DNA from: Ornithinimicrobium tianjinense
GTDB taxonomy: Bacteria; Actinomycetota; Actinomycetes; Actinomycetales; Dermatophilaceae
DNA: 64,000 bases
Assembly (NCBI RefSeq): GCF_014636495.1
Contig: NZ_BMEM01000001.1
Coordinates: 1,504,471-1,568,470 of the forward strand
Direction of reading: 5' to 3'
The notes beneath the pieces were generated by a model. The model did not search any database, had not been told where the DNA came from, and saw only the letters and a program-made list of their open reading frames with translations. Below, piece by piece: positions 1-64,000 of the stretch; the stretch's first letter is position 1; every line of letters starts with the position of its first letter. The position numbers and the translations under genes are program-made.

Positions 1-1066
<1,066 letters not shown>

Positions 1067-1069
<3 letters not shown>

Positions 1070-2191
1070 CGAGCGTGCGGAGGGCGCGGATCGCCCGGAC
1101 ACGTCGTCGACCAGCACCACGCCCCACGGGCGGCCGCTCCGGTCCAGCAGACCCACGACCCCGGAGCCGGTGCGGCGCATGACGTCCACGGCCCGGTCCA
1201 GCGGGTCGTCCTCGTCCAGGGTGATGGCCCACCCGGCGGGCAGGCGCACCGTCAGTGAGGCCGCGGTCGCCACCGCCCGGGCCGCCTCGGGCAACGATCG
1301 CAGCGCGCCCGGGTCCACCACCCCCACGGGCCCGCCCGACGGGTCGACCACGACCCAGAGCGGGTGGGCGGCCCAGTCGACGGCCGAGACCGGCTCGTCC
1401 GCACCCACGACACCGACCCGGCGCGCCGCGTCGCCCACCCGGCGCCGCGAGACGTGCAGGCCCTGGCGCCCGGCCCGCACGGCCTGCCCGGCGCCCTGCC
1501 ACAGGAACAGACCGATGACCATCACCCAGAGGACGCGCGTGATGTCGAGCTGCTGCCCCTCCAGCAGCACCGGCCGCAACGCCCACAGGACGATGACCAC
1601 GACGGCTGCCCTGCCCGCCCAGCCGGCCACGAGGGTGCCGAGATGACGGTTGCCGCTGAGCTGCCAGACCAGGGACTCGAGCAGGAAGCCGCCGTCCAGG
1701 GGCAGCCCGGGGATGAGGTTGAACACCGCGACGAAGGCGTTGGCGTAGGTGAAGGCGGCCAGCAGCAGGAAGGGCACCGGGGCGTCCACGTGCCCGAGCA
1801 GCCACCAGCCGAGGAGCGCCAGCAGCCCGTTCGACAACGGCCCCACGACCGCGACCGCGGCGCTGCGGCCCGGCGTGCCCCCGCTGCCGTCGTGGGCGGT
1901 GTGCCCGCCCCAGAAGTCGGCGACGATCCGCGACACCCGGAAGCCCACGCGCTGGGCCACGAGCGCGTGGGCGGCCTCGTGGACCAGCACGGACAGCAGC
2001 AGGAGCACCGCGAAGGCGAGGGCGACGACATACCCCGTCGGACCCAGCCCGGGCAGCGTCCGGGTGACCGTCGGGCCGAAGACCGCCGCGATGAGCACGG
2101 CCACGAGGATCCAGCTGCGGCCCAGGTAGACCGGCACGCCGGACAGGCGGCCGATCCGCCAGCCGTGCTGGCCCGTCGTCGTCTCGCTCAT
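1067..2191 (-). CDS. Site-2-type (M50) intramembrane metalloprotease with C-terminal CBS-like region
   Basis: Membrane zinc protease that would cleave substrates within the bilayer, as Rip-type enzymes do in regulated proteolysis of anti-sigma factors. 374 aa. The zinc motif HEAAH is at residues 71-75 inside a hydrophobic segment, and the third-ligand motif NLIPGLPLDGG is at about 158-168. At least four to six hydrophobic segments occupy residues 25-230. Residues about 245-374 form a soluble tail resembling paired CBS motifs (DPxxxAxxVMxxTGxGVVxLxD pattern), as in the mycobacterial Rip3 type. The ATG start is 6 nt after TAGGTT. The substrate is unknown; it may be specific to the neighbours or unrelated to them. 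Confidence 0.85.
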
Positions 2192-2197
2192 GTGCCC

Positions 2198-2203
2198 AAC
2201 CTA
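2198..2203 (-). promoter_or_regulatory. Candidate -10 (TAGGTT) for leaderless M50 protease gene
   Basis: TAGGTT is 6 nt before the ATG at 2191 and no Shine-Dalgarno is present. It lies back to back with the promoter of the divergent nuclease gene. Confidence 0.5.
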
Positions 2204-2227
2204 ACCGGGTGTGTCGGTGCGGATCCG

Positions 2228-2233
2228 TAGAGT
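2228..2233 (+). promoter_or_regulatory. Candidate -10 (TAGAGT) for leaderless RecB-family nuclease gene
   Basis: TAGAGT is 7 nt before the ATG at 2241. It argues for that ATG over the in-frame GTG codons at 2211 and 2232. Confidence 0.5.
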
Positions 2234-2240
2234 GACGCGC

Positions 2241-3095
2241 ATGCCACCCGCTCTCTCACCGTCCCGGGCGGCCGACTTCATGCAGTGCCCGATGCTCTAC
2301 CGCTTCCGGGTCGTGGACCGGCTCACCGAGGAGCCCAGCCCCGCCGCGGCCCGGGGGACCCTTGTGCACGCCGTCCTCGAGCGGCTCTTCGACCTGCCTG
2401 CGCCGGGGCGCACGCTGGCGGCCGCCTCCGAGCTGGTGCCGGGTCAGTGGCTGCGCATGGTCGAGGAGGAGCCCGAGCTGGCGGCCCTCGTCGACGCCGC
2501 CGAGGGCACCCCCTCCCCCGAGGCCTGGTATGCCGAGGCCGTCACCCTCCTCGAGCGCTGGTTCGCGCTGGAGGACCCGACGAGCCTCGAGCCGGTCGAG
2601 CGCGAGCTCTACGTGGAGGCCGAGACCCGGGGCCTGACCATACGCGGGGTCGTCGACCGGCTGGACGAGGCGCCCGACGGGCGGCTGCGGATCGTCGACT
2701 ACAAGACCGGGCGCGCACCCTCCGAGCTCTACGAGGGGCGCGCGCTCTTCCAGCTCAAGTTCTACGCGCTGGCGCTGTGGCGCACGCGTGGCGTGCTGCC
2801 CAGCCGGCTGCAGCTGGTCTACCTGCGCGACGGGCAGGTCCTGTGGATCGACCCCACCGAGCGCGACCTGCTGGCCACCGAGCGCAAGATCCACGCCCTG
2901 TGGCAGGCCATCGAGCTCGCCGCGACGAGCGGGGACTGGCGTCCCAACCGCGGCCGCGCCTGCAGCTGGTGCTCCTTCCAGGCGCACTGCCCGGCCTGGG
3001 GCGGCACGCCGCCCGAGCTGCCGGAGGACGCCGCGGTGCGGGCGACGGACCCGCGGGCCGCCAGCCGCACCGACCCGGTCGCCGACAGCGACTGA
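2241..3095 (+). CDS. RecB-family PD-(D/E)XK exonuclease with Fe-S cluster ligands
   Basis: Stand-alone nuclease domain of the RecB/Cas4/AddB superfamily, 284 aa, widely present next to trmI in actinobacteria. Nuclease motifs: GVVDRLD at 136-142 (motif II Asp) and IVDYKTG at 151-157 (D-x-K catalytic core), followed by the QLKFYALAL helix with the QxxxY pattern. Cys16 plus Cys241, Cys244 and Cys250 (CSWCSFQAHC) form the four-cysteine iron-sulfur staple known from AddB and Cas4. Residues from about 255 on are a low-complexity tail. It is not attached to a helicase, so its biological substrate is unknown; a DNA-repair role is inferred from the family. Confidence 0.88.
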   Translation: MPPALSPSRAADFMQCPMLYRFRVVDRLTEEPSPAAARGTLVHAVLERLFDLPAPGRTLAAASELVPGQWLRMVEEEPELAALVDAAEGTPSPEAWYAEAVTLLERWFALEDPTSLEPVERELYVEAETRGLTIRGVVDRLDEAPDGRLRIVDYKTGRAPSELYEGRALFQLKFYALALWRTRGVLPSRLQLVYLRDGQVLWIDPTERDLLATERKIHALWQAIELAATSGDWRPNRGRACSWCSFQAHCPAWGGTPPELPEDAAVRATDPRAASRTDPVADSD

Positions 3096-3103
3096 GCGGT
3101 GTC

Positions 3104-3799
3104 TCAGGCCCGGGTGCCAGGTGCTCCCGTCGCCAGCGGCACGAGGTCGTGCGCGCCCAGCCCGGCCAGGGTGTCCACGAGCACGAGGCCCTCGCGCGGG
3201 GCGATCGGCACCAGGTGCGGCACCCCGATCGTGGGGACACCGGCCGCGACGGCGGAGCCGGCGCCCGTGGGTGAGTCCTCGAGCGCGACGCAGTGCGCCG
3301 GGTCGACGCCGAGCCGTGCGGCGGCGGTCAGGTAGGGCTCCGGGTGCGGCTTGCCGTGGGTCACCTCGTCGCCCGTCACGACCGTCGCGAAGGTGCCCGG
3401 TGGCAGACCGGCGACGAGGACGCGGGCGAGCACGGCATACGACATGGTCACGAGGGCGCACGGCACGCCCAGCCCGGCCAGCTCGGTCAGCAGGGCCTGC
3501 GCACCGGGCCGCCACGGCAGCTCCTCGCGCATCCGCAGCTCGACCTCCCCCTGGATACGGTCCACCACCTCCTCGGGCGTCCCCGTCAGCGGGGTCTGCT
3601 CCAGCAGGATCTCGGCGGAGCGCAGCAGCGGGTTGCCGACGAGCTGCAGGCCCTGCGCGTGGCTCCACGTGCCGCCCGCCTGCTCGACCACCGCCCGCTC
3701 GGCGGCCATCCAGTAAGGCTCCGTGTCCACGATCGTGCCGTCCATGTCCCACAGGACCGCGGCGGGCAGAAGAGGTCCGGGGCGCTGGGGTGGCTGCAC
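3104..3799 (-). CDS. HAD-superfamily phosphatase, phosphoglucomutase-like subfamily
   Basis: Small-molecule phosphatase or mutase of the HAD class, 231 aa from the GTG at 3799. Motif I is LWDMDGTIVDTEP (nucleophile and acid/base Asp pair), motif II is near ALVTMS, motif III Lys is in HGKPHPEPY, and motif IV is ALEDSPTGAGSAVAAG. The helical cap between motifs I and II is of the beta-phosphoglucomutase type. A GTG at 3805 is also possible, but only 3799 sits 6 nt after a TAGCAT hexamer. The gene converges on the nuclease gene with an 8-base gap. The substrate cannot be read from sequence. Confidence 0.85.
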   Translation of the reverse strand: MQPPQRPGPLLPAAVLWDMDGTIVDTEPYWMAAERAVVEQAGGTWSHAQGLQLVGNPLLRSAEILLEQTPLTGTPEEVVDRIQGEVELRMREELPWRPGAQALLTELAGLGVPCALVTMSYAVLARVLVAGLPPGTFATVVTGDEVTHGKPHPEPYLTAAARLGVDPAHCVALEDSPTGAGSAVAAGVPTIGVPHLVPIAPREGLVLVDTLAGLGAHDLVPLATGAPGTRA

Positions 3800-3805
3800 G
3801 CCCAC

Positions 3806-3811
3806 ATGCTA
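3806..3811 (-). promoter_or_regulatory. Candidate -10 (TAGCAT) for leaderless HAD phosphatase gene
   Basis: TAGCAT is 6 nt before the GTG at 3799 and supports that start. Confidence 0.4.
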
Positions 3812-3879
3812 GGTGGCGACGTAGGGTGATCCGGAGGGGCCGGGTACCGGCCGCCGACGCACGTCATCAGGAGGGCCTC

Positions 3880-4737
3880 ATGCTGGAGTTCGCCGACGTC
3901 AGCCCGCTGCGCGACCCGGTGGTCATCGCCGCCTTCGAGGGCTGGAACGACGCCGGCGAGTCCGCGTCCGCCGTGCTCGAGCACCTGCGCCAGGTCTGGT
4001 CGGCCGAGCTCGTGGCCTCCCTCGACCCGGAGGACTACTACGACCTTCAGGTCAACCGCCCCTCGGTAGTCACCGTCGGCGGCGAGCGGACCGTGCGCTG
4101 GCCCTCGACCCGACTCTACGTCGCGCGCAACGCGCCCCTCGGCCGGGACGTCGTCCTCGTGCACGGGATCGAGCCGTCGGTGCGCTGGCGGGCGTTCTGC
4201 ACCGAGCTGCTCGACTTCTGCCAGGACCAGGGGGCCACCCTCCTGGTGACCTTGGGCGGGCTGCTCGCGGACGTGCCGCACACCAGGCCCATCCCGGTGA
4301 GCGTCACCAGCGAGGACCGTGACCTGCTGGAGCAGGGCATCGCGGAGCGGAGCACCTACGAGGGCCCGACCGGCATCGTCGGCGTGCTCGGCGACCTGGC
4401 CCACCGCCGCGACCTGCCCACGCTGTCGGCCTGGGCGGCTGTGCCGCACTACGCCGGCGGGCCGCCCTCCCCCAAGGCCTCGCTCGCGCTGCTCGGTGCG
4501 CTCGAGGAGCTGCTCGGCTGCGTCATCGACGACGCCGAGATGGCCGAGGCGTCCCGGGCGTGGGAGCGAGGCGTGGACGAGCTGGCCGCCTCCGACGAGG
4601 AGGTGGCGGAGTACGTCGCCTCGCTCGAGGACGCCCAGGACACGGCGGACCTGCCCGAGGCCACCGGTGACGCCATCGCGCGCGAGTTCGAGCGCTACCT
4701 GCGCAAGCGCGGCGAGGACGGCTCGCCCCGGGGCTGA
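3880..4737 (+). CDS. PAC2-family protein (proteasome assembly chaperone-like)
   Basis: 285 aa, matching the actinobacterial PAC2 family that is related to eukaryotic proteasome-assembly chaperones. It begins MLEFADVSPLRDPVVIAAFEGWNDAGE, the usual signature, and has the central VLVHGIEPSVRW and VTLGGLLADVPHTRP segments and YAGGPPSPKASLALL. The C-terminus is acidic with a coiled-coil-like helix. The ATG at 3880 has an AGGAGG-type ribosome site at about 3868-3873; a longer upstream reading frame lacks any family similarity. Its role in bacteria is not established. It converges on mshC with a 7-base gap. Confidence 0.9.
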   Translation: MLEFADVSPLRDPVVIAAFEGWNDAGESASAVLEHLRQVWSAELVASLDPEDYYDLQVNRPSVVTVGGERTVRWPSTRLYVARNAPLGRDVVLVHGIEPSVRWRAFCTELLDFCQDQGATLLVTLGGLLADVPHTRPIPVSVTSEDRDLLEQGIAERSTYEGPTGIVGVLGDLAHRRDLPTLSAWAAVPHYAGGPPSPKASLALLGALEELLGCVIDDAEMAEASRAWERGVDELAASDEEVAEYVASLEDAQDTADLPEATGDAIAREFERYLRKRGEDGSPRG

Positions 4738-4744
4738 GTCGCGC

Positions 4745-6022
4745 TCAGCCGAGCAGGTCCAGCCCGAGCAGGGCGTCGACGGCCTCGGGCACCAGGGTGG
4801 ACACGGCCGTCGCACGGCCCGCGTTGACCTGCTCGGCCCAGGCGTCCACCGCGAGCAGGGCCGCAGCGGTGTCGAGGTCGTCGGCGAGCCGCCCGCGCAG
4901 CGTGGTCACGGTCTGCTCGTCGAGGTCGGTCGGCGCGGTCCCCTCGGCGGCGAGCGCGGCTGCCGCGCGCCAGGTGCTCCAGCGCGGCCCTGCCACGGCT
5001 AGGTCGCTGTCGTCCCACTCCCAGGGCGTCCGGTAGTGGTGCGCGAGCAGCGCGAGGCGGATGACCATCGGGTCCACACCCTCGGTGCGCAGCCGGGAGA
5101 CGAGCACGAGGTTGCCCTTCGACTTGCTCATCTTCTCGCCGTCGAGACCCACCATCGCCTGGTGCACGTACGCCCTGGCGAAGGACGTGCCCTCGAGCGC
5201 GGTGGCCTGGACCGCGCTCATCTCGTGGTGGGGGAAGATCAGGTCGGTCCCGCCGCCCTGCACGTCGAACGGGGCGCCCAGGTAGGTGAGCGCGATCGTG
5301 GAGCACTCGATGTGCCACCCCGGCCGCCCGCGCCCGAGGGTGGCACCGTCCCAGGACGGCTCGCCCTCACGGGCCGCCCGCCACATGAGGGGGTCGAGCT
5401 CGTCGCGCTTCCCCGCGCGACCGGGGTCCCCGCCGCGTTCGGCGAAGACCTCGAGCATCTCCTCACGCGTCCAGCCCGAGACCGCGCCGAAGGTGCGCTG
5501 CTGCGCCAGGTCGAGGTAGACGTCGGACGCGCCGTCCTCCAGCGCCCCCTCGTCGGCCCCGACGGGGATCCGGTATGCCGCGCCGCTCGCCAGCAGCCGT
5601 CGGATGGCGTCGACGTCGGCAGGGATGCCCTCCACCGCCCCGACGTAGTGCGTGGGCGCGAGGATGCGCAGCGCCTCCATGTCGGTGCGGAAGAGGTCGA
5701 TCTCCCGTGCGGCGAGGTCCTCCCAGTGCACACCGTCACGGTCGGCGCGCTCGAGCAGCGGCTCGTCGACGTCGGTGACGTTCTGGACGTAGTCGACCTG
5801 CAGGCCGGCGTCCAGCCACACGCGCTGGACCAGGTCGAAGGTCAGGTAGGTCGCCGCGTGCCCGAGGTGGGTCGCGTCGTAGGGGGTGATGCCACATACG
5901 TAGAGGCGCGCCGTCCCCTCGGGCTGCAGCGTGACCGGCCCGCCGGTGGAGCTGTCGTGGACGGTGAGCGGTCCTCCTTCGCCGGGCAGCGCGGGCACGG
6001 GCGGGGAGGTCCAGGACTTCAC
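4745..6022 (-). CDS. mshC: Mycothiol ligase MshC (Cys:GlcN-Ins ligase)
   Basis: ATP-dependent ligase joining cysteine to 1-D-myo-inosityl-2-amino-2-deoxy-glucopyranoside, the penultimate step of mycothiol synthesis. 425 aa, standard length. Class I synthetase signatures: HLGH at 53-56 within [14 protein letters not shown], and KMSKS at 297-301. Zinc ligands are Cys43, the Cys of WHIECS near 240 and the His of FPHHE near 265. The sequence is MshC rather than cysteinyl-tRNA synthetase because it starts MKSW..PxLPG and lacks the long tRNA-binding C-terminus. The GTG start is 6 nt after TAGGCT. A 3 x 37-bp repeat lies just upstream. Confidence 0.95.
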
Positions 6023-6028
6023 GGGGCG

Positions 6029-6034
6029 AGCCTA
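6029..6034 (-). promoter_or_regulatory. Candidate -10 (TAGGCT) for leaderless mshC
   Basis: TAGGCT is 6 nt before the mshC GTG. The repeat block 6072-6182 begins 38 bp further upstream and therefore separates mshC from the trio operon. Confidence 0.5.
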
Positions 6035-6071
6035 ACCCGCTGCCGGCGACGCCCCGAAGTCAGCCCACGCT

Positions 6072-6182
6072 CGGCAGGAACGCCTGTCCGGTCGAGGAGG
6101 GTGCGGGCCGGCAGGAACGCCTGTCCGGTCGAGGAGGGTGAAGGCCGGCAGGAACGCCTGTCCGGTCGAGGAGGGTGCTGGT
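6072..6182 (+). repeat. Three tandem 37-bp repeats with the GGCAGGAACGCCTGTCCGGT core
   Basis: Units begin at 6072, 6109 and 6146 and are nearly identical; each holds the 20-nt core followed by CGAGGAGGGTG. They fill the gap between mshC and the SCO1664-like gene. The same core recurs in the large array at 49691-50350. CAGG and CCTG inside the core can pair as a small hairpin. No open reading frame in the block looks real. Confidence 0.9.
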
Positions 6183-6196
6183 GGGTGCGGGCGCGA

Positions 6197-7018
6197 TCAC
6201 CACAGCGGCCAGGGCAGCGGGTAGCGGTCGCCGGGCGGCAGCGGCAGGCGCGGGTCGGCGACGAGGCGCTCGAGCCTGAGCCGGAGCGCCGAGGTCTCGC
6301 TGGGCGACAGCAGCTCCTCCATCCCGGAGGACCCGTCAGCCAGGGCGGCCAGCACGCGCTGCACCCGCGCGGTCTCGGTCTCTCCGAGATCCTCACCCGC
6401 CCAGCCCCACAGCACGGTCCGCAGCTTGGGGTGGACGTTGAGGCACAGCCCGTGGTCGAAGCCCCACAACCGGTCCCCCTCGACACCGACGTGCGCGGCC
6501 TTGCGGTCCGCGTTGTCGAGCACGGCGTCGAGGACGGCCAGCGAGCGGAGCCGGGCATCGTCGGCGTGGACGACGACCAGCGGTCGGCCGTCCTCGTCCG
6601 TGGCCTCGACGACCGGCAACCAGCCGCCGTCCTCGACCTCCTCCGGCCGCACGACGTCGACGAGCCCGCCGGCGGGGCGGTGCCCTTCGTGGACGTCCAC
6701 CCAGAGCTGCACGGACCCGGGGCCGAGCGGCCCGTCGCGCAGGACCGTCGGCGGCACGAGGCCCCAGCCGCCGATCTCGCTGATCAGGTAGGCGGCCACC
6801 TCGCGGGCAGCGAGCGTGCGGGGCGGGAAGTCGGCCAGCGGTCGCTCCCCCTGGACCGGCTTGTAGACCGCCCGACGGCCCGTCGGCGTGCCGTCCGGCT
6901 CGAGCAGGTCGACGAGCACCGTGACGTTGGACGCCTCCCGCAGCACCCCGACCGGCTGGATCGCGCTGCGCCGCAGCAGTTCCAGCCCGTCGGCGGTCCT
7001 CACCGGGTCGTCAGGCAC
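6197..7018 (-). CDS. SCO1664-family protein (distant PI3/4-kinase-like fold)
   Basis: 273 aa, one of a trio of uncharacterised proteins conserved across actinobacteria (TIGR03843 type). Residues about 45-75 contain RRAVYKPVQGERPL with the likely ATP-binding Lys. LDAVLDNADRKAAHVG with the following LWGFDHGLCLN resembles the catalytic (DxxxxN) and metal-binding (D) loops of phosphatidylinositol-kinase-like and HipA-like enzymes. The kinase activity is inferred, not shown. GTG start, 12 bases after the DUF3090 stop, so it is probably translated from the same mRNA. The C-terminus runs into the 37-bp repeats. Confidence 0.85.
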   Translation of the reverse strand: MPDDPVRTADGLELLRRSAIQPVGVLREASNVTVLVDLLEPDGTPTGRRAVYKPVQGERPLADFPPRTLAAREVAAYLISEIGGWGLVPPTVLRDGPLGPGSVQLWVDVHEGHRPAGGLVDVVRPEEVEDGGWLPVVEATDEDGRPLVVVHADDARLRSLAVLDAVLDNADRKAAHVGVEGDRLWGFDHGLCLNVHPKLRTVLWGWAGEDLGETETARVQRVLAALADGSSGMEELLSPSETSALRLRLERLVADPRLPLPPGDRYPLPWPLW

Positions 7019-7030
7019 CAGCGGGGGCCC

Positions 7031-7588
7031 TCAGCGCCGGTAGCCGTTGGCCCGGGGGCAGATGTGACCGGTGGGGTCCAGCGGCTGCCCGCAGAACGGG
7101 CAGGACGGACGTCCGCCCTCCAGCGAGGACGTGCACCGCTGCGCGAACGCCCTGGCCCGGGCCGGCTCCAGCACGATCGACACGGCCCGGGGCGGCCGAC
7201 CCGTCCACGGGTAGTCGTCCGTCGGGTCGAGCTCCAGGAGATCCTCCACGTCAGGCCGGTCGAAGGCCTCGACGACGACGCGCCCCCGGGCGGCCTCCCA
7301 GGCCACCGACAGCCGCTGAACGCGGAAGTCGTCCTCGAACGGGGCGTCCAGGGGCGCGGTGTCGACATACCTGGCCGCAGCCTCGACGGACCCCTCGATC
7401 GCCGCCACCTCGTCGACCAGCTCGACGAGCGAGAGGCCGAGCAGCCGCACCTGCTCCTTCTCGAGCGAGATCGTCGTCCGCCGTCGCCCGTCGCTGACCT
7501 GCAGGAAGAAGGTCCGCTGGCCGGGCGGCCCCACGCTACCGGCGACACAACGCTCCGGCGGGTCGTAGACGGTCACCTCGTCAGCCAT
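7031..7588 (-). CDS. DUF3090 protein with C-terminal zinc ribbon
   Basis: 185 aa, second member of the actinobacterial trio (TIGR03847 type); function unknown. The N-terminal half is a beta-rich domain starting MADEVTVYDPPERCVAGSVG, with RTTISLEKEQVRLL. The C-terminus has CPFCGQPLDPTGHICPR, a C-x2-C...C ribbon with a possible His ligand. A longer start (GTG at 7627) runs into the phosphatase gene; I chose the ATG at 7588, which is 7 nt after TAGGCT and matches the family's MxxEV start. The kinase-like gene follows after 12 bases. Confidence 0.9.
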   Translation of the reverse strand: MADEVTVYDPPERCVAGSVGPPGQRTFFLQVSDGRRRTTISLEKEQVRLLGLSLVELVDEVAAIEGSVEAAARYVDTAPLDAPFEDDFRVQRLSVAWEAARGRVVVEAFDRPDVEDLLELDPTDDYPWTGRPPRAVSIVLEPARARAFAQRCTSSLEGGRPSCPFCGQPLDPTGHICPRANGYRR

Positions 7589-7595
7589 GCGGCAC

Positions 7596-7601
7596 AGCCT
7601 A
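7596..7601 (-). promoter_or_regulatory. Candidate -10 (TAGGCT) inside the trio operon
   Basis: TAGGCT is 7 nt before the DUF3090 ATG. Its TAG is the stop codon of the phosphatase gene, so DUF3090 and the kinase-like gene could also be transcribed separately. Confidence 0.4.
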
Positions 7602-8342
7602 CGTCCGGAACCCCGTGGTCCCGGCACCCCCGCCGACCTCGGCGTCGCCGGAGCGCTCCGCGGCCGTCCGCAGCCGCTCGCGCAGCGCCCCCAGGTCGAC
7701 AGGGTCGCTGCCGACGTCGTTCGTGCGCAGCACGAACGGCCGGGACGGCGTGCGGTGCACGATGCTCACCGAGGCCGGATCCACCACGACCCGCTGGAAC
7801 TCGTCGAGGGGCATCGCCAGGGCGTCTGCCAGCACCGCCTTGAGGACGTCGCCGTGGCTCACCGCGACCCAGACCGCGGCGGGGCCGTGCTCGGCCTCCA
7901 CCCGCTCGTCCCACTCCCGCACGGCGGCGACGGCGCGCGCCTGCATCTGCGCCAAGCCCTCGTGCTCGAAGTCGGGGTGCGAAGGGAAGGTGACCGTCGA
8001 CGGGCGGTCCTGCACCTCGCGCCACAGCGGCTCCTCGGCGAGCTCGGAGAGCGGGCGACCGGTCCACGCGCCGTAGCGCGCCTCGCCGAGCCGCTCCTCG
8101 ATGACCAGGACGGGCCGGTCCTGCTCGGGTATGCCGTGCAGCACCCCGTCCGCGGTCTCCCGGCAGCGCTGCAGCGGGCTGGACACCACCGCGACGACCC
8201 CGGTGGAGGCGAGCCGGGACCCGAGACGCCGCGCCTGGGCGGCGCCCTCGGCGTCGAGCGCCACCCCAGGCAGCCAGCCCGCCAGGGTGCCCGTGGCGTT
8301 GGCGCTCGTCCGGCCGTGCCGGACCAGCAGGCAGATGGCCAT
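7599..8342 (-). CDS. Histidine-phosphatase-superfamily protein, MSMEG_4193 type
   Basis: 247 aa, third member of the actinobacterial trio (TIGR03848 type, called a putative phosphomutase). Phosphatase signatures: LLVRHGRTSAN with the catalytic His at about residue 9, SSPLQRCRETA, EERLGEARYGAWTG, and the second His in VSHGDVLKAVLADAL. The C-terminal part from about 225 is a low-complexity Gly/Ala tail. Its ATG overlaps the stop of the preceding F420 oxidoreductase gene by one base (TGATG), so the two are translationally coupled. Its in-cell substrate is unknown. Confidence 0.9.
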   Translation of the reverse strand: MAICLLVRHGRTSANATGTLAGWLPGVALDAEGAAQARRLGSRLASTGVVAVVSSPLQRCRETADGVLHGIPEQDRPVLVIEERLGEARYGAWTGRPLSELAEEPLWREVQDRPSTVTFPSHPDFEHEGLAQMQARAVAAVREWDERVEAEHGPAAVWVAVSHGDVLKAVLADALAMPLDEFQRVVVDPASVSIVHRTPSRPFVLRTNDVGSDPVDLGALRERLRTAAERSGDAEVGGGAGTTGFRT

Positions 8343-9436
8343 CAGCCTCGGGCGTCGGCCGGCTGGGGGTGTGCGTCGGGAGTCGGCGCCGGCGGCTCCG
8401 CCTCCAGGCGCGCGTGCGCCTCGACGGCGATCTCGAGCGACTCGGTGCGCTCGGCGAGGTCCTTGCCGAACGGGCTGACGGTCAGCGTGGTGATGCCGGC
8501 GTCGCGGTAACGACGCATCCGCTCGGTGATGCGGTCGACGTCGCCCAGCAGCGAGGTGTCGTCGATGAACTGCGGAGGCAGCGCCGCGGCGGCCTCGGCC
8601 CACTTCTTCTCCAGGTAGAGGTCCTGGACGCGGGCCGCCTCCTTCTCGTAGCCCATGCGGCAGGCGAGCTGGTTGTAGAAGTTCTTGTCCCGGCTGCCCA
8701 TCCCCCCGACGTAGAGCGCCGGGTAGGGGCTGACCGTGCGGGCGCAGCGCTCGAGGTCGTCGCCGGTGGCGAGGGCGACCGTCGCGCTCGTGTCGAAGTG
8801 CGCCGGGGCGCCGGTCCGCCGCGCCAGGCCCGCCTCGATCTGCGCGCGCTGCTCCGGGTAGTACTCCGGCGCGACGAAGACGCCCAGCCAGCCGTCGGCG
8901 ATCGCGCCCGCGAGCTCGAGGTTCTTGGGCCCGACCGCAGCGAGGTAGAGGGGGATCCGGCGGCGGTGGGTGTGCGTCAGCCGGAGCGCCTTGCCCGGGC
9001 CGTCGGGCAGGGGGAGGGTGAAGTGCTCGCCCTCGTAGGCGACCGGCTGGTGCGACAGGGCCAGGCGCACGATGTCGGCATACTCGCGGGTCCGGGCCAG
9101 CGGCCTGCCGAAGCGCACCCCGTGCCACCCCTCGGAGACCTGCGGCCCGCTGACGCCCAGACCGAGGCGGAAGCGACCCCCGGTGAGGCTGTCCAGGCTC
9201 GCCGCCGCCATCGCCGTGGCCGCGGGCGTCCGCGCCGGGATCTGCATGACGCCCGCGCCGAGGCCGATGCGCTCGGTGCGGGCTCCGAGCCACGCCAGCA
9301 CACTGACGACGTCAGGTCCGTAGGCCTCGGCGGCCCACACCACGTCGACGCCGAGCTGGTCGGCGCGCTGCACGAGCGCGACGTGCTCGTCGTCGTGACC
9401 CTGTCCGAAGAACCCGCAGGAAAGTCCGAGCTTCAC
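8342..9436 (-). CDS. LLM-class F420-dependent oxidoreductase
   Basis: 364-aa TIM-barrel oxidoreductase of the luciferase-like superfamily that uses coenzyme F420 (or FMN). Features: MKLGLSCGFF strand 1, QRADQLGVDVVWAAEAYGPD, GLGAGVMQIPARTPAATAMAAASLDSL, the F420-binding GRFRLGLGVSGPQVSEGWHG loop, and YLAAVGPKNLELAG. It is of the group found next to the trio in other actinobacteria. GTG start. It overlaps the phosphatase gene by one base and follows the acidic protein gene by 3 bases. Substrate unknown. Confidence 0.88.
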   Translation of the reverse strand: MKLGLSCGFFGQGHDDEHVALVQRADQLGVDVVWAAEAYGPDVVSVLAWLGARTERIGLGAGVMQIPARTPAATAMAAASLDSLTGGRFRLGLGVSGPQVSEGWHGVRFGRPLARTREYADIVRLALSHQPVAYEGEHFTLPLPDGPGKALRLTHTHRRRIPLYLAAVGPKNLELAGAIADGWLGVFVAPEYYPEQRAQIEAGLARRTGAPAHFDTSATVALATGDDLERCARTVSPYPALYVGGMGSRDKNFYNQLACRMGYEKEAARVQDLYLEKKWAEAAAALPPQFIDDTSLLGDVDRITERMRRYRDAGITTLTVSPFGKDLAERTESLEIAVEAHARLEAEPPAPTPDAHPQPADARG

Positions 9437-9439
9437 GCC

Positions 9440-9811
9440 TCAGCCCCGACCGCGGTCGACGTCGAACTCCTCGTCGTCCAGACCGACGTAGGTCCCGTCG
9501 TCGTCGAGCTCGTCGTCGTCCTCTTCGTCATCATCAACGTCCTCGTCGTCGAGGTCGTCATCATCGTCATCGTCATCGTCCTCGTCGTCGAGGTCCTCGT
9601 CGTCGTCGTCCTCGTCGAAGATGTCCAGCGGGGTCACCTCGCCGTAGGCCTCCATGAGCGCGTCGTCGTAGTCGGTGAAGGCGGCGGCGATCCGCTCGTA
9701 GGCCTCGACGACGGCCGGGTCGTCGTCGCCACGCTTCACGGCTGCCGTCTCCAGGTGGCGCTCGAGGGCAGCGACGAGCAAGGACAGGGCGGCGCGCGGA
9801 TCTGCGGTCAT
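9440..9811 (-). CDS. Conserved small protein with poly-aspartate tail (often misnamed primosomal protein)
   Basis: 123 aa. Residues 1-65 form a helical domain (DPRAALSLLVAALERHLE, DPAVVEAYERIAAAFTDYDDAL, YGEVTPLDIF) that is conserved in actinobacteria. Residues 66-110 are almost only Asp and Glu, encoded by gac/gat/gag runs that show as a low-complexity (GTC/ATC)n tract on the plus strand at 9523-9620. Function unknown; the annotation as primosomal protein in databases has no visible basis here. ATG start 6 nt after TAACGT. Followed directly by the F420 oxidoreductase gene. Confidence 0.8.
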   Translation of the reverse strand: MTADPRAALSLLVAALERHLETAAVKRGDDDPAVVEAYERIAAAFTDYDDALMEAYGEVTPLDIFDEDDDDEDLDDEDDDDDDDDDLDDEDVDDDEEDDDELDDDGTYVGLDDEEFDVDRGRG

Positions 9812-9817
9812 GGTGCG

Positions 9818-9823
9818 ACGTTA
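9818..9823 (-). promoter_or_regulatory. Candidate -10 (TAACGT) for the acidic-protein operon
   Basis: TAACGT is 6 nt before the ATG at 9811; no Shine-Dalgarno. It would drive the acidic protein, F420 oxidoreductase and trio genes. Confidence 0.45.
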
Positions 9824-9836
9824 GCGCGAATCACCC

Positions 9837-10022
9837 TCAGGCGGTGCGCCGGACCCGGATGATCTTGCGCCGCAGCACGACCTTGCGCAGCCCGCCCCAG
9901 AACAGCCGCACGCGGACCAGCTCCCAGTCGCCGTACTCCGCGTGCTCGGTCAGGGCCTGGCGCACCGCCGAGCGCTGCGTGTCTCGCGGGAAGGTCAGCT
10001 CGCGGTACTCGTACTCGACCAT
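9837..10022 (-). CDS. DUF5703 family small protein
   Basis: 61 aa, full length for the family. It has the conserved YEYRELTFPRDTQRSAVRQ and LTEHAEYGDWEL segments and ends in a basic stretch rich in Arg and Lys. Function unknown; the basic C-terminus could contact nucleic acid or membrane. The ATG is 9 nt after TATGCT. Sits alone between the M20 peptidase and acidic-protein genes on the same strand. Confidence 0.82.
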   Translation of the reverse strand: MVEYEYRELTFPRDTQRSAVRQALTEHAEYGDWELVRVRLFWGGLRKVVLRRKIIRVRRTA

Positions 10023-10031
10023 GGTCTGCCC

Positions 10032-10037
10032 AGCATA
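10032..10037 (-). promoter_or_regulatory. Candidate -10 (TATGCT) for DUF5703 gene
   Basis: TATGCT is 9 nt before the ATG at 10022, at the long end of leaderless spacing. Confidence 0.35.
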
Positions 10038-10066
10038 GGTCGGGCGTGTCGTCGTGCCGGGGAGCC

Positions 10067-11407
10067 TCAGCAGTCCGCGACCAGCTGCCCGAGCACCCGG
10101 GTGCCGAACTGGATCGCGTCCACCGGCACGCGCTCGTCGACCCCGTGGAACATCCCCGTGAAGTCGAGGTCCTGGGGCAGACGCAGCGGAGCGAAGCCGT
10201 AGCCGGTGATCCCCAGCCGCGAGAGGTGCTTGTTGTCCGTGCCGCCGGAGAGGCAGTAGGGCAGGACGTGCGCGCCGGGGTCCTCCTTGAGCAGGGCACG
10301 CTTCATCGACTCGACCAGCTCGCCCGAGGACGGCGCCTCCAGCGCGACGTCCTTGTGCACGATCTCGACCTCGACGTGCTCACCGGCCAGCTCCCGGATC
10401 GTCTCCATGAGCTCCTCCTCGTGCCCGGGCAGGAAGCGGCAGTCCAGGGACGCGGTGGCGGTCTGCGGGATGACGTTGTGCTTGTAGCCGGAGGTGAGCA
10501 TCGAGAAGTTGGCGGTGTCGCGCAGCGTCCCCTCCACGAACCGGCGCGCCCCGCCCAGCCGCGCCAGCAGCTCGGGCGTGCTGTCCTCGTTCCACGGCAT
10601 GCCGGTGATCTCCGAGACCCCGCGGAAGAGCTCCTTGACCGAGGCGATGTGGGTGCGCGGCCACGGGTGCGCGTCGATCCGGGCGACCGCCTCCGCCAGC
10701 CGGACGATGGCGTTCTCGTCGTTCGGCACCGAGCCGTGCCCGGCGCGGCCGTGCGCGTGCAGGCGCAGCCAGGCGATGCCCTTCTCGGCGGTCTGGAGCA
10801 GGTAGGCCCGGGTGGGTGCGCCGGTGGCGGCGTCGGGGAGGGTGACGGAGAAGCCGCCGACCTCGGAGATCGCCTCGGTGCAGCCCTCGAACCACTCCGG
10901 GTGCTGGGCGACGACATGGCCGGCGCCCTTGACACCGCCCGCCTCCTCGTCGGCGAAGAACGCCCAGACGATGTCCCGCGGCGGCTTCTCGCCCGAGCGC
11001 GCCAGGTGGCGGAGGGTGGCCAGCAGCATGGCGTCCATGTCCTTCATGTCCACGGCGCCCCGGCCCCAGATGAGGCCGTCCTTCTCGACCGCCTCGAACG
11101 GGTCGACCGACCAGTCCTTGGCCTCGGCGGGGACGACGTCCAGGTGCCCGTGCAGCACCAGGCCCCCGCGCGAGCTGTCCCGTCCCTCGGTGCGGACGAC
11201 CACGCTGGCACGCCCCGGGTCGGACTCGGTCAGCTGCGGGTCGAGCCCGACCTCCTGCAGCAGCCCCATGACGTACTCCGCGGCCGCCCGCTCCCCCGGC
11301 CCGCTGCCGTCCCCGTAGTTGGAGGTGTCGATCCGGATCAGCTCCTTGCAGATCCGGACGGCCTCGTCCTCGGCGGTCGTGGTCAGGGGCGGGTCCGCGT
11401 CAGTCAT
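10067..11407 (-). CDS. M20-family zinc metallopeptidase (amidohydrolase/dipeptidase)
   Basis: 446-aa di-zinc hydrolase of the M20/ArgE/PM20D1 group that cleaves a peptide or N-acyl amino acid bond. Metal-site motifs: LVLHGHLDVVPAE (first His and Asp), WGRGAVDMKDMDAML (bridging Asp), WAFFADEEAGG (catalytic Glu pair), and a late His in YCLSGGTDNKHLSRLG. The dimerisation lid covers roughly residues 190-320. No signal peptide, so it acts in the cytoplasm. ATG start 7 nt after TACCCT. Substrate not predictable. Confidence 0.9.
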   Translation of the reverse strand: MTDADPPLTTTAEDEAVRICKELIRIDTSNYGDGSGPGERAAAEYVMGLLQEVGLDPQLTESDPGRASVVVRTEGRDSSRGGLVLHGHLDVVPAEAKDWSVDPFEAVEKDGLIWGRGAVDMKDMDAMLLATLRHLARSGEKPPRDIVWAFFADEEAGGVKGAGHVVAQHPEWFEGCTEAISEVGGFSVTLPDAATGAPTRAYLLQTAEKGIAWLRLHAHGRAGHGSVPNDENAIVRLAEAVARIDAHPWPRTHIASVKELFRGVSEITGMPWNEDSTPELLARLGGARRFVEGTLRDTANFSMLTSGYKHNVIPQTATASLDCRFLPGHEEELMETIRELAGEHVEVEIVHKDVALEAPSSGELVESMKRALLKEDPGAHVLPYCLSGGTDNKHLSRLGITGYGFAPLRLPQDLDFTGMFHGVDERVPVDAIQFGTRVLGQLVADC

Positions 11408-11414
11408 GCGTGCC

Positions 11415-11420
11415 AGGGTA
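11415..11420 (-). promoter_or_regulatory. Candidate -10 (TACCCT) for leaderless M20 peptidase gene
   Basis: TACCCT is 7 nt before the ATG. It overlaps one copy of the over-represented GGTATGCCG oligomer. Confidence 0.4.
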
Positions 11421-11475
11421 TGCCGACCCTCACCCCGCGCGTCACCGGCCCGTCACCGGTTCGGCCGGGCCCGGC

Positions 11476-11760
11476 TCAGCGGGCTTCGGCGAAGAGCTCC
11501 AGGTGGTTGCACTCGCGGCAGCGGAAGGCCCGGACGAGCAGGCGGGGGCTGCCCATGGAGGCGAAGCCGCCCAGGAAGCCGGTGTCGCGGGCGCCCTGCA
11601 CCCAGCGGACGTAGCCCTTGGCCGCCTCGCCGGTGTCCTCCAGGAAACCCTCGTCGAGCAGGCCCTCGCTCCCGCACGCCGTGCAGCGCGAGCGAGCCCG
11701 CTCCCAGCCGGACGGCCCGCCGCCGAGAGGCAGTGGACCGTCCGTCGGCCGGTCGGTCAC
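11476..11760 (-). CDS. Small zinc-ribbon protein, last gene of the cox-like operon
   Basis: 94 aa with two CxxC pairs, CTAC at about residues 26-29 and CREC at about 81-84, separated by a helical segment; a single zinc ribbon is likely. No recognised family name. The GTG start overlaps the coxG stop by 4 bases (GTGA), so it is translationally coupled to the cox cluster. This suggests a role in maturation or use of the molybdo-enzyme, but an unrelated housekeeping role cannot be excluded. Confidence 0.75.
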   Translation of the reverse strand: MTDRPTDGPLPLGGGPSGWERARSRCTACGSEGLLDEGFLEDTGEAAKGYVRWVQGARDTGFLGGFASMGSPRLLVRAFRCRECNHLELFAEAR

Positions 11761-12215
11761 GGGGTGCCGTCCCCGGCCGCGAGCTTGTTCTCCACGCAGC
11801 CGACGAACTGGCCGAGCAGCTTGTCGGAGACCGACTGCATGACACCACGGCCGAACTGGGCCGGCTTGCCGGTGATGTTCAGCTCGGTGAGAACGTCGAC
11901 CCTGGTCCCCGGCCCGTCAGGGACCAGCTGCATGGTGACCTGGGCCCCGGCGTTGCCGAGCCCGCGCAGACCCTTGCCGGTGCCGTCGATGACGGCCCGG
12001 TGGGCCTCGTCGTCACGCTCGACGAACCGGCCCGTGCCCTCGTAGGTCACCGCGATGGGCCCGAGCTTGACCTTGACGTTGCCGGCGAACGTCTCGGCAT
12101 CGGCCTCGGTCACAGTGGCCCCGGGGAAGCAGCCACCCACCGTCTTCAGGTCCGTCAGGAGCGCCCAGGTGGTGTCGGGGTCCGCGGGCACCACGAAGCT
12201 GTGCTCGAGCTGCAT
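11757..12215 (-). CDS. coxG: CoxG-like SRPBCC protein
   Basis: 152-aa START/SRPBCC-fold protein of the CO-dehydrogenase subunit G family. In Oligotropha CoxG recruits CO dehydrogenase to the membrane; here it lacks a long hydrophobic C-terminus, so membrane anchoring is not evident. It begins MQLEHSFVVPADPDTTW and has the family's GCFPGATVTE, FAGNVKVKLGPI and KGLRGLGNAGAQVTMQL blocks. A GTG two codons earlier (12221) is possible; the ATG is preferred. Follows coxM by a few bases and is coupled to the zinc-ribbon gene. Confidence 0.88.
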   Translation of the reverse strand: MQLEHSFVVPADPDTTWALLTDLKTVGGCFPGATVTEADAETFAGNVKVKLGPIAVTYEGTGRFVERDDEAHRAVIDGTGKGLRGLGNAGAQVTMQLVPDGPGTRVDVLTELNITGKPAQFGRGVMQSVSDKLLGQFVGCVENKLAAGDGTP

Positions 12216-12222
12216 ACCCACC

Positions 12223-13077
12223 TCAGGCCCCCGCCGCCGCGAGGACCGCCCGGCGCGTCAGCACGCCGGCGACGTGCCTGCGGTAGTCGGCCTGCCCGTT
12301 GAGGTCCGAGGGCGGGTCGGTGCCCTCCCCGACCTGCGCACAGATCGCCCCGATGGCCTCCTCGCTGGCGGGCTGCCCCACGAGCGCGGCCTCCACGGCC
12401 GGTGCGCGCAGCGGCGTCGAGCCCATGTTGGTCAGGCCGACCTTCGCCTCGGCGATGGTGCCGCCCTCGACCCGGACGGTGACGGCCACGCCGACGATCG
12501 CCCACTGGTGCGAGACGCGCACGAACTTCTCGTAGTGGCTGCCCCACCCGGTGTGCTTGGGGATGACCACCGCGGTGAGCAGCTCGCCCTCGCCGACCGC
12601 CGTCTCGAAGAGGTCGACGAAGAACTCCGACCCCGGGACGGTCCGCTCGCCCTCGCTGCCGCGGATCACCATCTGCGCGTCCAGGGCCAGGGCCGGCGCG
12701 CCCACGTCACCCGCCGGGTCGGCGTGCGCCAGGGCGCCGCAGACCGTGCCGCGGTGGCGGATCTGGGGGTCGGCGACCTCGGCGACAGCCTGGTGGAGCA
12801 GGGTCAGGTGCTCGCGCACCAGGTCGGAGTCCAGGACGTCCTGGTAGGTCGCTCCGGCCCCGATGCGGATCGCGTCGCCGTCGTCGGTGATCGACCGCAG
12901 CTCCTCGATCCGGGAGATGTCCACGACGACACCCGGTGCGTTGAGCCGCATCCGCAGGACGGGCAGCAGCGACTGGCCGCCGGCCATCACCTTGGCCTCG
13001 TCGCCGTGCTCGGCCAGCAGGGCGAGCGCCTCCTCGACGGTCGCCGGGGCGACGTAGTCGAACTGTGCCGGGATCAT
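12223..13077 (-). CDS. coxM: CoxM-like FAD-binding subunit, xanthine dehydrogenase family
   Basis: 284-aa medium subunit that takes electrons from the 2Fe-2S subunit and passes them on through FAD. FAD-binding motifs: AGGQSLLPVLRMR (residues about 37-49) and TVCGALAHADPAGD (about 113-126), the latter matching the usual TxGGxxAxxxPxxD pattern with Cys for the first Gly. The C-terminal CO_deh_flav_C domain follows from about residue 175. The ATG overlaps the coxL stop by 4 bases. Cytoplasmic partner of coxL and coxS. Confidence 0.92.
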   Translation of the reverse strand: MIPAQFDYVAPATVEEALALLAEHGDEAKVMAGGQSLLPVLRMRLNAPGVVVDISRIEELRSITDDGDAIRIGAGATYQDVLDSDLVREHLTLLHQAVAEVADPQIRHRGTVCGALAHADPAGDVGAPALALDAQMVIRGSEGERTVPGSEFFVDLFETAVGEGELLTAVVIPKHTGWGSHYEKFVRVSHQWAIVGVAVTVRVEGGTIAEAKVGLTNMGSTPLRAPAVEAALVGQPASEEAIGAICAQVGEGTDPPSDLNGQADYRRHVAGVLTRRAVLAAAGA

Positions 13078-15614
13078 GCCTGTCCGCCTTCCTGGCCGGC
13101 GTCCGCCGGCTGGTCCTGGTTGGGTGCTCCCTCGTCGAAGTGCGGCTGGGCGTCGGGGAGGGTGGCACCGCCGCCGGAACCGCTGTCCTGGATCGTGCGC
13201 CACACCCGCTCGGGAGTGCACGGCATGGTCACGTCGTGGATCCCCAGGGGCCGGAGCGCGTCGACGATCGCGTTGACGACCGCCGGGGTCGAGGCGATGC
13301 AGCCCGCCTCACCCACGCCCTTGGCGCCGAGGTCGTTGCTCGTGGACGGGGAGACCGTCCGGTCGGTCACGAAGCTGATCGTGTCGGCCGTGGTGGGCAG
13401 GGTGTAGTCGACGAACGACCCCGAGACCAGGGTGCCCTGCTCGTCATACACGGCCTCCTCCCAGAGCGCCTGGGCGATCCCCTGGACCAGGCCGCCGTGC
13501 ACCTGGCCCTCGACGATGAGCGGGTTGACCACGTTGCCGATGTCGTCGACCGCGACGTAGGAACGCATCCGCGACTCCCCCGTCTCGGTGTCGACCTCCA
13601 TCGCGCACAGGTGGGTGCCGTGCGGGAAGGAGAAGTTGACCGGGTCGAAGGTCGCGTCGGCGTCCAGGCTCGGCTCCATGCCGTCCGGGAGGTCGTGGGC
13701 GGCGAAGGTCTTGAGCGCCAGCTCGGTGATGCTCACGCCCTCCTGCCCCTCGCCCGCGCCCTTGACGGTGAACGTGCCGGAGCTGAACTCGAGGTCGTCC
13801 ATGTTGGCCTCGAGGACGTGGGCCGCCAGCGGCCTGGCCTTCTCGATGACCTTCTGCGCCGCCTTCACGACCGCCTGGCCACCGACGACGAGGGAGCGGG
13901 AGCCGTAGGTGTCCAGGCCCTTGTGGCTGATCTGGGTGTCGCCGTGGAGCACCTCGACGTCCTCGAAGGGCACGCCGAGCTGGTCGGCGACGATCTGGCT
14001 CCAGGCCGTCTCGTGGCCCTGGCCGTGCGCGGAGGACCCGGTGATCACCTCGACCTTGCCGCTGGGCAGCATCCGCACGGACGCGTGCTCCCAGCCACCG
14101 GCGCCGTAGGACAGCGACCCCAGCACCCGGCTGGGCGCCAGGCCGCACATCTCGGTGAAGGTGGAGACGCCCAGGCCCAGCTGGACCCGGTCGTTCGACT
14201 CCCGGCGACGGGCCTGCTCGGCCCGCAGCTCGTCATACCCGAACAGCTCCTTGGCGCGCGCGGTGGCGGCCTCGTAGTTGCCGGAGTCGTACTCGAGCCC
14301 GCACACGCTGGTGAACGGGAACTCCTCGTGCCTGATCCAGTTCTGCTCGCGCACCTCGAGCGGGTCGCGCCCGAGCTCGGCGGCGAGCTCGTCCATGAGG
14401 CGCTCGATCGCGAACGTGGCCTCGGGACGTCCGGCGCCGCGGTAGGCGTCGGTCCAGGTCTTGTTGGTGAACACGTTGGTGCACTCGAAGCGGTAGGCAG
14501 GGAACTTGTAGATCGCGTTGAACATGAACGCGCCCAGGATCGGCACGCCGGGAGTGACGAGGCCCAGGTAGGCGCCCATGTCGGCGAGCAGCTCGACCTT
14601 GAGGCCGGTCACCGTGCCGTCCTTGGTCGCCGCGAGCGTCAGCTTTTGCCACTGGTCGCGGCCGTGGTGGGCGGACAGGAGCGACTCGCTGCGGGTCTCG
14701 GTCCACTTGCAGGGCTTGCCGGTATGCCGTGCCGCCAGGAAGGTGATGACCTCCTCCGGGGTGACCTGCAGCTTGCCGCCGAAGCCGCCGCCCACGTCGG
14801 GCGCGATGACGCGCACCTTGGACTCGGGCACGTCCAGCGTCAGGGCCAGCATGAGGCGCAGGATGTGCGGGACCTGCGTGGCGGACCACATGGTGAACTG
14901 CTCGCCCGTGGGGTCGACCACCACCGAGCGCGGCTCCATGAAGGAGGGGATGAGCCGCTGCTGGCGGTACTCCCGCTCGATCAGCACGCCGTCCTCGCGG
15001 GCCTGGGCGATGGCCGCCTCGACGTCCTCGCCCGTGCCGGCCTCGGCGGAGTCGAAGACCCAGTGCGCGGACCTGTTGGTCCCCAGGTCTGGGTGGGCCA
15101 GCGTGGTGTCGGCGGCCGACTCCCGCAGGTCGAGCGCGGCCGGCAGCTCGTCGTAGTCGACGTCGACCAGCTCGGCGCCGTCCCGCGCGGCCGCGGCCGT
15201 GCGTGCGACGACCACGGCGACGACCTCGCCCGAGAAGGCGACGCGGTCGACGGCGATCGCCGGGTGCGGCGGGGCCTTCTGGTCCTCGGTGATGGGCCAG
15301 GCGCAGGGCAGCGAGCCCTGGCTGTCCTTGACGTCCTGACCGGTGAGCACCGCGACGACGCCCGGCGAGGACGTCGCCGCGGTGGTGTCCATCCCGGTGA
15401 TGGTCGCGTGGGCGTAGGGGCTGCGGACCGTCGCGACGTGCAGCATGCCGGGCAGCTGCAGGTTGTCGGTCCAGCGCGTGCGCCCGGTGATCAGCCGCTG
15501 GTCCTCCTTGCGGCGTCGGGCCTTCCCGACCTCCGGTCCGCTGCTCTCGTCCGTGCGGTCGACGTCGGCGCGCTCCTCGACGACCTCGGCCACGCCCTCG
15601 GTGCTGATGCTCAT
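13074..15614 (-). CDS. coxL: Form II CoxL-like molybdopterin hydroxylase large subunit
   Basis: 846-aa molybdenum-cofactor subunit of the xanthine oxidase family. The active-site loop at residues 390-396 reads AYRGAGR, the form II signature; true aerobic CO dehydrogenases (form I) have AYxCSFR with the copper-binding Cys, which is absent. GGGFGG at 275-280 and a late GVGEAG with the catalytic Glu are present. The gene order S-L-M is that of form II clusters. Hence CO is probably not the substrate; a purine, aldehyde or N-heterocycle is more likely. A 30-residue acidic N-terminal leader and a Gly/Asp/Gln tail are extra. Overlaps coxS and coxM by 4 bases each. Confidence 0.93.
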
Positions 15615-16090
15615 GCGTGCTCACCCGCCCTCGCGCCCGCGGCCTGCAGGACGGCCTTGACGATGTTGTGGTAGCCCGTGCAGCGGCACAGGTTGCCCTC
15701 CATGCCGAGCCGCACGTCCTCCTCGGTGGGGTCGGGGTTCTCGGCGAGCAGGTCGGTGGCCTGCATGATCATGCCCGGGGTGCAGTAGCCGCACTGCAGG
15801 GCGTGGCAGTCCCGGAAGGCTTCCTGGACGGGCGTGAGAGCGCCGTCGGCGCCGGCGAGGCCCTCGATGGTGGTGACCTCGTGGCCGTCCGCCTGCACGG
15901 CGAGGACGTTGCAGGACTTCACGCTGCGCCCGTCCAGGTGCACGGTGCACGCTCCGCAGTTGCTCGTGTCGCACCCGACGACGGTGCCGGTCTTGCCCAG
16001 CTGCTCGCGCAGGTAGTGCACCAGGAGGGTGCGGGGCTCCACCTCGTCCTCGTAGGTCACGCCGTCGACCTTCACGCTGATCTTGCTCAT
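15611..16090 (-). CDS. coxS: CoxS-like 2Fe-2S subunit
   Basis: 159-aa small subunit with two [2Fe-2S] clusters. The plant-ferredoxin-type cluster uses Cys40, Cys45, Cys48 and Cys60 ([13 protein letters not shown]). The second, four-helix cluster uses Cys100, Cys103, Cys135 and Cys137 (CGYCTPGM and CRCTGY). First gene of the catalytic part of the operon; ATG start with a GGAGG ribosome site about 8 nt upstream. A 14-bp palindrome lies 21-34 bp before the start. Electrons flow from CoxL through this subunit to CoxM. Confidence 0.94.
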
Positions 16091-16110
16091 GCAGGGGTCC
16101 TCCGTTCGGA

Positions 16111-16124
16111 GTGATGGACATCAC
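16111..16124. promoter_or_regulatory. Palindrome GTGATGGACATCAC, candidate operator of the coxS operon
   Basis: Perfect 6-bp arms GTGATG/CATCAC around GA, placed 21 bp upstream of the coxS start in the 107-bp gap to xdhC. Position and symmetry fit a dimeric repressor or activator site. No regulator gene is adjacent, so the binding protein is unknown. Confidence 0.4.
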
Positions 16125-16197
16125 TGTCACCGACATCCAACCCTGTGTCGTCGAGCCTGGCAAGGGGTCGCCGGACCCCTCCGACCTGGCGCCGTCC

Positions 16198-17331
16198 TCA
16201 GCCGTGTCGGTGGATCGCGCCCTCGGTCCGGCTCAGCGGCTCGCCCTGACCGCCCCAGCGGTCGGCGACGATCTCCGCGGCGATGCTCACCGCGGTCTCC
16301 TCGGGGGTCCGGGCGCCCAGGTCGAGACCGATCGGGCTGCGCAGCCGGGCCAGCTGCTGCTCCGTCAGCCCCTCCTCGCGCAGGCGCTGCAGACGGTCAT
16401 CGTGGGTCCGTCGCGAGCCCATCGCGCCGACGTAGGCGAGCTCGGGTGCTCCCTCCCCCAGCAGCGAGACGAGCAGCGGCACGTCGAACTTCGGGTCGTG
16501 GGTCAGCACGCAGGCGACGGTCCGTCGGTCCAGGGCCCCTGCCTCCACCTGCTGGGCGACGTAGCGGTGCGGCCAGGTCACGACCACCTCGTCCGCGTCC
16601 GGGAAACGGCTGCGGGTGGCGAAGACGGGCCGGGCGTCGCACACCGTCACGTGATAACCGAGGAAGGAGCCGACGCGGGCCACCGCGGCCGCGAAGTCGA
16701 TCGCCCCGAAGACGAGCATGCGGGGCCGTGGGGCATAGGAGGAGACGAAGACGCGCAGGCCCTCGCCGCGACGCTCGCCGTGGGGGCCGTACTCCAGGGT
16801 CGCGGTCGTGCCGTGGTCGAGCATGCCCCGGGCGTCGTCGAGCACCGCAGCGTCGATGCGCTCGCTGCCCAGGGACCCCGTCGTCGGCTGCCCCTCGGGA
16901 CGCACCACCAGGTGCCGCCCGAGGTATGCCGCGTCCGGGTGCGCGACGACCGTCGCCACGGCGACGGGCCGGCCCGCGTCGATGTCCTCGGCCACCTCCC
17001 CGAGCTCGGGGAAGTCCGCGGGCGACACGCGCTCGACGAAGACGTCGAGGATGCCGCCGCAGGTCAGGCCCACGGCGTGGGCGTCGTCGTCGGACACGCC
17101 ATACCGTTGCAGCACGGGCGAGCCGGACCCGACGACCTCCTGCCCCAGCTCGTAGACGGCACCCTCCACGCAGCCGCCGGACACCGAGCCGACGGCCTCA
17201 CCTTCCGGGCCCACCAGCATCGAGGCCCCCGGCTGGCGCGGGGCGGACCTCCAGGTGCCGACGACCGTACCGAGCGCGACGGCCTCGCCCGCCCTCCACC
17301 AGTCCACGAGCTGACCCAGCACGTCACGCAT
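16198..17331 (-). CDS. XdhC/CoxI-family molybdenum-cofactor maturation factor
   Basis: 377-aa protein of the XdhC/CoxF/CoxI family that binds sulfurated Mo cofactor and loads it into xanthine-oxidase-type enzymes. N-terminal XdhC domain: [19 protein letters not shown] and [13 protein letters not shown]. Further on: [13 protein letters not shown] with a conserved Cys. The C-terminal Rossmann domain starts near residue 205 ([15 protein letters not shown]) and contains [13 protein letters not shown] and [10 protein letters not shown]. Between the VWA gene and the coxS palindrome region, on the same strand. Confidence 0.92.
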
Positions 17332-17355
17332 GGCGCCAGCATCGCACGGGCCGTC

Positions 17356-18489
17356 TCAGGCGCGGGCCACGACGTCCAGGAGCTCCTCGAAGGTCGCCAG
17401 GGAGTGACCGGCCAGGAAGTCGTCGACGTGGGGCAGGCAGGCGACGATCCCGGCCTGGACCGGCAGGTAGCCGGCCTTTCCGCGGTGCGGGTTCACCCAC
17501 ACCACCCGGTGCGCGACCCGGTGCAGCCGCCGGACCTGCTCCCCCAGCAGCTCGGGACGGTCCCGCTCCCAGCCGTCGCTGAGGATGACGACGACGGCGC
17601 CCCGCGCCATACCGCGCCGGCCCCACCGGCGCAGGAAGACCTCCAGGGACTCCCCCAACCGGGTCCCGCCGGACCAGTCGGGCACCACCTCGCCCGCGGC
17701 GAGGAGGGCGCGGTCCGCGTCCCGCTCGCGGAGCGCGCGGGTGACGCGCGTGAGCCGCGTGCCGACCGTGAAGGCCTCCGTCGTGGCCGGGGCTGCCTGC
17801 ACCATCCGGTGCGCGAGGCGCAGGAGCGCGTCGGCGTAGGCGCTCATGGACCCGCTCACGTCCACGAGGAGGACCACCCGACGGGGGCGGTCGTCCCTGC
17901 GGCGCAGCCGGATCCGCGTCGGCTCGCCGAGGTTGCGCAGCAGCTCCCGCACGGTGGCCCGCCCGTCGACGACACCGCGGTGGCTCGGGGCATGGCGGCG
18001 CGCCGAGCGGAGCGGGGACCGCGGTCGCAGGGTGGCGAACTGGCGTCTCAGGAGCACGCGGTCGGCAGGCGAGAGGCCGGCGACGTCCCGGTGGCGCAGC
18101 ACCTCGACCGCGGAGGCGGCCGCCCGCACGCCCAACCGGTCCTCACTCTCGCCACCCTCCCCGCCGCCGTCCTGCTCGAGGGGAGCCTGGACGGTCGTCG
18201 GCCGTGGCACGTCCTGCGACGACACCGCGTGCATCGGACGGCCTCCGAACCAGCCCGCGAAGACGCGGTCGAAGGGTTCGACGTCGTCCGGCGAGGCGGT
18301 CAGGCTCGCCCGCCCCGCCCAGTAGACGTCGGCGCGGCGCCCGACCCCCAGCCGCGCGCAGGCGGTGAGGAAGGTGCGCTCGCGGTCGGACGTGACCGGC
18401 AGCCCCGCCGAGCGGCAGGCGCGCGCGAACCCGGCCAGGGTCTGAGCTGCGGACCACCCGGGCGGGGGGTCGGGGGGCGCCTGGCTCAC
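17356..18489 (-). CDS. coxE: CoxE-like VWA-domain protein
   Basis: 377 aa. The C-terminal von Willebrand A domain starts near residue 200 and has the MIDAS motif DVSGSMSAY plus a GGTRLGESL loop. In Oligotropha CoxE works with the AAA+ ATPase CoxD to assemble the Cu/Mo site of CO dehydrogenase; in a form II system without the copper-binding Cys its job must differ, perhaps general Mo-site insertion. GTG start, 10 bases after the coxD stop, with the GGTATGCCG oligomer at the junction. Confidence 0.9.
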   Translation of the reverse strand: MSQAPPDPPPGWSAAQTLAGFARACRSAGLPVTSDRERTFLTACARLGVGRRADVYWAGRASLTASPDDVEPFDRVFAGWFGGRPMHAVSSQDVPRPTTVQAPLEQDGGGEGGESEDRLGVRAAASAVEVLRHRDVAGLSPADRVLLRRQFATLRPRSPLRSARRHAPSHRGVVDGRATVRELLRNLGEPTRIRLRRRDDRPRRVVLLVDVSGSMSAYADALLRLAHRMVQAAPATTEAFTVGTRLTRVTRALRERDADRALLAAGEVVPDWSGGTRLGESLEVFLRRWGRRGMARGAVVVILSDGWERDRPELLGEQVRRLHRVAHRVVWVNPHRGKAGYLPVQAGIVACLPHVDDFLAGHSLATFEELLDVVARA

Positions 18490-18499
18490 GGCATACCCC

Positions 18500-19378
18500 T
18501 CAGCGGGTGAGCATGCGGTCCAGCGCGACCCGCACGCGCTCGGCGTCCTCGCGGTCCTTCACCGCCGCCCCCATGGTGGCTGCGGCGATCTCCGGGTCGA
18601 GCCGGCTCGCACCCAGGGCGTCCAGCGCGCGGGCCCAGTCGAGCGACTCGGCGACTCCGGGCGGCTTGACGAGGTCTTCCTCGGCGCGCAGCCGTTGGAC
18701 GACGCCGACGACCTGCTCCGAGAGCGTCGCGTCCACCTCGGGCAGCCTCGTGCGCAGGATGGCCAGCTCGCGCTCGAGGCCGGGGTGCTCGATCCAGTGG
18801 TAGAGACAGCGGCGCTTCAGCGCGTCGTGGAGGTCACGGGTGCGGTTGGAGGTGAGGACGACGAAGGGCGGGGTCGCGGCCCGGACGGTACCCAGCTCGG
18901 GGATGGTCACCGACCAGGTCGACAGGACCTCCAGCAGGAACGCCTCGAACTCGTCGTCGGCCCGGTCCACCTCGTCGACCAGGAGGACGCACGGTGCCTC
19001 GCTCAGCGCCCGCAGGACCGGACGCGCGAGCAGGAAGCGCTCGTCGAAGAGGTCGTGCTCCACCTGGTCGACCTCACCCTGACGACCGAGCGCCTCGACG
19101 GTGCGCAGGTGCAGGATCTGTCTGGGGAAGTCCCAGTCGTAGAGCGCCTGGCTGGCCTCGATGCCCTCGTAGCACTGCAGCCGGATCAGGGGCACGCCGA
19201 GCAGCTCGGCCGTCGCCTCCGCCAGGGCTGTCTTGCCGGTGCCCGGCTCCCCCTCCAGGAGCAGCGGCCGCCCGAGGGCCTGCGCGAGCCAGGCGACCGT
19301 CGCCAGCCCCTCGTCGGCGAGGTAGCCGGTGGTGGCGAGCGCCTCGCTGAGGGAGCGCGGGCTGTCGAAGGCGTCCAT
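18500..19378 (-). CDS. coxD: CoxD-like MoxR-family AAA+ ATPase
   Basis: 292-aa AAA+ chaperone. Walker A GEPGTGKT at 43-50, Walker B VLLVDEVDRADDEFEAFLLEVL, sensor 1 FVVLTSNRTRDLHDALKRRC with the arginine finger. MoxR ATPases pair with VWA proteins, here the adjacent coxE product, to remodel metallo-enzymes. A longer reading frame starts at 19705 but the extra residues overlap mocA and look unrelated; ATG at 19378 matches the family. Confidence 0.92.
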   Translation of the reverse strand: MDAFDSPRSLSEALATTGYLADEGLATVAWLAQALGRPLLLEGEPGTGKTALAEATAELLGVPLIRLQCYEGIEASQALYDWDFPRQILHLRTVEALGRQGEVDQVEHDLFDERFLLARPVLRALSEAPCVLLVDEVDRADDEFEAFLLEVLSTWSVTIPELGTVRAATPPFVVLTSNRTRDLHDALKRRCLYHWIEHPGLERELAILRTRLPEVDATLSEQVVGVVQRLRAEEDLVKPPGVAESLDWARALDALGASRLDPEIAAATMGAAVKDREDAERVRVALDRMLTR

Positions 19379-19388
19379 GGCAGCGAGT

Positions 19389-19997
19389 CTAGGTCTGGGC
19401 CGGGGTCGCGCCGCCCGGGACGTCGACGTCGGCACCGGTGGCGAGATCGCCGCACTCCACCAGCTGCGGCCGGGCGCGGCGCAGGTAGGCGCGGGCCCCG
19501 CTGTCGCCGCGCGCCGTCCCCAGCACGCCCTCCCAGTGGTCCCGCCCGAGGAGGACGGGGTGCCCCGGGACCCCCTGGTATGCCGCTCGCGCCAGGGCGT
19601 CGGTCCCGTCACCGGCGGCGGCGAGGACGCGCGCCACCGCGTCGGCGCCCACGTCGGGCAGGTCGACCAGGTGGACGAGGGCCTGACGCGGGACGCTGCG
19701 CCCACGCGTGGCGAGCGCGGTGAGCCCGGCCCTCAGCGACTCACCCATGCCGCGCTCGTAGGTGCCGCACCGGGTCGAGGTCACGCGCGGGTCGGGTGAG
19801 GCCGCGAGCAGCGCCTCCACCTCCCGGGCCCCGGCCCCGGTGACGACGAGAACGTCTGCGCACCCGCCCTCGAGAAGGGTGTCGACCGAGCGCCTGACCC
19901 ACGGGACGCCGTCGGCCTCGACGAGGGCCTTGGGGCCGCCGTAGCGGCGCCCCTGCCCGGCGGCGAGGAGCAGGCCGGTCGTCCGGTGAGGCGTCAT
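19389..19997 (-). CDS. MocA-like molybdenum cofactor cytidylyltransferase
   Basis: 202-aa nucleotidyltransferase of the MobA/MocA fold that likely makes the molybdopterin cytosine dinucleotide form used by CoxL-type enzymes. Signature LLLAAGQGRRYGGPKALVE (LAAGxSxRxGxPK) at residues 9-27, metal-binding LVHLVDLPDVG, and PGHPVLLGRDHW near the substrate site. First gene of the accessory block; 10 bases before coxD. The cytidylyl rather than guanylyl preference is inferred from the operon. Confidence 0.85.
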   Translation of the reverse strand: MTPHRTTGLLLAAGQGRRYGGPKALVEADGVPWVRRSVDTLLEGGCADVLVVTGAGAREVEALLAASPDPRVTSTRCGTYERGMGESLRAGLTALATRGRSVPRQALVHLVDLPDVGADAVARVLAAAGDGTDALARAAYQGVPGHPVLLGRDHWEGVLGTARGDSGARAYLRRARPQLVECGDLATGADVDVPGGATPAQT

Positions 19998-20063
19998 GGG
20001 GTCAGTCTCCCCCGCACCCCCACCGAGCGCGTGGAGTGGTTGCTCCCAGCCCCACCGAACAGG

Positions 20064-20285
20064 TCACAGCGGGTTGCGCGGCCCCTCGTCGAGCTCGACC
20101 GGGCGTTCCTCATCAGGCAGCACCTGGTCGTCAACGACCTCGGGGTCGACCGGTCGCTCCTCGTCCGGGACGAGCCCACCCGCCTCCTCGGGCTCGAAGG
20201 TGTTGTCCTCCTCGCTCATCCCCAGTCCGACGCCGTCGTCGCTGAGCTCCTCGGCGCGTCGCTGTTCCTCGGGCTGCCCTGTCAT
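20064..20285 (-). CDS. Small acidic hypothetical protein
   Basis: 73 aa starting MTGQPEEQRRAEEL, with a repeated LPDEERPV/VPDEERPV motif (two copies separated by about 15 residues) and an overall strong negative charge; probably disordered. A GGAG ribosome site sits about 8 nt before the ATG at 20285. An upstream in-frame start exists but adds low-quality sequence. No family recognised. Confidence 0.55.
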   Translation of the reverse strand: MTGQPEEQRRAEELSDDGVGLGMSEEDNTFEPEEAGGLVPDEERPVDPEVVDDQVLPDEERPVELDEGPRNPL

Positions 20286-20412
20286 GTCGGGTCTCCTCTC
20301 GGTCGGATCGCTCAGACGTCCAGTCTGGCCAGCGCTCCCGGGGCCGTCCATCGGAAGCGGCGCCCCTGGTCGTCCCGGGCATGAATCGTGAGGCGCGCGC
20401 GTTTGTCCGTGC

Positions 20413-20622
20413 GTGCCTACTACCGCGCGTCGTCGACCGGTCCCTCAATGCCCCATCCGGATCGGTGAACCGTGCACGCTGTGCGTGCCCGGTGCCAGCG
20501 GCCCTCAGGACTGCGGGCTGGTCTACCTCGTGCAGGACGACCCCGAGATGGCGGCCGAGCTGGCCAGGCGTCGCTCCGCCCACGCCGACCGGCGGGCCGC
20601 CTTGCGACCGTCGACCGCCTAG
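20413..20622 (+). CDS. DUF6767-type small cysteine-rich protein
   Basis: 69 aa. The core QCPIRIGEPCTLCVPG with a later QDCGLVYLV matches a small actinobacterial family annotated DUF6767; four Cys could bind zinc or an Fe-S cluster. The helical C-terminus (MAAELARRRSAHADRR) is basic. GTG start; no clear ribosome site or -10 is visible, so the start is the least certain part. A strong hairpin terminator follows 23 bases downstream and is shared with tRNA-Leu on the other strand. Confidence 0.7.
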   Translation: MPTTARRRPVPQCPIRIGEPCTLCVPGASGPQDCGLVYLVQDDPEMAAELARRRSAHADRRAALRPSTA

Positions 20623-20644
20623 GAGGGGCATGCCCTGTGCCACA

Positions 20645-20682
20645 CGACGAAGGCCCCGAGCGGATGCTCGGGGCCTTCGTCG
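20645..20682. terminator. Bidirectional hairpin terminator between DUF6767 gene and tRNA-Leu
   Basis: Perfect 16-bp stem (arms 20645-20660 and 20667-20682) with a 6-nt loop CGGATG. It can end the DUF6767 transcript and, read the other way, the tRNA transcript. No T-run, as is common in high-GC actinobacteria. Confidence 0.8.
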
Positions 20683-20700
20683 GTCCTGATGGACCCAGCG

Positions 20701-20784
20701 TGTCCGGAGGGGGACTTGAACCCCCACGCCCGTTAAGGGCACTAGCACCTCAAGCTAGCGCGTCTGCCATTCCGCCACCCGGAC
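20701..20784 (-). tRNA. tRNA-Leu(GAG)
   Basis: Class II tRNA of 84 nt without an encoded CCA. The 7-bp acceptor stem pairs GTCCGGG with TCCGGAC (one G-U), discriminator A. D-arm sequence GGCGGAATGGCAGAC, anticodon loop TTGAGGT giving GAG, long variable arm, and T-arm GGTTCAAGTCC. It decodes CUC and CUU. Confidence 0.97.
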
Positions 20785-20828
20785 AGGTGGTGCCACCCGC
20801 ACTCGTGGGGAGCGGGCAACGAGGGAAA

Positions 20829-20855
20829 ACTTTACCACGCTCACAGAGGTGTCAA
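20829..20855 (-). promoter_or_regulatory. Promoter of tRNA-Leu (TTGACA ... TAAAGT)
   Basis: A consensus -35 TTGACA (20850-20855) is followed 15 nt later by TAAAGT (20829-20834), in a locally AT-rich stretch 45 bp upstream of the mature tRNA. The -35 lies within the last codons of the DNA polymerase IV gene or just after them. Spacing is short, so the exact -10 could be shifted by a few bases. Confidence 0.55.
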
Positions 20856-22244
20856 ACGCCAGTCGGGTGGCGTGGCCGGCGACAGCTGCGGGTCGTCCAC
20901 GCGGAACGTCCTGATCGGGCCGGGCGGCGTCAGGGGCCCTTCGAAGCGCACTGTCACCCGACCCAGACCGCTCCCCCACACCCAACCGGCACCGTGCTCC
21001 TCGTGCGTGACGTCCTGGCCGGTGCGCCAGCCGCGCCCACGCCGCGCGAGCAGGGGCTCGCCGTCGCCGACCGCGCCGGCTCCGGGCACCTGAGGCTCGG
21101 GCACCACGGCGCCCCCGACGTCCGGGATCTCGACCACGTCCGTCCGCTCGTCGACGTCGAGGCCGAGCTCGTCCTGAGCGTGAGTGGTCAGGCCCGACAC
21201 GCCCAGGCCGAGCAGCCGGAGCCCGCCGGAGACGTCGATGCTGCCCAGCAGCCGTCGACCCTCACGCAGCACGACAGACAGGTCCCCGGTCGCGTACGGC
21301 AGCGACGACGACCGGGTCACCGTGCTGAAGTCGTGGAAACGCGCCTTGACCGTGATGGTGCGGGCGAACGTCGCGCTCGCACCCATCCGCGTGGCCAGCT
21401 GCGCGGCCATCCGGGCGAGCTCCACCTCGAGCACGGCGCGGTCCGGGATGTCGGACTCGAAGGTCTCCTCCACCGACACGCTCTTCGTCTCACGCTCGGC
21501 CACGACGGCCCGGTCGTCGTCAGCCCGCGCCAGCCGGTGGAGCCCGGCCCCGTGAGCCGAGCCGAAGATCGCAACCAGGTCCGCCTCGGAGACCCTCGCC
21601 AGGTCGCCCACGGTCTCCACCCCGAAGGTCCGCAGGCGGGCCGCGGTCGCCGGCCCGACGCCCGCGACCGCACGCACGCTCATCGGGTGCAGCACCTCCA
21701 GCTCGGTCCCCGGGCGCAGGATCGTGATGCCGGCGGGCTTGTGCATCTCGCTGGCCAGCTTGGCCATCATCTTGGAGGTCGCGACCCCGACCGACGCTGT
21801 CAGGCCACCCGTCGCCTCCGCGATCTCGGCGAGCAGCCCAGCGCACCACTCCTCCAGCGCTGCCTCCTCCCACCCGGGCGCGCCCGCCGCGGCCGTGAGA
21901 TCGACATACGCCTCGTCCACGGACACCTGTTCCACGAGGGCCGAGCGCGCACGCAGGATGTCCATGACGATGCGCGAGCTGACGCGGTAGGCCTCGAAGC
22001 GGCTGGAGAGAAAGGCGGTCCCCGACGGCGCGCGACGTCGGGCCTCGGCCGTCGGCATCGCCGAGTGCACGCCGTAGACCCTGGCCTCGTAGGAGGCGGT
22101 CGACACCACACCACGGCCTCCGGTGCCGCCGACCACGACCGGTCGGCCGCGGAGCGAGGGTTTGTCCCGCTGCTCCACCGCGGCGAAGAAGGCGTCCAGG
22201 TCCAGGTGCAGGATGCGGCGCCTGGGGTCGGACGCGGACGGCAT
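20841..22244 (-). CDS. dinB: DNA polymerase IV (Y-family, DinB)
   Basis: 467-aa translesion polymerase. Catalytic carboxylates lie in ILHLDLDAFFAAVEQ (DxD) and in VDEAYVDLT (SVDEAY, the second Asp-Glu pair); KPAGITIL and the helix-hairpin-helix VAGVGPATAARLRTFGV follow. Little-finger domain about 245-350. From about 360 on there is an extra C-terminal domain with HEEHGAGWVWGSGLGRVTVRF, found in some actinobacterial DinB proteins and resembling an SH3-like module. ATG start at 22244. Fuller C-terminus than the 350-aa Escherichia enzyme. Confidence 0.92.
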   Translation of the reverse strand: MPSASDPRRRILHLDLDAFFAAVEQRDKPSLRGRPVVVGGTGGRGVVSTASYEARVYGVHSAMPTAEARRRAPSGTAFLSSRFEAYRVSSRIVMDILRARSALVEQVSVDEAYVDLTAAAGAPGWEEAALEEWCAGLLAEIAEATGGLTASVGVATSKMMAKLASEMHKPAGITILRPGTELEVLHPMSVRAVAGVGPATAARLRTFGVETVGDLARVSEADLVAIFGSAHGAGLHRLARADDDRAVVAERETKSVSVEETFESDIPDRAVLEVELARMAAQLATRMGASATFARTITVKARFHDFSTVTRSSSLPYATGDLSVVLREGRRLLGSIDVSGGLRLLGLGVSGLTTHAQDELGLDVDERTDVVEIPDVGGAVVPEPQVPGAGAVGDGEPLLARRGRGWRTGQDVTHEEHGAGWVWGSGLGRVTVRFEGPLTPPGPIRTFRVDDPQLSPATPPDWRLTPL

Positions 22245-22321
22245 ACCGCCCACTCTCCCACGGCCCACGGACAGTCCCCGCGCCAGCGTCACGCCACCTG
22301 GCCAGGCTCGGAACCCCTCGT

Positions 22322-22327
22322 TAGGGT
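22322..22327 (+). promoter_or_regulatory. Candidate -10 (TAGGGT) for leaderless YbhB gene
   Basis: TAGGGT is 7 nt before the ATG at 22335; no Shine-Dalgarno. Confidence 0.5.
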
Positions 22328-22334
22328 CGGGACC

Positions 22335-22865
22335 ATGAACCTTCAGCGCACCCCGGCCCCGCACCCGATCGACCACCTCCCCGCGGCTCCCGCCGAGCTG
22401 ACGGTGACCAGCGACGACTTCACCGACGGCGGCCCCCTGCCCCGGAGCGCAGGCTTCGGCTTCGGCAACACCTCGCCGCAGCTGTCCTGGAGCGGCGCGC
22501 CCGAGGGCACTCGGTCCTACCTGCTCGTCTGCCACGACCCGGACGCGCCGGTGATCGGCGGCTTCACGCACTGGGCGGTGCTCGGCATCCCCGCCGGGAC
22601 CACGTCCCTGGCCGCCGACGCGGGCGCCTTCGGCACCAACCTCGGTGAGGGCACGACCACGCTGACCAACGACTACGGCACCCGCGACTTCGGCGGCGCC
22701 GCCCCACCGGAGGGCGACGGGCCGCACCGCTACGTCTTCACCGTCTGGGCGCTCGACACCGACAACACCGGCCTGGACGCCAGCACCTCGGTGGCCAAGG
22801 CGCAGTTCGCCACGCTCGGCAACGTGCTCGCCCGCGGCACCCTCACCGGCACCTACGAGCTGTGA
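22335..22865 (+). CDS. YbhB/YbcL-family (PEBP-like) protein
   Basis: 176-aa phosphatidylethanolamine-binding-protein fold. Conserved ligand-site segments: NTSPQLSWSGAPEGTRSYLLVCHDPDAP, FTHWAVLGIP and GPHRYVFTVWALD. No signal peptide. Bacterial members have no agreed function. First of a two-gene unit: its stop overlaps the GTG of the YbaK gene by 4 bases. Confidence 0.92.
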   Translation: MNLQRTPAPHPIDHLPAAPAELTVTSDDFTDGGPLPRSAGFGFGNTSPQLSWSGAPEGTRSYLLVCHDPDAPVIGGFTHWAVLGIPAGTTSLAADAGAFGTNLGEGTTTLTNDYGTRDFGGAAPPEGDGPHRYVFTVWALDTDNTGLDASTSVAKAQFATLGNVLARGTLTGTYEL

Positions 22866-23407
22866 GGCTCGACTGGGTCCCCGCGCTCTCGCGCCCGGAC
22901 CTCCTCGCCGCACCCGTCCGCGCCGCCCTGGAGGGTATGCAGAGCGCCGGCTCTCCCCTCGTCCCGGCGCTCGAGGTGGTCGAGATCGACCCCGCCCTGG
23001 CCGACACCGCCGCGCTGGTCGAAGCCAGCGGGATGGACATGGAGGACATGGCCAACTGCATCGTGATCTCGGGTGCCCGGGCGGGTGAGGAACGCGTCTG
23101 CGCAGCCCTGGTCCTCGGCACCACCCGGGCGGACGTCAACCGGACGGTGCGCAAGCGCCTCGACGTGCGCAAGTGCTCCTTCATGCCCATGGACGAGGCC
23201 GTGGAGCGCACCGCGATGGAGTACGGCGGCATCACCCCGCTCGGACTCCCGGCCGACTGGCCGGTCCTGGTCGACGCCGCCGTGCTGGGGCGTGGCGTCA
23301 TCGTCATGGGGTCGGGCGTGCGCCGCTCCAAGCTCCGGCTCCCCGGCGCCCTCGCCGCCGAGCTGCCCGGCGCCGAGGAACTGGAGGGCCTGGGCCTGCC
23401 CGCCTGA
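22862..23407 (+). CDS. YbaK/EbsC-domain protein (aminoacyl-tRNA deacylase-like)
   Basis: 181-aa trans-editing-domain protein of the YbaK/ProX superfamily, which removes wrongly attached amino acids from tRNA. Features: EASGMDMEDMANCIVISG, VRKRLDVRKCSFMP with the conserved Lys, EYGGITPLGLP and VLGRGVIVMGSGVRRSKLRL. The substrate tRNA cannot be deduced. GTG start inside the previous stop. Confidence 0.88.
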   Translation: MRLDWVPALSRPDLLAAPVRAALEGMQSAGSPLVPALEVVEIDPALADTAALVEASGMDMEDMANCIVISGARAGEERVCAALVLGTTRADVNRTVRKRLDVRKCSFMPMDEAVERTAMEYGGITPLGLPADWPVLVDAAVLGRGVIVMGSGVRRSKLRLPGALAAELPGAEELEGLGLPA

Positions 23408-23426
23408 CGGGGCCGCCGACGCGGCG

Positions 23427-23432
23427 TAGGTT
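23427..23432 (+). promoter_or_regulatory. Candidate -10 (TAGGTT) for mycothiol-dependent enzyme gene
   Basis: TAGGTT is 6 nt before the ATG at 23439 and favours that start over the GTG at 23433. Confidence 0.5.
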
Positions 23433-23438
23433 GTGGGC

Positions 23439-24233
23439 ATGGACCGCATCGCCGTGATCCGCCGTGAGTCCGACCGGCTGGCGGAGGTGCTCGCCGGCGT
23501 CGATCCCGCCGCGGCCGTGCCGACGTGCCCCGGCTGGGACGCCTCCGACCTCCTCTGGCACTTCACCGGCGTGCACCTGTTCTGGGCCGGGGTCCTGGGC
23601 AGCGGGGCGCGCACCGAGGAGGAGGTCGGGGTGGTGGACGCCTCGACCCCGGACCGCCCGGCGGACCTGGCCGGGCTCCTGGGCCTGCGCGAGCGGGCCA
23701 CCCTGGAGCTGCTGGCCCAGCTGGAGTCCCTCGGCGACGACGAGCCGCGATGGACCTGGTGGGACGAGGAACAGACGGTCGGGTTCACCCGGCGGATGCA
23801 GACCTACGAGGCGACGATGCACCGCGTGGACGCCGAGCGCACCGCCGGGGCGGAACTGTCCCCCATCCCGCCCGACGTCGCCGCCGGGGCCGTGGACCAC
23901 TGCGTGGACGTCATGTGGGCCGGTGTGCCGGAGTGGGCCCACGACCGGGCGCTCGCGCACGTGGAGATCGTGGCGTCCGAAACCGGTGACCGCTGGCTCG
24001 TGGAGGTGGGGAGGTGGAGCGGGACGGGCCCGGAGTCCGGCCGCACCTTCGACGAGCCGCGGGCCCGTCGGCTCTCCGGGGAGATCGAGCCCGGTATGCC
24101 GCGCGCCACGGTGACCGGCACCGTGCAGGACCTGGCGCTGTGGGCCTGGGGACGCGGTGACGCGGTCACGGTCCAGGGGCCTGAGGCCGCGGTCCGGGCG
24201 GTCACCGATCTGGCGGAGCGAGGGATCAACTAG
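23439..24233 (+). CDS. Maleylpyruvate isomerase-family mycothiol-dependent protein
   Basis: 264 aa. N-terminal DinB-like four-helix domain with VPTCPGWDASDLLWHFTGVHLFW, in which His residues form the metal site of MDMPI-type mycothiol transferases; MQTYEATMHRVDAE supplies the second motif. A C-terminal SCP2-like domain begins near residue 170. Likely uses mycothiol (made via mshC, 17 kb away) or detoxifies a thiol-reactive compound. Leaderless start. Confidence 0.88.
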   Translation: MDRIAVIRRESDRLAEVLAGVDPAAAVPTCPGWDASDLLWHFTGVHLFWAGVLGSGARTEEEVGVVDASTPDRPADLAGLLGLRERATLELLAQLESLGDDEPRWTWWDEEQTVGFTRRMQTYEATMHRVDAERTAGAELSPIPPDVAAGAVDHCVDVMWAGVPEWAHDRALAHVEIVASETGDRWLVEVGRWSGTGPESGRTFDEPRARRLSGEIEPGMPRATVTGTVQDLALWAWGRGDAVTVQGPEAAVRAVTDLAERGIN

Positions 24234-24239
24234 GCGCCG

Positions 24240-25088
24240 TCAGGCGCGCGGACGGACTGCCCAGAAGGCGACCGCCGACGCCGCGGCGACGTTGAGCGAG
24301 TCGACCTGCCCGCCCATCGGGATCTTCACGACCAGGTCGGCCGCCTCGACCGTGCGCGAGGAGAGCCCGTCGCCCTCGGTGCCCAGCACGAGCGCCAGCC
24401 GCTCCGGCGGCGCGACCTCGAGGTCGTCCAGGCTCACCGCGTCGTCGGACAGCGCGAGCGCCGCGACGGTGAAGCCGAGCTCCTGCAGCATCCCGACGCC
24501 GTCCGGCCACGGGTCGATCCGCGTCCAGGGCACCTGGAACACGGTGCCCATCGACACCCTGACGCTGCGGCGGTAGAGCGGGTCGGCGCACCGCGGAGTC
24601 ACGAGGACGGCGTCCACGCCCAGGGCCGCGGCGGACCGGAAGACGGCCCCCACGTTGGTGTGGTCGACGATGTCCTCGAGCACCGCGACCCGACGCGCGG
24701 TCGCCACGACCTCCTCGATCGAGGGCAGCTCCGGCCGGTGCATCGCGGCGAGCACACCGCGGTGCAGGTGGAATCCGGTCAGCTCCTCGGCGACCGCCGG
24801 CGCCGCCACGTAGACCGGGGCACCCTGGGCCCGGGCGGTGGCGATGAGGTCGGGCCACTCCTCCACCCACCGCGGTGTCATGAGCAGCGAGCGCAGCCGG
24901 TGACCGGCTGCCAGCGCTCGACGGATGACCTTCTCCGACTCGGCCATGTAGAGCCCGCGCTCCGGCTCGACCACGCGGCGCAGGGCCACGTCCGTCAGCG
25001 AGAAGTAGTCGCGCAGCTCCTCCGCCTGGGCGTCCTGCACCCAGGTGCAGCCGGTGGGGAGAGCCGGCACCTCGCCATACCCCGCCAT
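24240..25088 (-). CDS. TrmH-family (SpoU) RNA 2'-O-methyltransferase
   Basis: 282-aa SPOUT methyltransferase acting on rRNA or tRNA ribose. N-terminal substrate-binding domain (DYFSLTDVALRRVVEPERGLYMAESEKVIRRAL), then the trefoil-knot motifs EDIVDHTNVGAVFRSAAALG, LVLGTEGDGLS and IPMGGQVDSLNVAAASAVAFW. The longer frame up to 25442 overlaps the TauE gene; ATG at 25088 is standard and overlaps the TauE stop by one base. Specific target position unknown. Confidence 0.93.
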   Translation of the reverse strand: MAGYGEVPALPTGCTWVQDAQAEELRDYFSLTDVALRRVVEPERGLYMAESEKVIRRALAAGHRLRSLLMTPRWVEEWPDLIATARAQGAPVYVAAPAVAEELTGFHLHRGVLAAMHRPELPSIEEVVATARRVAVLEDIVDHTNVGAVFRSAAALGVDAVLVTPRCADPLYRRSVRVSMGTVFQVPWTRIDPWPDGVGMLQELGFTVAALALSDDAVSLDDLEVAPPERLALVLGTEGDGLSSRTVEAADLVVKIPMGGQVDSLNVAAASAVAFWAVRPRA

Positions 25089-25848
25089 CAGGTGGCGAGC
25101 AGGTAGATCACGGCCACGACGCCGATGACGACGATGACCGCGCGGAGCAGCCAGGGCGGCATCGCGCGGCCGACCCGGGCGCCCACGGCCCCGCCGAGCA
25201 GAGCCCCGACGCCGATGATGAGGACGATCGTCCAGTTGACCTGGGCGGGGTCGACGACGAGGAAGACCAGGGCGGCGACGAGGTTGACGACCATGCCCAA
25301 GACGTTCTTGATGCCGTTGAGCTCCTGGATCCCCAGCGGTAGCAGGACGCTGAGCAGTCCGATGAGCAGCACCCCCTGGGCCGCGCCGAAGTAGCCGCCG
25401 TACATGCCGGCGACGACGATCCCGAGCACGAGGGCGACCCACCGGCCGGGTGTGATCGACGAGGCGTGGTGGGCGCCCGCCCAGCGCTGGAGGCGCGGCC
25501 CGAGGAGCACGAGGGCCAGGGCGAGGACGATGAGGACCGGGACGATCGCCTCGAACGCAGCCGGCGGCAGCCAGAGCAGGAGCAGGGCACCGCCGACCGC
25601 TCCCACCAGGCTGGCGGGGGCGAGCCGCGCCAGCACCCCGCCGAGGGACCGCAGCTCGCGGCGGTAGCCCCAGGCGCCCGAGACGCCGCCGGGGACCAGG
25701 CCGAGGCTGTTGGAGATGTTCGCCGACACGGGCGGGTAGCCGAAGAAGAGCAGCGTCGGGAAGGTGACCAGCGTCCCCGACCCGACGATCGTGTTGATCA
25801 TGCCCGCCCAGAAGCCGGCCAGCGCGATCGCGCCGATCTCCCAGGGAC

Positions 25849-25852
<4 letters not shown>
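25088..25852 (-). CDS. TauE/SafE-family membrane exporter or permease
   Basis: 254-aa protein with about eight hydrophobic segments and the two-fold repeat of the sulfite exporter family (GxGTLVTFPTLLFFGYPPVSANISNSLG and GAAQGVLLIGLLSVLLPLGIQELNGIKNVLG). Transports small organosulfur anions or sulfite in known members. GTG start overlaps the ABC ATPase stop by 4 bases; overlaps the methyltransferase start by one base. Confidence 0.92.
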
Positions 25853-26655
<803 letters not shown>

Positions 26656-26663
26656 GATGGGTC

Positions 26664-26669
26664 ACTCTA
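26664..26669 (-). promoter_or_regulatory. Candidate -10 (TAGAGT) for the ABC ATPase-TauE-TrmH operon
   Basis: TAGAGT is 8 nt before the ATG at 26655. It is 18 bp from the divergent TACCAT of the next gene. Confidence 0.45.
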
Positions 26670-26686
26670 GCCAGGGGTCGTCGTCC

Positions 26687-26692
26687 TACCAT
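26687..26692 (+). promoter_or_regulatory. Candidate -10 (TACCAT) for the 255-aa hypothetical gene
   Basis: TACCAT is 7 nt before the ATG at 26700. Confidence 0.4.
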
Positions 26693-26699
26693 CCAGGAC

Positions 26700-27467
26700 A
26701 TGCCCGACCACGAGCTGCCCGCCAGCGTCCGCGTCGCCCTGTGGGGCACGGCGGTCCTCCGCGGTCGCCTCCAGCCGGAGGAGCTGCCCGCCCGGGCCCT
26801 TCCCGACATCGACGAGTGCAGCGGTCTCGTCGAGCAGGTCCGCCTGTGGGCCCAGCTGGGTGAGAGGGCCCTCCTCGTGGCCCTCCCCCGTCCCGGGGAC
26901 GTCCAGGGTATGCCGCACAGCTCCCCTGACCTCGTCGCCGCCGCGACCGCCGCCGAGGAGTGCGTCTTCGTGCCGGGCGTCGGCGGTGCGCTCGTCCCCG
27001 AGATCGCTGCCTACGGCCCCGAGGGCGACCAGGGCTGGGCGGTGACGTGGACGGCATACGTGGCCGACCCCTTCCCCGTCCACCGCGTCGAGGCGCTGGA
27101 CCTGGGCGCGACCGAGCTCATGCTGCGGACCGGTCTGGCCGAGCTCACCGACGAGCTGGCCTCCGCTGGTGCTCCGCCGTTCGGCGAGGCGGCCGAGCGG
27201 GGCGCCTCCCGGGCACGAGCGGCTCGCGACCGCGGCGCGGCGTGGGGCCTCCCGGACGGGCTGCCGCCCCGCGCCGTGCGGGTCGTGTCGCTGGCGGGCA
27301 CCGCGCTGTTCCTCGCCGATGCGGGCCTGGCGACCGTGCCCTCCTCGCTCGACGCGAGCACTGCGAGCCGCCGCTCCCTCCTGCTCCGTCAGCTGCAGAC
27401 CCAGGCCGCCCGCGCGCTCGCCGACGCCACCAACGCTGCCGCCGTGCACCTGGCCTTCCGCTCCTGA
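26700..27467 (+). CDS. Conserved actinobacterial hypothetical protein
   Basis: 255 aa, no recognised domain. Conserved-looking blocks: ASVRVALWGTAVLRGRL, LGERALLVALPRPGDVQGMP, and the acidic-aromatic GWAVTWTAYVADPFPVHRVEALD, followed by a helical C-terminus rich in Ala. Codon use and third-position GC match the neighbours, so it is a real gene. Related open reading frames of this type are annotated hypothetical in actinobacteria. No signal peptide or membrane segment. Confidence 0.75.
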   Translation: MPDHELPASVRVALWGTAVLRGRLQPEELPARALPDIDECSGLVEQVRLWAQLGERALLVALPRPGDVQGMPHSSPDLVAAATAAEECVFVPGVGGALVPEIAAYGPEGDQGWAVTWTAYVADPFPVHRVEALDLGATELMLRTGLAELTDELASAGAPPFGEAAERGASRARAARDRGAAWGLPDGLPPRAVRVVSLAGTALFLADAGLATVPSSLDASTASRRSLLLRQLQTQAARALADATNAAAVHLAFRS

Positions 27468-27573
27468 CCTCCCAGCCCGGCGTGTCGTCCACAGCCTCGT
27501 CATCGGTCCCCCGTCATCCACAGGGGCGACGGCTCGGGCAGCGCGACCGTGCCTTCCCCACCACGCTGGCCGC

Positions 27574-28502
27574 ATGTCTGAGCAACGACTCTTCCCCGCG
27601 ATCGCCGGCCAGCACGACCTGGCCACCTCGTTCCAGCTGCGGGAGGCTGGCTGGTCTGCCGACGCGATACGGCACGCCCGGGACAGGACGATCCAGGAGG
27701 TCGTGCCCCGGGTGTTCGCCTCCCACCGTGGACCGCTGACCGTCGAGCAACGGCTGGTGGGCGCTCACCTGTGGGCGGGCGAGGCCGCCGTCCTGACCGG
27801 TCGGGTCGCCCTGGACCGGCACGGCCTGACGGTCCCCTCGCTCGGGACGTGCGTCTTCCTCGTCCCTTCCACCCGTCGCGCCCGCGCGACGGCCGGCGTC
27901 CGCACGGTCCGGACCACACGCCCCATCCAGGTCGCGGCGCACAAGGACGACGTCCCCGTGACCAGCGTGGCCCGCGCGCTCTGCGACGCCGCCGCGCTGC
28001 AGGAACTGACGGGCACCGAGCTGCGGGCGACCGCCCTGTCCGCGCTCCAGCGCCGGCTCACCCATCCCGATCGCATCGAGGATGAGCTGCGCATGCGTCC
28101 GGCCACCAACCTCGGCCCGGTCCGGTCGGCGGTCGCCGAGTTCGCGGACGGCGTGTGGAGCGTGCCCGAGGGCAGTCTGGCCACCCTGGTCCGCTCGGAC
28201 CCGACGCTGCCCCGCTACGTGCTCAACCCTCGCCTGCACGCCGCAGACGGGACGTTGATCGGTTGCCCCGACGGCTACTTCCCGACCGCGGGAGTGGTCC
28301 AAGGAGTTCCACAGCGGCGTGGACGAGCAGGGGGAAAGACCGCTGGAGCGCCACCGTGGAGAAGGACGCACGGTATGTCGAGCACGGCCTCGTGGTCGTC
28401 CCCGTCACCCCGACCAGCATCGCCAAGCGACCGGCGCAGGTGCTCGCCCGCATCAGGGGCGTCGTCGACGCCAACGATGGGCGCGACCTGAGCCACGTCT
28501 AG
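27574..28502 (+). pseudogene. Type IV TA AbiEi-like/DUF559-endonuclease-like gene, broken by two frameshifts
   Basis: The ATG at 27574 opens a frame with the AbiEi-like N-terminus (QHDLATSFQLREAGWSADAI, VVPRVFASH, HRxxLTVEQRLVGAHL) and continues to PDGYFPTAGVV. At about 28297 the homology moves to frame +1 (KEFHSGVDEQG) and at a G5 run, 28330-28334, to frame +2 (KDRWSATVEKDARYVEHG), which ends in DLSHV at 28502. A short stretch is missing at the first break, where related proteins carry the E-V-D-S nuclease motif. So both the frame and a likely catalytic segment are lost. Left unshifted, the frame ends in nonsense at 28491. A sequencing error could explain the G5 shift but not the deletion. 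Confidence 0.7.
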
Positions 28503-28620
28503 ATGTCCGAAGGGCCGAGCGCCCCGTTGCCCTTCGCTTGCGCCCACACGGAGGCCGGGGGTGAGCCGGGCGTCGCGTCGCTCAAGGTCACCAGAGGGCA
28601 TAGGCCAGAGCGCTTGTTGC

Positions 28621-28674
28621 CTTTCCTGTGCTGCGGGATCGGGCCCCGGACGCCGGACTCGCAGCACCGGAAAG
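28621..28674. terminator. Imperfect hairpin between the broken gene and glgA
   Basis: Arms 28621-28635 (CTTTCCTGTGCTGCG) and 28660-28674 pair at 14 of 15 positions around a 24-nt GC-rich loop. It lies in the 276-bp gene-free stretch 28503-28778 between two convergent genes and may end both transcripts. Nothing else recognisable is in that stretch. Confidence 0.4.
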
Positions 28675-28778
28675 TGCACAGTGCGCGACACGCCGGGCGA
28701 GTGGGCCCACAAGCGTCGCTGGGGTGTGGGAAAGGGGAGGTGGGCTGGCTCCAGGGGTGCTGGCGGGCCTCGGTGCGG

Positions 28779-30014
28779 CTAGAGGCGGGGCGGACGCCCC
28801 TCGAGCACGGCGGAGTAGACCTCCAGGGTGCGCTCGGCGATGGTGCTCCAGCTGAAGGACTCCACCGCGCGCCGGCGTCCGGCCTCGCCGCGACGACGTG
28901 CCTCCTCCGGGTCGGCGAGGGCAGCCACGACCGCGGCACCCAGGTCCGCCACGAACCGGTCCTCGTCGACCGGGGTGCCCGTCCCGTCGTCGACCTGCTC
29001 GATCGGCACCAGCCAGCCCGTCTCGCCGTCCACGACGACCTCCGGGATGCCGCCGGTCGCGGTCGCGACCACCGGGAGCCCGCAGGCCATCGCCTCGAGG
29101 TTGACGATGCCCAGCGGCTCGTACACCGACGGGCACAGGAACACCGTGGCGTGGGAGAGCACGGCGATGACCTTGTCCCGCGGGAGCATCTCGCCTATCC
29201 ACACCACCGGCGCGGCCCCCTCCCCCCGGTCGGCGCGCAGCTCGTCGACCAGCCCGATGACCTCGCGCTCGATCTCCGGGGTGTCCGGTGCGCCCGCGAG
29301 CAGGACCACCTGCACGTCGTCGTCGACCGACCGCAGGGCCCGGAGCAGGTAGGGCAGCCCCTTCTGCCGGGTGATCCGGCCCAGGAACACCGCCGTGCGG
29401 GCCTCCGGGTCCAGGCCCTGGGACCGCACGAACTCCGCCGCGGCCGGAGAGGTGTCCCGCTCCCACCGGGCAGAGTCGATGCCGTTGTGCACCACGTGGA
29501 CCCGGGCCGGGTCGACGCCGGGGTAGGACCGCAGGATGTCGGACCGCATCCCCGCCGAGACGGCGATGATGCCCGCCGCCCCCTCGTAGGCGACCTTCTC
29601 GGCCATCGAGGAGACGGCGTACCCGCCGCCCAGCTGCTCGGCCTTCCACGGCCGCAGCGGCTCCAGCGAGTGCGCGGAGATCACGTGCGGGATCCCGGCC
29701 AGCAGTCCGCCGAGATGACCCCCGAGGTTGGCGTACCAGGTGTGGCTGTGCACGAGGTCGGCCCCACCGTCCGCCACGTCCCGCGCCATGAGCAGGTCGA
29801 CCCCCAGCGTGCGCAGGGCGGCGTTCGCCTCCTCCAGGCCGGCGGGCACGGCATACCCGGTCGTGCCCTCCTCGGCCACCGGGTCGTCGAAGGCTCGCAC
29901 GCGCACCTCCGTGCCGGGGAGCGCACGCAGCGCGCGCGTCAGCTCGGCGACGTGCACCCCCGCCCCTCCGTAGACGTTGGGCGGGTACTCACGGCTCAGG
30001 ATGTCGACGCGCAC
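28779..30014 (-). CDS. glgA: Glycogen synthase / alpha-maltose-1-phosphate synthase (GT4 type)
   Basis: 411-aa GT-B glycosyltransferase of the actinobacterial GlgA/GlgM type. It uses ADP-glucose to extend glycogen or, as shown for the mycobacterial homologue, to make maltose-1-phosphate. Features: REYPPNVYGGAGVHVAEL at the N-terminus, the HSHTWYANLGG loop, RITRQKGLPYLLRAL, and the nucleotide-sugar motif CPSVYEPLGIVNLEAMACGLPVVAT with the paired Glu. Faces away from glgC across a 66-bp gap with back-to-back promoters. GTG start. Confidence 0.93.
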   Translation of the reverse strand: MRVDILSREYPPNVYGGAGVHVAELTRALRALPGTEVRVRAFDDPVAEEGTTGYAVPAGLEEANAALRTLGVDLLMARDVADGGADLVHSHTWYANLGGHLGGLLAGIPHVISAHSLEPLRPWKAEQLGGGYAVSSMAEKVAYEGAAGIIAVSAGMRSDILRSYPGVDPARVHVVHNGIDSARWERDTSPAAAEFVRSQGLDPEARTAVFLGRITRQKGLPYLLRALRSVDDDVQVVLLAGAPDTPEIEREVIGLVDELRADRGEGAAPVVWIGEMLPRDKVIAVLSHATVFLCPSVYEPLGIVNLEAMACGLPVVATATGGIPEVVVDGETGWLVPIEQVDDGTGTPVDEDRFVADLGAAVVAALADPEEARRRGEAGRRRAVESFSWSTIAERTLEVYSAVLEGRPPRL

Positions 30015-30020
30015 GGCCCC

Positions 30021-30026
30021 AACCTA
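30021..30026 (-). promoter_or_regulatory. Candidate -10 (TAGGTT) for leaderless glgA
   Basis: TAGGTT is 6 nt before the GTG at 30014; the divergent glgC has the identical hexamer at the identical distance. Confidence 0.55.
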
Positions 30027-30068
30027 GCCCCCACGCGCCTCGTCCTGCAGCGGAGCGGTCACAGGCTC

Positions 30069-30074
30069 TAGGTT
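30069..30074 (+). promoter_or_regulatory. Candidate -10 (TAGGTT) for leaderless glgC
   Basis: TAGGTT is 6 nt before the ATG at 30081. The two -10 boxes face away from each other over 42 bp. Confidence 0.55.
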
Positions 30075-30080
30075 GGTGTC

Positions 30081-31334
30081 ATGCCTGCTCGTGGTTCGCG
30101 TCTGAAGGTCCTGGCCATCGTGCTCGCCGGCGGCGAGGGCAAGCGACTCATGCCCCTCACCGCCGACCGGGCCAAGCCCGCGGTCCCCTTCGGGGGGATC
30201 TACCGGCTCATCGACTTCGCCCTGTCCAACGTCGTCAACAGCGGCTACCTCAAGGTCGTCGTGCTGACGCAGTACAAGTCCCACTCTCTCGACGCCCACA
30301 TCACCAAGACGTGGCGCATGTCGACCCTGCTCGGCAACTACATCGCCTCCGTCCCCGCGCAGCAGCGGGTCGGCAAGCACTGGTTCGCCGGCTCGGCGGA
30401 CGCGATCTACCAGAGCCTCAACCTCATGCACGACGAGCGTCCCGACGTCGTCGTCGTGGTCGGCGCCGACCACGTCTACCGCATGGACTTCTCGCAGATG
30501 GTGGAGCAGCACCTCGAGACCGGCGCCTCCTGCACCGTCGCGGCGATCCGCCAGCCGCGCAGCATGGCGGACCAGTTCGGCGTCATCGACGTCGACCCGA
30601 CCGACCCGCGCCGCATCCGCGAGTTCCTGGAGAAGCCGACGGACGCCCCCGGGCTGCCCGACTCCCCCGACGAGGTGCTGGCCTCCATGGGCAACTACGT
30701 CTTCACGGCGAGCGCGCTCGAGGCGGCCGTCCGGGCCGACGCCGAGCTCGTCGGCAGCAAGCACGACATGGGCGGCGACATCGTCCCCGCCTTCGTGCAG
30801 CGTGAGGACGCCTGGGTCTACGACTTCAAGGACAACGAGATCCCCGGCTCGACTGAGCGGGACCACGCCTACTGGCGCGACGTCGGGACCCTCGACTCCT
30901 ACTACGACGCCCACATGGACCTGATCTCGGTCCACCCGGTGTTCAACCTCTACAACGAGGCCTGGCCGATCTACACCAACTACGGCCCGCACCCGCCGGC
31001 CAAGTTCGTCCACGGCTCACGGGACCGGATCGGCCACGCGGTCAACTCCGCCGTCTCCCCCGGCGCGGTCATCTCCGGGGCGACGGTCGCCGACTCCATC
31101 CTCTCGCCCCGCGTCACCGTGCACAGCTTCAGCCACGTCACGGGATCGGTGCTCATGGACCACGTGGAGATCGGCCGCTCCTGCCAGGTCCACCGCGCGA
31201 TCATCGACAAGGGCGTCTTCGTCCCCGCGGGCGTGCACATCGGGGTCGACCGTGAGCACGACCTCGCCCGCGGCTTCACCGTGACCGACTCCGGTCTGAC
31301 CGTCGTCGCCAAGGGGACCGTGCTCTCCTCCTGA
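30081..31334 (+). CDS. glgC: Glucose-1-phosphate adenylyltransferase (ADP-glucose pyrophosphorylase)
   Basis: 417-aa enzyme making ADP-glucose for glycogen (and trehalose) synthesis. Nucleotide motif [26 protein letters not shown] at residues about 14-39, the GSADAIYQ and [14 protein letters not shown] catalytic Asp regions, and the sugar-binding EFLEKPT. The C-terminal left-handed beta-helix shows hexapeptide-like repeats ([41 protein letters not shown]). Standard length. Ends 11 bases before a perfect hairpin. Confidence 0.96.
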
Positions 31335-31345
31335 CCCCGGACGCA

Positions 31346-31383
31346 GGTATGGCGTGGCGCACCCAGGTGCGCCACGCCATACC
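31346..31383. terminator. Perfect 18-bp hairpin between convergent glgC and fabI
   Basis: Arms 31346-31363 and 31366-31383 are perfect complements with a 2-nt centre CA. Convergent genes on both sides suggest a bidirectional terminator; there is no T-run. Both arms begin or end in GGTATGGCG, a variant of the window-wide GGTATGCCG oligomer. Confidence 0.75.
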
Positions 31384-31399
31384 GCGTGAGGAGGGTGGG

Positions 31400-32155
31400 T
31401 CAGAAGCCCATCGCGTGGAAGCCGCCGTCGACGTGGACGATCTCGCCGCTCGTGGCCGGGAACCAGTCGGAGAGCAGGGCCACGCAGGCCTGGGCGGCCG
31501 GCACCGGGTCCTTGACGTCCCAGCCGAGGGGGGCCTTCTCGCCCCAGCGCGCGAACTGCTCGAACTCGGGGATCGACTTGGCGGCCGTCGTCGAGATCGG
31601 GCCGGCCGAGACGAGGTTGGACCGGATGCCCTTCGGGCCGAGGTCGCGGGCCAGGTAGCGGCTCGTGGCCTCGAACGCCGCCTTGGAGACACCCATCCAG
31701 TCGTAGACCGGCCAGGCGTACTGCGCGTCGAAGGTGAGGCCGACGATCGAGCCGCCCTCGCGCATCCGCGGCAGCGCGGCGACGGCCAGGGCCTTGAGCG
31801 AGTAGGCGCTGATGTGCAGCGCGGTCTGGACGTCCTCCCAGTCCGCAGCGAGGAAGTCGAAGGCCCCCTGCGGCGCGAAGCCGATGGAGTGCAGCACCCC
31901 GTCGAGGTGGTCGACGTGCTCGCCGAGACGCTCCGCCAGGGTGTCGAGGTGCTCCTTGTCGGCGACGTCCAGCTCGATGACGGGAGCCGGCTTCGGCAGC
32001 CGCTTGGCGATCGTCTGGGTGATGCGGAAGGTGCGACCGAAGGAGGTGAGCACCACCTCCGCTCCCTGCTCCTGGGCCAGGCGGGCCACGTGGAAGGCGA
32101 TGGACGAGTCCATCAGGACACCGGTGATCAGGAGCGTCTTGCCGTCAAGGAGCAT
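31400..32155 (-). CDS. fabI: Enoyl-[acyl-carrier-protein] reductase (NADH), InhA/FabI
   Basis: 251-aa short-chain reductase, last reduction step of each fatty-acid elongation round and the target class of isoniazid and triclosan. ITGVLMDSSIAFHVARLAQEQGAEV is the FabI-type nucleotide-binding start (no GxGxxG), HSIGFAP follows, and the catalytic pair is in YDWMGVSKAAFE (Tyr...Lys). Ends HVDGGFHAMGF. It lies 41 bases after fabG as in mabA-inhA, but also has a TAGAGT hexamer 6 nt before its ATG. Confidence 0.95.
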   Translation of the reverse strand: MLLDGKTLLITGVLMDSSIAFHVARLAQEQGAEVVLTSFGRTFRITQTIAKRLPKPAPVIELDVADKEHLDTLAERLGEHVDHLDGVLHSIGFAPQGAFDFLAADWEDVQTALHISAYSLKALAVAALPRMREGGSIVGLTFDAQYAWPVYDWMGVSKAAFEATSRYLARDLGPKGIRSNLVSAGPISTTAAKSIPEFEQFARWGEKAPLGWDVKDPVPAAQACVALLSDWFPATSGEIVHVDGGFHAMGF

Positions 32156-32161
32156 GGGAGG

Positions 32162-32167
32162 ACTCTA
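32162..32167 (-). promoter_or_regulatory. Candidate -10 (TAGAGT) for fabI
   Basis: TAGAGT is 6 nt before the ATG at 32155 in the 41-bp gap after fabG; fabI may be expressed apart from fabG. Confidence 0.45.
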
Positions 32168-32196
32168 ATGGGTGGCCGGGGGTATGCCGTGCAGGC

Positions 32197-33393
<1,197 letters not shown>

Positions 33394-33397
<4 letters not shown>

Positions 33398-33621
33398 GCG
33401 CCCCCTCCCCCGCTGCGGGCCTGCAGTGCAGCGCGAAGGGCTGCCGCGCGCAGGCGCAGCACGCGGTGGTCTGGCGCAACCCGCGCCTCCACGCGGAGAG
33501 CCGGCGCAAGGTGTGGCTGGCCTGCGACGACCACCGCGACCAGCTGCGCGACTTCGTGCAGCTGCGCGGCCTCCTCATCGAGGTCATCGACGTGGACCAG
33601 CTCACCGAGGCGGACGGCTGA
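33394..33621 (+). CDS. Small conserved Cys/His protein
   Basis: 75 aa. CSAKGC near residue 11 and the later ACDDH could bind a metal ion; QHAVVWRNPRLH and LLIEVIDVDQL are typical of a small actinobacterial family of unknown function that sits between DUF3099 and SURF1 genes. GTG start within the DUF3099 stop. A longer frame from 33157 is out of phase with the start context and overlaps DUF3099. Confidence 0.7.
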
Positions 33622-33622
33622 C

Positions 33623-34426
33623 GTGCTGGGCGTGCTTCGGCGGCCGCGGTGGGTCGGCTACCTCGTGCTGGGCGTGCTGTTCGGCATCCTCACCGCCAAC
33701 CTCGGCCTGTGGCAGTGGCACCGGCACGAGTCCAAGGTCGAGCGACGCACGCTGATCGAGGCCAACTACGACGCGGCGCCGGTGGCCGTCACCACGCTGC
33801 TGCCCGACCCGGAGGGCACCTTCCCGACGGCCGAGCAGTGGCGCCGCGTGGAGGCGCGCGGTCGCTACGCCCCCGAGCTACAGCACCTCGTGCGCAACCG
33901 GCCCCACGAGGGCGTCTACGGCTACGAGGTGCTCGTCCCGCTGCTCCTGGACGACGGGACCGCGCTCGTCGTCGACCGCGGCTGGGTGCGCAACGCCGCC
34001 ACGGCCGCCACCCTGCCCGAGGTGCCCGTCGCACCGGAGGGGACAATCGACGTCACGGGCTGGCTGCGCCCGGGCGAGCCCGACCTCGGCCGTGACCTCC
34101 CGGCCGGGCAGGTCGCCTCGATCGACCTGCCCCGGCTCGAGGAGTCGACCGGCCTGGACGTGCTGCCCGGGTATGCCGTGCTCGACACCGAGGTGCCCGC
34201 TCCCCCTACGCGCCCCGAGCCGCTCGGGCGGCCCAGCACCGCGCTGGGCTCGCACTTCGCCTATGCGCTGCAGTGGTGGCTGACCGTGCCCGTCGGGGTG
34301 ATCCTCGTGCTGGTCATGGCCCGGCAGACCGCCCGCGACGAGGCGGTCGAGCGGGACGGACACGGGAGCGTCGCCGCCCCTGTCCGGCCGCGCAAGGTGC
34401 GGATCTGGGACGAGGAGGACGCCTGA
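33623..34426 (+). CDS. SURF1-family cytochrome oxidase assembly protein
   Basis: 267 aa with one transmembrane helix near residues 11-28 (VGYLVLGVLFGILTANLGLWQ) and a second near 227-246, flanking an extracytoplasmic domain; this topology and the LGLWQWHRHESK and VVDRGWVRN motifs define SURF1, which helps insert heme a into cytochrome oxidase subunit I. Fits the presence of ctaA and ctaB in the same window. GTG start directly after the preceding stop. Confidence 0.92.
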   Translation: MLGVLRRPRWVGYLVLGVLFGILTANLGLWQWHRHESKVERRTLIEANYDAAPVAVTTLLPDPEGTFPTAEQWRRVEARGRYAPELQHLVRNRPHEGVYGYEVLVPLLLDDGTALVVDRGWVRNAATAATLPEVPVAPEGTIDVTGWLRPGEPDLGRDLPAGQVASIDLPRLEESTGLDVLPGYAVLDTEVPAPPTRPEPLGRPSTALGSHFAYALQWWLTVPVGVILVLVMARQTARDEAVERDGHGSVAAPVRPRKVRIWDEEDA

Positions 34427-34450
34427 CCCGGCGCCTGGGAGGATGAGGTC

Positions 34451-35224
34451 ATGGACCTCGGACTCGCAGGACGCGCCTACGTCGTGACCGGTGCCTCGCG
34501 CGGGCTCGGCTACGCCACGGCCGAGCACCTCGCGCGTGACGGCGCCGACCTGGTCGTCGCGGCGCGGGACAAGGGGAGAGTGGCGGACGCGGCCACGCGC
34601 CTCAGCGCCGAGGGGGACGGCTCGGTCGTCGGCGTCGTGGCCGACCTGGCCCACGAGGACTGCGCCGACCACCTGCTGCACGCGGCCCACGAGCACTTCG
34701 GCCGCCTCGACGGCGTGGTGATCTCGGTCGGCGGGCCGCCGGGGACGAGCGCGGCGCAGGCCACCGACGACCAGTGGCGGGCCGCCTTCGAGAGCGTCTT
34801 CCTCGGCGCCGTGCGCCTCGCGCGGACCGCACTGGTCACCGCCCGGGCGCCGCTCGCCGTCACCCTCGTCCTGTCGACGTCGGTGCGTGCGCCGCTGTCC
34901 GGCCTGGCGATCTCCAACGGGCTGCGCCCCGGCCTGGCCATGGTCGCCAAGACGCTCGCGGACGAGTTCGGCCAGCACGGCCACCGCGTCAACGTCGTCC
35001 TGCCCGGACGGATCGAGACCGACCGCCTGCGCGAGCTGGAGGCCGGGCTCGACCCCGCCGAGGCGGCCGCGGCGCGCGCCCGGGCTGTCGCCGCCATCCC
35101 CCTCGGCCGCTACGGCCAGCCCGAGGAGTTCGGGGCGGTCGCGGCGTTCGTGACCTCGCCCATGGCGTCCTACATGAGCGGCTCGGTCGTGACCGTGGAC
35201 GGCGGGTCGACCCGGGCGCTGTGA
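34451..35224 (+). CDS. Atypical short-chain dehydrogenase (no Tyr/Lys pair)
   Basis: 257 aa. The Rossmann start TGASRGLGYATAEHLARDG and SVGGPPG fit an SDR, and the end VTVDGGSTRAL is typical. Where classical SDRs have YxxxK, this protein has SNGLR (in LAISNGLRPGLAMVAKTL), so both catalytic residues are replaced. A known SDR subgroup has the same change; it may reduce by another mechanism, or bind the nucleotide only. A GGAGG ribosome site precedes the ATG. Confidence 0.85.
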   Translation: MDLGLAGRAYVVTGASRGLGYATAEHLARDGADLVVAARDKGRVADAATRLSAEGDGSVVGVVADLAHEDCADHLLHAAHEHFGRLDGVVISVGGPPGTSAAQATDDQWRAAFESVFLGAVRLARTALVTARAPLAVTLVLSTSVRAPLSGLAISNGLRPGLAMVAKTLADEFGQHGHRVNVVLPGRIETDRLRELEAGLDPAEAAAARARAVAAIPLGRYGQPEEFGAVAAFVTSPMASYMSGSVVTVDGGSTRAL

Positions 35225-35251
35225 ACGGGGTCCGGTCCGCCCGGGCGTGCC

Positions 35252-35842
35252 TCAACCGCCGCGGTGGGCCCACAGGTCGCGCAGCAGAGCGACCTCGGCG
35301 AGGTGGTGGATGCACTCGCGGTTGATGTGCAGGACCAGGTCGATCATCGGGCTCTCCGCCCACGGGCTCTCGGCAGGACCCACCGGGTGCAGCAGGGTCT
35401 GTGGGGTGAGCCCCCGCACGCCGGCCGACCACGCGGCATACGCGCTGTCGAGCTGTGCCAGGGCCTCCTGGGCCGTGCCCGCGTAGGCCCACGTCCCGTA
35501 GGAGGCCGGCGGACCGCCGAAGTGGCTGTGCGCGCGCTGCCCCAGCACCCCGACGATCACGTGCGCGAGGCGCCAGGCGATGGTCGTGACCGGGGGCGGG
35601 ACCGGCTCGGCCGAGGCGTAGTCCGCCTGCCAGTCGCCCTGGCCCAGGCGCAGGGTGGCCGATCCCGGAGAGCTCTCCCCTGCGCGCCGCAGGCTCCAGG
35701 CGCCGGGCGTCGGCTCCCAGAGGTACTCCTCGTCGGTGAGGCCGTCGAGCCGCGGACGCGCCGCGGCGTGCCAGTGCCAGTCGAGCTGCTCGTGCAGGCG
35801 GGAGACGATGTCGAGGTCAGGTGTCTCCGGCGCGGTGCCCAT
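35252..35842 (-). CDS. DinB-like four-helix protein (YfiT/DUF664 superfamily)
   Basis: 196-aa metal-binding helical bundle. Key residues are in LHEQLDWHWHAA, TIAWRLAHVIVGVLG (His) and CIHHLAEVALLRDLW (HxxE with HH), the usual three-His metal site. Similar proteins use mycothiol or bacillithiol. ATG at 35842; a TTG four codons upstream is weaker. Not related to the DinB polymerase of this window despite the name. Confidence 0.85.
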   Translation of the reverse strand: MGTAPETPDLDIVSRLHEQLDWHWHAAARPRLDGLTDEEYLWEPTPGAWSLRRAGESSPGSATLRLGQGDWQADYASAEPVPPPVTTIAWRLAHVIVGVLGQRAHSHFGGPPASYGTWAYAGTAQEALAQLDSAYAAWSAGVRGLTPQTLLHPVGPAESPWAESPMIDLVLHINRECIHHLAEVALLRDLWAHRGG

Positions 35843-35892
35843 GGCGACAGCCAACCACCGCCCGCGGACAGCTGGTGTCCGCAGCAGGCACT

Positions 35893-35957
35893 CAGTCGCG
35901 AGGAGGCAGTCGCGCGGAGGCAGTCGTGAGGACTCAGTCGTGAGGACTCAGTCGCGG
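35893..35957 (+). repeat. 14-bp tandem repeat (about 4.6 copies) at an ABC transporter stop codon
   Basis: Units begin at 35893, 35907, 35921 and 35935, with a partial fifth at 35949. Consensus CAGTCGYGAGGANN. The last unit contains the stop codon region of the ABC exporter gene (its TCA is 35948-35950). A possible slippage-expanded array. Confidence 0.85.
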
Positions 35958-37816
35958 AACTGCGTGTCGTGCAGGGAGCGGTAGAGCCCGCCCGCGGCCA
36001 GCAGCTCGGCGTGGGTGCCCCGCTGCACGATCTCGCCCCGCTGCAGGACCAGGATCTGGTCCGCGTGCCGGACGGTGGAGAGCCGGTGGGCGATGACGAT
36101 GGAGGTCCGGCCGGCGAGCGCCTCGTCGAGGGCGCGCTGCACGGCCACCTCCGACTCGCTGTCCAGGTGGGCGGTGGCCTCGTCCAGGACGACGACCGAG
36201 GGCGACTTCAGGAGCAGCCGGGCGATCGCCATCCGCTGCTTCTCGCCGCCGGAGAGGCGGTGGCCACGGTCGCCGACGACCGTGTCCAGGCCGTCGGGCA
36301 ACCGCGCGACCAGGCCGTCGACCTGGGCGCCTCGCAGCGCCTCCCAGAGCTCTTCGTCGGTCGCGTCCGGACGGGCGTAGCGCAGGTTGGCGCGGACGGT
36401 GTCGTTGAACATGTGCGCCTCCTGCGTCACCACCCCCACGGTGTCGCGCAGGGAGTCGAACGAGGCGTCCCGCAGGTCTACCCCGCCCACGCGCACGGTG
36501 CCGGACGTCGGGTCGTACAGACGCGCGACGAGCGAGGTGAGCGTGGTCTTGCCGGCACCGGAAGGGCCGACCAGGGCCACCATGGAGCCGGCCGGCACGT
36601 CGACGCTGATCCCGGACAGCACCGCGCGTCCGTCCAGCGTCTCGGCCTCGGGGCGCTGCTCGAGCGAGGCCACCGAGACCTGCTCCGCGCTGGGGTAGGC
36701 GAACGAGACGTCCTCGAGGCTGACCCCCACGGGGCCGCTCGGGATGTCCACCGGCTCCGCGGCCTCGCGCACGAGCGGCCGCAGGTCGAGCACCTCGAAG
36801 ATCCGCTCGAAGGAGACCAGGGCCGTCATGATGTCGACCCGCACGTTGGACAGCGCCGTGAGGGGCGCGTAGAGCCGGCCCAGCAGCGCCGCCATCGCGA
36901 CCAGCGTGCCGATGGACAGCTCGCCGGCCACGGCCATGAGGCCGCCCAGGCCGTAGACGAGGGCGGTCGCGAGCGAGGCCACCAGCCCGAGACCGGCCAT
37001 GAAGACGACGCGGTTGACCGCGATCTCGACGCCGGCGTCGCGCACGCCGCGGGCGCGCGCGGCATACTCCCGGTCCTCCTCGGAGGGGCGACCGAAGAGG
37101 CGGACGAGCAGCGCCCCGGCGACGTTGAACCGCTCGGTCATCCGGGTGTGCATGTCGGCGTTCAGCGTCATCTGGCGCCTCGTCAGCGACGAGAGCCGAG
37201 CACCCATGAGGCGGGCCGGCACCAGGAAGACCGGCAGCAGGAGGAGCGCGAGCACGGTGATCTGCCAGCTCATCGAGAACAGCGCCACGAGGACCAGCAC
37301 CATGAGGACGAGGTTGCTCACCAGGCCCGAGAGCACGGAGGTGAACGCCGTCTGGGCCCCGATCACGTCGCTGTTGAGCCGGCTCACCAGCGCCCCCGTC
37401 TGGGCCCGGGTGAAGAAGGCGACCGGCTGGCGCAGCACGTGCGAGAAGACCTCGGAGCGCAGGTCGAGGATGACGCCCTCGCCGATGCGCGAGCCGAGCC
37501 AGCGAGAGACGATGGTCACCAGCGTCTCGAGGACGGCCAGACCGGCCACCACGAGGCCGAGCGTGATGACGACCCCCCGGTCCTTCGGCGTCACCCCGTC
37601 GTCGATGATGCGCTGGAGCAGCAGCGGCACCGCGGTCACGAGCGCGCCCGAGAGGACGGACAGGACGAGGTATGCCGCGATGTCGCCTCGGTAGGGACGG
37701 CCGTAGCCCAGCACGCGCCGAGCGGTCTCGCGGCCCACCTTGTGGGCGCGGACGCTGGGGTCCTTGCTGAAGCTGCGGATCGACGCTCCGCCGCGCATCC
37801 CGACACCCATCGACAT
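35948..37816 (-). CDS. ABC transporter, fused permease and ATPase (MsbA-like)
   Basis: 622-aa half-exporter. Six hydrophobic segments lie within residues 45-340; the ATPase domain has Walker A VGPSGAGKTTLTSL, signature LSGGEKQRMAIARL, Walker B VVVLDEATAHLDSESE and switch His IAHRLSTVRHA. About 20 extra residues (SVASLEQRPEAETLDG) interrupt the first ATPase strand. Works as homodimer or with an unidentified partner; substrate unknown. The ATG at 37816 leads into a 34-bp gap to the ABC-F gene. Confidence 0.93.
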   Translation of the reverse strand: MSMGVGMRGGASIRSFSKDPSVRAHKVGRETARRVLGYGRPYRGDIAAYLVLSVLSGALVTAVPLLLQRIIDDGVTPKDRGVVITLGLVVAGLAVLETLVTIVSRWLGSRIGEGVILDLRSEVFSHVLRQPVAFFTRAQTGALVSRLNSDVIGAQTAFTSVLSGLVSNLVLMVLVLVALFSMSWQITVLALLLLPVFLVPARLMGARLSSLTRRQMTLNADMHTRMTERFNVAGALLVRLFGRPSEEDREYAARARGVRDAGVEIAVNRVVFMAGLGLVASLATALVYGLGGLMAVAGELSIGTLVAMAALLGRLYAPLTALSNVRVDIMTALVSFERIFEVLDLRPLVREAAEPVDIPSGPVGVSLEDVSFAYPSAEQVSVASLEQRPEAETLDGRAVLSGISVDVPAGSMVALVGPSGAGKTTLTSLVARLYDPTSGTVRVGGVDLRDASFDSLRDTVGVVTQEAHMFNDTVRANLRYARPDATDEELWEALRGAQVDGLVARLPDGLDTVVGDRGHRLSGGEKQRMAIARLLLKSPSVVVLDEATAHLDSESEVAVQRALDEALAGRTSIVIAHRLSTVRHADQILVLQRGEIVQRGTHAELLAAGGLYRSLHDTQFRD

Positions 37817-37850
37817 CCGGTCGGCCTCCTCCAGGTCGTGCGCCGGCAGG

Positions 37851-39449
37851 TCAGGCCAGCGAGATCAGGTCCTCGTAGTCACGGCCCCAGAGGTCCTCGA
37901 CGCCGTCGGGGAGGAGGAGCACCCGCTCCGGCTCCAGCGCCTGGACCGCCCCCTCGTCGTGGCTGACGAGGACGACCGCACCCTCGTAGGAGCGCAGCGC
38001 GGAGAGGATCTCTTCCCGGGAGGCCGGGTCGAGGTTGTTCGTCGGCTCGTCGAGGAGCAGGACGTTGGCCGCGGAGACCACGAGGGTGGCCAGCGCCAGC
38101 CGCGTCTTCTCACCGCCCGACAGCACGGCAGCCGGCTTGGCGACGTCGTCCCCGGTGAACAGGAAGCTGCCCAGCACCTTGCGGGTCTCGGTCTCGTCGA
38201 GGTCCGGGGCAGCGGACTTCATGTTCTCCAGCACGGTGCGCTCGACGTCGAGGGTCTCGTGCTCCTGGGCGTAGTAGCCGAGCTTGAGTCCGTGCCCGGG
38301 GATGACCTCGCCGGTGTCCGGCTGGTCGATGCCGGCCAGGAGGCGCAGGAGGGTGGTCTTGCCGGCGCCGTTGAGGCCGAGCACGACCACCTTGGAGCCC
38401 CGGTCGATGGCCAGGTCGACGTCGGTGAAGATCTCCAGGCTGCCGTAGGAACGGGACAGCCCCTCGGCGGTGAGCGGCGTCCGCCCGCAGGGAGCAGGCG
38501 TGGGGAAGCGCAGCCGCGCCACCCGGTCCGTCTGCCGCTCGCCCTCGAGCCCGGCCAGCATCCGCTCGGCCCGGCGGGCCATGTTCTGCGCGGCGACGGC
38601 CTTGGTCGCCTTGGCCCGCATCTTGTCGGCCTGGGCGAGCAGCGCCGCCGCCTTCTTCTCGGTGTTGGCGCGCTCGCGGTGGCGCCGGCGCTCGTCGGAC
38701 TCCCGCTGGGTCAGGTAGGCCCTCCACCCCATGTTGTAGACGTCCATGACCTGCCGGTTGGCGTCGAGGTAGAACACCTTGTTGACCACGGTCTCGATGA
38801 GGTCGACGTCGTGGGAGATGATCAGCAGCCCGCCGGCGTACGCCTTGAGGTGCTCGCGCAGCCAGACGACGGAGTCGGCGTCCAGGTGGTTGGTCGGCTC
38901 GTCGAGGAGCAGGGTCTCGGCCCCCGAGAAGAGGATCCGCGCGAGCTCGATCCGCCGGCGCTGACCGCCGGAGAGCGTGCGCAGCGGCTGCTCGAGCACG
39001 CGCTCGGGCAGGCCCAGCGAGCTGGCGATCGAGGCCGCCTCGGCCTCCGCGGCATACCCGCCCTTGCTGGTGAACTCCGCTTCCAGACGGGAGTAGCGGC
39101 GCATCGCCTTGTCGCGTGCTTCGCCCTCCGTCGTGGCCATGGCCTCCTCGGCGGCCCGGAGCCCGCGGATCACCTCGTCGAGCCCGCGCGCCGAGAGGAT
39201 CCGGTCGCGACCGAGGACGTCGAGGTCGCCCGTGCGGGGGTCCTGCGGCAGGTAGCCGATCTCGCCGGTGCGCGTGATGGACCCGCCGGCCGGCTCGCCG
39301 GAGCCCGCGAGGATCTTGGTCAGCGTCGTCTTGCCCGCGCCGTTGCGTCCGACCAGCCCGACGCGGTCCCCCGCGCCGACGCGGAAGGTGACGTCGTCCA
39401 TGAGGAGCCGTGAGCCCACCCGGATCTCGACGCCGGAGGCGGTGATCAT
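37851..39449 (-). CDS. ABC-F family ATPase (ribosome-associated, EttA/Uup-like)
   Basis: 532 aa with two ATPase domains and no membrane segment. Domain 1: Walker A VGRNGAGKTTLTKIL, TLSGGQRRRIELARIL, LLDEPTNHLDADS. The P-site tRNA-interacting linker (about 240-310) is rich in Arg/Lys/Ala and contains AKATKAVAAQNMARRAE. Domain 2: LGLNGAGKTTLLRLL, LSGGEKTRLALATL, LLDEPTNNLDPASR. ABC-F proteins release stalled ribosomes or protect them from antibiotics; which applies is unknown. ATG at 39449 (longer frame upstream is rejected). Confidence 0.94.
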   Translation of the reverse strand: MITASGVEIRVGSRLLMDDVTFRVGAGDRVGLVGRNGAGKTTLTKILAGSGEPAGGSITRTGEIGYLPQDPRTGDLDVLGRDRILSARGLDEVIRGLRAAEEAMATTEGEARDKAMRRYSRLEAEFTSKGGYAAEAEAASIASSLGLPERVLEQPLRTLSGGQRRRIELARILFSGAETLLLDEPTNHLDADSVVWLREHLKAYAGGLLIISHDVDLIETVVNKVFYLDANRQVMDVYNMGWRAYLTQRESDERRRHRERANTEKKAAALLAQADKMRAKATKAVAAQNMARRAERMLAGLEGERQTDRVARLRFPTPAPCGRTPLTAEGLSRSYGSLEIFTDVDLAIDRGSKVVVLGLNGAGKTTLLRLLAGIDQPDTGEVIPGHGLKLGYYAQEHETLDVERTVLENMKSAAPDLDETETRKVLGSFLFTGDDVAKPAAVLSGGEKTRLALATLVVSAANVLLLDEPTNNLDPASREEILSALRSYEGAVVLVSHDEGAVQALEPERVLLLPDGVEDLWGRDYEDLISLA

Positions 39450-39539
39450 GCGGGCTCCTTGGGCGTGGGCGCGCGCAGGCGGGGCGCGCGGGTGGGTGGG
39501 GGTATGACGTGCCTGCGCGGCGAGAGTGCGCGGGCGGGG

Positions 39540-39579
39540 TCGGGTGACTAGTCTACGCGCTAGGTGTGTGGTCACCCGA
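39540..39579. promoter_or_regulatory. 9-bp inverted repeat upstream of the metallopeptidase gene
   Basis: TCGGGTGAC (39540-39548) and GTCACCCGA (39571-39579) are perfect inverted arms with a 22-bp spacer that contains TAGTCT and TAGGTG, both possible -10 boxes. Could be an operator around a promoter. The rest of the 162-bp gap 39450-39611 is GC-rich with no gene. Confidence 0.35.
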
Positions 39580-39611
39580 CCTGCACAGATCGCGGAGAAG
39601 AAGGTGTGCGC

Positions 39612-40472
39612 ATGACGTTCAGGGAGAACGCCAACATCGGTTCTGGCCGGGCCAGCCGTGGGGGTGGTGGCGGCGGTGGTCTGGCCGTCGGTGGCGGCAT
39701 CGGCACGCTCCTCCTGGCGCTCGTCATCATGCTCTTCGGGGGCGATCCCGGCGCCATCCTGGGTGGCGGTTCCCAGGCGCCGAGCCAGGCCGAGAACGTC
39801 GAGCTGTCCGAGTGCCAGAGCGGCGCGGACGCCAACGAGAACGTCGACTGCCGGATGAAGGGCGGCATGGCCTCCCTGGAGCAGTACTGGAGCCAGGCCT
39901 ACCCCAAGGCCCAGCCGGCCAGCGCGACGATCTTCAGCGGCGCGGTCACGACCCAGTGCGGCCAGGCCACGAGCCAGGTCGGCCCCTTCTACTGCCCGCT
40001 GGACCAGAAGATCTACCTCGACACCGCCTTCTTCCAGCAGCTCGAGGGCCAGCTCGGCGCGAGCGGCGGCTCGCTGGGCGAGCTCTACGTCCTCGGCCAC
40101 GAGTACGGCCACCACATCCAGAACTACACCGGCGCCCTGCAGGCCTCCCAGCAGGACCCGCGCGGACCGGAGTCCGGCGCCGTGCGTGTCGAGCTGCAGG
40201 CCGACTGCTTCGCCGGCGCCTGGATCGCCAACGCCTCCGGGCCCGAGGGCCTGCTGGAGCCGCCGACCAAGGAGCAGATCCAGTCGGCGCTCTCTGCTGC
40301 CGCCGCCGTCGGCGACGACTCGATCCAGGAGCGCATGCAGGGTCAGGTCACCCCGCACGCCTGGACCCACGGCTCGTCGGAGCAGCGCGTGGGATGGTTC
40401 AACCGCGGCTACGAGTCCAAGGACCCCAACCAGTGCGACGTCCTCAACGCCGGGAGCGTCGACGACTTCTGA
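39612..40472 (+). CDS. YpfJ-type neutral zinc metallopeptidase
   Basis: 286 aa. One transmembrane helix near 24-45 after a Gly-rich N-terminus, then an extracytoplasmic catalytic domain with HEYGHHIQN (HExxH) and a downstream ADCFAGAWI that supplies the Glu/Asp ligand. Conserved Cys pairs (C73, C86; TQCGQA and PFYCPLD; NQCDVL) may form disulfides. The ATG has a GAAGAAGG ribosome site. Physiological substrate unknown. Confidence 0.92.
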   Translation: MTFRENANIGSGRASRGGGGGGGLAVGGGIGTLLLALVIMLFGGDPGAILGGGSQAPSQAENVELSECQSGADANENVDCRMKGGMASLEQYWSQAYPKAQPASATIFSGAVTTQCGQATSQVGPFYCPLDQKIYLDTAFFQQLEGQLGASGGSLGELYVLGHEYGHHIQNYTGALQASQQDPRGPESGAVRVELQADCFAGAWIANASGPEGLLEPPTKEQIQSALSAAAAVGDDSIQERMQGQVTPHAWTHGSSEQRVGWFNRGYESKDPNQCDVLNAGSVDDF

Positions 40473-40587
40473 TATTCCTACGACGCCCTGCGCCGCCCCG
40501 CGCCGTGGCGAGCCGTGGCGCGAGGGGGCGCGAGGAGGTGCCAGAGGGCGCGGTGGTCCCGGCCTGACCTAGCGCCCGCCTGTCGCG

Positions 40588-41271
40588 TCAGGCGTTGACG
40601 ACCTCGACGAGCACGGCCCGACCACGCCGCACCGCGTCGTCGAGCACGGCCCGGCGGGGGTCGGGCAGGTCCCACAGCTCTCTGCGCGGTATGCCGTGCA
40701 GCGGGGTAAGCGGGCCGCTCGCGAGCTCGTCGAGCACCTCCGCCACCAGGGTCCGGTCGCCGCCGAGCAGCAGGCCCCCGACCGGGCCGACGGCAGCCTC
40801 GCCCTCCCCCAGGACCCGGCTCGCGTGACCGACGACCGCGCCGACCAGCTCGTCGGCCTGGTTGGCCCGGCGCCGCGCATAGCGCTGCTGGCTCCACCCG
40901 CCCGCAGCGGTCCGGCCCTGCACATGGCGCGTCCCCACCTTGTGGGCGACGAGCTCCCCGGTGGCCGCGGCGACGGCCACGGCATACCCGCCCCGCCGCA
41001 CGAGCACGACCAGCAGCACGGGAGGGGCACAGAGGTGACACTGCTTCCCCTCCGGAAGCAGTGTCACCTCTCCCGCTGCCCCCGTGCCCTCCAGGACGGG
41101 GCCCCAGCCGGTGAGCCGGGCCCAGGAGCCGTCGGCGGCCGTCAGCAGGCATGACGACGGGGACGTCGCCCGGTCGACCGACCAGGTGACGTCCCCGTGG
41201 GACGCGCCGAAGCGTTCCACCCACCCGGCGAGACGCTCGGGGGCGACCTCGACCAGGCGGGGCGGGCTCAC
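40588..41271 (-). CDS. acVLRF1-family peptidyl-tRNA hydrolase (Vms1-like)
   Basis: 227 aa, actinobacterial VLRF1-like hydrolase related to eukaryotic Vms1/ANKZF1, which cuts peptidyl-tRNA on stalled 50S subunits. The catalytic loop VQGRTAAGGWSQQRYARRRANQADELV has the conserved Gln-Arg pair. An internal stretch (about residues 65-82) is encoded by a 39-bp near-perfect palindrome and carries no family pattern. Converges on ypfJ with a 115-bp GC-rich gap with nothing else. Confidence 0.85.
   Translation of the reverse strand: MSPPRLVEVAPERLAGWVERFGASHGDVTWSVDRATSPSSCLLTAADGSWARLTGWGPVLEGTGAAGEVTLLPEGKQCHLCAPPVLLVVLVRRGGYAVAVAAATGELVAHKVGTRHVQGRTAAGGWSQQRYARRRANQADELVGAVVGHASRVLGEGEAAVGPVGGLLLGGDRTLVAEVLDELASGPLTPLHGIPRRELWDLPDPRRAVLDDAVRRGRAVLVEVVNA
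41032..41070. repeat. 39-bp palindrome (16-bp perfect stem) inside the VLRF1-like gene
   Basis: Arms GAGGTGACACTGCTTC (41032-41047) and GAAGCAGTGTCACCTC (41055-41070) around a 7-nt centre. It encodes a Glu-Val-Thr-Leu-Leu ... Gln-Cys-His-Leu stretch in the protein and would form a strong hairpin in the mRNA. Confidence 0.9.
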
Positions 41272-41287
41272 GGCGAGAGCGCGTCGC

Positions 41288-41614
41288 TCAGACGTTGAAA
41301 CCGAGGGCGCGCAGCTGCTCGCGGCCCTCCTCGGTGATCTTGTCCGGGCCCCACGGCGGCATCCAGACCCAGTTGATCCGGTGGCTGGGGACCATGCCCT
41401 CCAGGCTCTGCGCGACCTGGTCCTCGATGACGTCGGTCAGCGGGCAGGCCGCGCTGGTGAGGGTCATGTCGATCACGGTGTGCGCGGCGGCGTCCACGGT
41501 CACGCCGTAGACGAGGCCGAGGTCGACGACGTTGATGCCGAGCTCGGGGTCGACGACGTCGCGGAGGGCTTCCTCGATGTCCGCCACGTTCGGCGGGGTG
41601 GTCTGCTGGGTCAC
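41288..41614 (-). CDS. sufT: SufT-like metal-sulfur cluster assembly factor (DUF59)
   Basis: 108 aa. MIP18/DUF59 fold: EEALRDVVDPELGINVVDLGLVYGV and the conserved Cys of TLTSAACPLTDVIEDQV. Helps carry Fe-S clusters to target proteins. GTG start with GGAGGC ribosome site 5 nt upstream; last gene of the Suf operon, 28 bases after sufU. Confidence 0.93.
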   Translation of the reverse strand: MTQQTTPPNVADIEEALRDVVDPELGINVVDLGLVYGVTVDAAAHTVIDMTLTSAACPLTDVIEDQVAQSLEGMVPSHRINWVWMPPWGPDKITEEGREQLRALGFNV

Positions 41615-41642
41615 GATGCCTCCAGGGGTTGTCGTGGGTGGG

Positions 41643-42107
41643 TCAGGGGGTGGTGCTGGTGGCCGAGATGTCGACGCCGGCGCGGGCGAGGGCGTCCAGG
41701 TAGGCCGTCCAGGGCAGCAGGGCGCACTTGACGCGCGCCGGGTAGCGGGAGACGCCCGCGAAGGCGACGCCGTCGCCGATCTGCTCGGGGTCGCCGGGGT
41801 CGGTGCCCTTGCTGGTCAGCATCGCCTTGAGGTGCTGGTAGGTCTCGAGGGTCTCCTCGACCGGCCTTCCGGTGGACTCCTCGGCGAGGACCGAGGCCGA
41901 CGCGACGGAGATCGAGCAGCCGAGCGCGTCGTAGGACACGTCGTGCAGCACGGCCTCCGCGCCGGATCCGTCGAGCTGGACGCGCAGGCTGATCTCGTCG
42001 CCGCACGTGGGGTTGACGTGGTGCACCTCGGCGTCGAACGGCTCGCGCAGGCCCGCGTGGTGCGGCCGCTTGGCGTGGTCGAGGATGAGCTCGCCGTAGA
42101 GGTCCAT
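41643..42107 (-). CDS. sufU: SufU-type sulfur relay/zinc protein
   Basis: 154-aa IscU-like protein of the SufU class that receives sulfur from SufS. Conserved MDLYGELILDHAKRPHHAG, NPTCGDEI (Cys), ALGCSISVASASVL (Cys) and the late Cys of RVKCALLPW; together they form the zinc/sulfur site. The SufU insertion between motifs 2 and 3 is present. ATG overlaps sufS by one base. Confidence 0.95.
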   Translation of the reverse strand: MDLYGELILDHAKRPHHAGLREPFDAEVHHVNPTCGDEISLRVQLDGSGAEAVLHDVSYDALGCSISVASASVLAEESTGRPVEETLETYQHLKAMLTSKGTDPGDPEQIGDGVAFAGVSRYPARVKCALLPWTAYLDALARAGVDISATSTTP

Positions 42108-43453
42108 CAGCTCGCCACCCCGAAGATCTCCGGCACCCGGTCGAGAGCGGCCGTGAACGCGTCGATCTCCTCAGGCGTGGTGTAGACGGAGAAGCTCGCT
42201 CGCGTGCTGGCCGGCACCCGGAGGCGACGGTGCAGCGGCCACGCGCAGTGGTGACCGGTGCGCACGGCCACGCCCGCGTCGTCGAGCACCTGCCCGACGT
42301 CGTGCGGGTGGACACCGTCCACGACGAAGGCCACCGCACCGACCCGGTCCGCGGGGTCGGTCGGGCCCAGGACGCGCACCCAGGGGCGCTGCGCGAGCGC
42401 GTCGAGAGTATGCCGCACCAGCGACTGGTCGTGGGCGTGGACCCGGTCCAGGCCCAGGTCGGTCAGGTAGTCGAGCGCCGCAGCCAGGCCGACCGCCTGG
42501 GCGGTCATCGGGACGCCGGCCTCGAACTTCTGCGGCGGCGGCGCCCAGGTGGAACCCTCCATGCGCACGATCTCGATCATCGACCCGCCGGTGAGGAACG
42601 GCGGCAGCGCCTCAAGCAGCGCACGTCGGGCCCACAGCACCCCGATGCCGGACGGGCCGAGCGTCTTGTGCCCGGTGAGGACCAGCGCGTCGACCCCGCT
42701 GTCGGGGGCGGTGAGGCCGGTGATGTCCAGGTGCGGAGCGGACTGGCAGGCGTCCACGAAGACCAGCGCACCCACGCCCCGCGCGGCCGCGATGACCGGC
42801 GTCAGGTCGTTGAGCGTGCCGAGCACGTTGGACACGTGGGTGACGCTGACCACCTTGGTCCGCTCCCCCACCACGGTGGCGGGGTCCTCGAGATAGCCGT
42901 CGTCGGTGACGCCGATCCAGCGCAGCGTGGCGCCCGTCCGGCGGCAGAGCTCCTGCCACGGCACGAGGTTGGCGTGGTGCTCCATCTCGGTGACGACGAC
43001 CTCGTCCCCCGGGCCCAGGCCCAGCCGGTCGGCCCACTCCGGGTCGACGCCGTCCAGGGCCCCTGGGGCCGCCGCGTTGGAGAAGCCGTAGGCCAGCAGG
43101 TTCAGGCCTTCGGTGCCGTTGCGGGTGAAGACGATCTCACCCTCGTCGGCACCGAGGAACCGGGCCACGGTCGTGCGCGCGCCCTCGAAGGCCTCGGTGG
43201 CCTCCTCGGCGAGCTGGTGGGCACCGCGGTGGACGGCGGCGTTGTGCCGCTCGTAGAACTCACGCTCGGCGTCGAGCACCACGCCGGGCTTCTGCGCGGT
43301 GGCGCCGCTGTCGAGGTAGACGAGGGGCCGACCGTCCCGCACCGTGCGCGACAGCAGCGGGAAGTCCGCGCGCAGCGCGGCGAGCTCCGCCCCGGAGAAC
43401 CCGGTGGCGGACCCCGAGGAGGCGCCGTGAAGGATCGGCCGGCCCGTCGTCAT
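42107..43453 (-). CDS. sufS: Cysteine desulfurase SufS
   Basis: 448-aa PLP enzyme that frees sulfur from cysteine. VYLDSGATAQKPGVV, RGAHQLAEEATEAFEGAR, EMEHHANLVPWQEL, VFVDACQSAPHLDI and the PLP Lys in LTGHKTLGPSGIGVLW. The catalytic-Cys loop (VRTGHHCAWPLHRRL) is near residue 415. About 30 extra N-terminal residues precede the usual start. Follows sufC by 16 bases. Confidence 0.95.
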   Translation of the reverse strand: MTTGRPILHGASSGSATGFSGAELAALRADFPLLSRTVRDGRPLVYLDSGATAQKPGVVLDAEREFYERHNAAVHRGAHQLAEEATEAFEGARTTVARFLGADEGEIVFTRNGTEGLNLLAYGFSNAAAPGALDGVDPEWADRLGLGPGDEVVVTEMEHHANLVPWQELCRRTGATLRWIGVTDDGYLEDPATVVGERTKVVSVTHVSNVLGTLNDLTPVIAAARGVGALVFVDACQSAPHLDITGLTAPDSGVDALVLTGHKTLGPSGIGVLWARRALLEALPPFLTGGSMIEIVRMEGSTWAPPPQKFEAGVPMTAQAVGLAAALDYLTDLGLDRVHAHDQSLVRHTLDALAQRPWVRVLGPTDPADRVGAVAFVVDGVHPHDVGQVLDDAGVAVRTGHHCAWPLHRRLRVPASTRASFSVYTTPEEIDAFTAALDRVPEIFGVAS

Positions 43454-43469
43454 ACCGTGATCAGTCCTC

Positions 43470-44228
43470 TCAGACCGCAGCGGTGAGGAAGCGGTCGTAG
43501 CCCTCCTCCTCCAGGCGCTCGGCCAGGTCGGAGCCGCCGGACTCGGCGACGCGGCCGTTGACGAACACGTGGACGAAGTCGGGCTGGATGTAGCGCAGGA
43601 TGCGGGTGTAGTGCGTGATGAGCATGACGCCCAGGCCGGTGTTCTCCTTGACCCGGTTGACGCCCTCGGAGACGATCTTCAGCGCGTCGACGTCCAGCCC
43701 GGAGTCGGTCTCGTCGAGGATGGCGATCTTGGGCTGCAGGAGCTCCAGCTGGAGGATCTCGTGGCGCTTCTTCTCGCCGCCCGAGAAGCCCTCGTTGACG
43801 TTGCGCTCGGCGAAGGACGCGTCCATCTTCAGGGCCTCCATGGCGCCCTTGACGTCCTTGACCCAGGTGCGCAGCTTGGGGGCCTCGCCGTCGATGGCGG
43901 TCTTGGCGGTGCGCAGGAAGTTGGAGACGGTCACGCCGGGGACCTCGACGGGGTACTGCATCGCCAGGAAGAGCCCGGCCTGCGCGCGCTCGTCGACGCC
44001 CATCTCCAGGACGTTCTCGCCGTCGAGGAGGACCTCGCCGCCGGTGACGGTGTACTTGGGGTGGCCGGCGATGGCGTAGGCCAGGGTGGACTTGCCGGAG
44101 CCGTTCGGGCCCATGATGGCGTGGGTCTCGCCGGACCTGATCGTGAGGTCGACGCCGCGCAGGATCTCCTTGGCGGCGTCGTCGGTCTCGACGCTGACCT
44201 GCAGGTTCTTGATCTCGAGGGTGGTCAT
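43470..44228 (-). CDS. sufC: Fe-S assembly ATPase SufC
   Basis: 252-aa ABC-type ATPase that powers the SufBCD scaffold. Walker A MGPNGSGKSTLAYAI, ABC signature FSGGEKKRHEILQL, Walker B IAILDETDSGLDVDAL, switch His ITHYTRIL. ATG at 44228. A longer upstream reading frame overlaps the Rieske gene and is not translated sensibly. Confidence 0.96.
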   Translation of the reverse strand: MTTLEIKNLQVSVETDDAAKEILRGVDLTIRSGETHAIMGPNGSGKSTLAYAIAGHPKYTVTGGEVLLDGENVLEMGVDERAQAGLFLAMQYPVEVPGVTVSNFLRTAKTAIDGEAPKLRTWVKDVKGAMEALKMDASFAERNVNEGFSGGEKKRHEILQLELLQPKIAILDETDSGLDVDALKIVSEGVNRVKENTGLGVMLITHYTRILRYIQPDFVHVFVNGRVAESGGSDLAERLEEEGYDRFLTAAV

Positions 44229-44283
44229 GGTGCTCCTTCGTGAGCAGTCGTGCGGTTTCGTTTGGGGGTATGCCGTGCGCCGG

Positions 44284-44622
44284 TCAGTCGGCCAGGGTGA
44301 CGTAGACGTCGTCCCCGTCGATCGTGACCGTGTGGACGGCGATGGGCTGGGTGGCGGGCAGCTGCTTCGGCTCGCCGGTGCGCATGTCGAACTGCGAGCC
44401 GTGCAGCCAGCACTCGATGAGCTCACCCTCCAGCTCGCCCTCGGCGAGGCTGACGTTGGCGTGCGTGCAGGTGTCGTCGAACGCGTGCACGTGGCCGCCG
44501 GAGTCGCGGGCGATCGTCACGCGCCGGCCGCCGAGGTCGGCGACCACGGCGCCGACCTCGGGCAGCTCGTCGAGGGAGCACACCCGGACCGCCTCGGAGG
44601 TCATCTCGGCAGGCTGGCTCAT
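44284..44622 (-). CDS. Rieske-type ferredoxin of the Suf operon
   Basis: 112 aa with the Rieske motifs CTHANVSLAEG and CWLHGSQFDMRTG (Cys-x-His ... Cys-x2-His). It is found between sufD and sufC in most actinobacterial Suf operons and presumably supplies electrons to cluster assembly. ATG overlaps the sufD stop by 4 bases. A copy of GGGGTATGCCGTGC lies 8-21 bases after its stop, on the other strand. Confidence 0.93.
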   Translation of the reverse strand: MSQPAEMTSEAVRVCSLDELPEVGAVVADLGGRRVTIARDSGGHVHAFDDTCTHANVSLAEGELEGELIECWLHGSQFDMRTGEPKQLPATQPIAVHTVTIDGDDVYVTLAD

Positions 44623-45848
44623 GCGCTCGCGGGCTCCTCGTGCTGCTCGGAGAGCGCGGTCAGCTCCAGCTCGGCGTCGATGGCGGCCATCAGCCGGTCG
44701 ACGACCTCGGGCACGCCGATCTTGGCGATGATGTCGGCGAAGAAGCCACGCACCACCAGGCGGCGGGCGTCGGCCTCGTCGATGCCGCGCGACATCAGGT
44801 AGAAGAGCTGCTCGTCGTCGAAGCGACCGGTCGAGCTGGCGTGCCCGGCCCCCGCGATGTCACCGGTCTCGATCTCCAGGTTGGGGACGGAGTCGGCGCG
44901 GGCGCCGTCGGTGAGCACGAGGTTGCGGTTGAGCTCGTAGGTCTCGATGCCCTCGGCCTCCTTGCGGATGAGGACGTCACCGACCCAGACCGTGCGGGCG
45001 GTGTCGCCCTGCAGCGCGCCCTTGTAGGTCACCAGCGAGGTGCAGCGGGGCGCGTTGTGGTCGACGAAGGAGCGGTGCTCCAGGTGCTGGCCGGCGTCGG
45101 CGAAGTAGACCCCCAGGAGGGTCGCGTCGCCGCCCGGACCGGCGTAGCGCACGTTGGAGTTCATCCGCACGATGCCGCCGCCGAGGCTGACCACGATGTG
45201 CTTGTAGGTCGCGTCGCGACCGACCTGCGCCTCGTGCTGGGCCAGGTGGACCGCCTCGTCGTCCCAGCGCTGCAGGCTGACGACCGTCAGCTCCGCCCCG
45301 TCGCCGACGATCACCTCGAGGTTGCCGGTGTGGTCCGCCGCGCCGGTGTGGTCCAGGATGACCAGCGCCTTGCTGAACGCCCCGGCCTCCACCACGTAGT
45401 GCGCGTTCGAGCGTCGGCCCGCGCCGCGGCCGTCGACCAGGACCCGGACGGGCTGGGTGAGCTCGGCCTCCTTGGTGATGGCCAGGTGCAGCGCCTGCTC
45501 GGTGTTCGCGCTGGCCACGACCGCGCCGCGGTCCTCCGGCACGAGCACGGTGCCGCGCGGGGCCTGCCCCGGCGCGAGGGTGCCCACGGTGACGCCCTCC
45601 GGCGCCTGCACGTCATACCCCGCCGCGACGTCGCCCTCGCGGTCGTCGGTCGGCGCGTCGGACAGGACGTTGCCGAGCCGGTCGACGGGCGTGAAGCGCC
45701 ACTCCTCCTCGCGCCCGGTCGGCAGCGCGAAGTCGGCGACCTCGAAGGACCGGGTGCGGGCGGCGCGGGACTGGTCGGGGATGCGGTGGTCGCCACCCAG
45801 CTGGGCGGCGGGGTCCACGTGGGTCTTCTCGTCGATCAGAAGCGACAT
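44619..45848 (-). CDS. sufD: Fe-S scaffold subunit SufD
   Basis: 409-aa beta-helix scaffold protein pairing with SufB. EEWRFTPVDRLG near the N-terminus, VYFADAGQHLEHRSFVDHNAPRCTSLVTYKGAL and RADSVPNLEIETGDIAGAGHASSTGRFDDEQLFYLMSRGI are typical of SufD, with the His and Cys of the SufB-SufD interface. ATG overlaps sufB by one base. Confidence 0.95.
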   Translation of the reverse strand: MSLLIDEKTHVDPAAQLGGDHRIPDQSRAARTRSFEVADFALPTGREEEWRFTPVDRLGNVLSDAPTDDREGDVAAGYDVQAPEGVTVGTLAPGQAPRGTVLVPEDRGAVVASANTEQALHLAITKEAELTQPVRVLVDGRGAGRRSNAHYVVEAGAFSKALVILDHTGAADHTGNLEVIVGDGAELTVVSLQRWDDEAVHLAQHEAQVGRDATYKHIVVSLGGGIVRMNSNVRYAGPGGDATLLGVYFADAGQHLEHRSFVDHNAPRCTSLVTYKGALQGDTARTVWVGDVLIRKEAEGIETYELNRNLVLTDGARADSVPNLEIETGDIAGAGHASSTGRFDDEQLFYLMSRGIDEADARRLVVRGFFADIIAKIGVPEVVDRLMAAIDAELELTALSEQHEEPASA

Positions 45849-47269
45849 CAGCCGACGGCTCCTTCCATCTGCAGCTCGATGAGGCGGTTGAGCTCGAGGG
45901 CGTACTCCATGGGCAGCTCGCGCGCGATGGGCTCCACGAACCCGCGCACGATCATCGCCATGGCCTCGGTCTCGGACATGCCTCGGGACATGAGGTAGAA
46001 CATCTGGTCCTCGGACACCTTGGAGACGGTGGCCTCGTGGCCCATCTGCACGTCGTCCTCGCGGACGTCGACGTAGGGGTAGGTGTCGGACCGGGAGATC
46101 TGGTCGACCAGGAGGGCGTCGCAGACCACGGAGGACTTGCTGTGGTGCGCGCCCTCGAGGATCTGGACCAGGCCGCGGTAGGAGGACCGGCCGCCGCCGC
46201 GGGCCACCGACTTGGACACGATGGTCGAGGAGGTGTGCGGCGCGGCGTGCACCATCTTGGAGCCGGCGTCCTGGTGCTGGCCCTCGCCGGCGAAGGCGAT
46301 AGACAGGGTCTCGCCCTTGGCGTGCTCGCCGAGGAGGAAGACGGCCGGATACTTCATCGTGACCTTGGAGCCGATGTTGCCGTCGATCCACTCCATGGTC
46401 GCGCCCTCGTCGCAGGTCGCGCGCTTGGTGACCAGGTTGTAGACGTTGTTGGACCAGTTCTGGATCGTCGTGTAACGCACCCGGGCGTTCTTCTTGACGA
46501 TGATCTCCACGACCGCCGAGTGCAGCGAGTCGGTCTTGTAGATCGGCGCGGTGCAGCCCTCGACGTAGTGCACGTAGGAGCCCTCGTCGGCGATGATCAG
46601 GGTCCGCTCGAACTGGCCCATGTTCTCGGTGTTGATCCGGAAGTAGGCCTGCAGCGGGATCTCGACGTGGACGCCCTTGGGGACGTAGATGAACGAGCCG
46701 CCGGACCACACCGCGGTGTTCAGCGCGGAAAACTTGTTGTCGCCGGCCGGGATGACCGAGCCGAAGTACTCGCGGAAGAGCTCCTCGTGCTCGCGCAGAC
46801 CGGTGTCGGTGTCGACGAAGATGACGCCCTGCTGCTCCAGGTCCTCGCGGATCTGGTGGTAGACGACCTCGGACTCGTACTGCGCGGCGACGCCGGCGAC
46901 CAGGCGCTGCTTCTCGGCCTCGGGGATGCCCAGCCGGTCGTAGGTGTTCTTGATGTCCTCGGGCAGCTCCTCCCAGGAGGTGGCCTGCTTCTCCGTGGAC
47001 TTCACGAAGTACTTGATGTTGTCGAAGTCGATCTCCGACAGGTCCGCACCCCAGTGCGGCATCGGCTTCTTGCCGAACAGGCGCAGGGCCTTGAGCCGCT
47101 GCTCGAGCATCCAGGTGGGCTCGCTCTTGCGCTCCGAGATGTCGCGGACGACGTCCTCGTTGAGGCCGCGGCGCGCCGACGCACCGGCGTCGTCGCGGTC
47201 GGCCCAGCCGTACTCGTAGCGTCCCAGGTCCTTCAGACCCGGGTTGAGCTCCTCGATGTTGGTGCTCAT
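45848..47269 (-). CDS. sufB: Fe-S scaffold subunit SufB
   Basis: 473-aa scaffold on which clusters are built. [65 protein letters not shown] with its conserved Cys, and [35 protein letters not shown]. Standard length. Starts one base after the sufR stop region. Confidence 0.97.
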
Positions 47270-47270
47270 G

Positions 47271-48074
47271 TCACGTCCTCTCGCTGTCGTGCGGGATGGT
47301 CAGTGGGGTGTGCGTGGTCGGTCGGGGTATGACGTAGGGGCGCGCCTTGGCGCGCTGCTCGTCGCTCGGCGGGCCGGTCCCGAGGGCCCCGGTCGGCACG
47401 AAGGTGGTGCACACGTGCTCGCCGCCCGCGAGAGTGGCCAGCCGCTGCACGTGGACGCCGAGCAGACGCGAGAGCACGTCCGTCTCCGCGTCGCAGAAGG
47501 TACGGAACTCGGTCGCCACCGACTGGACGGGGCAGTGGCCCTGGCACAGCTGGATGCCGGCCAGCCCGGTGCCCTGCCCGACGGGGCGGGCGGACGCGGC
47601 ATACCCCTCCTCGGAGAGGGCCTTGGCCAGGGCCGCGGCCCGTGCGTCCAGGTCGCCGGGATCGGCGCCGGCCTCGGCGAGCTGCAGCTCGAGCTGCTCG
47701 CGCAGGCGTTCCTCGAGGTCGGCCATCTGGCGCTCGGCGAAGGCGTCGACGGCCTGCTCGCCGGCGGTGTCCGCGAGATAGTGCAGCGCCGCGGTGGCGA
47801 CGTCGCCGTAGGCCGTGCGGAACTGCTCCTGGCCCAGGTCGGTGAGGACGTAGGACCGTGCCGGACGTCCCCGGCCGCGCCGTCCGCCGAGGGGTCCCTC
47901 GTGCTCGGCGATGAGGCCGGCCTCCTCGAGGGCGTCCAGGTGGCGACGCACCGCTGCGGCGGTCAGGCCGAGCTGGGTGGCCAAGGCACTGGCTGTGACA
48001 GGCCCCTGCTCCCCGACCGCCAGGCGGACACGGTCCCGCGTGCGGGACTCGGTGTGCAGGTCGGCCAAATTCAC
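47271..48074 (-). CDS. sufR: Fe-S-sensing repressor SufR
   Basis: 267-aa winged-helix regulator of the Suf operon. HTH region about residues 25-55 ([28 protein letters not shown]) and a wing with [15 protein letters not shown]. The cluster-binding region has Cys177, Cys181 and Cys194 ([11 protein letters not shown] and FCDAETDVL) with Cys222 nearby; the family binds a [4Fe-4S] cluster and represses when it is present. The C-terminal 40 residues are unstructured. First gene of the operon; GTG start 6 nt after a CACAAT box. Confidence 0.92.
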
Positions 48075-48087
48075 TAACCCATTGTGA
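48071..48087. promoter_or_regulatory. Candidate SufR operator overlapping the sufR start
   Basis: TCAC (48071-48074) and GTGA (48084-48087) form inverted arms with a 9-bp spacer (5 of 6 bases when arms are extended). The sufR start codon and the -10 box lie within it, the right place for autorepression. Known SufR sites are also TGTGA-type inverted repeats. Confidence 0.4.
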
Positions 48088-48110
48088 CGTATTTATCTGG
48101 GAGAGTCCAA
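48081..48110 (-). promoter_or_regulatory. Promoter of the Suf operon (TTGGAC - 18 bp - CACAAT)
   Basis: TTGGAC (48105-48110) and CACAAT (48081-48086) with 18-bp spacing, 6 nt before the GTG at 48074, in the most AT-rich part of the gap. The mRNA would be leaderless. Confidence 0.5.
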
Positions 48111-48148
48111 GGCAGGGTCACCTAAGCGCCGGCGTCAGTCCCGCGACC

Positions 48149-48154
48149 TAGACT
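48149..48154 (+). promoter_or_regulatory. Candidate -10 (TAGACT) for the ABC-2 exporter operon
   Basis: TAGACT is 8 nt before the GTG at 48163. Confidence 0.4.
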
Positions 48155-48162
48155 GACCCGTC

Positions 48163-48879
48163 GTGACCCTCACCCCCGCGCTCGAGATGACCGGTGTCAG
48201 CCGTCGCTTCGGGACCACCGAGGCGCTGCGCGGGTTGACCTGGAGCGCTCGGGCGGGCGAGGTCACCTGCGTCCTCGGCCCCAACGGCGCGGGCAAGACC
48301 ACGGCGATGGAGATCGCGACCGGCCTGCAGCGCCCGGACGAAGGCTCGGTCCGGGTGCTGGGCACCGACCCGTGGCACGCACCCGCTGCCCACCGCGCTC
48401 GCGTCGGCGTGATGCTGCAGGACGGGGGGCTGCCCCAGTCCGTCCGTCCCGTGCGGCTGCTGGAGCACCTCGCGCGGTTCTGGGATCGGCCGGCGGACGT
48501 CGACGCGCTCGTGATGCGGCTGGGGATCGACGCGTATGCCGGGACCACCGTGCGCAGGCTCTCCGGCGGCCAGCGTCAACGGGTCGCCCTGGCCGCCGCG
48601 CTCGTCGGTCGACCCGAGGTCGTCTTCCTGGACGAGCCGACCGCCGGCCTGGACCCGCACGCGCGTCGCGAGGTGCACGCCCTGGTCCGCGAGACCGCTG
48701 ACTCAGGTGTCGCCACCGTCGTGACCACGCACTCCTTCGAGGAGGCCGAGCGCCTTGCTGACCGGGTGGTGGTGATCGTGGCCGGGAGGGTCGCCGCGGC
48801 CGGCACCGTCGCCGAGGTCGCCGGACCGCAGGGCCTCGAGACGGCCTACTTCGCCCTCGCGGACGGGAGCGCCCGATGA
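48163..48879 (+). CDS. ABC-2 exporter ATP-binding subunit
   Basis: 238-aa ATPase. LGPNGAGKTTAMEIATGL, VMLQDGGLPQSVRPVRLLEHLARF, LSGGQRQRVALAAAL, VVFLDEPTAGLDPHAR, THSFEEAERLADRV. This pair of genes stands divergent to sufR in many actinobacteria, and between sufR and ctaA in mycobacteria. Substrate unknown. GTG start; overlaps the permease ATG by 4 bases. Confidence 0.92.
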   Translation: MTLTPALEMTGVSRRFGTTEALRGLTWSARAGEVTCVLGPNGAGKTTAMEIATGLQRPDEGSVRVLGTDPWHAPAAHRARVGVMLQDGGLPQSVRPVRLLEHLARFWDRPADVDALVMRLGIDAYAGTTVRRLSGGQRQRVALAAALVGRPEVVFLDEPTAGLDPHARREVHALVRETADSGVATVVTTHSFEEAERLADRVVVIVAGRVAAAGTVAEVAGPQGLETAYFALADGSAR

Positions 48880-49679
48880 CGATGCCGACCCGGGACCAGC
48901 ACGGCTCCGCCCCGCCGCACCCCGGCCCCGCCTCCGCGACCGTGCGGGTCCTCGCCCAGGCCCGGTTCGAGGCGGTCGGGCTGCTGCGGCACGGCGAGCA
49001 GCTGCTGGTGTCCATGGTGCTGCCGCTGCTAGCCCTGGTGGGCCTCAGCATGGTGAGCTACCCGGACCTGACCGTAGGGCCGTGGGCGGACGCCCGGCGG
49101 ATCGACGTCCTCACCCCCGGGGTCCTCGCGCTCGTGGTGATGTCGACCGCCTTCACCGGTCAGGCGATCCTCCTGGCCTTCGAGCGCCGCTGGGGCGTGC
49201 TGCGGCTGCTCGGCACGACTCCCCTGGGCCGGGGCGGCCTGCTCCTGGCCAAGGCCATCTCGGTCGTCCTCGTGCTGGTGGCACAGCTGGCCGTGGTCTG
49301 CGCCGTGGGCGTCGCGCTCGGCTGGCGCCCCGAGCCGATCGGGTTGCTACCCGCGGTGCTGGCCGTCGTGCTGGGTGCCGGAGCGTTCGCCTCGCTCGCC
49401 GCCTGCCTGGGAGGGGCGCTGCGCGCCGAGGCGGTCCTCGCGCTGGCCAACCTCGTCTGGGTGCTGCTGACCGCTGTCGGTGGGGTGCTGCTCCCGGCGC
49501 ACGCGCTGCCCGCACCGCTCGGGACGGTGGTCTCGGTCCTGCCATCGGCCGCTCTCGGCGACGCGATGCGCGGGGCCCTGGTGGACGGAACGGTCGTGTG
49601 GACCGCCTTCGCGGTGCTGCTCGCGTGGGCGCTGGGTGCCGCGCTCGTCGCCCGGCGGCTGCTCCGCTGGTCCGACTGA
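48876..49679 (+). CDS. ABC-2 exporter permease
   Basis: 267 aa with about six hydrophobic segments between residues 40 and 265, of the ABC2-membrane type: LVSMVLPLLALVGLSMV, VLALVVMSTAFTGQAILLAFERRWGVLRLLGTTPLGR and the C-terminal AFAVLLAWALGAALVARRLLRW. Partner of the preceding ATPase. The repeat array begins 11 bases after its stop. Confidence 0.9.
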   Translation: MTMPTRDQHGSAPPHPGPASATVRVLAQARFEAVGLLRHGEQLLVSMVLPLLALVGLSMVSYPDLTVGPWADARRIDVLTPGVLALVVMSTAFTGQAILLAFERRWGVLRLLGTTPLGRGGLLLAKAISVVLVLVAQLAVVCAVGVALGWRPEPIGLLPAVLAVVLGAGAFASLAACLGGALRAEAVLALANLVWVLLTAVGGVLLPAHALPAPLGTVVSVLPSAALGDAMRGALVDGTVVWTAFAVLLAWALGAALVARRLLRWSD

Positions 49680-49690
49680 GAGCGACGTTC

Positions 49691-49921
49691 CCGACCGGAC
49701 AGGCCGCAGTGCCACCGACCCGACCGGACAGGCCGCAGTGCCACCCACCCGACCGGACAGGCCGCAGCGCCACCCACCCGAACGGACAGGCCGCAGCGCC
49801 ACCCACCCGACCGGACAGGCCGTAGTGCCACCCACCCGGCCGGACAGGCGCTAGTGCCACCCACCCGACCGGACAGGCCGCAGTGCCACCGACCCGACCG
49901 GACAGGCCGCAGCGCCAGCTT
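49691..49921 (-). repeat. Eight 29-bp tandem repeats (A block), first unit 28 bp
   Basis: Units begin at 49691, 49719, 49748, 49777, 49806, 49835, 49864 and 49893. The complement holds the core GGCACTGCGGCCTGTCCGGT in most units; the CCTGTCCGGT half is nearly constant (49777 carries one change) and the GGCAnnnncG half varies. Same family as the 22-bp repeats but in the opposite orientation. No spacers of differing sequence, so not CRISPR. Confidence 0.95.
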
Positions 49922-50010
49922 CGGCAGGAGCCCCTGTCCGGTGTGGCACTACCGCGCGTCCGCGCGGCAGGAACGCCTGTCCGGTGCGGCAGGAACGCCT
50001 GTCCGGTTGG
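49922..50010 (+). repeat. Short B-block repeats, three copies
   Basis: Plus-strand copies of GGCAGGAACGCCTGTCCGGT at 49966 and 49988 (22-bp period) and a degenerate copy at 49923. They face the A block, so A and B could pair into a long stem. Confidence 0.85.
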
Positions 50011-50020
50011 GTGGTGAGGG

Positions 50021-50119
50021 TCAGCGCGGGGCCGAGACGACGGAAAGCTTCTCCGCCGCCATGGTGGCGACGGCCGCGATCGCCGCGGAGCCCGCCATGT
50101 GCAGGGCCACCGCGAGAGC
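50021..50119 (-). pseudogene. 99-bp duplicate of the ctaA 3' end
   Basis: Matches 50361-50459, the last 33 codons or so of ctaA including its stop, at 95 of 99 positions; four substitutions change the protein (KLSVVSAPR for KLFAVSAPR). The offset is exactly 340 bp. The copy has no promoter or start and is flanked by repeats of both orientations on each side, so it looks like a piece left by unequal recombination. Confidence 0.85.
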
Positions 50120-50136
50120 GGCCACAACGCCACGGA

Positions 50137-50194
50137 CCCGACCGGACAGGCGGTAGGGCCACCGACCCGACCGGACAGGCCGCAGTGCCAGGCT
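50137..50194 (-). repeat. Two A-type 29-bp repeats
   Basis: Units begin at 50137 and 50166, same period as the A block at 49691-49921. Confidence 0.85.
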
Positions 50195-50196
50195 TG

Positions 50197-50350
50197 GGCA
50201 AGAACGCCAGTCCGGCGTGGCAGGAACGCCAGTCCGGCGTGGCAGGAACGCCTGTCCGGTGCGGCAGGAACGGCTGTCCGGTGCGGCAGGAACGCCAGTC
50301 CGGTGCGGCAGGAACGCCTGTCCGGTGCGGCACTAACGCCTGTCCGGTTG
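50197..50350 (+). repeat. Seven 22-bp tandem repeats (B block)
   Basis: Units begin at 50197, 50219, 50241, 50263, 50285, 50307 and 50329. Core GGCAGGAACGCCTGTCCGGT with changes such as CGCCAGTCCGG; the last unit GGCACTAACGCCTGTCCGGT is a hybrid of the A and B forms. It ends 11 bases before the ctaA stop. Confidence 0.95.
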
Positions 50351-50360
50351 GGTGGGAGGG

Positions 50361-51326
50361 TCAGCGCGGGGCCGAGACGGCGAAGAGCTTCTCCGCCGCC
50401 ATGGTGGCCACGGCCGCGATCGCCGCGGAGCCCGCCATGTGCAGGGCCACCGCGAGAGCCGGCACGTTGTTGAAGAACTGGTAGTAGCCCAGCAGCCCCT
50501 GCGCCACGACGAGCACGGCGAGCAGCGCGAGGACCCGCTTCACCGGTGCCGGCCACGCGTCGCGCCGGGCGAGGAAAACCGCTGCCACGGTGGCGGCGAC
50601 GAGCACGTACACGGGGGCAGCGTGCAGCCGGGTGATCCAGTAGGGGTTGAAGCTGTGCCGGGCGACCACGGCGGCGTCGCCTGAGTGCGGTCCGGTGCCG
50701 GTGACCAGCGTGCCGAGGTAGATCGCGAGCCCGGCCGACACGACGATGACCACCCCGAGCACGCGTGCCCGGCGCGCCTGCTGGCCCGTGACCTGGTCAC
50801 GGCGCTCCGCCACCGCGACCTCCTCGAGCGAGGCGCGCCGCGTGCGGTTCACGAGCACCGCCGCCAGGGCGACGATCAACGAGGAGAGCACGAAGTGGAT
50901 GCCGACGATCCACGGGTTCAGCCCGGTGCGCACGGTGATGCCGCCGACCACGGCCTGCACGATGATCAGCACGGCGATGGCCACGGCGATCCTCAGGTAG
51001 GCGGGGTGACGGTCGCGCAGGCGGAGCACGGCGAGGAAGGTGAGGACCGCGATGAGCACGAGCAGCAAGGTGAGCGTCCGGTTGCCGAACTCGATGTAGC
51101 CGTGCAGGCCCATGGCCGGCGTGTTGGTCCACGAGGCGTCGGTGCACCGGGGCCAGGTCGGGCAGCCCAGTCCGCTGCCGGTGAGCCGCACCGCTCCCCC
51201 GGTGACGATGAGCAGCGCGTTGGCGAGGAGGGAGGCCCAGGCCGTCGCACGCACCCACCCGGTCACCTCTCTCGGCATCAGCCGGTCGGTCAGGGAGGAC
51301 TGGGCGGGCCGGGTCGTGGTCGTCAT
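50361..51326 (-). CDS. ctaA: Heme A synthase CtaA (COX15)
   Basis: 321-aa membrane oxygenase with eight hydrophobic segments that turns heme O to heme A for cytochrome c oxidase. Conserved: VTGGAVRLTGSGLGCPTWPRC near residue 45, the heme His in GLHGYIEFGNR, VGIHFVLSSL, and late His in TRLHAAPVYV and VALHMAGSAA. ATG start with a weak GAGAG ribosome site. The 3' end is duplicated in the repeat array. Followed by ctaB on the same strand after 22 bases (upstream). Confidence 0.95.
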   Translation of the reverse strand: MTTTTRPAQSSLTDRLMPREVTGWVRATAWASLLANALLIVTGGAVRLTGSGLGCPTWPRCTDASWTNTPAMGLHGYIEFGNRTLTLLLVLIAVLTFLAVLRLRDRHPAYLRIAVAIAVLIIVQAVVGGITVRTGLNPWIVGIHFVLSSLIVALAAVLVNRTRRASLEEVAVAERRDQVTGQQARRARVLGVVIVVSAGLAIYLGTLVTGTGPHSGDAAVVARHSFNPYWITRLHAAPVYVLVAATVAAVFLARRDAWPAPVKRVLALLAVLVVAQGLLGYYQFFNNVPALAVALHMAGSAAIAAVATMAAEKLFAVSAPR

Positions 51327-51348
51327 GGCTCTCTGTCGGAGGCGGCGT

Positions 51349-52317
51349 TCAGAACGGGAGCGGGAAGTAGAGCAGGGGGTCGACGGCGACGCCCAGGAAG
51401 AGCAGCGTCAGGTAGCTGATCGAGTAGTGGAACAGCCGCATCGCTCCGAGCCTGGCGCCCGTCACGCCCTGGCGGGCACGGGCCAGCAGCCGGTGCGACT
51501 CGACGACAAACAGGGCCCCGGAGACCACCGCGGTCACGGCATACAACCAGCCCATGGGGGCGACCGGGACCAGGACCAGCGAGGTGAGCACGGTGACCCA
51601 GGCGTAGGCGACGACCTGGCGCCCCACGGCGACGTCCTCGGCGACGACGGGCAGCATGGGCACGCCCGCCGCGGCGTAGTCGTCCTTGAACCGCATCGAC
51701 AGCGGCCAGTAGTGCGGGGGCGTCCAGAAGAAGACGACGAGGAACAGGATCACCGCGGACCACGACATCGAGTCGGTGACCGCGGACCACCCGATGAGCA
51801 CCGGCATGCAGCCGGCGACCCCGCCCCAGACGATGTTCTGGCTCGTGCGGCGCTTGAGGATCATCGTGTAGAAGACCACGTAGAGGGCCATCGCGCCCAG
51901 GGCCAACCACGCCGAGAGCCAGTTGACGAGAAGTCCGAGCCAGAGGACCGCCGCGACGCCGAGCACGGCGCCGAAGATCAGCGCGTCCCGCGGGCTGACG
52001 CGTCCGGTGACGAGCGGCCGGTTGGACGTGCGGTGCATCTGCGCGTCGATGTCCCGGTCGAGGTAGCAGTTGAGCACGTTGGCCGACGCCGCGGCCAGGG
52101 TGCCCCCGACGAGCGTGGCCACGATGAGCCAGACGGGCGGCACGCCGCGCTCGGCCAGGAACATGACCGGGAAGGTGGTGACGAGCAGCAGCTCGATGAT
52201 CCGCGGCTTGGTCAGCGCGACGTAGTCGGCGACCACCGACCGCCACCCCCTCGGCGAGCCGGCCGTCCCGTCGTGGGAGGTGCCGTCGTGCGCGGGGCGC
52301 GGATCGAGGGTGGTCAC
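51349..52317 (-). CDS. ctaB: Heme O synthase CtaB (protoheme IX farnesyltransferase)
   Basis: 322-aa UbiA-family prenyltransferase adding farnesyl to heme. [51 protein letters not shown] (DxxxD metal motif), [52 protein letters not shown] start with AAGGA ribosome site 7 nt upstream; the longer frame to 52446 lies in the promoter region of tkt. Supplies the substrate for ctaA. Confidence 0.95.
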
Positions 52318-52342
52318 GGTGTCCTTCGTGGCGGGCGGACAC

Positions 52343-52357
52343 GTCCGTCGGACGGAC
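52343..52357. promoter_or_regulatory. Palindrome GTCCGTCGGACGGAC between ctaB and tkt
   Basis: Perfect 7-bp arms around a central G. It lies 26 bp before ctaB in the 212-bp divergent gap and might be an operator; the rest of the gap (52318-52529) holds a TAAGGT hexamer at about 52454 that could be the tkt -10. Confidence 0.35.
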
Positions 52358-52529
52358 GCGAGGGCACCTGCGATCCTACTCCGTCCGCGGAGTGCTCCGG
52401 CCGTCCGACGCCGTACCGCGACGTCGGGGAAGGCACCTGCCAGCACGAGCGACTAAGGTCAGGACCGATGTCTGTCGCGGCGGCACCGCGTCGACAGGTC
52501 CCCGGCCCCCGCCCGTCAGGAGCAGCTAC

Positions 52530-54836
52530 GTGAGCGACACCGCCACCACCTTCACCGCAGGCCGAGACGCGAGCCTCGCCCGTCCCCTCGCCGAGCAGGT
52601 CGGGTGGACCGACGCTGATGTGCGCGCGGTCGACACCGTCCGCGTGCTGGCCGCCGACGCCGTGCAGAAGGTCGGCAACGGCCACCCGGGCACCGCGATG
52701 AGCCTGGCGCCACTCGCGTACCTGCTCTACCAGAACGTCATGCGCCACGACCCCTCCGAGCCGCACTGGCTGGGCCGCGACCGCTTCGTCCTCTCGGCCG
52801 GGCACTCGAGCCTGACCCAGTACATCCAGCTCTACCTGAGCGGCTACGGCATGGAGCTGGCTGACCTGCAGGCGCTCCGCACCTGGGGCAGCAAGACCCC
52901 GGGGCACCCCGAGGTCCACCACACCACCGGCGTGGAGATCACCACCGGGCCGCTCGGGTCGGGTCTGGCCTCGGCCGTCGGCATGGCCATGGCCCAGCGC
53001 CGGCAGCGCGGGCTCCTCGATCCCGACGCCGCCCCCGGCGAGTCGCCGTTCGACCACCACGTCTGGGTCATCGCCTCGGACGGCGACCTCATGGAGGGCG
53101 TCAGCAGCGAGGCGAGCTCGATCGCGGGGCACCAGGAGCTGTCCAACCTCACCGTCGTCTACGACCAGAACTTCATCTCGATCGAGGACGACACCGACAT
53201 CTCCTTCAGCGAGGACGTCGCGAAGCGCTACGAGGCGTACGGCTGGCACGTGGAGACGATCGACTGGCGTGGGAGCACCGGGGAGAGCGGGGAGGCGGCC
53301 GAGTCCGTCGAGGGCGTGGAGAAGCGCGCGGGCGCCTATGTCGAGGACGTCGATGCCCTGTATGCCGCTCTCGCCGCCTCCCGCGAGCGCACCGACAGGC
53401 CGACCCTCGTGATCCTCCGGACGGTCATCGCCTGGCCGGCCCCGACCGCCCAGGACACCGGAGCCTCGCACGGCTCCGCCCTGGGTGCCGAGGAGGTCGC
53501 CGCGACCAAGCAGCTCCTGGGCTTCGACCCCGAGGTCTCCTTCCCCCAGGAGCCCGAGGTCCTCGCCCACGCCCGTCAGGTCGTCGAGCGCGGCCAGCAG
53601 GCCCGCGCCAGCTGGCAGGAGCGCTACGAGGCCTGGCGCGCCGCGCACCCGGACGGCGCCGCGCTGCTCGACCGCCTCGAGGCGCACCAGCTGCCCGCCG
53701 GCCTGGACGACGCCATCCCGGTGTTCGACGCCGACGAGAAGGGCGTGGCCACCCGCAAGGCCTCCGGCGACGTGCTGAGCGCGCTGGCCCCGGTCATGCC
53801 CGAGCTGTGGGGCGGCTCCGCCGACCTCGCGGGCTCCAACAACACCACGATGAAGGGCGAGCCCAGCTTCGTCCCCGAGGCCAAGGCCACCGAGGCCTTC
53901 CCGGGTCACCCCTACGGCCGCACGCTCCACTTCGGGATCCGGGAGCACGGCATGGGGATGATCCTCAACGGCATCGCGCTCGAGGGACTGACGCGCCCCT
54001 ACGGCGGGACCTTCCTGGTGTTCTCCGACTACATGCGGCCCGCGGTCCGGCTGGCCGCCATCCAGCAGCTGCCCGTGGTCTACGTCTGGACCCATGACAG
54101 CATCGGCCTCGGCGAGGACGGACCCACGCACCAGCCCATCGAGCACCTGGCCGCCCTGCGCGCCATACCGGGCCTGGACGTCGTGCGCCCCGCGGACGCC
54201 AACGAGACCGCCGTGGCCTGGCGCACCATCCTGGAGACGGTCGACCACCCGTCCGCGCTGGCGCTCACCCGGCAGAACGTCCCGACCTTCGACCGGTCCG
54301 TCATGGGCTCCGCCCAGGGCACGGCACGCGGGGCCTACGTCCTGGCCGAGGCCGAGGGCGGCGAGCCGCAGGTGCTCCTCATCGGGACCGGCTCCGAGGT
54401 CCAGCTGGCCGTCACGGCCCGTCAGGAGCTGCAGGCCGCCGGCATCCCGACGCGCGTCGTGTCCATGCCCTGTCGTGAGTGGTTCGACGCCCAGGACCAG
54501 GCCTACCGCGACGAGGTCCTCCCGCCCAGCGTGCGGGCTCGCGTCTCCGTCGAGGCCGGCGTGGCCCAGGGCTGGCGCGAGCTGGTCGGCGACGCGGGCC
54601 GCATGGTGAGCATCGAGCACTTCGGCGCCTCTGCGGACTACGAGACCCTCTACCGCGAGTTCGGCGTCACGGCCGAGGCCGTGACCGCCGCCGCGCGCGA
54701 GTCGCTGGCCGCCGTCACCGGCGACGCCACGAGCGCGCCAGGCACCTCCACCCCCGACCAGCCCACCGGCGAGGAGAGCACCCTCGGCGACGCCGGCGAG
54801 GGTGGCACCCGGTCCACCGACGAGACGCAGGAGTGA
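52530..54836 (+). CDS. tkt: Transketolase
   Basis: 768-aa TPP enzyme of the pentose-phosphate pathway. N-terminal TPP site [40 protein letters not shown] with YDQNFIS, then [23 protein letters not shown] and [10 protein letters not shown] in the middle domain. Two oddities: about 20 extra residues ([20 protein letters not shown]) after VETIDWRG, and a 40-residue acidic tail rich in Gly, Thr and Ser. Usual length is about 700. GTG start with CAGGAG ribosome site. First gene of the operon. Confidence 0.96.
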
Positions 54837-54843
54837 GAAGACG

Positions 54844-55995
54844 ATGAACGATCAGCCGCACAGCACCCTGTCCACCGACCGCGCCGCGGCCCAGACCACG
54901 CTCCACGAGCTGGCGGACGCCGGCGTCTCGGTCTGGCTCGACGACCTCAACCGTTCGATGATCGCCAGCGGCGACCTCCAGGAGGAGATCGAGCGCGGGG
55001 TTCTCGGCGTCACCACCAACCCGACGATCTTCGCCACCGCGCTCTCCGAGGGCGAGGCCTACTCGGAGCAGATCGCGACGCTGGTGGGGAGCTCGGTCGA
55101 CGAGGCCGTCTTCGCCCTCACCACCGCCGACGTCCGCGACGCATGCGACGCCTTCGCCCCGGTCTTCGAGGCGACGGGCGGCGTCGACGGGCGGGTCTCG
55201 ATCGAGGTCGACCCACGACTGTCCGCCGACTCCGAGGCCACCGTCGAGATGGCCAAGCGGCTGTGGGCCGAGATCGACCGGCCCAACCTGCTGGTCAAGA
55301 TCCCGGCCACCGTCGAGGGACTGCCCGCGATCAGCCAGACGATCGCCGAGGGCATCAGCGTCAACGTCACGCTGATCTTCAGCCTCGACCGCTACCGCGG
55401 CGTGATGAACGCCTACCTGACCGGTCTGGAGCAGGCGCGTGAGCGGGGCGTGGACCTGTCCACGATCCACTCGGTCGCCAGCTTCTTCGTCTCCCGGGTC
55501 GACTCCGAGATCGACAAGCGCCTCGAGGCGATCGGCACCGAGGAGGCCCTGGCCCTGCGCGGCAAGGCGGGCATCGCCAACGCCCGGCTGGCCTACCAGG
55601 CCTTCGAGGAGGTCTTCTCGACCCCGCGCTGGGAGAACCTCGCGGACGACGGCGCCCACGTGCAGCGCCCCCTGTGGGCCTCGACCGGCGTCAAGAACCC
55701 TGACTACCCCGACACCCTCTACGTCACCGAGCTCGTCGCCCCGCACACGGTCAACACGATGCCGAGCAAGACCCTGGAGGCCACCGTCGACCACGGTCAG
55801 ATCACCGGCGACACGGTGCGTGGCCGCTACGAGGAGGCGCAGCAGGTCCTCGACGACCTCGAGCGGGTCGGCGTCTCCTACACCGAGGTGGTCGATCTCC
55901 TCGAGGTCGAGGGCGTCGAGAAGTTCGAGAAGTCGTGGGCCGAGCTCGCGGACAGCGTCCAGGGGGAGCTCGACAAGGCGACGGGCCGCTCGTGA
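54844..55995 (+). CDS. tal: Transaldolase
   Basis: 383 aa. [16 protein letters not shown] (family start), [37 protein letters not shown] with the Schiff-base Lys, [19 protein letters not shown] and [27 protein letters not shown]. The N-terminal 25 residues are extra. ATG 8 bases after tkt; stop overlaps pgi by 4 bases. Confidence 0.96.
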
Positions 55996-57659
55996 GCAGC
56001 CTCGTGGTCCAGGCCGTGGGGGCCGCGGCCGACGCGGTCGACCGTCATCTCACGCAGCTGGTGCAGGACGAGGTCGCCTCGCGCCTCTTCGCCCGGGACG
56101 CCACGCTCTGGGGCGAGGCGGCCGAGTCGGAGGCCTCGATCCGCCTGTCGTGGGTGGGGCTGGCCCGTTCCTCCCGCCCCCTGGTCGGCGAGATCGCCGC
56201 GCTGCGCGACCAGCTGCGCCTGCGCGGGGTCAGCCGGATCGTCCTGTGCGGCATGGGCGGCTCCTCGCTCGCGCCCGAGGTGATCTGCGCGACCGCCGGA
56301 GTGCCGCTGGTCGTGCTCGACAGCTCCGACCCGGACATGGTCCGCGCGGCCCTCGAGGACGACCTCTCGGTCACCGCCGTGGTGGTGTCCTCCAAGTCCG
56401 GCTCCACGCTCGAGACCGACAGCCAGCGACGTGCCTTCGTGCAGGCCTTCACCGACGCCGGGATCGATCCCACCGAGCGCATCGTCGTGGTCACCGACCC
56501 GGGCAGCCCGCTGGACGAGCAGTCGCGCGCGGACGGCTACCGCGTGGTGAACGCCGACCCCCACGTCGGCGGCCGCTACTCCGCCCTGACCGCCTTCGGC
56601 CTGGTGCCCTCCGGTCTCGCCGGGGCGGACGTCGCCCAGCTGCTGGACGAGGCGGAGGAGGTCGTGGACGTCCTGTCCGACGACGACCGGGGCAATCCCG
56701 GACTCCGCCTGGGCGCGGCCATGGCCGGCACCGAGCCCCTGCGCGACAAGCTCCTCTTCACCGACGCCGGGTCCGGGATCGTCGGGCTGGCCGACTGGGC
56801 GGAGCAGCTGATCGCCGAGAGCACGGGCAAGGAGGGGCGGGGGGTGCTGCCCGTGGTGACCCCCGAGGGTCAGGAGCCCACTCAGGGGATCACCGACCCG
56901 TCCGACTGCACCGTGGTCGTCCTCGTCCCTGAGGACGGGGACGGAGACGGAGACGGGGACGACGACCCACTTGGCTCCCCCGACGCGGCGCCCGGCGCCG
57001 CCGGTTCGCTCGTGAGCGTGGCCGGCCCGCTCGGGGCCCAGCTGCTCCTGTGGGAGGTCGCGACCGCGGTCGCGGGGCGCATCCTCGGCATCAACCCCTT
57101 CGACCAGCCGGACGTCGAGAGCGCCAAGCAGGCGGCCCGCGACATCATGGCGGCCGGTTCCTCGACGTCCGACGAGCCGGACCTCGTCGACGGCGCCGTG
57201 GAGGTGCGTGCGGCCGGCGGCGACTGGCTTCCCCGAGAGGCCGACGGTCTCGCCGCCGCCGTGGAGGCACTGCTCGCGCAGCTCGACCCGAGCACCGGCT
57301 ACCTCGCGGTGATGGTCTACCTCGACCGCGTCGCCCACGCGGACCTGAGCAGGTGGCAGTCCGCGCTCGTGGAGCGCACCGGTCGCCCGGTCACCTTCGG
57401 CTGGGGACCGCGCTTCCTGCACTCGACCGGGCAGTACCACAAGGGTGGCCCCGCGCAGGGCGTCTACCTCCAGGTCACCGGCACTCCCACGGAGGACCTG
57501 CCGGTCCCGGGGAAGGACTTCACCTTCGGTGAGTTCATCGCCGCGCAGGCCGCCGGTGACGCCGGCGTCCTCGCCGAGCACGGGCGCCCGGTGCTCCGCC
57601 TGCACCTGACCGACCAGGCCGCCGGCCTCGAGCAGGTCAGCGGGGCGGTCCTCGGGTGA
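55992..57659 (+). CDS. pgi: Glucose-6-phosphate isomerase (actinobacterial type)
   Basis: 555-aa SIS-domain isomerase of the type fused or linked to tal in actinobacteria. [73 protein letters not shown] and [20 protein letters not shown] low-complexity insert near residue 310 ([21 protein letters not shown]) is encoded by a GGAGAC-type repeat at 56934-56965. GTG start in the tal stop. Confidence 0.9.
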
Positions 57660-59209
57660 GTGAGCAGTCCCCCGCTCCGGTGACCGCCGAGCACAACCCG
57701 CTGCGCGACCCTCACGACAAGCGGCTGCCCCGCATCGCCGGTCCGTGCAGCATGGTGATGTTCGGCGTGACCGGTGACCTCGCCCGCAAGAAGCTCATGC
57801 CGGCGATCTACGATCTGGCCAACCGGGGCCTCCTGCCTCCAGGCTTCTCGCTCGTCGGCTTCGCGCGGCGCGAGTGGGCCGACCAGGACTTCGCCCAGGT
57901 GGTCGAGGACGCGGTCCGCGCCCATGCGCGCACGCCCTTCCGCCCGGAGGTATGGCGCGCCCTCGCCGAGGGCTTCCGGTTCGTCCCGGGTGCCTTCGAC
58001 GACGAGGCGGCCTTCGCTGACCTCGCGCGGACGGTCGAGGAGCTGGACCGTGAGCGAGGGACCGGCGGCAACCACGCCTTCTACCTCTCGATCCCGCCCG
58101 ACTGGTTCGCGACGGTCTGCTCCCAGCTGCAGGCCAGCGGCCTGTCCGACCCGCAGCCCGGCACGTGGCGTCGGGTGGTCATCGAGAAGCCGTTCGGGCA
58201 CGACCTGGAGAGTGCCCAGGAGCTCAACCAGATCGTGGAGGAGGTCTTCCCCGCCGACTCGATCTTCCGGATCGACCACTATCTCGGCAAGGAGACGGTG
58301 CAGAACATCCTGGCACTGCGGTTCGCCAACCAGATGTTCGAGCCGATCTGGAACAGCCACTACGTCGACCACGTCCAGATCACGATGGCCGAGGACATCG
58401 GCATCGGCGGACGGGCCGGCTACTACGACACCGTGGGCGCCGCCCGTGACGTCATCCAGAACCATCTCCTCCAGCTGCTGGCCCTCACCGCGATGGAGGC
58501 GCCGATCGCGTTCACGGCCGACGCGGTGCGCAACGAGAAGGAGAAGGTGCTCGCGTCGGTACGTCTCTTCGACGACCTGGACGCCTCGACCTGCCGTGGG
58601 CAGTACACCACCGGCTGGCAGGGCGACCAGCACGTGGAGGGCTACCTCCAGGAGGACGGCGTGCGGAAGGGTTCGGCCACGGAGACCTACGCCGCGATGA
58701 AGGTCGAGGTCCACACCCGCCGCTGGGCGGGCGTGCCCTTCTACCTGCGCACCGGCAAGCGCCTGGGCAAGCGGGTCACCGAGATCGCGGTGATGCTCAA
58801 GCGCGCCCCCCACCTTCCCTTCACCGACACCGCGACCGAGGAGCTGGGCCAGAACGCCGTCGTGATCCGCGTGCAGCCGGACGAGGGCGTGACCATGCGG
58901 TTCGGGTCCAAGGTCCCGGGCTCGCAGATGGAGGTCCGGGACGTCTCGATGGACTTCGGGTATGGCGTGTCCTTCACCGAGTCCAGCCCGGAGGCCTACG
59001 AGCGGCTCATCCTGGACGTGCTGCTCGGCGAGCCGCCGCTGTTCCCGCGTCACGAGGAGGTGGAGCTGTCCTGGCGCATCCTGGACCCGATCATCGATCA
59101 CTGGGAGCGCAGCGACATGCTGCCGCACGACTACGTCGCGGGCACCTGGGGTCCGGACGCCGCCGACGAGCTGATGCGGCGCGACGGCCGCGAGTGGAGG
59201 CTCCCGTGA
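57656..59209 (+). CDS. zwf: Glucose-6-phosphate 1-dehydrogenase
   Basis: 517-aa NADP enzyme opening the oxidative pentose-phosphate pathway. MVMFGVTGDLARKKLMPAIYDLA (NADP loop), RVVIEKPFGHDLESA, FRIDHYLGKETVQNIL (active-site His), and GVPFYLRTGKRLGKRVTEI. Standard length. GTG start overlaps pgi by 4 bases; stop overlaps the opcA fusion by 4 bases. Confidence 0.97.
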   Translation: MSEQSPAPVTAEHNPLRDPHDKRLPRIAGPCSMVMFGVTGDLARKKLMPAIYDLANRGLLPPGFSLVGFARREWADQDFAQVVEDAVRAHARTPFRPEVWRALAEGFRFVPGAFDDEAAFADLARTVEELDRERGTGGNHAFYLSIPPDWFATVCSQLQASGLSDPQPGTWRRVVIEKPFGHDLESAQELNQIVEEVFPADSIFRIDHYLGKETVQNILALRFANQMFEPIWNSHYVDHVQITMAEDIGIGGRAGYYDTVGAARDVIQNHLLQLLALTAMEAPIAFTADAVRNEKEKVLASVRLFDDLDASTCRGQYTTGWQGDQHVEGYLQEDGVRKGSATETYAAMKVEVHTRRWAGVPFYLRTGKRLGKRVTEIAVMLKRAPHLPFTDTATEELGQNAVVIRVQPDEGVTMRFGSKVPGSQMEVRDVSMDFGYGVSFTESSPEAYERLILDVLLGEPPLFPRHEEVELSWRILDPIIDHWERSDMLPHDYVAGTWGPDAADELMRRDGREWRLP

Positions 59210-60948
59210 TCCGTGACCTGCCCACGACCTCGACCTCCGCGGTGGTCAAGGAGCTGCTCCAGCTGCGCAACGAGGTCGGCGCGATGGCCATGGGGCGCGT
59301 GCTGACCCTCCTCGTGTCGGTGGCCGAGGACGAGGCCGACGACGCGATCCGGGCGGCCAACGACGCCACGCGCCAGCATCCTGCCCGGATCCTGGTGCTC
59401 GTGTCGGCCGATGGCCGTGGCCGGGGCCGCCTGGACGCGCAGATCCGGGTGGGCGGTGACGCCGGTGCGAGCGAGATCATCGTCCTGCGGCTGCACGGGG
59501 CACTGACGGGACAGCGGGCCGCCGTCGTGACGCCGCTCCTGCTGCCCGACTCGCCCATCGTCGCCTGGTGGCCCGGCGAGGCTCCCCGGGACGTGGCCAG
59601 CGACCCGATCGGGATGATGGCCCACCGGCGGATCACCGACGCCGCCGCAGCCGCACGCTCCGGCGTCGCGGAGCTGCGCCGGCGCTCGTCGACCTACCGG
59701 CCCGGCGACACCGATCTGGCCTGGACGCGGATCACGCGTTGGCGGGCCCTGCTTGCCTCCACCCTGGAGTCCGAGCCCTTCGAGCCGGTGACTGCGGCGA
59801 CCGTGGTGGCCGAGCCGGACGACCCGAGCGCCGAGCTCCTGGGCGGCTGGCTCGCGCACGCGCTGCGCACGCCGGTGTCAATCGCACGCGGTCCGCAGGA
59901 CTGCGGTCTGCTCAGCGTCCGGCTCGAGCGCCCCTCGGGATCCATCGACCTGGTCCGGCACGAGGACGGCACGGATACCGCCACCCTGCACAGGGTCAAC
60001 AGGATGCCCAGGCTCGTCGCGCTCCATACCCCCACGCTGGCGGAGTCCCTGGCCGAGGAGGTGCGCCGGCTCGACGCGGACGAGGTCTATGCCGCCGCGC
60101 TCTGCGAGGGCACTCCCCTGCTGACGCGCAGGCGGTCCGTCCGCGAGGAGGAGCCCGGGAGCCGCGGGCCCCGTCCTGAGGTGGAGGTGCGCGTCGAGGA
60201 CGACGCGGTGGCCGTGGCCGAGGCGGTCACCCAGCAGCTCGTCGAGCGGGTGGCCCGTGCGGTCAGCGACCGTGGCCAGGCCCACGTCGTCCTCACCGGC
60301 GGCTCGATGGGTCAGGAGACCATGAGGGCCCTGGCCGCGCGTTCCCGCGCCGGTGCGCTGTCGGCCGAGGTCTGGGACCACGTGCACCTGTGGTGGGGCG
60401 ACGAGCGTTTCGTGCCCGCTGGCGACGACGACCGCAACGACGCCCAGGCGGACGCTGCGGGTCTGGGCGACCTGCCCGTGCTGAAGAAGAACATCCACCG
60501 GGTGCCGTCAGGTCGCGACGAGTCACGGCTGGCGGCCGCCGCCGCACGCTACGCCAAGGAGCTCGCCGCGAGTGCGGACAGCCGCCGGGGGTCCGCCGCG
60601 ACCGCCGGTGGTGTCGAGGTGCCCACCTTCGACGTCGTCATGCTCGGCGTGGGCCCCGACGCGCACGTCGCCTCGCTCTTCCCCGGCAGGGACGAGCTCC
60701 GGCTCACCGACGTCTCGACGGCCGCGGTGGTGGACTCCCCCAAGCCCCCGCCGCTGCGGGTCTCGCTCACCGTCCCGGCGCTCAACGCCGCGCGGGCCGT
60801 CTGGCTGGTCGTGGCGGGCGCGGAAAAGGCAGAGGCGGTGTCCAGGTCGCTGGCGGCCTACGACGACCCGCAGCTTCCCGCCTCGTGGGTCCGTGGGCAG
60901 GACGAGACGGTGTGGTGGCTCGACCGCCAGGCGGCCCCGACGGGCTGA
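59206..60948 (+). CDS. Fusion of OpcA (G6PDH assembly protein) and 6-phosphogluconolactonase
   Basis: 580 aa. Residues 1-310 are OpcA (VVKELLQLRNEVGAMAMGRVLTLLVSV, SPIVAWWPGEAPRDVASDP, TPVSIARGPQDC). A 15-residue linker (about 311-325, EEEPGSRGPRPE) leads in frame to a complete Pgl domain: VVLTGGSMGQETMRAL, WWGDERFVPAGDDDRND, FDVVMLGVGPDAHVASLFPG. OpcA and Pgl are normally separate genes (pgl also called devB) next to zwf. An in-frame GTG at 60181 could restart Pgl alone, but no ribosome site is near it. Last gene of the operon. Confidence 0.9.
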   Translation: MIRDLPTTSTSAVVKELLQLRNEVGAMAMGRVLTLLVSVAEDEADDAIRAANDATRQHPARILVLVSADGRGRGRLDAQIRVGGDAGASEIIVLRLHGALTGQRAAVVTPLLLPDSPIVAWWPGEAPRDVASDPIGMMAHRRITDAAAAARSGVAELRRRSSTYRPGDTDLAWTRITRWRALLASTLESEPFEPVTAATVVAEPDDPSAELLGGWLAHALRTPVSIARGPQDCGLLSVRLERPSGSIDLVRHEDGTDTATLHRVNRMPRLVALHTPTLAESLAEEVRRLDADEVYAAALCEGTPLLTRRRSVREEEPGSRGPRPEVEVRVEDDAVAVAEAVTQQLVERVARAVSDRGQAHVVLTGGSMGQETMRALAARSRAGALSAEVWDHVHLWWGDERFVPAGDDDRNDAQADAAGLGDLPVLKKNIHRVPSGRDESRLAAAAARYAKELAASADSRRGSAATAGGVEVPTFDVVMLGVGPDAHVASLFPGRDELRLTDVSTAAVVDSPKPPPLRVSLTVPALNAARAVWLVVAGAEKAEAVSRSLAAYDDPQLPASWVRGQDETVWWLDRQAAPTG

Positions 60949-60961
60949 CCCGGGACCTCGC

Positions 60962-61000
60962 ACGACGGGTCCGCGTCCTCCTCGGACGCGGACCCGTCGT
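60962..61000. terminator. Hairpin terminator of the pentose-phosphate operon
   Basis: 17-bp perfect stem (60962-60978 with 60984-61000) and 5-nt loop TCCTC, starting 14 bases after the fusion stop and 25 bases before the convergent rbpA stop. Confidence 0.85.
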
Positions 61001-61024
61001 CGTGCTGGTCTGGCGGCCGGCCGC

Positions 61025-61390
61025 TCAGGCCTGCGGAGCGCCGCCCCCGACGCCGCGGGCACGCATCGACTCCAGTGCCTCGGCCAGGAGAGCAGCTCCG
61101 TCGCCGTCGCTGCGCCGCTCCTTCACGTAGGCCAGGTGCGTCTTGTAGGGCTCGATGCGGGGCGGCTCCGGCGGGTTGTCCCTGTCCTGGCCGGCAGGCA
61201 GGCCGCAGGTGGGGCAGTCCCACACCTCCGGGACCTCGATCTCGTCGTCGCGCGCGAAGCTGGGGCGGGTCTCGTGACCCTTTGCGCACCAGTAGCTCAC
61301 GAAGAAGCGGGGCGCGGCCTCGCCGCGCTCGCTCTCGCCCATCGGGCCCGAGCCCACCCGGCTGCCCCGGATCGCGTTGGTACCGACCAT
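61025..61390 (-). CDS. rbpA: RNA polymerase-binding protein RbpA
   Basis: 121-aa actinobacterial transcription factor that stabilises the sigma-A open complex. GTNAIRGSRVGSGPMGESERGEAAPR near the N-terminus, the core zinc-like domain with YWCAKGHE and VWDCPTCGLPAG, and a helical sigma-interaction tail from about residue 85. ATG with AAGGAGG ribosome site. Confidence 0.96.
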   Translation of the reverse strand: MVGTNAIRGSRVGSGPMGESERGEAAPRFFVSYWCAKGHETRPSFARDDEIEVPEVWDCPTCGLPAGQDRDNPPEPPRIEPYKTHLAYVKERRSDGDGAALLAEALESMRARGVGGGAPQA

Positions 61391-61499
61391 CGTGCCTCCT
61401 TGCTCCGTCGACGCGCGGGCGGCCTGCGACGCTGACGTCCAGGACGGGCCACCGCGAGGAAGCGTACCTCGCGCGCCGAACGCGCGGTGGATCGCCCGC

Positions 61500-61757
61500 T
61501 CAGCTGAAGCGGATCAGGACCCCGATGCCGACGATGACGGCCGACCAGACGACGGCCACCGCGACCGTGATGCGGTTGAGGTTGCGCTCAGCCACGGAGG
61601 ACCCGCCCAGGCTGCTGCTCAGTCCCCCGCCGAACATGTCCGACATGCCCCCGCCGCGACCCTTGTGCATGAGGATCAGCAGCACGAGGAAGCCGCTGGT
61701 GAGGATCAGCAGGCCGTTGAGGAACCAGCGCACATAGTCCAGAGCCACGCGGGACAC
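61500..61757 (-). CDS. secG: SecG, protein-export membrane subunit
   Basis: 85 aa, two transmembrane helices (about 11-31 and 62-81) with the Gly-rich loop MHKGRGGGMSDMFGGG and SSLGGSSVAERNL between them. Part of the SecYEG channel. The GTG at 61757 has a GAAGG ribosome site; another GTG nine bases on (61748) would shorten it by three residues. Between rbpA and tpiA. Confidence 0.95.
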   Translation of the reverse strand: MSRVALDYVRWFLNGLLILTSGFLVLLILMHKGRGGGMSDMFGGGLSSSLGGSSVAERNLNRITVAVAVVWSAVIVGIGVLIRFS

Positions 61758-61779
61758 ACCTTCGTTCTTCGGGAGGACA

Positions 61780-61817
61780 GTCTTTCGCCCCGGACCGCGG
61801 GGTCCGGGGCGAAAGAC
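61780..61817. terminator. Hairpin terminator after tpiA
   Basis: 17-bp perfect stem (61780-61796 with 61801-61817) and a 4-nt loop GCGG, 32 bases after the tpiA stop. Ends the gap-pgk-tpiA transcript. Confidence 0.85.
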
Positions 61818-61849
61818 AGCCTAGCTCACGCGGGCCGAGCCTCCCGCGC

Positions 61850-62650
61850 TCACGCGTGGTGCTGCTGGTAACGGCAGATCGAGGCGAAGTCCTCGACCGA
61901 CAGGGAAGCACCGCCGACGAGTGCCCCGTCCACGTCCGCCTGGGCCATGATCTCAGCCACGTTGCCGGGCTTGACCGAACCGCCGTACAGCACCCGGAGC
62001 GCGGCCGCGACCTCGTCACCGACGAGGTCGGCCACGGTGGCTCGGACGGCGGAGCAGACCTCCTGAGCATCCTCCGGCGTGGCCACTTCACCGGTGCCGA
62101 TGGCCCAGACGGGCTCGTAGGCGACGACGATCTTGGCCACCTGCTCGGCCTGGAGGCCCTCGAGAGCCGCCCGCAGCTGCCCGGTCACGTGCGGGACGTG
62201 CTCGCCGGCCTGACGGACCTCCAGCGCCTCGCCCACGCAGAGGATCGGGGTGAGGCCGTGCCGCAGAGCCGCGCGCACCTTCGCGGCCACGAGGTCGTCG
62301 CCCTCGGCGTGGTACTCACGCCGCTCCGAGTGACCGACGACGACGTAGCTGCACCCCAGCTTGGCGAGGAAGGCGCCGGAGATCTCTCCGGTGTAGGCAC
62401 CCTCGTCGTGCTGGGACAGGTCCTGCGCGCCGTAGCCCAGCTCGAGCTTGTCGCCCTGCACCAGCGTCTGCACCGACCGCAGGTCGGTGAACGGGGGAAG
62501 CACGACGACCTCGACCTTGGCGTGGTCGTGGCGAGCGTCCTTGAGGGTCCAGTCCAGCTTCTGCACGAGGTGCGTGGCCTGCAGGTGGTCCAGGTTCATC
62601 TTCCAGTTGCCCGCCATCAGGGGCGTGCGCGTGGTCGTGGTGGCCGCCAT
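61850..62650 (-). CDS. tpiA: Triose-phosphate isomerase
   Basis: 266 aa. AGNWKMN near residue 14, catalytic His and neighbours in [16 protein letters not shown], catalytic Glu in [16 protein letters not shown], and [32 protein letters not shown] overlaps the pgk stop by one base. Standard length. Confidence 0.97.
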
Positions 62651-63861
62651 CAGTCCTCCAGCACCGTCAGGCCGGGCAGCTCCTTGCCCTCGAGGTACTC
62701 AAGGCTCGCCCCACCACCGGTGGAGATGTGCCCGAAGTCCTCGTCGGCGTGCCCGAACTCACGCACGGCAGCGGCGCTGTCCCCGCCGCCCACGACCGTC
62801 ATGGCACCGTCCTTCGTCCGCTCGACGAGCACCTGGGCGACCGCCTTCGTGCCGCTCGCGAACGGGGCCATCTCGAAGGCGCCCATCGGACCGTTCCAGA
62901 AGATCGTCCGCGCGTCGGCCAGCTTCTCGGCGAAGAGCTTCTCCGACTCCGGGCCGATGTCCAGACCCATCATGTCGGCCGGTATGCCGTCCGCCGGCAC
63001 GATCTCGTGCGCCGCGTCGGCCGAGAACGCGTCCGCGACGACGATGTCGGTGGGTAGGACGATCTCGACCCCGCGCTCGGCGGCGGTCTCCAGGTAACCA
63101 CGCACGGTGTCGACCTGGTCCTCCTCCAGCAGGCTCTTGCCCACCTCATGGCCCTGGGCCTTGAGGAAGGTGAAGACCATCCCGCCGCCGACGAGCAGAC
63201 GGTCGGCCACCGCGATGAGGGACTCGATGACGCCCAGCTTGTCGCTGACCTTGGCGCCGCCCAGGACCACGGCGTACGGGCGCTGCGGGTCCTCCCGCAG
63301 CTGGCGCATCACCTCGACCTCGGAGCGGACCAGGCCGCCGGCCGCGTGCGGGAGGAGACGCGCGACGTCATACACCGAGGCCTGCGCGCGGTGCACCACG
63401 CCGAAGCCGTCGGAGACGAAGGCGTCCGCCAGACCGGCGAGCTGGCCGGCGAACTCCGCCCGCTCCTCGTCGGTCTTGGCCGTCTCCCCCGCGTTGAAGC
63501 GGAGGTTCTCCAGCAGGACGACGTCGCCGTCCGACATGGCCTGCACGGCGGCGGTCGCCTTCTCACCCACGGTCTCCTCGACGAAGGTGACCGGACGCCC
63601 GAGCAGCTCGGCGAGCCGCTCGGCCACCGGGGCCAGGGAGTACTTAGCCTCCGGCGCGCCCTTGGGACGGCCCAGGTGGGCGGTGACGACCACCCGGGCG
63701 CCGGCCTCGGCCAGCTGGCTGATCGTCGGCACCGAGGCCTTCACCCGACCGTCGTCGGTGATCGTGGTGCCGTCGAGCGGCACGTTGAGGTCGCTGCGGA
63801 CGAGGACGGTCCGGCCGGCCAGGCCGCCCAGCTCCTCGCTCAGCTGCTCGATGGTCCGCAT
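62650..63861 (-). CDS. pgk: Phosphoglycerate kinase
   Basis: 403 aa. [36 protein letters not shown], the hinge [16 protein letters not shown], and the ATP-side [15 protein letters not shown] with [19 protein letters not shown]. Start is ATG at 63861; the longer frame to 63924 overlaps gap. Confidence 0.97.
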
Positions 63862-63866
63862 ACCGG

Positions 63867-64000
<134 letters not shown>

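Follow-up and report, generated by a model that had tools for sequence, protein, structure and literature searches.

REPIN-RAYT elements, described by Bertels and Rainey in 2011, are reportedly short inverted pairs that are dispersed as a population and persist for long. Iteron arrays with a DnaA box are built of 22-bp direct repeats at near-helical spacing, and DNA uptake sequences occur as species dialects with inverted pairs at gene ends. Passages of Di Nocera et al. (2013, PMC3733652) describe REPs as forming inverted pairs, lying at the 3' ends of genes, inserting at times into coding sequence and supplying stop codons, and include CGTC-tagged REPs that have no dedicated transposase; the main text of that paper never uses the word 'Actinobacteria'. 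In passages of Subirana and Messeguer (2019, PMC6749651), scattered but related tandem arrays are grouped into satellite families, which the authors take as a sign of a satellite transposition mechanism, and non-coding families of long repeats are given only for Leptospira interrogans and Methanocella conradii.

The arrays examined here share with the transposase-less CGTC-tagged REPs, as passages of PMC3733652 portray them, a unit of ∼20–40 bp, a high copy number, inverted pairs, a position behind stop codons, a preference for convergent and codirectional junctions, some genic copies, and the occasional supply of a stop codon. They differ in that no palindromic stem is conserved, the core of this genome has no GTAG tag, the copies form long direct-repeat arrays with a locus-specific period, and the wording is strongly species-specific within one genus. 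Scattered related arrays are also a trait of the prokaryotic satellite families, but head-to-head order and 3'-end placement are absent from the description in those passages of PMC6749651. DNA uptake sequences have similar dialects and gene-end pairs, whereas the copies reported here are clustered in arrays. The open-licence literature yielded no paper that treats this core or comparable arrays from this group. REP-like families have mostly been explained through RAYT. The present family is distributed in the same way in a genus without a RAYT match, and a common layout with species-specific wording recurs in several species, so that the spread and the stop-codon placement of transposase-less REPs become testable.

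The array locus between the permease gene and ctaA

The window, that is, the whole 64-kb stretch of DNA analysed, includes a convergent junction between an ABC-2 type transporter permease gene (48876–49679, plus strand) and an intact ctaA (50361–51326, minus strand; PF02628, COX15-CtaA). Between these genes a single 20-nt core, GGCAnnnnnGCCTGTCCGGT, forms opposed arrays in a head-to-head layout, as a sequence-only reading of the window had claimed. Block A (49694–49916, minus strand) begins 15 bp past the permease stop codon and contains eight copies of the core at a 29-bp period, and block B (49923–50007, plus strand) contains three recognisable cores, at 49923, 49966 and 49988, with one decayed unit between the first two. 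The second A-B group of the same reading was confirmed as block A' (50141–50189, minus strand), which has two cores at a 29-bp period and is part of a duplicated unit, and block B' (50197–50348, plus strand), whose seven cores at a 22-bp period stop 13 bp short of the ctaA stop codon. The whole window holds 20 matches to the core at up to three mismatches, compared with a mean of 0.13 in shuffles.

Enclosed by the arrays is a copy of the ctaA 3' end (50016–50125, minus strand), the second match to ctaA within this genome. It had been put at 99 bp and 96% identity; its existence and its offset of 340 bp stand, but the alignment with 50356–50465 covers 110 nt at 95%. Leftward of the copy the homology extends through the spacer as far as the terminal part of block B, which makes the duplicated unit A', B' and the ctaA end. 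The proposed tandem duplication, of 340 bp and taking in the gene end, is supported, and it is plausible that the repeats drove it. By eye, another gene end (gcctgagcgcccc..., L130 6823–6930) seems to have been duplicated along with array copies in the manner of ctaA and is likely a second case.

A further array of the family lies elsewhere in the window (6073–6166, plus strand), with three identical cores at a 37-bp period; it follows the stop codon of a minus-strand gene (6197–7018) at a distance of 31 bp and had been overlooked in the sequence-only reading. Rfam gave no match above gathering scores at the ctaA locus, the two matches seen being at chance level, and a tRNA scan of seven array stretches detected none. 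The window also contains one tRNA-Leu, unrelated to the arrays, and a CGT-rich tandem stretch of low complexity (9496–9617) that probably encodes an acidic run.

Copies, core and periods across the genome

A genome-wide search for the core with up to three mismatches returned 281 matches (134 + 147), while the reversed-pattern control returned one (0 + 1); the ctaA locus is therefore not unique. Mapping of 37 stretches fetched around the matches listed places at least 280 copies at no fewer than 45 loci, the window included, and may miss loci that have only degenerate copies. The core logo consists of a fixed GGCA and a fixed GCCTGTCCGGT flanking five variable bases. A modal period of 22 bp applies to 28 of the 57 arms that contain two or more copies, and the remainder range from 21 to 43 bp. 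The spacer is specific to the locus and the core is common to the family.

The core is more strongly conserved than the spacers. Within arrays, the mismatch per site is 0.048 at the 15 conserved core positions, a value that the choice of copies by core similarity (at most three mismatches) lowers by itself, and 0.206 at the five variable core positions of the same copies, which are free of that constraint; spacers of 2 nt show 0.251 and longer spacers 0.124.

Runs of N lie inside the arrays at L112, L120, L124 and L144, and contigs C1, C3 and C5 each have an end near an array. The assembly thus seems to be broken by the arrays, and the copy numbers are to be read as lower bounds. Such arrays are of practical concern in that they break genome assemblies and can be mistaken for genes. 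At two unrelated loci the segments between the arms (L132 4150–4260 and L134 4250–4370) share CCGCTGACGTTGACGTCAA and appear similar over a longer stretch, perhaps as the remnant of a common insert.

Placement, order and polarity

The 45 mapped loci comprise 17 convergent, 20 codirectional and 4 divergent junctions, 2 coding insertions, and 2 loci at contig ends. In comparison, 142 array-free junctions longer than 40 bp in the same stretches are convergent in 16, codirectional in 80 and divergent in 46 cases; with gene calls made by our codon-usage script, array loci show an excess of convergent junctions (p = 4e-5) and a deficit of divergent ones (p = 0.005). Arms that read ACCGGAC pointing away from the preceding gene end number 46, at a median distance of 8 bp from it and at 15 bp or less in 31; several overlap a TGA stop codon by its A. 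At L139 (4056–4071) and L146 (4036–4051) the core and the gene end overlap, so that the final codons and a TAG stop come from the core; each of the two proteins ends in RPDRR.

Loci with copies in both orientations follow one head-to-head order, in which ACCGGAC points right in the first copy and left in the last, in 21 of 24 cases. The exceptions are L113 and L146, each due to one match with three mismatches, and L136, which lies at the end of a contig. All mixed loci of two relatives have this order too, 11 of 11 in G004 and 7 of 7 in G013. Codirectional arrays of a single orientation show a tendency only, with polarity toward the upstream gene in 23 against 10 (p = 0.018) when pooled. The ratios are 9:3 in this genome, 5:2 in G013, 1:1 in G006 and 8:4 in G004, the first being the script's 8:2 as amended by eye, with L146 moved to the cases for and L113 to those against because the copy in the odd orientation is a lone match with three mismatches. 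Two G002 arrays outside this test split 1:1.

Insertions into coding sequence

One array lies in frame within a glycosyltransferase gene (L125 4814–4874) and adds 20 amino acids, which are absent from all 13 aligned orthologous loci of relatives. At the one empty site examined, that of L125, no target-site duplication is evident. The second coding array (L142 5011–5136) falls in a linker of an ABC ATPase (4222–5346), where four array copies make a proline-rich stretch between the ATPase domain and the C-terminal part. Pfam searches with the genes that arrays flank at L121, L137 and L130 returned no match; these searches and the Y1_Tnp profile, applied across the genus, identified no moving enzyme, and no transposition event was observed.

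Dialects in related genomes

The strict core pattern gives 0 to 5 matches per genome in the other members of the genus, the same as the control, from which the core could be taken as private to one species; a looser pattern refutes this with 85 matches in G004; eight further genomes have 1 to 7 matches each, and 21 have none. Sampling of ten 20-kb stretches in each of six relatives uncovered the G004 word ACCGGACGCGCGTTCCTGCC (22 bp), which is identical to the present core at 18 of 20 bases, and a G002 word, CGACCGGACACGcgaaaaggcc (22 bp), with 11 copies in the 5% of the genome sampled. Weaker signs of such arrays were seen in the samples of G010, G012, G015 and G027, and several of seven extra stretches viewed in the low-copy genomes proved to be 22-bp arrays (L328, L332, L334). 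At least four words (the present one, that of G004, that of G002, and those of the low-copy genomes) are thus spellings of one family.

G013 and G006 carry different tandem repeats at the ctaA 3' end, which was read at 30 loci across the genus. The G013 word, which may belong to the same family, has 34 matches in G013 and 0 or 1 elsewhere; the G006 word has 7 matches in G006 and none in other genomes. G006 and G010 share a different word. Most array loci are not common to different species, and a strict positional function is hence unsupported. Arrays do occupy the malQ / M1-peptidase junction in this genome (L121), G004 (L311) and G006 (L213), in three dialects, and the ctaA 3' end in this genome, G013 and G006, each with its own word. 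The sharing of a single locus by two genomes is close to the chance expectation when each has ∼60 arms, and the threefold sharing of the malQ / M1-peptidase junction is suggestive only.

DnaA-box-like caps and helical phase

In G004, TTNTCCACAGG follows two bases after the last core at 35 of 53 inner arm ends. These caps are DnaA-box-like, of the form TTNTCCACA, and stand in a fixed register; array stretches of G004 totalling 184 kb have 37 TTNTCCACA sites, 35 of them in this register. A random G004 sample has 6 DnaA-like sites, and overlaps the array loci L224 and L232, which puts the true background below 6 per 200 kb. In the array stretches of this genome (302 kb) there are four TTNTCCACA sites, two of them in register (L121 5271 and L135 4193), and G013 has one; none occurs in the window or in the G006 stretches that cover 16 of 16 copies. 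DnaA is presented as a roadblock to RNA polymerase in a passage of PMC11317965. A link between DnaA and the arrays may be taken as a lead from the G004 layout and not as a result for the window. Among 26 arms with periods of 25 bp or more, the period tends toward an integral number of helical turns (Rayleigh p ∼0.016), in a weak test that sets the 22-bp arms aside.

Relation to REP elements and RNA folding

The sequence-only reading had called the repeats REP/BIME-type, a label that agrees with their distribution (stop codons, convergent junctions, inverted pairs, rare coding insertion) but not with the palindromic stem and RAYT of such elements. The units are short, high in copy number and extragenic (280 copies at 45 loci, 2 of them coding), they form inverted pairs (one order at 21 of 24 mixed loci), and they sit at 3' ends in convergent or codirectional junctions. 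A conserved palindromic stem within the single unit is weak in the GGAAC variant of this genome (z −1.8, the best single-core value) and absent in the common CTAAC variant (z −0.6) and in G004, G002 and G006 (z ∼0 or positive). The logo of the present core has neither GTAG nor CGTC; the G004 word has CGTC without a stem. That no RAYT accompanies the arrays, as had also been noted for the window, extends to the whole genome and to the genus: the Y1_Tnp profile (PF01797) matched in none of 31 genomes of the genus, and a positive control matched in 5 of 14 known genomes. We call the family a REP-like variant, since tests for a conserved palindrome and for RAYT found neither. Inverted, dispersed pairs are what it has in common with REPIN-RAYT elements, from which it differs by the lack of RAYT in all 31 genomes.

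Blocks A and B had been proposed to pair into a long stem. A transcript spanning the locus indeed has a strong predicted fold (z −7.6), as would that of any inverted repeat; at the head-to-head loci L117 and L139 the predicted folds reach z −15 to −20 relative to shuffles. Single-orientation arrays fold inconsistently, with z of +1.1 and −1.0 at L119. Intrinsic-terminator-like sites, in which a T run follows a G+C-rich hairpin, number zero in window positions 49600–50500. Canonical-looking hairpins adjoin some arrays elsewhere (L112, L137 and L143, by eye).

Origin and possible role

We favor, with a probability of about one half, a dispersed REP/BIME-like family without RAYT that survives at gene ends, grows by tandem duplication, and forms two-way boundaries through a protein-bound core. 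Single cores or head-to-head pairs would reach new sites by a route other than RAYT, and we infer a mover of that kind. Inserted cores would survive mainly right behind stop codons, where each locus would grow by tandem duplication of the core with its local spacer, a mode of growth that would lead to locus-specific periods; at ctaA, the tandem duplication would also have copied 110 bp of the gene end. The core would be kept while the spacers drift, most likely through recognition by a DNA-binding protein, which may be the mover or a host protein, and it is probably maintained as a binding site for that protein. Once bound, a head-to-head array would probably act as a boundary in both directions between convergent transcripts. 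What is established directly is the dispersal, placement and order of the arrays, an insertion whose site is empty in relatives, the dialects of other species, the lack of RAYT, and a core that is better conserved than its spacers; the mover, the binding protein and the boundary role are inferences.

A tentative alternative places selection first: the arrays would be maintained as protein-bound transcription stops, or roadblocks, whose word changes between species together with the binding protein, with DnaA taking part in some species by way of the box at the inner end. The array layout, the adjacency to stop codons and the conservation of the core over the spacers are all consistent with it, as are the capped inner ends of G004 (35 of 53, 2 nt after the last core, with 35 of 37 sites in register), the two of four sites in the same register in this genome, the block to RNA polymerase by DnaA in the passage of PMC11317965, the malQ / M1-peptidase junction with its three dialects, and the lean of the longer periods to helical turns. 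Roadblocks under selection are harder to reconcile with loci that are mostly not common to species, with divergent and coding insertions, with a DnaA-like cap that is missing in the window, in G006 and at nearly all arrays of this genome and G013, with hairpins beside some arrays, by which the arrays are not the sole stop, and with a phase test that is weak and omits the 22-bp arms. It is unlikely that RNA is the active form, with hairpins of the arms ending or protecting mRNAs as proposed for REPs. The folds of head-to-head loci in the window, L117 and L139 lie far below shuffles, and polarity and 3' location imply that arrays are transcribed; yet any inverted repeat folds in this manner, single cores fold weakly, single-orientation arrays give no consistent fold, and the window locus has no intrinsic-terminator-like site. 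A rather doubtful extension is a genus-wide network of head-to-head tandem binding sites at gene ends, in which the word and a DNA-binding protein would change together from one species to the next and which would in some species be coupled to DnaA by a box in fixed register; the arrays would then be protein-bound boundaries to transcription in both directions, and these may respond to the replication initiator.

Ordinary local minisatellites, formed by slippage without dispersal or function, would account for the locus-specific periods and spacers and for the tandem duplications, and in public genomes unrelated tandem repeats with GCCTGTCCGGT are common and predominate among the matches listed (at least 81). 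This origin is very improbable in view of one 20-nt core at 45 loci with different spacers, its recurrence in G004 at 18 of 20 bases, which is beyond slippage, and the clean insertion into a coding gene. Movement by RAYT as a classical REPIN/BIME family would match the inverted pairs, 3'-end location, coding insertions and stop supply of REPs in the passages of PMC3733652, but we consider it highly improbable given the lack of Y1_Tnp in 31 genomes and a palindrome that is not conserved; a resident RAYT as mover is refuted by the same count, with which a long-ago loss remains compatible. Finally, the arrays could serve a plasmid Rep protein as iteron-like origins or as decoys, a role to which the G004 layout of 22-bp direct repeats, near-helical spacing and a DnaA-box-like site in register lends a likeness. 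This last reading is scarcely credible, as the arrays here occupy dozens of chromosomal loci behind genes, with no replicon or plasmid match. Pfam found no Rep domain in 20 genes in or close to array flanks, which are some of the flanking genes, and neither the arrays of this genome and G004 in 72,556 plasmid records nor those of this genome in 50,697 phage records had a convincing match (best E 0.4), by which a plasmid or phage origin is also rejected.

Additional observations

In a MAG of a different actinobacterial family, Propionibacteriaceae, ACCGGACAGGC occurs head to head directly past a stop codon (L086 2428–2481 and L102 2148–2201); these loci were found by searching for the word and not for the layout, and they look similar. 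The word CACGGCATACC (GGTATGCCGTG) recurs near gene starts in several genomes of the genus, upstream of genes at L112 and L127 and in the G027 and G010 samples, with four copies at four loci in G010 and four at three in G027, and may be a promoter element.
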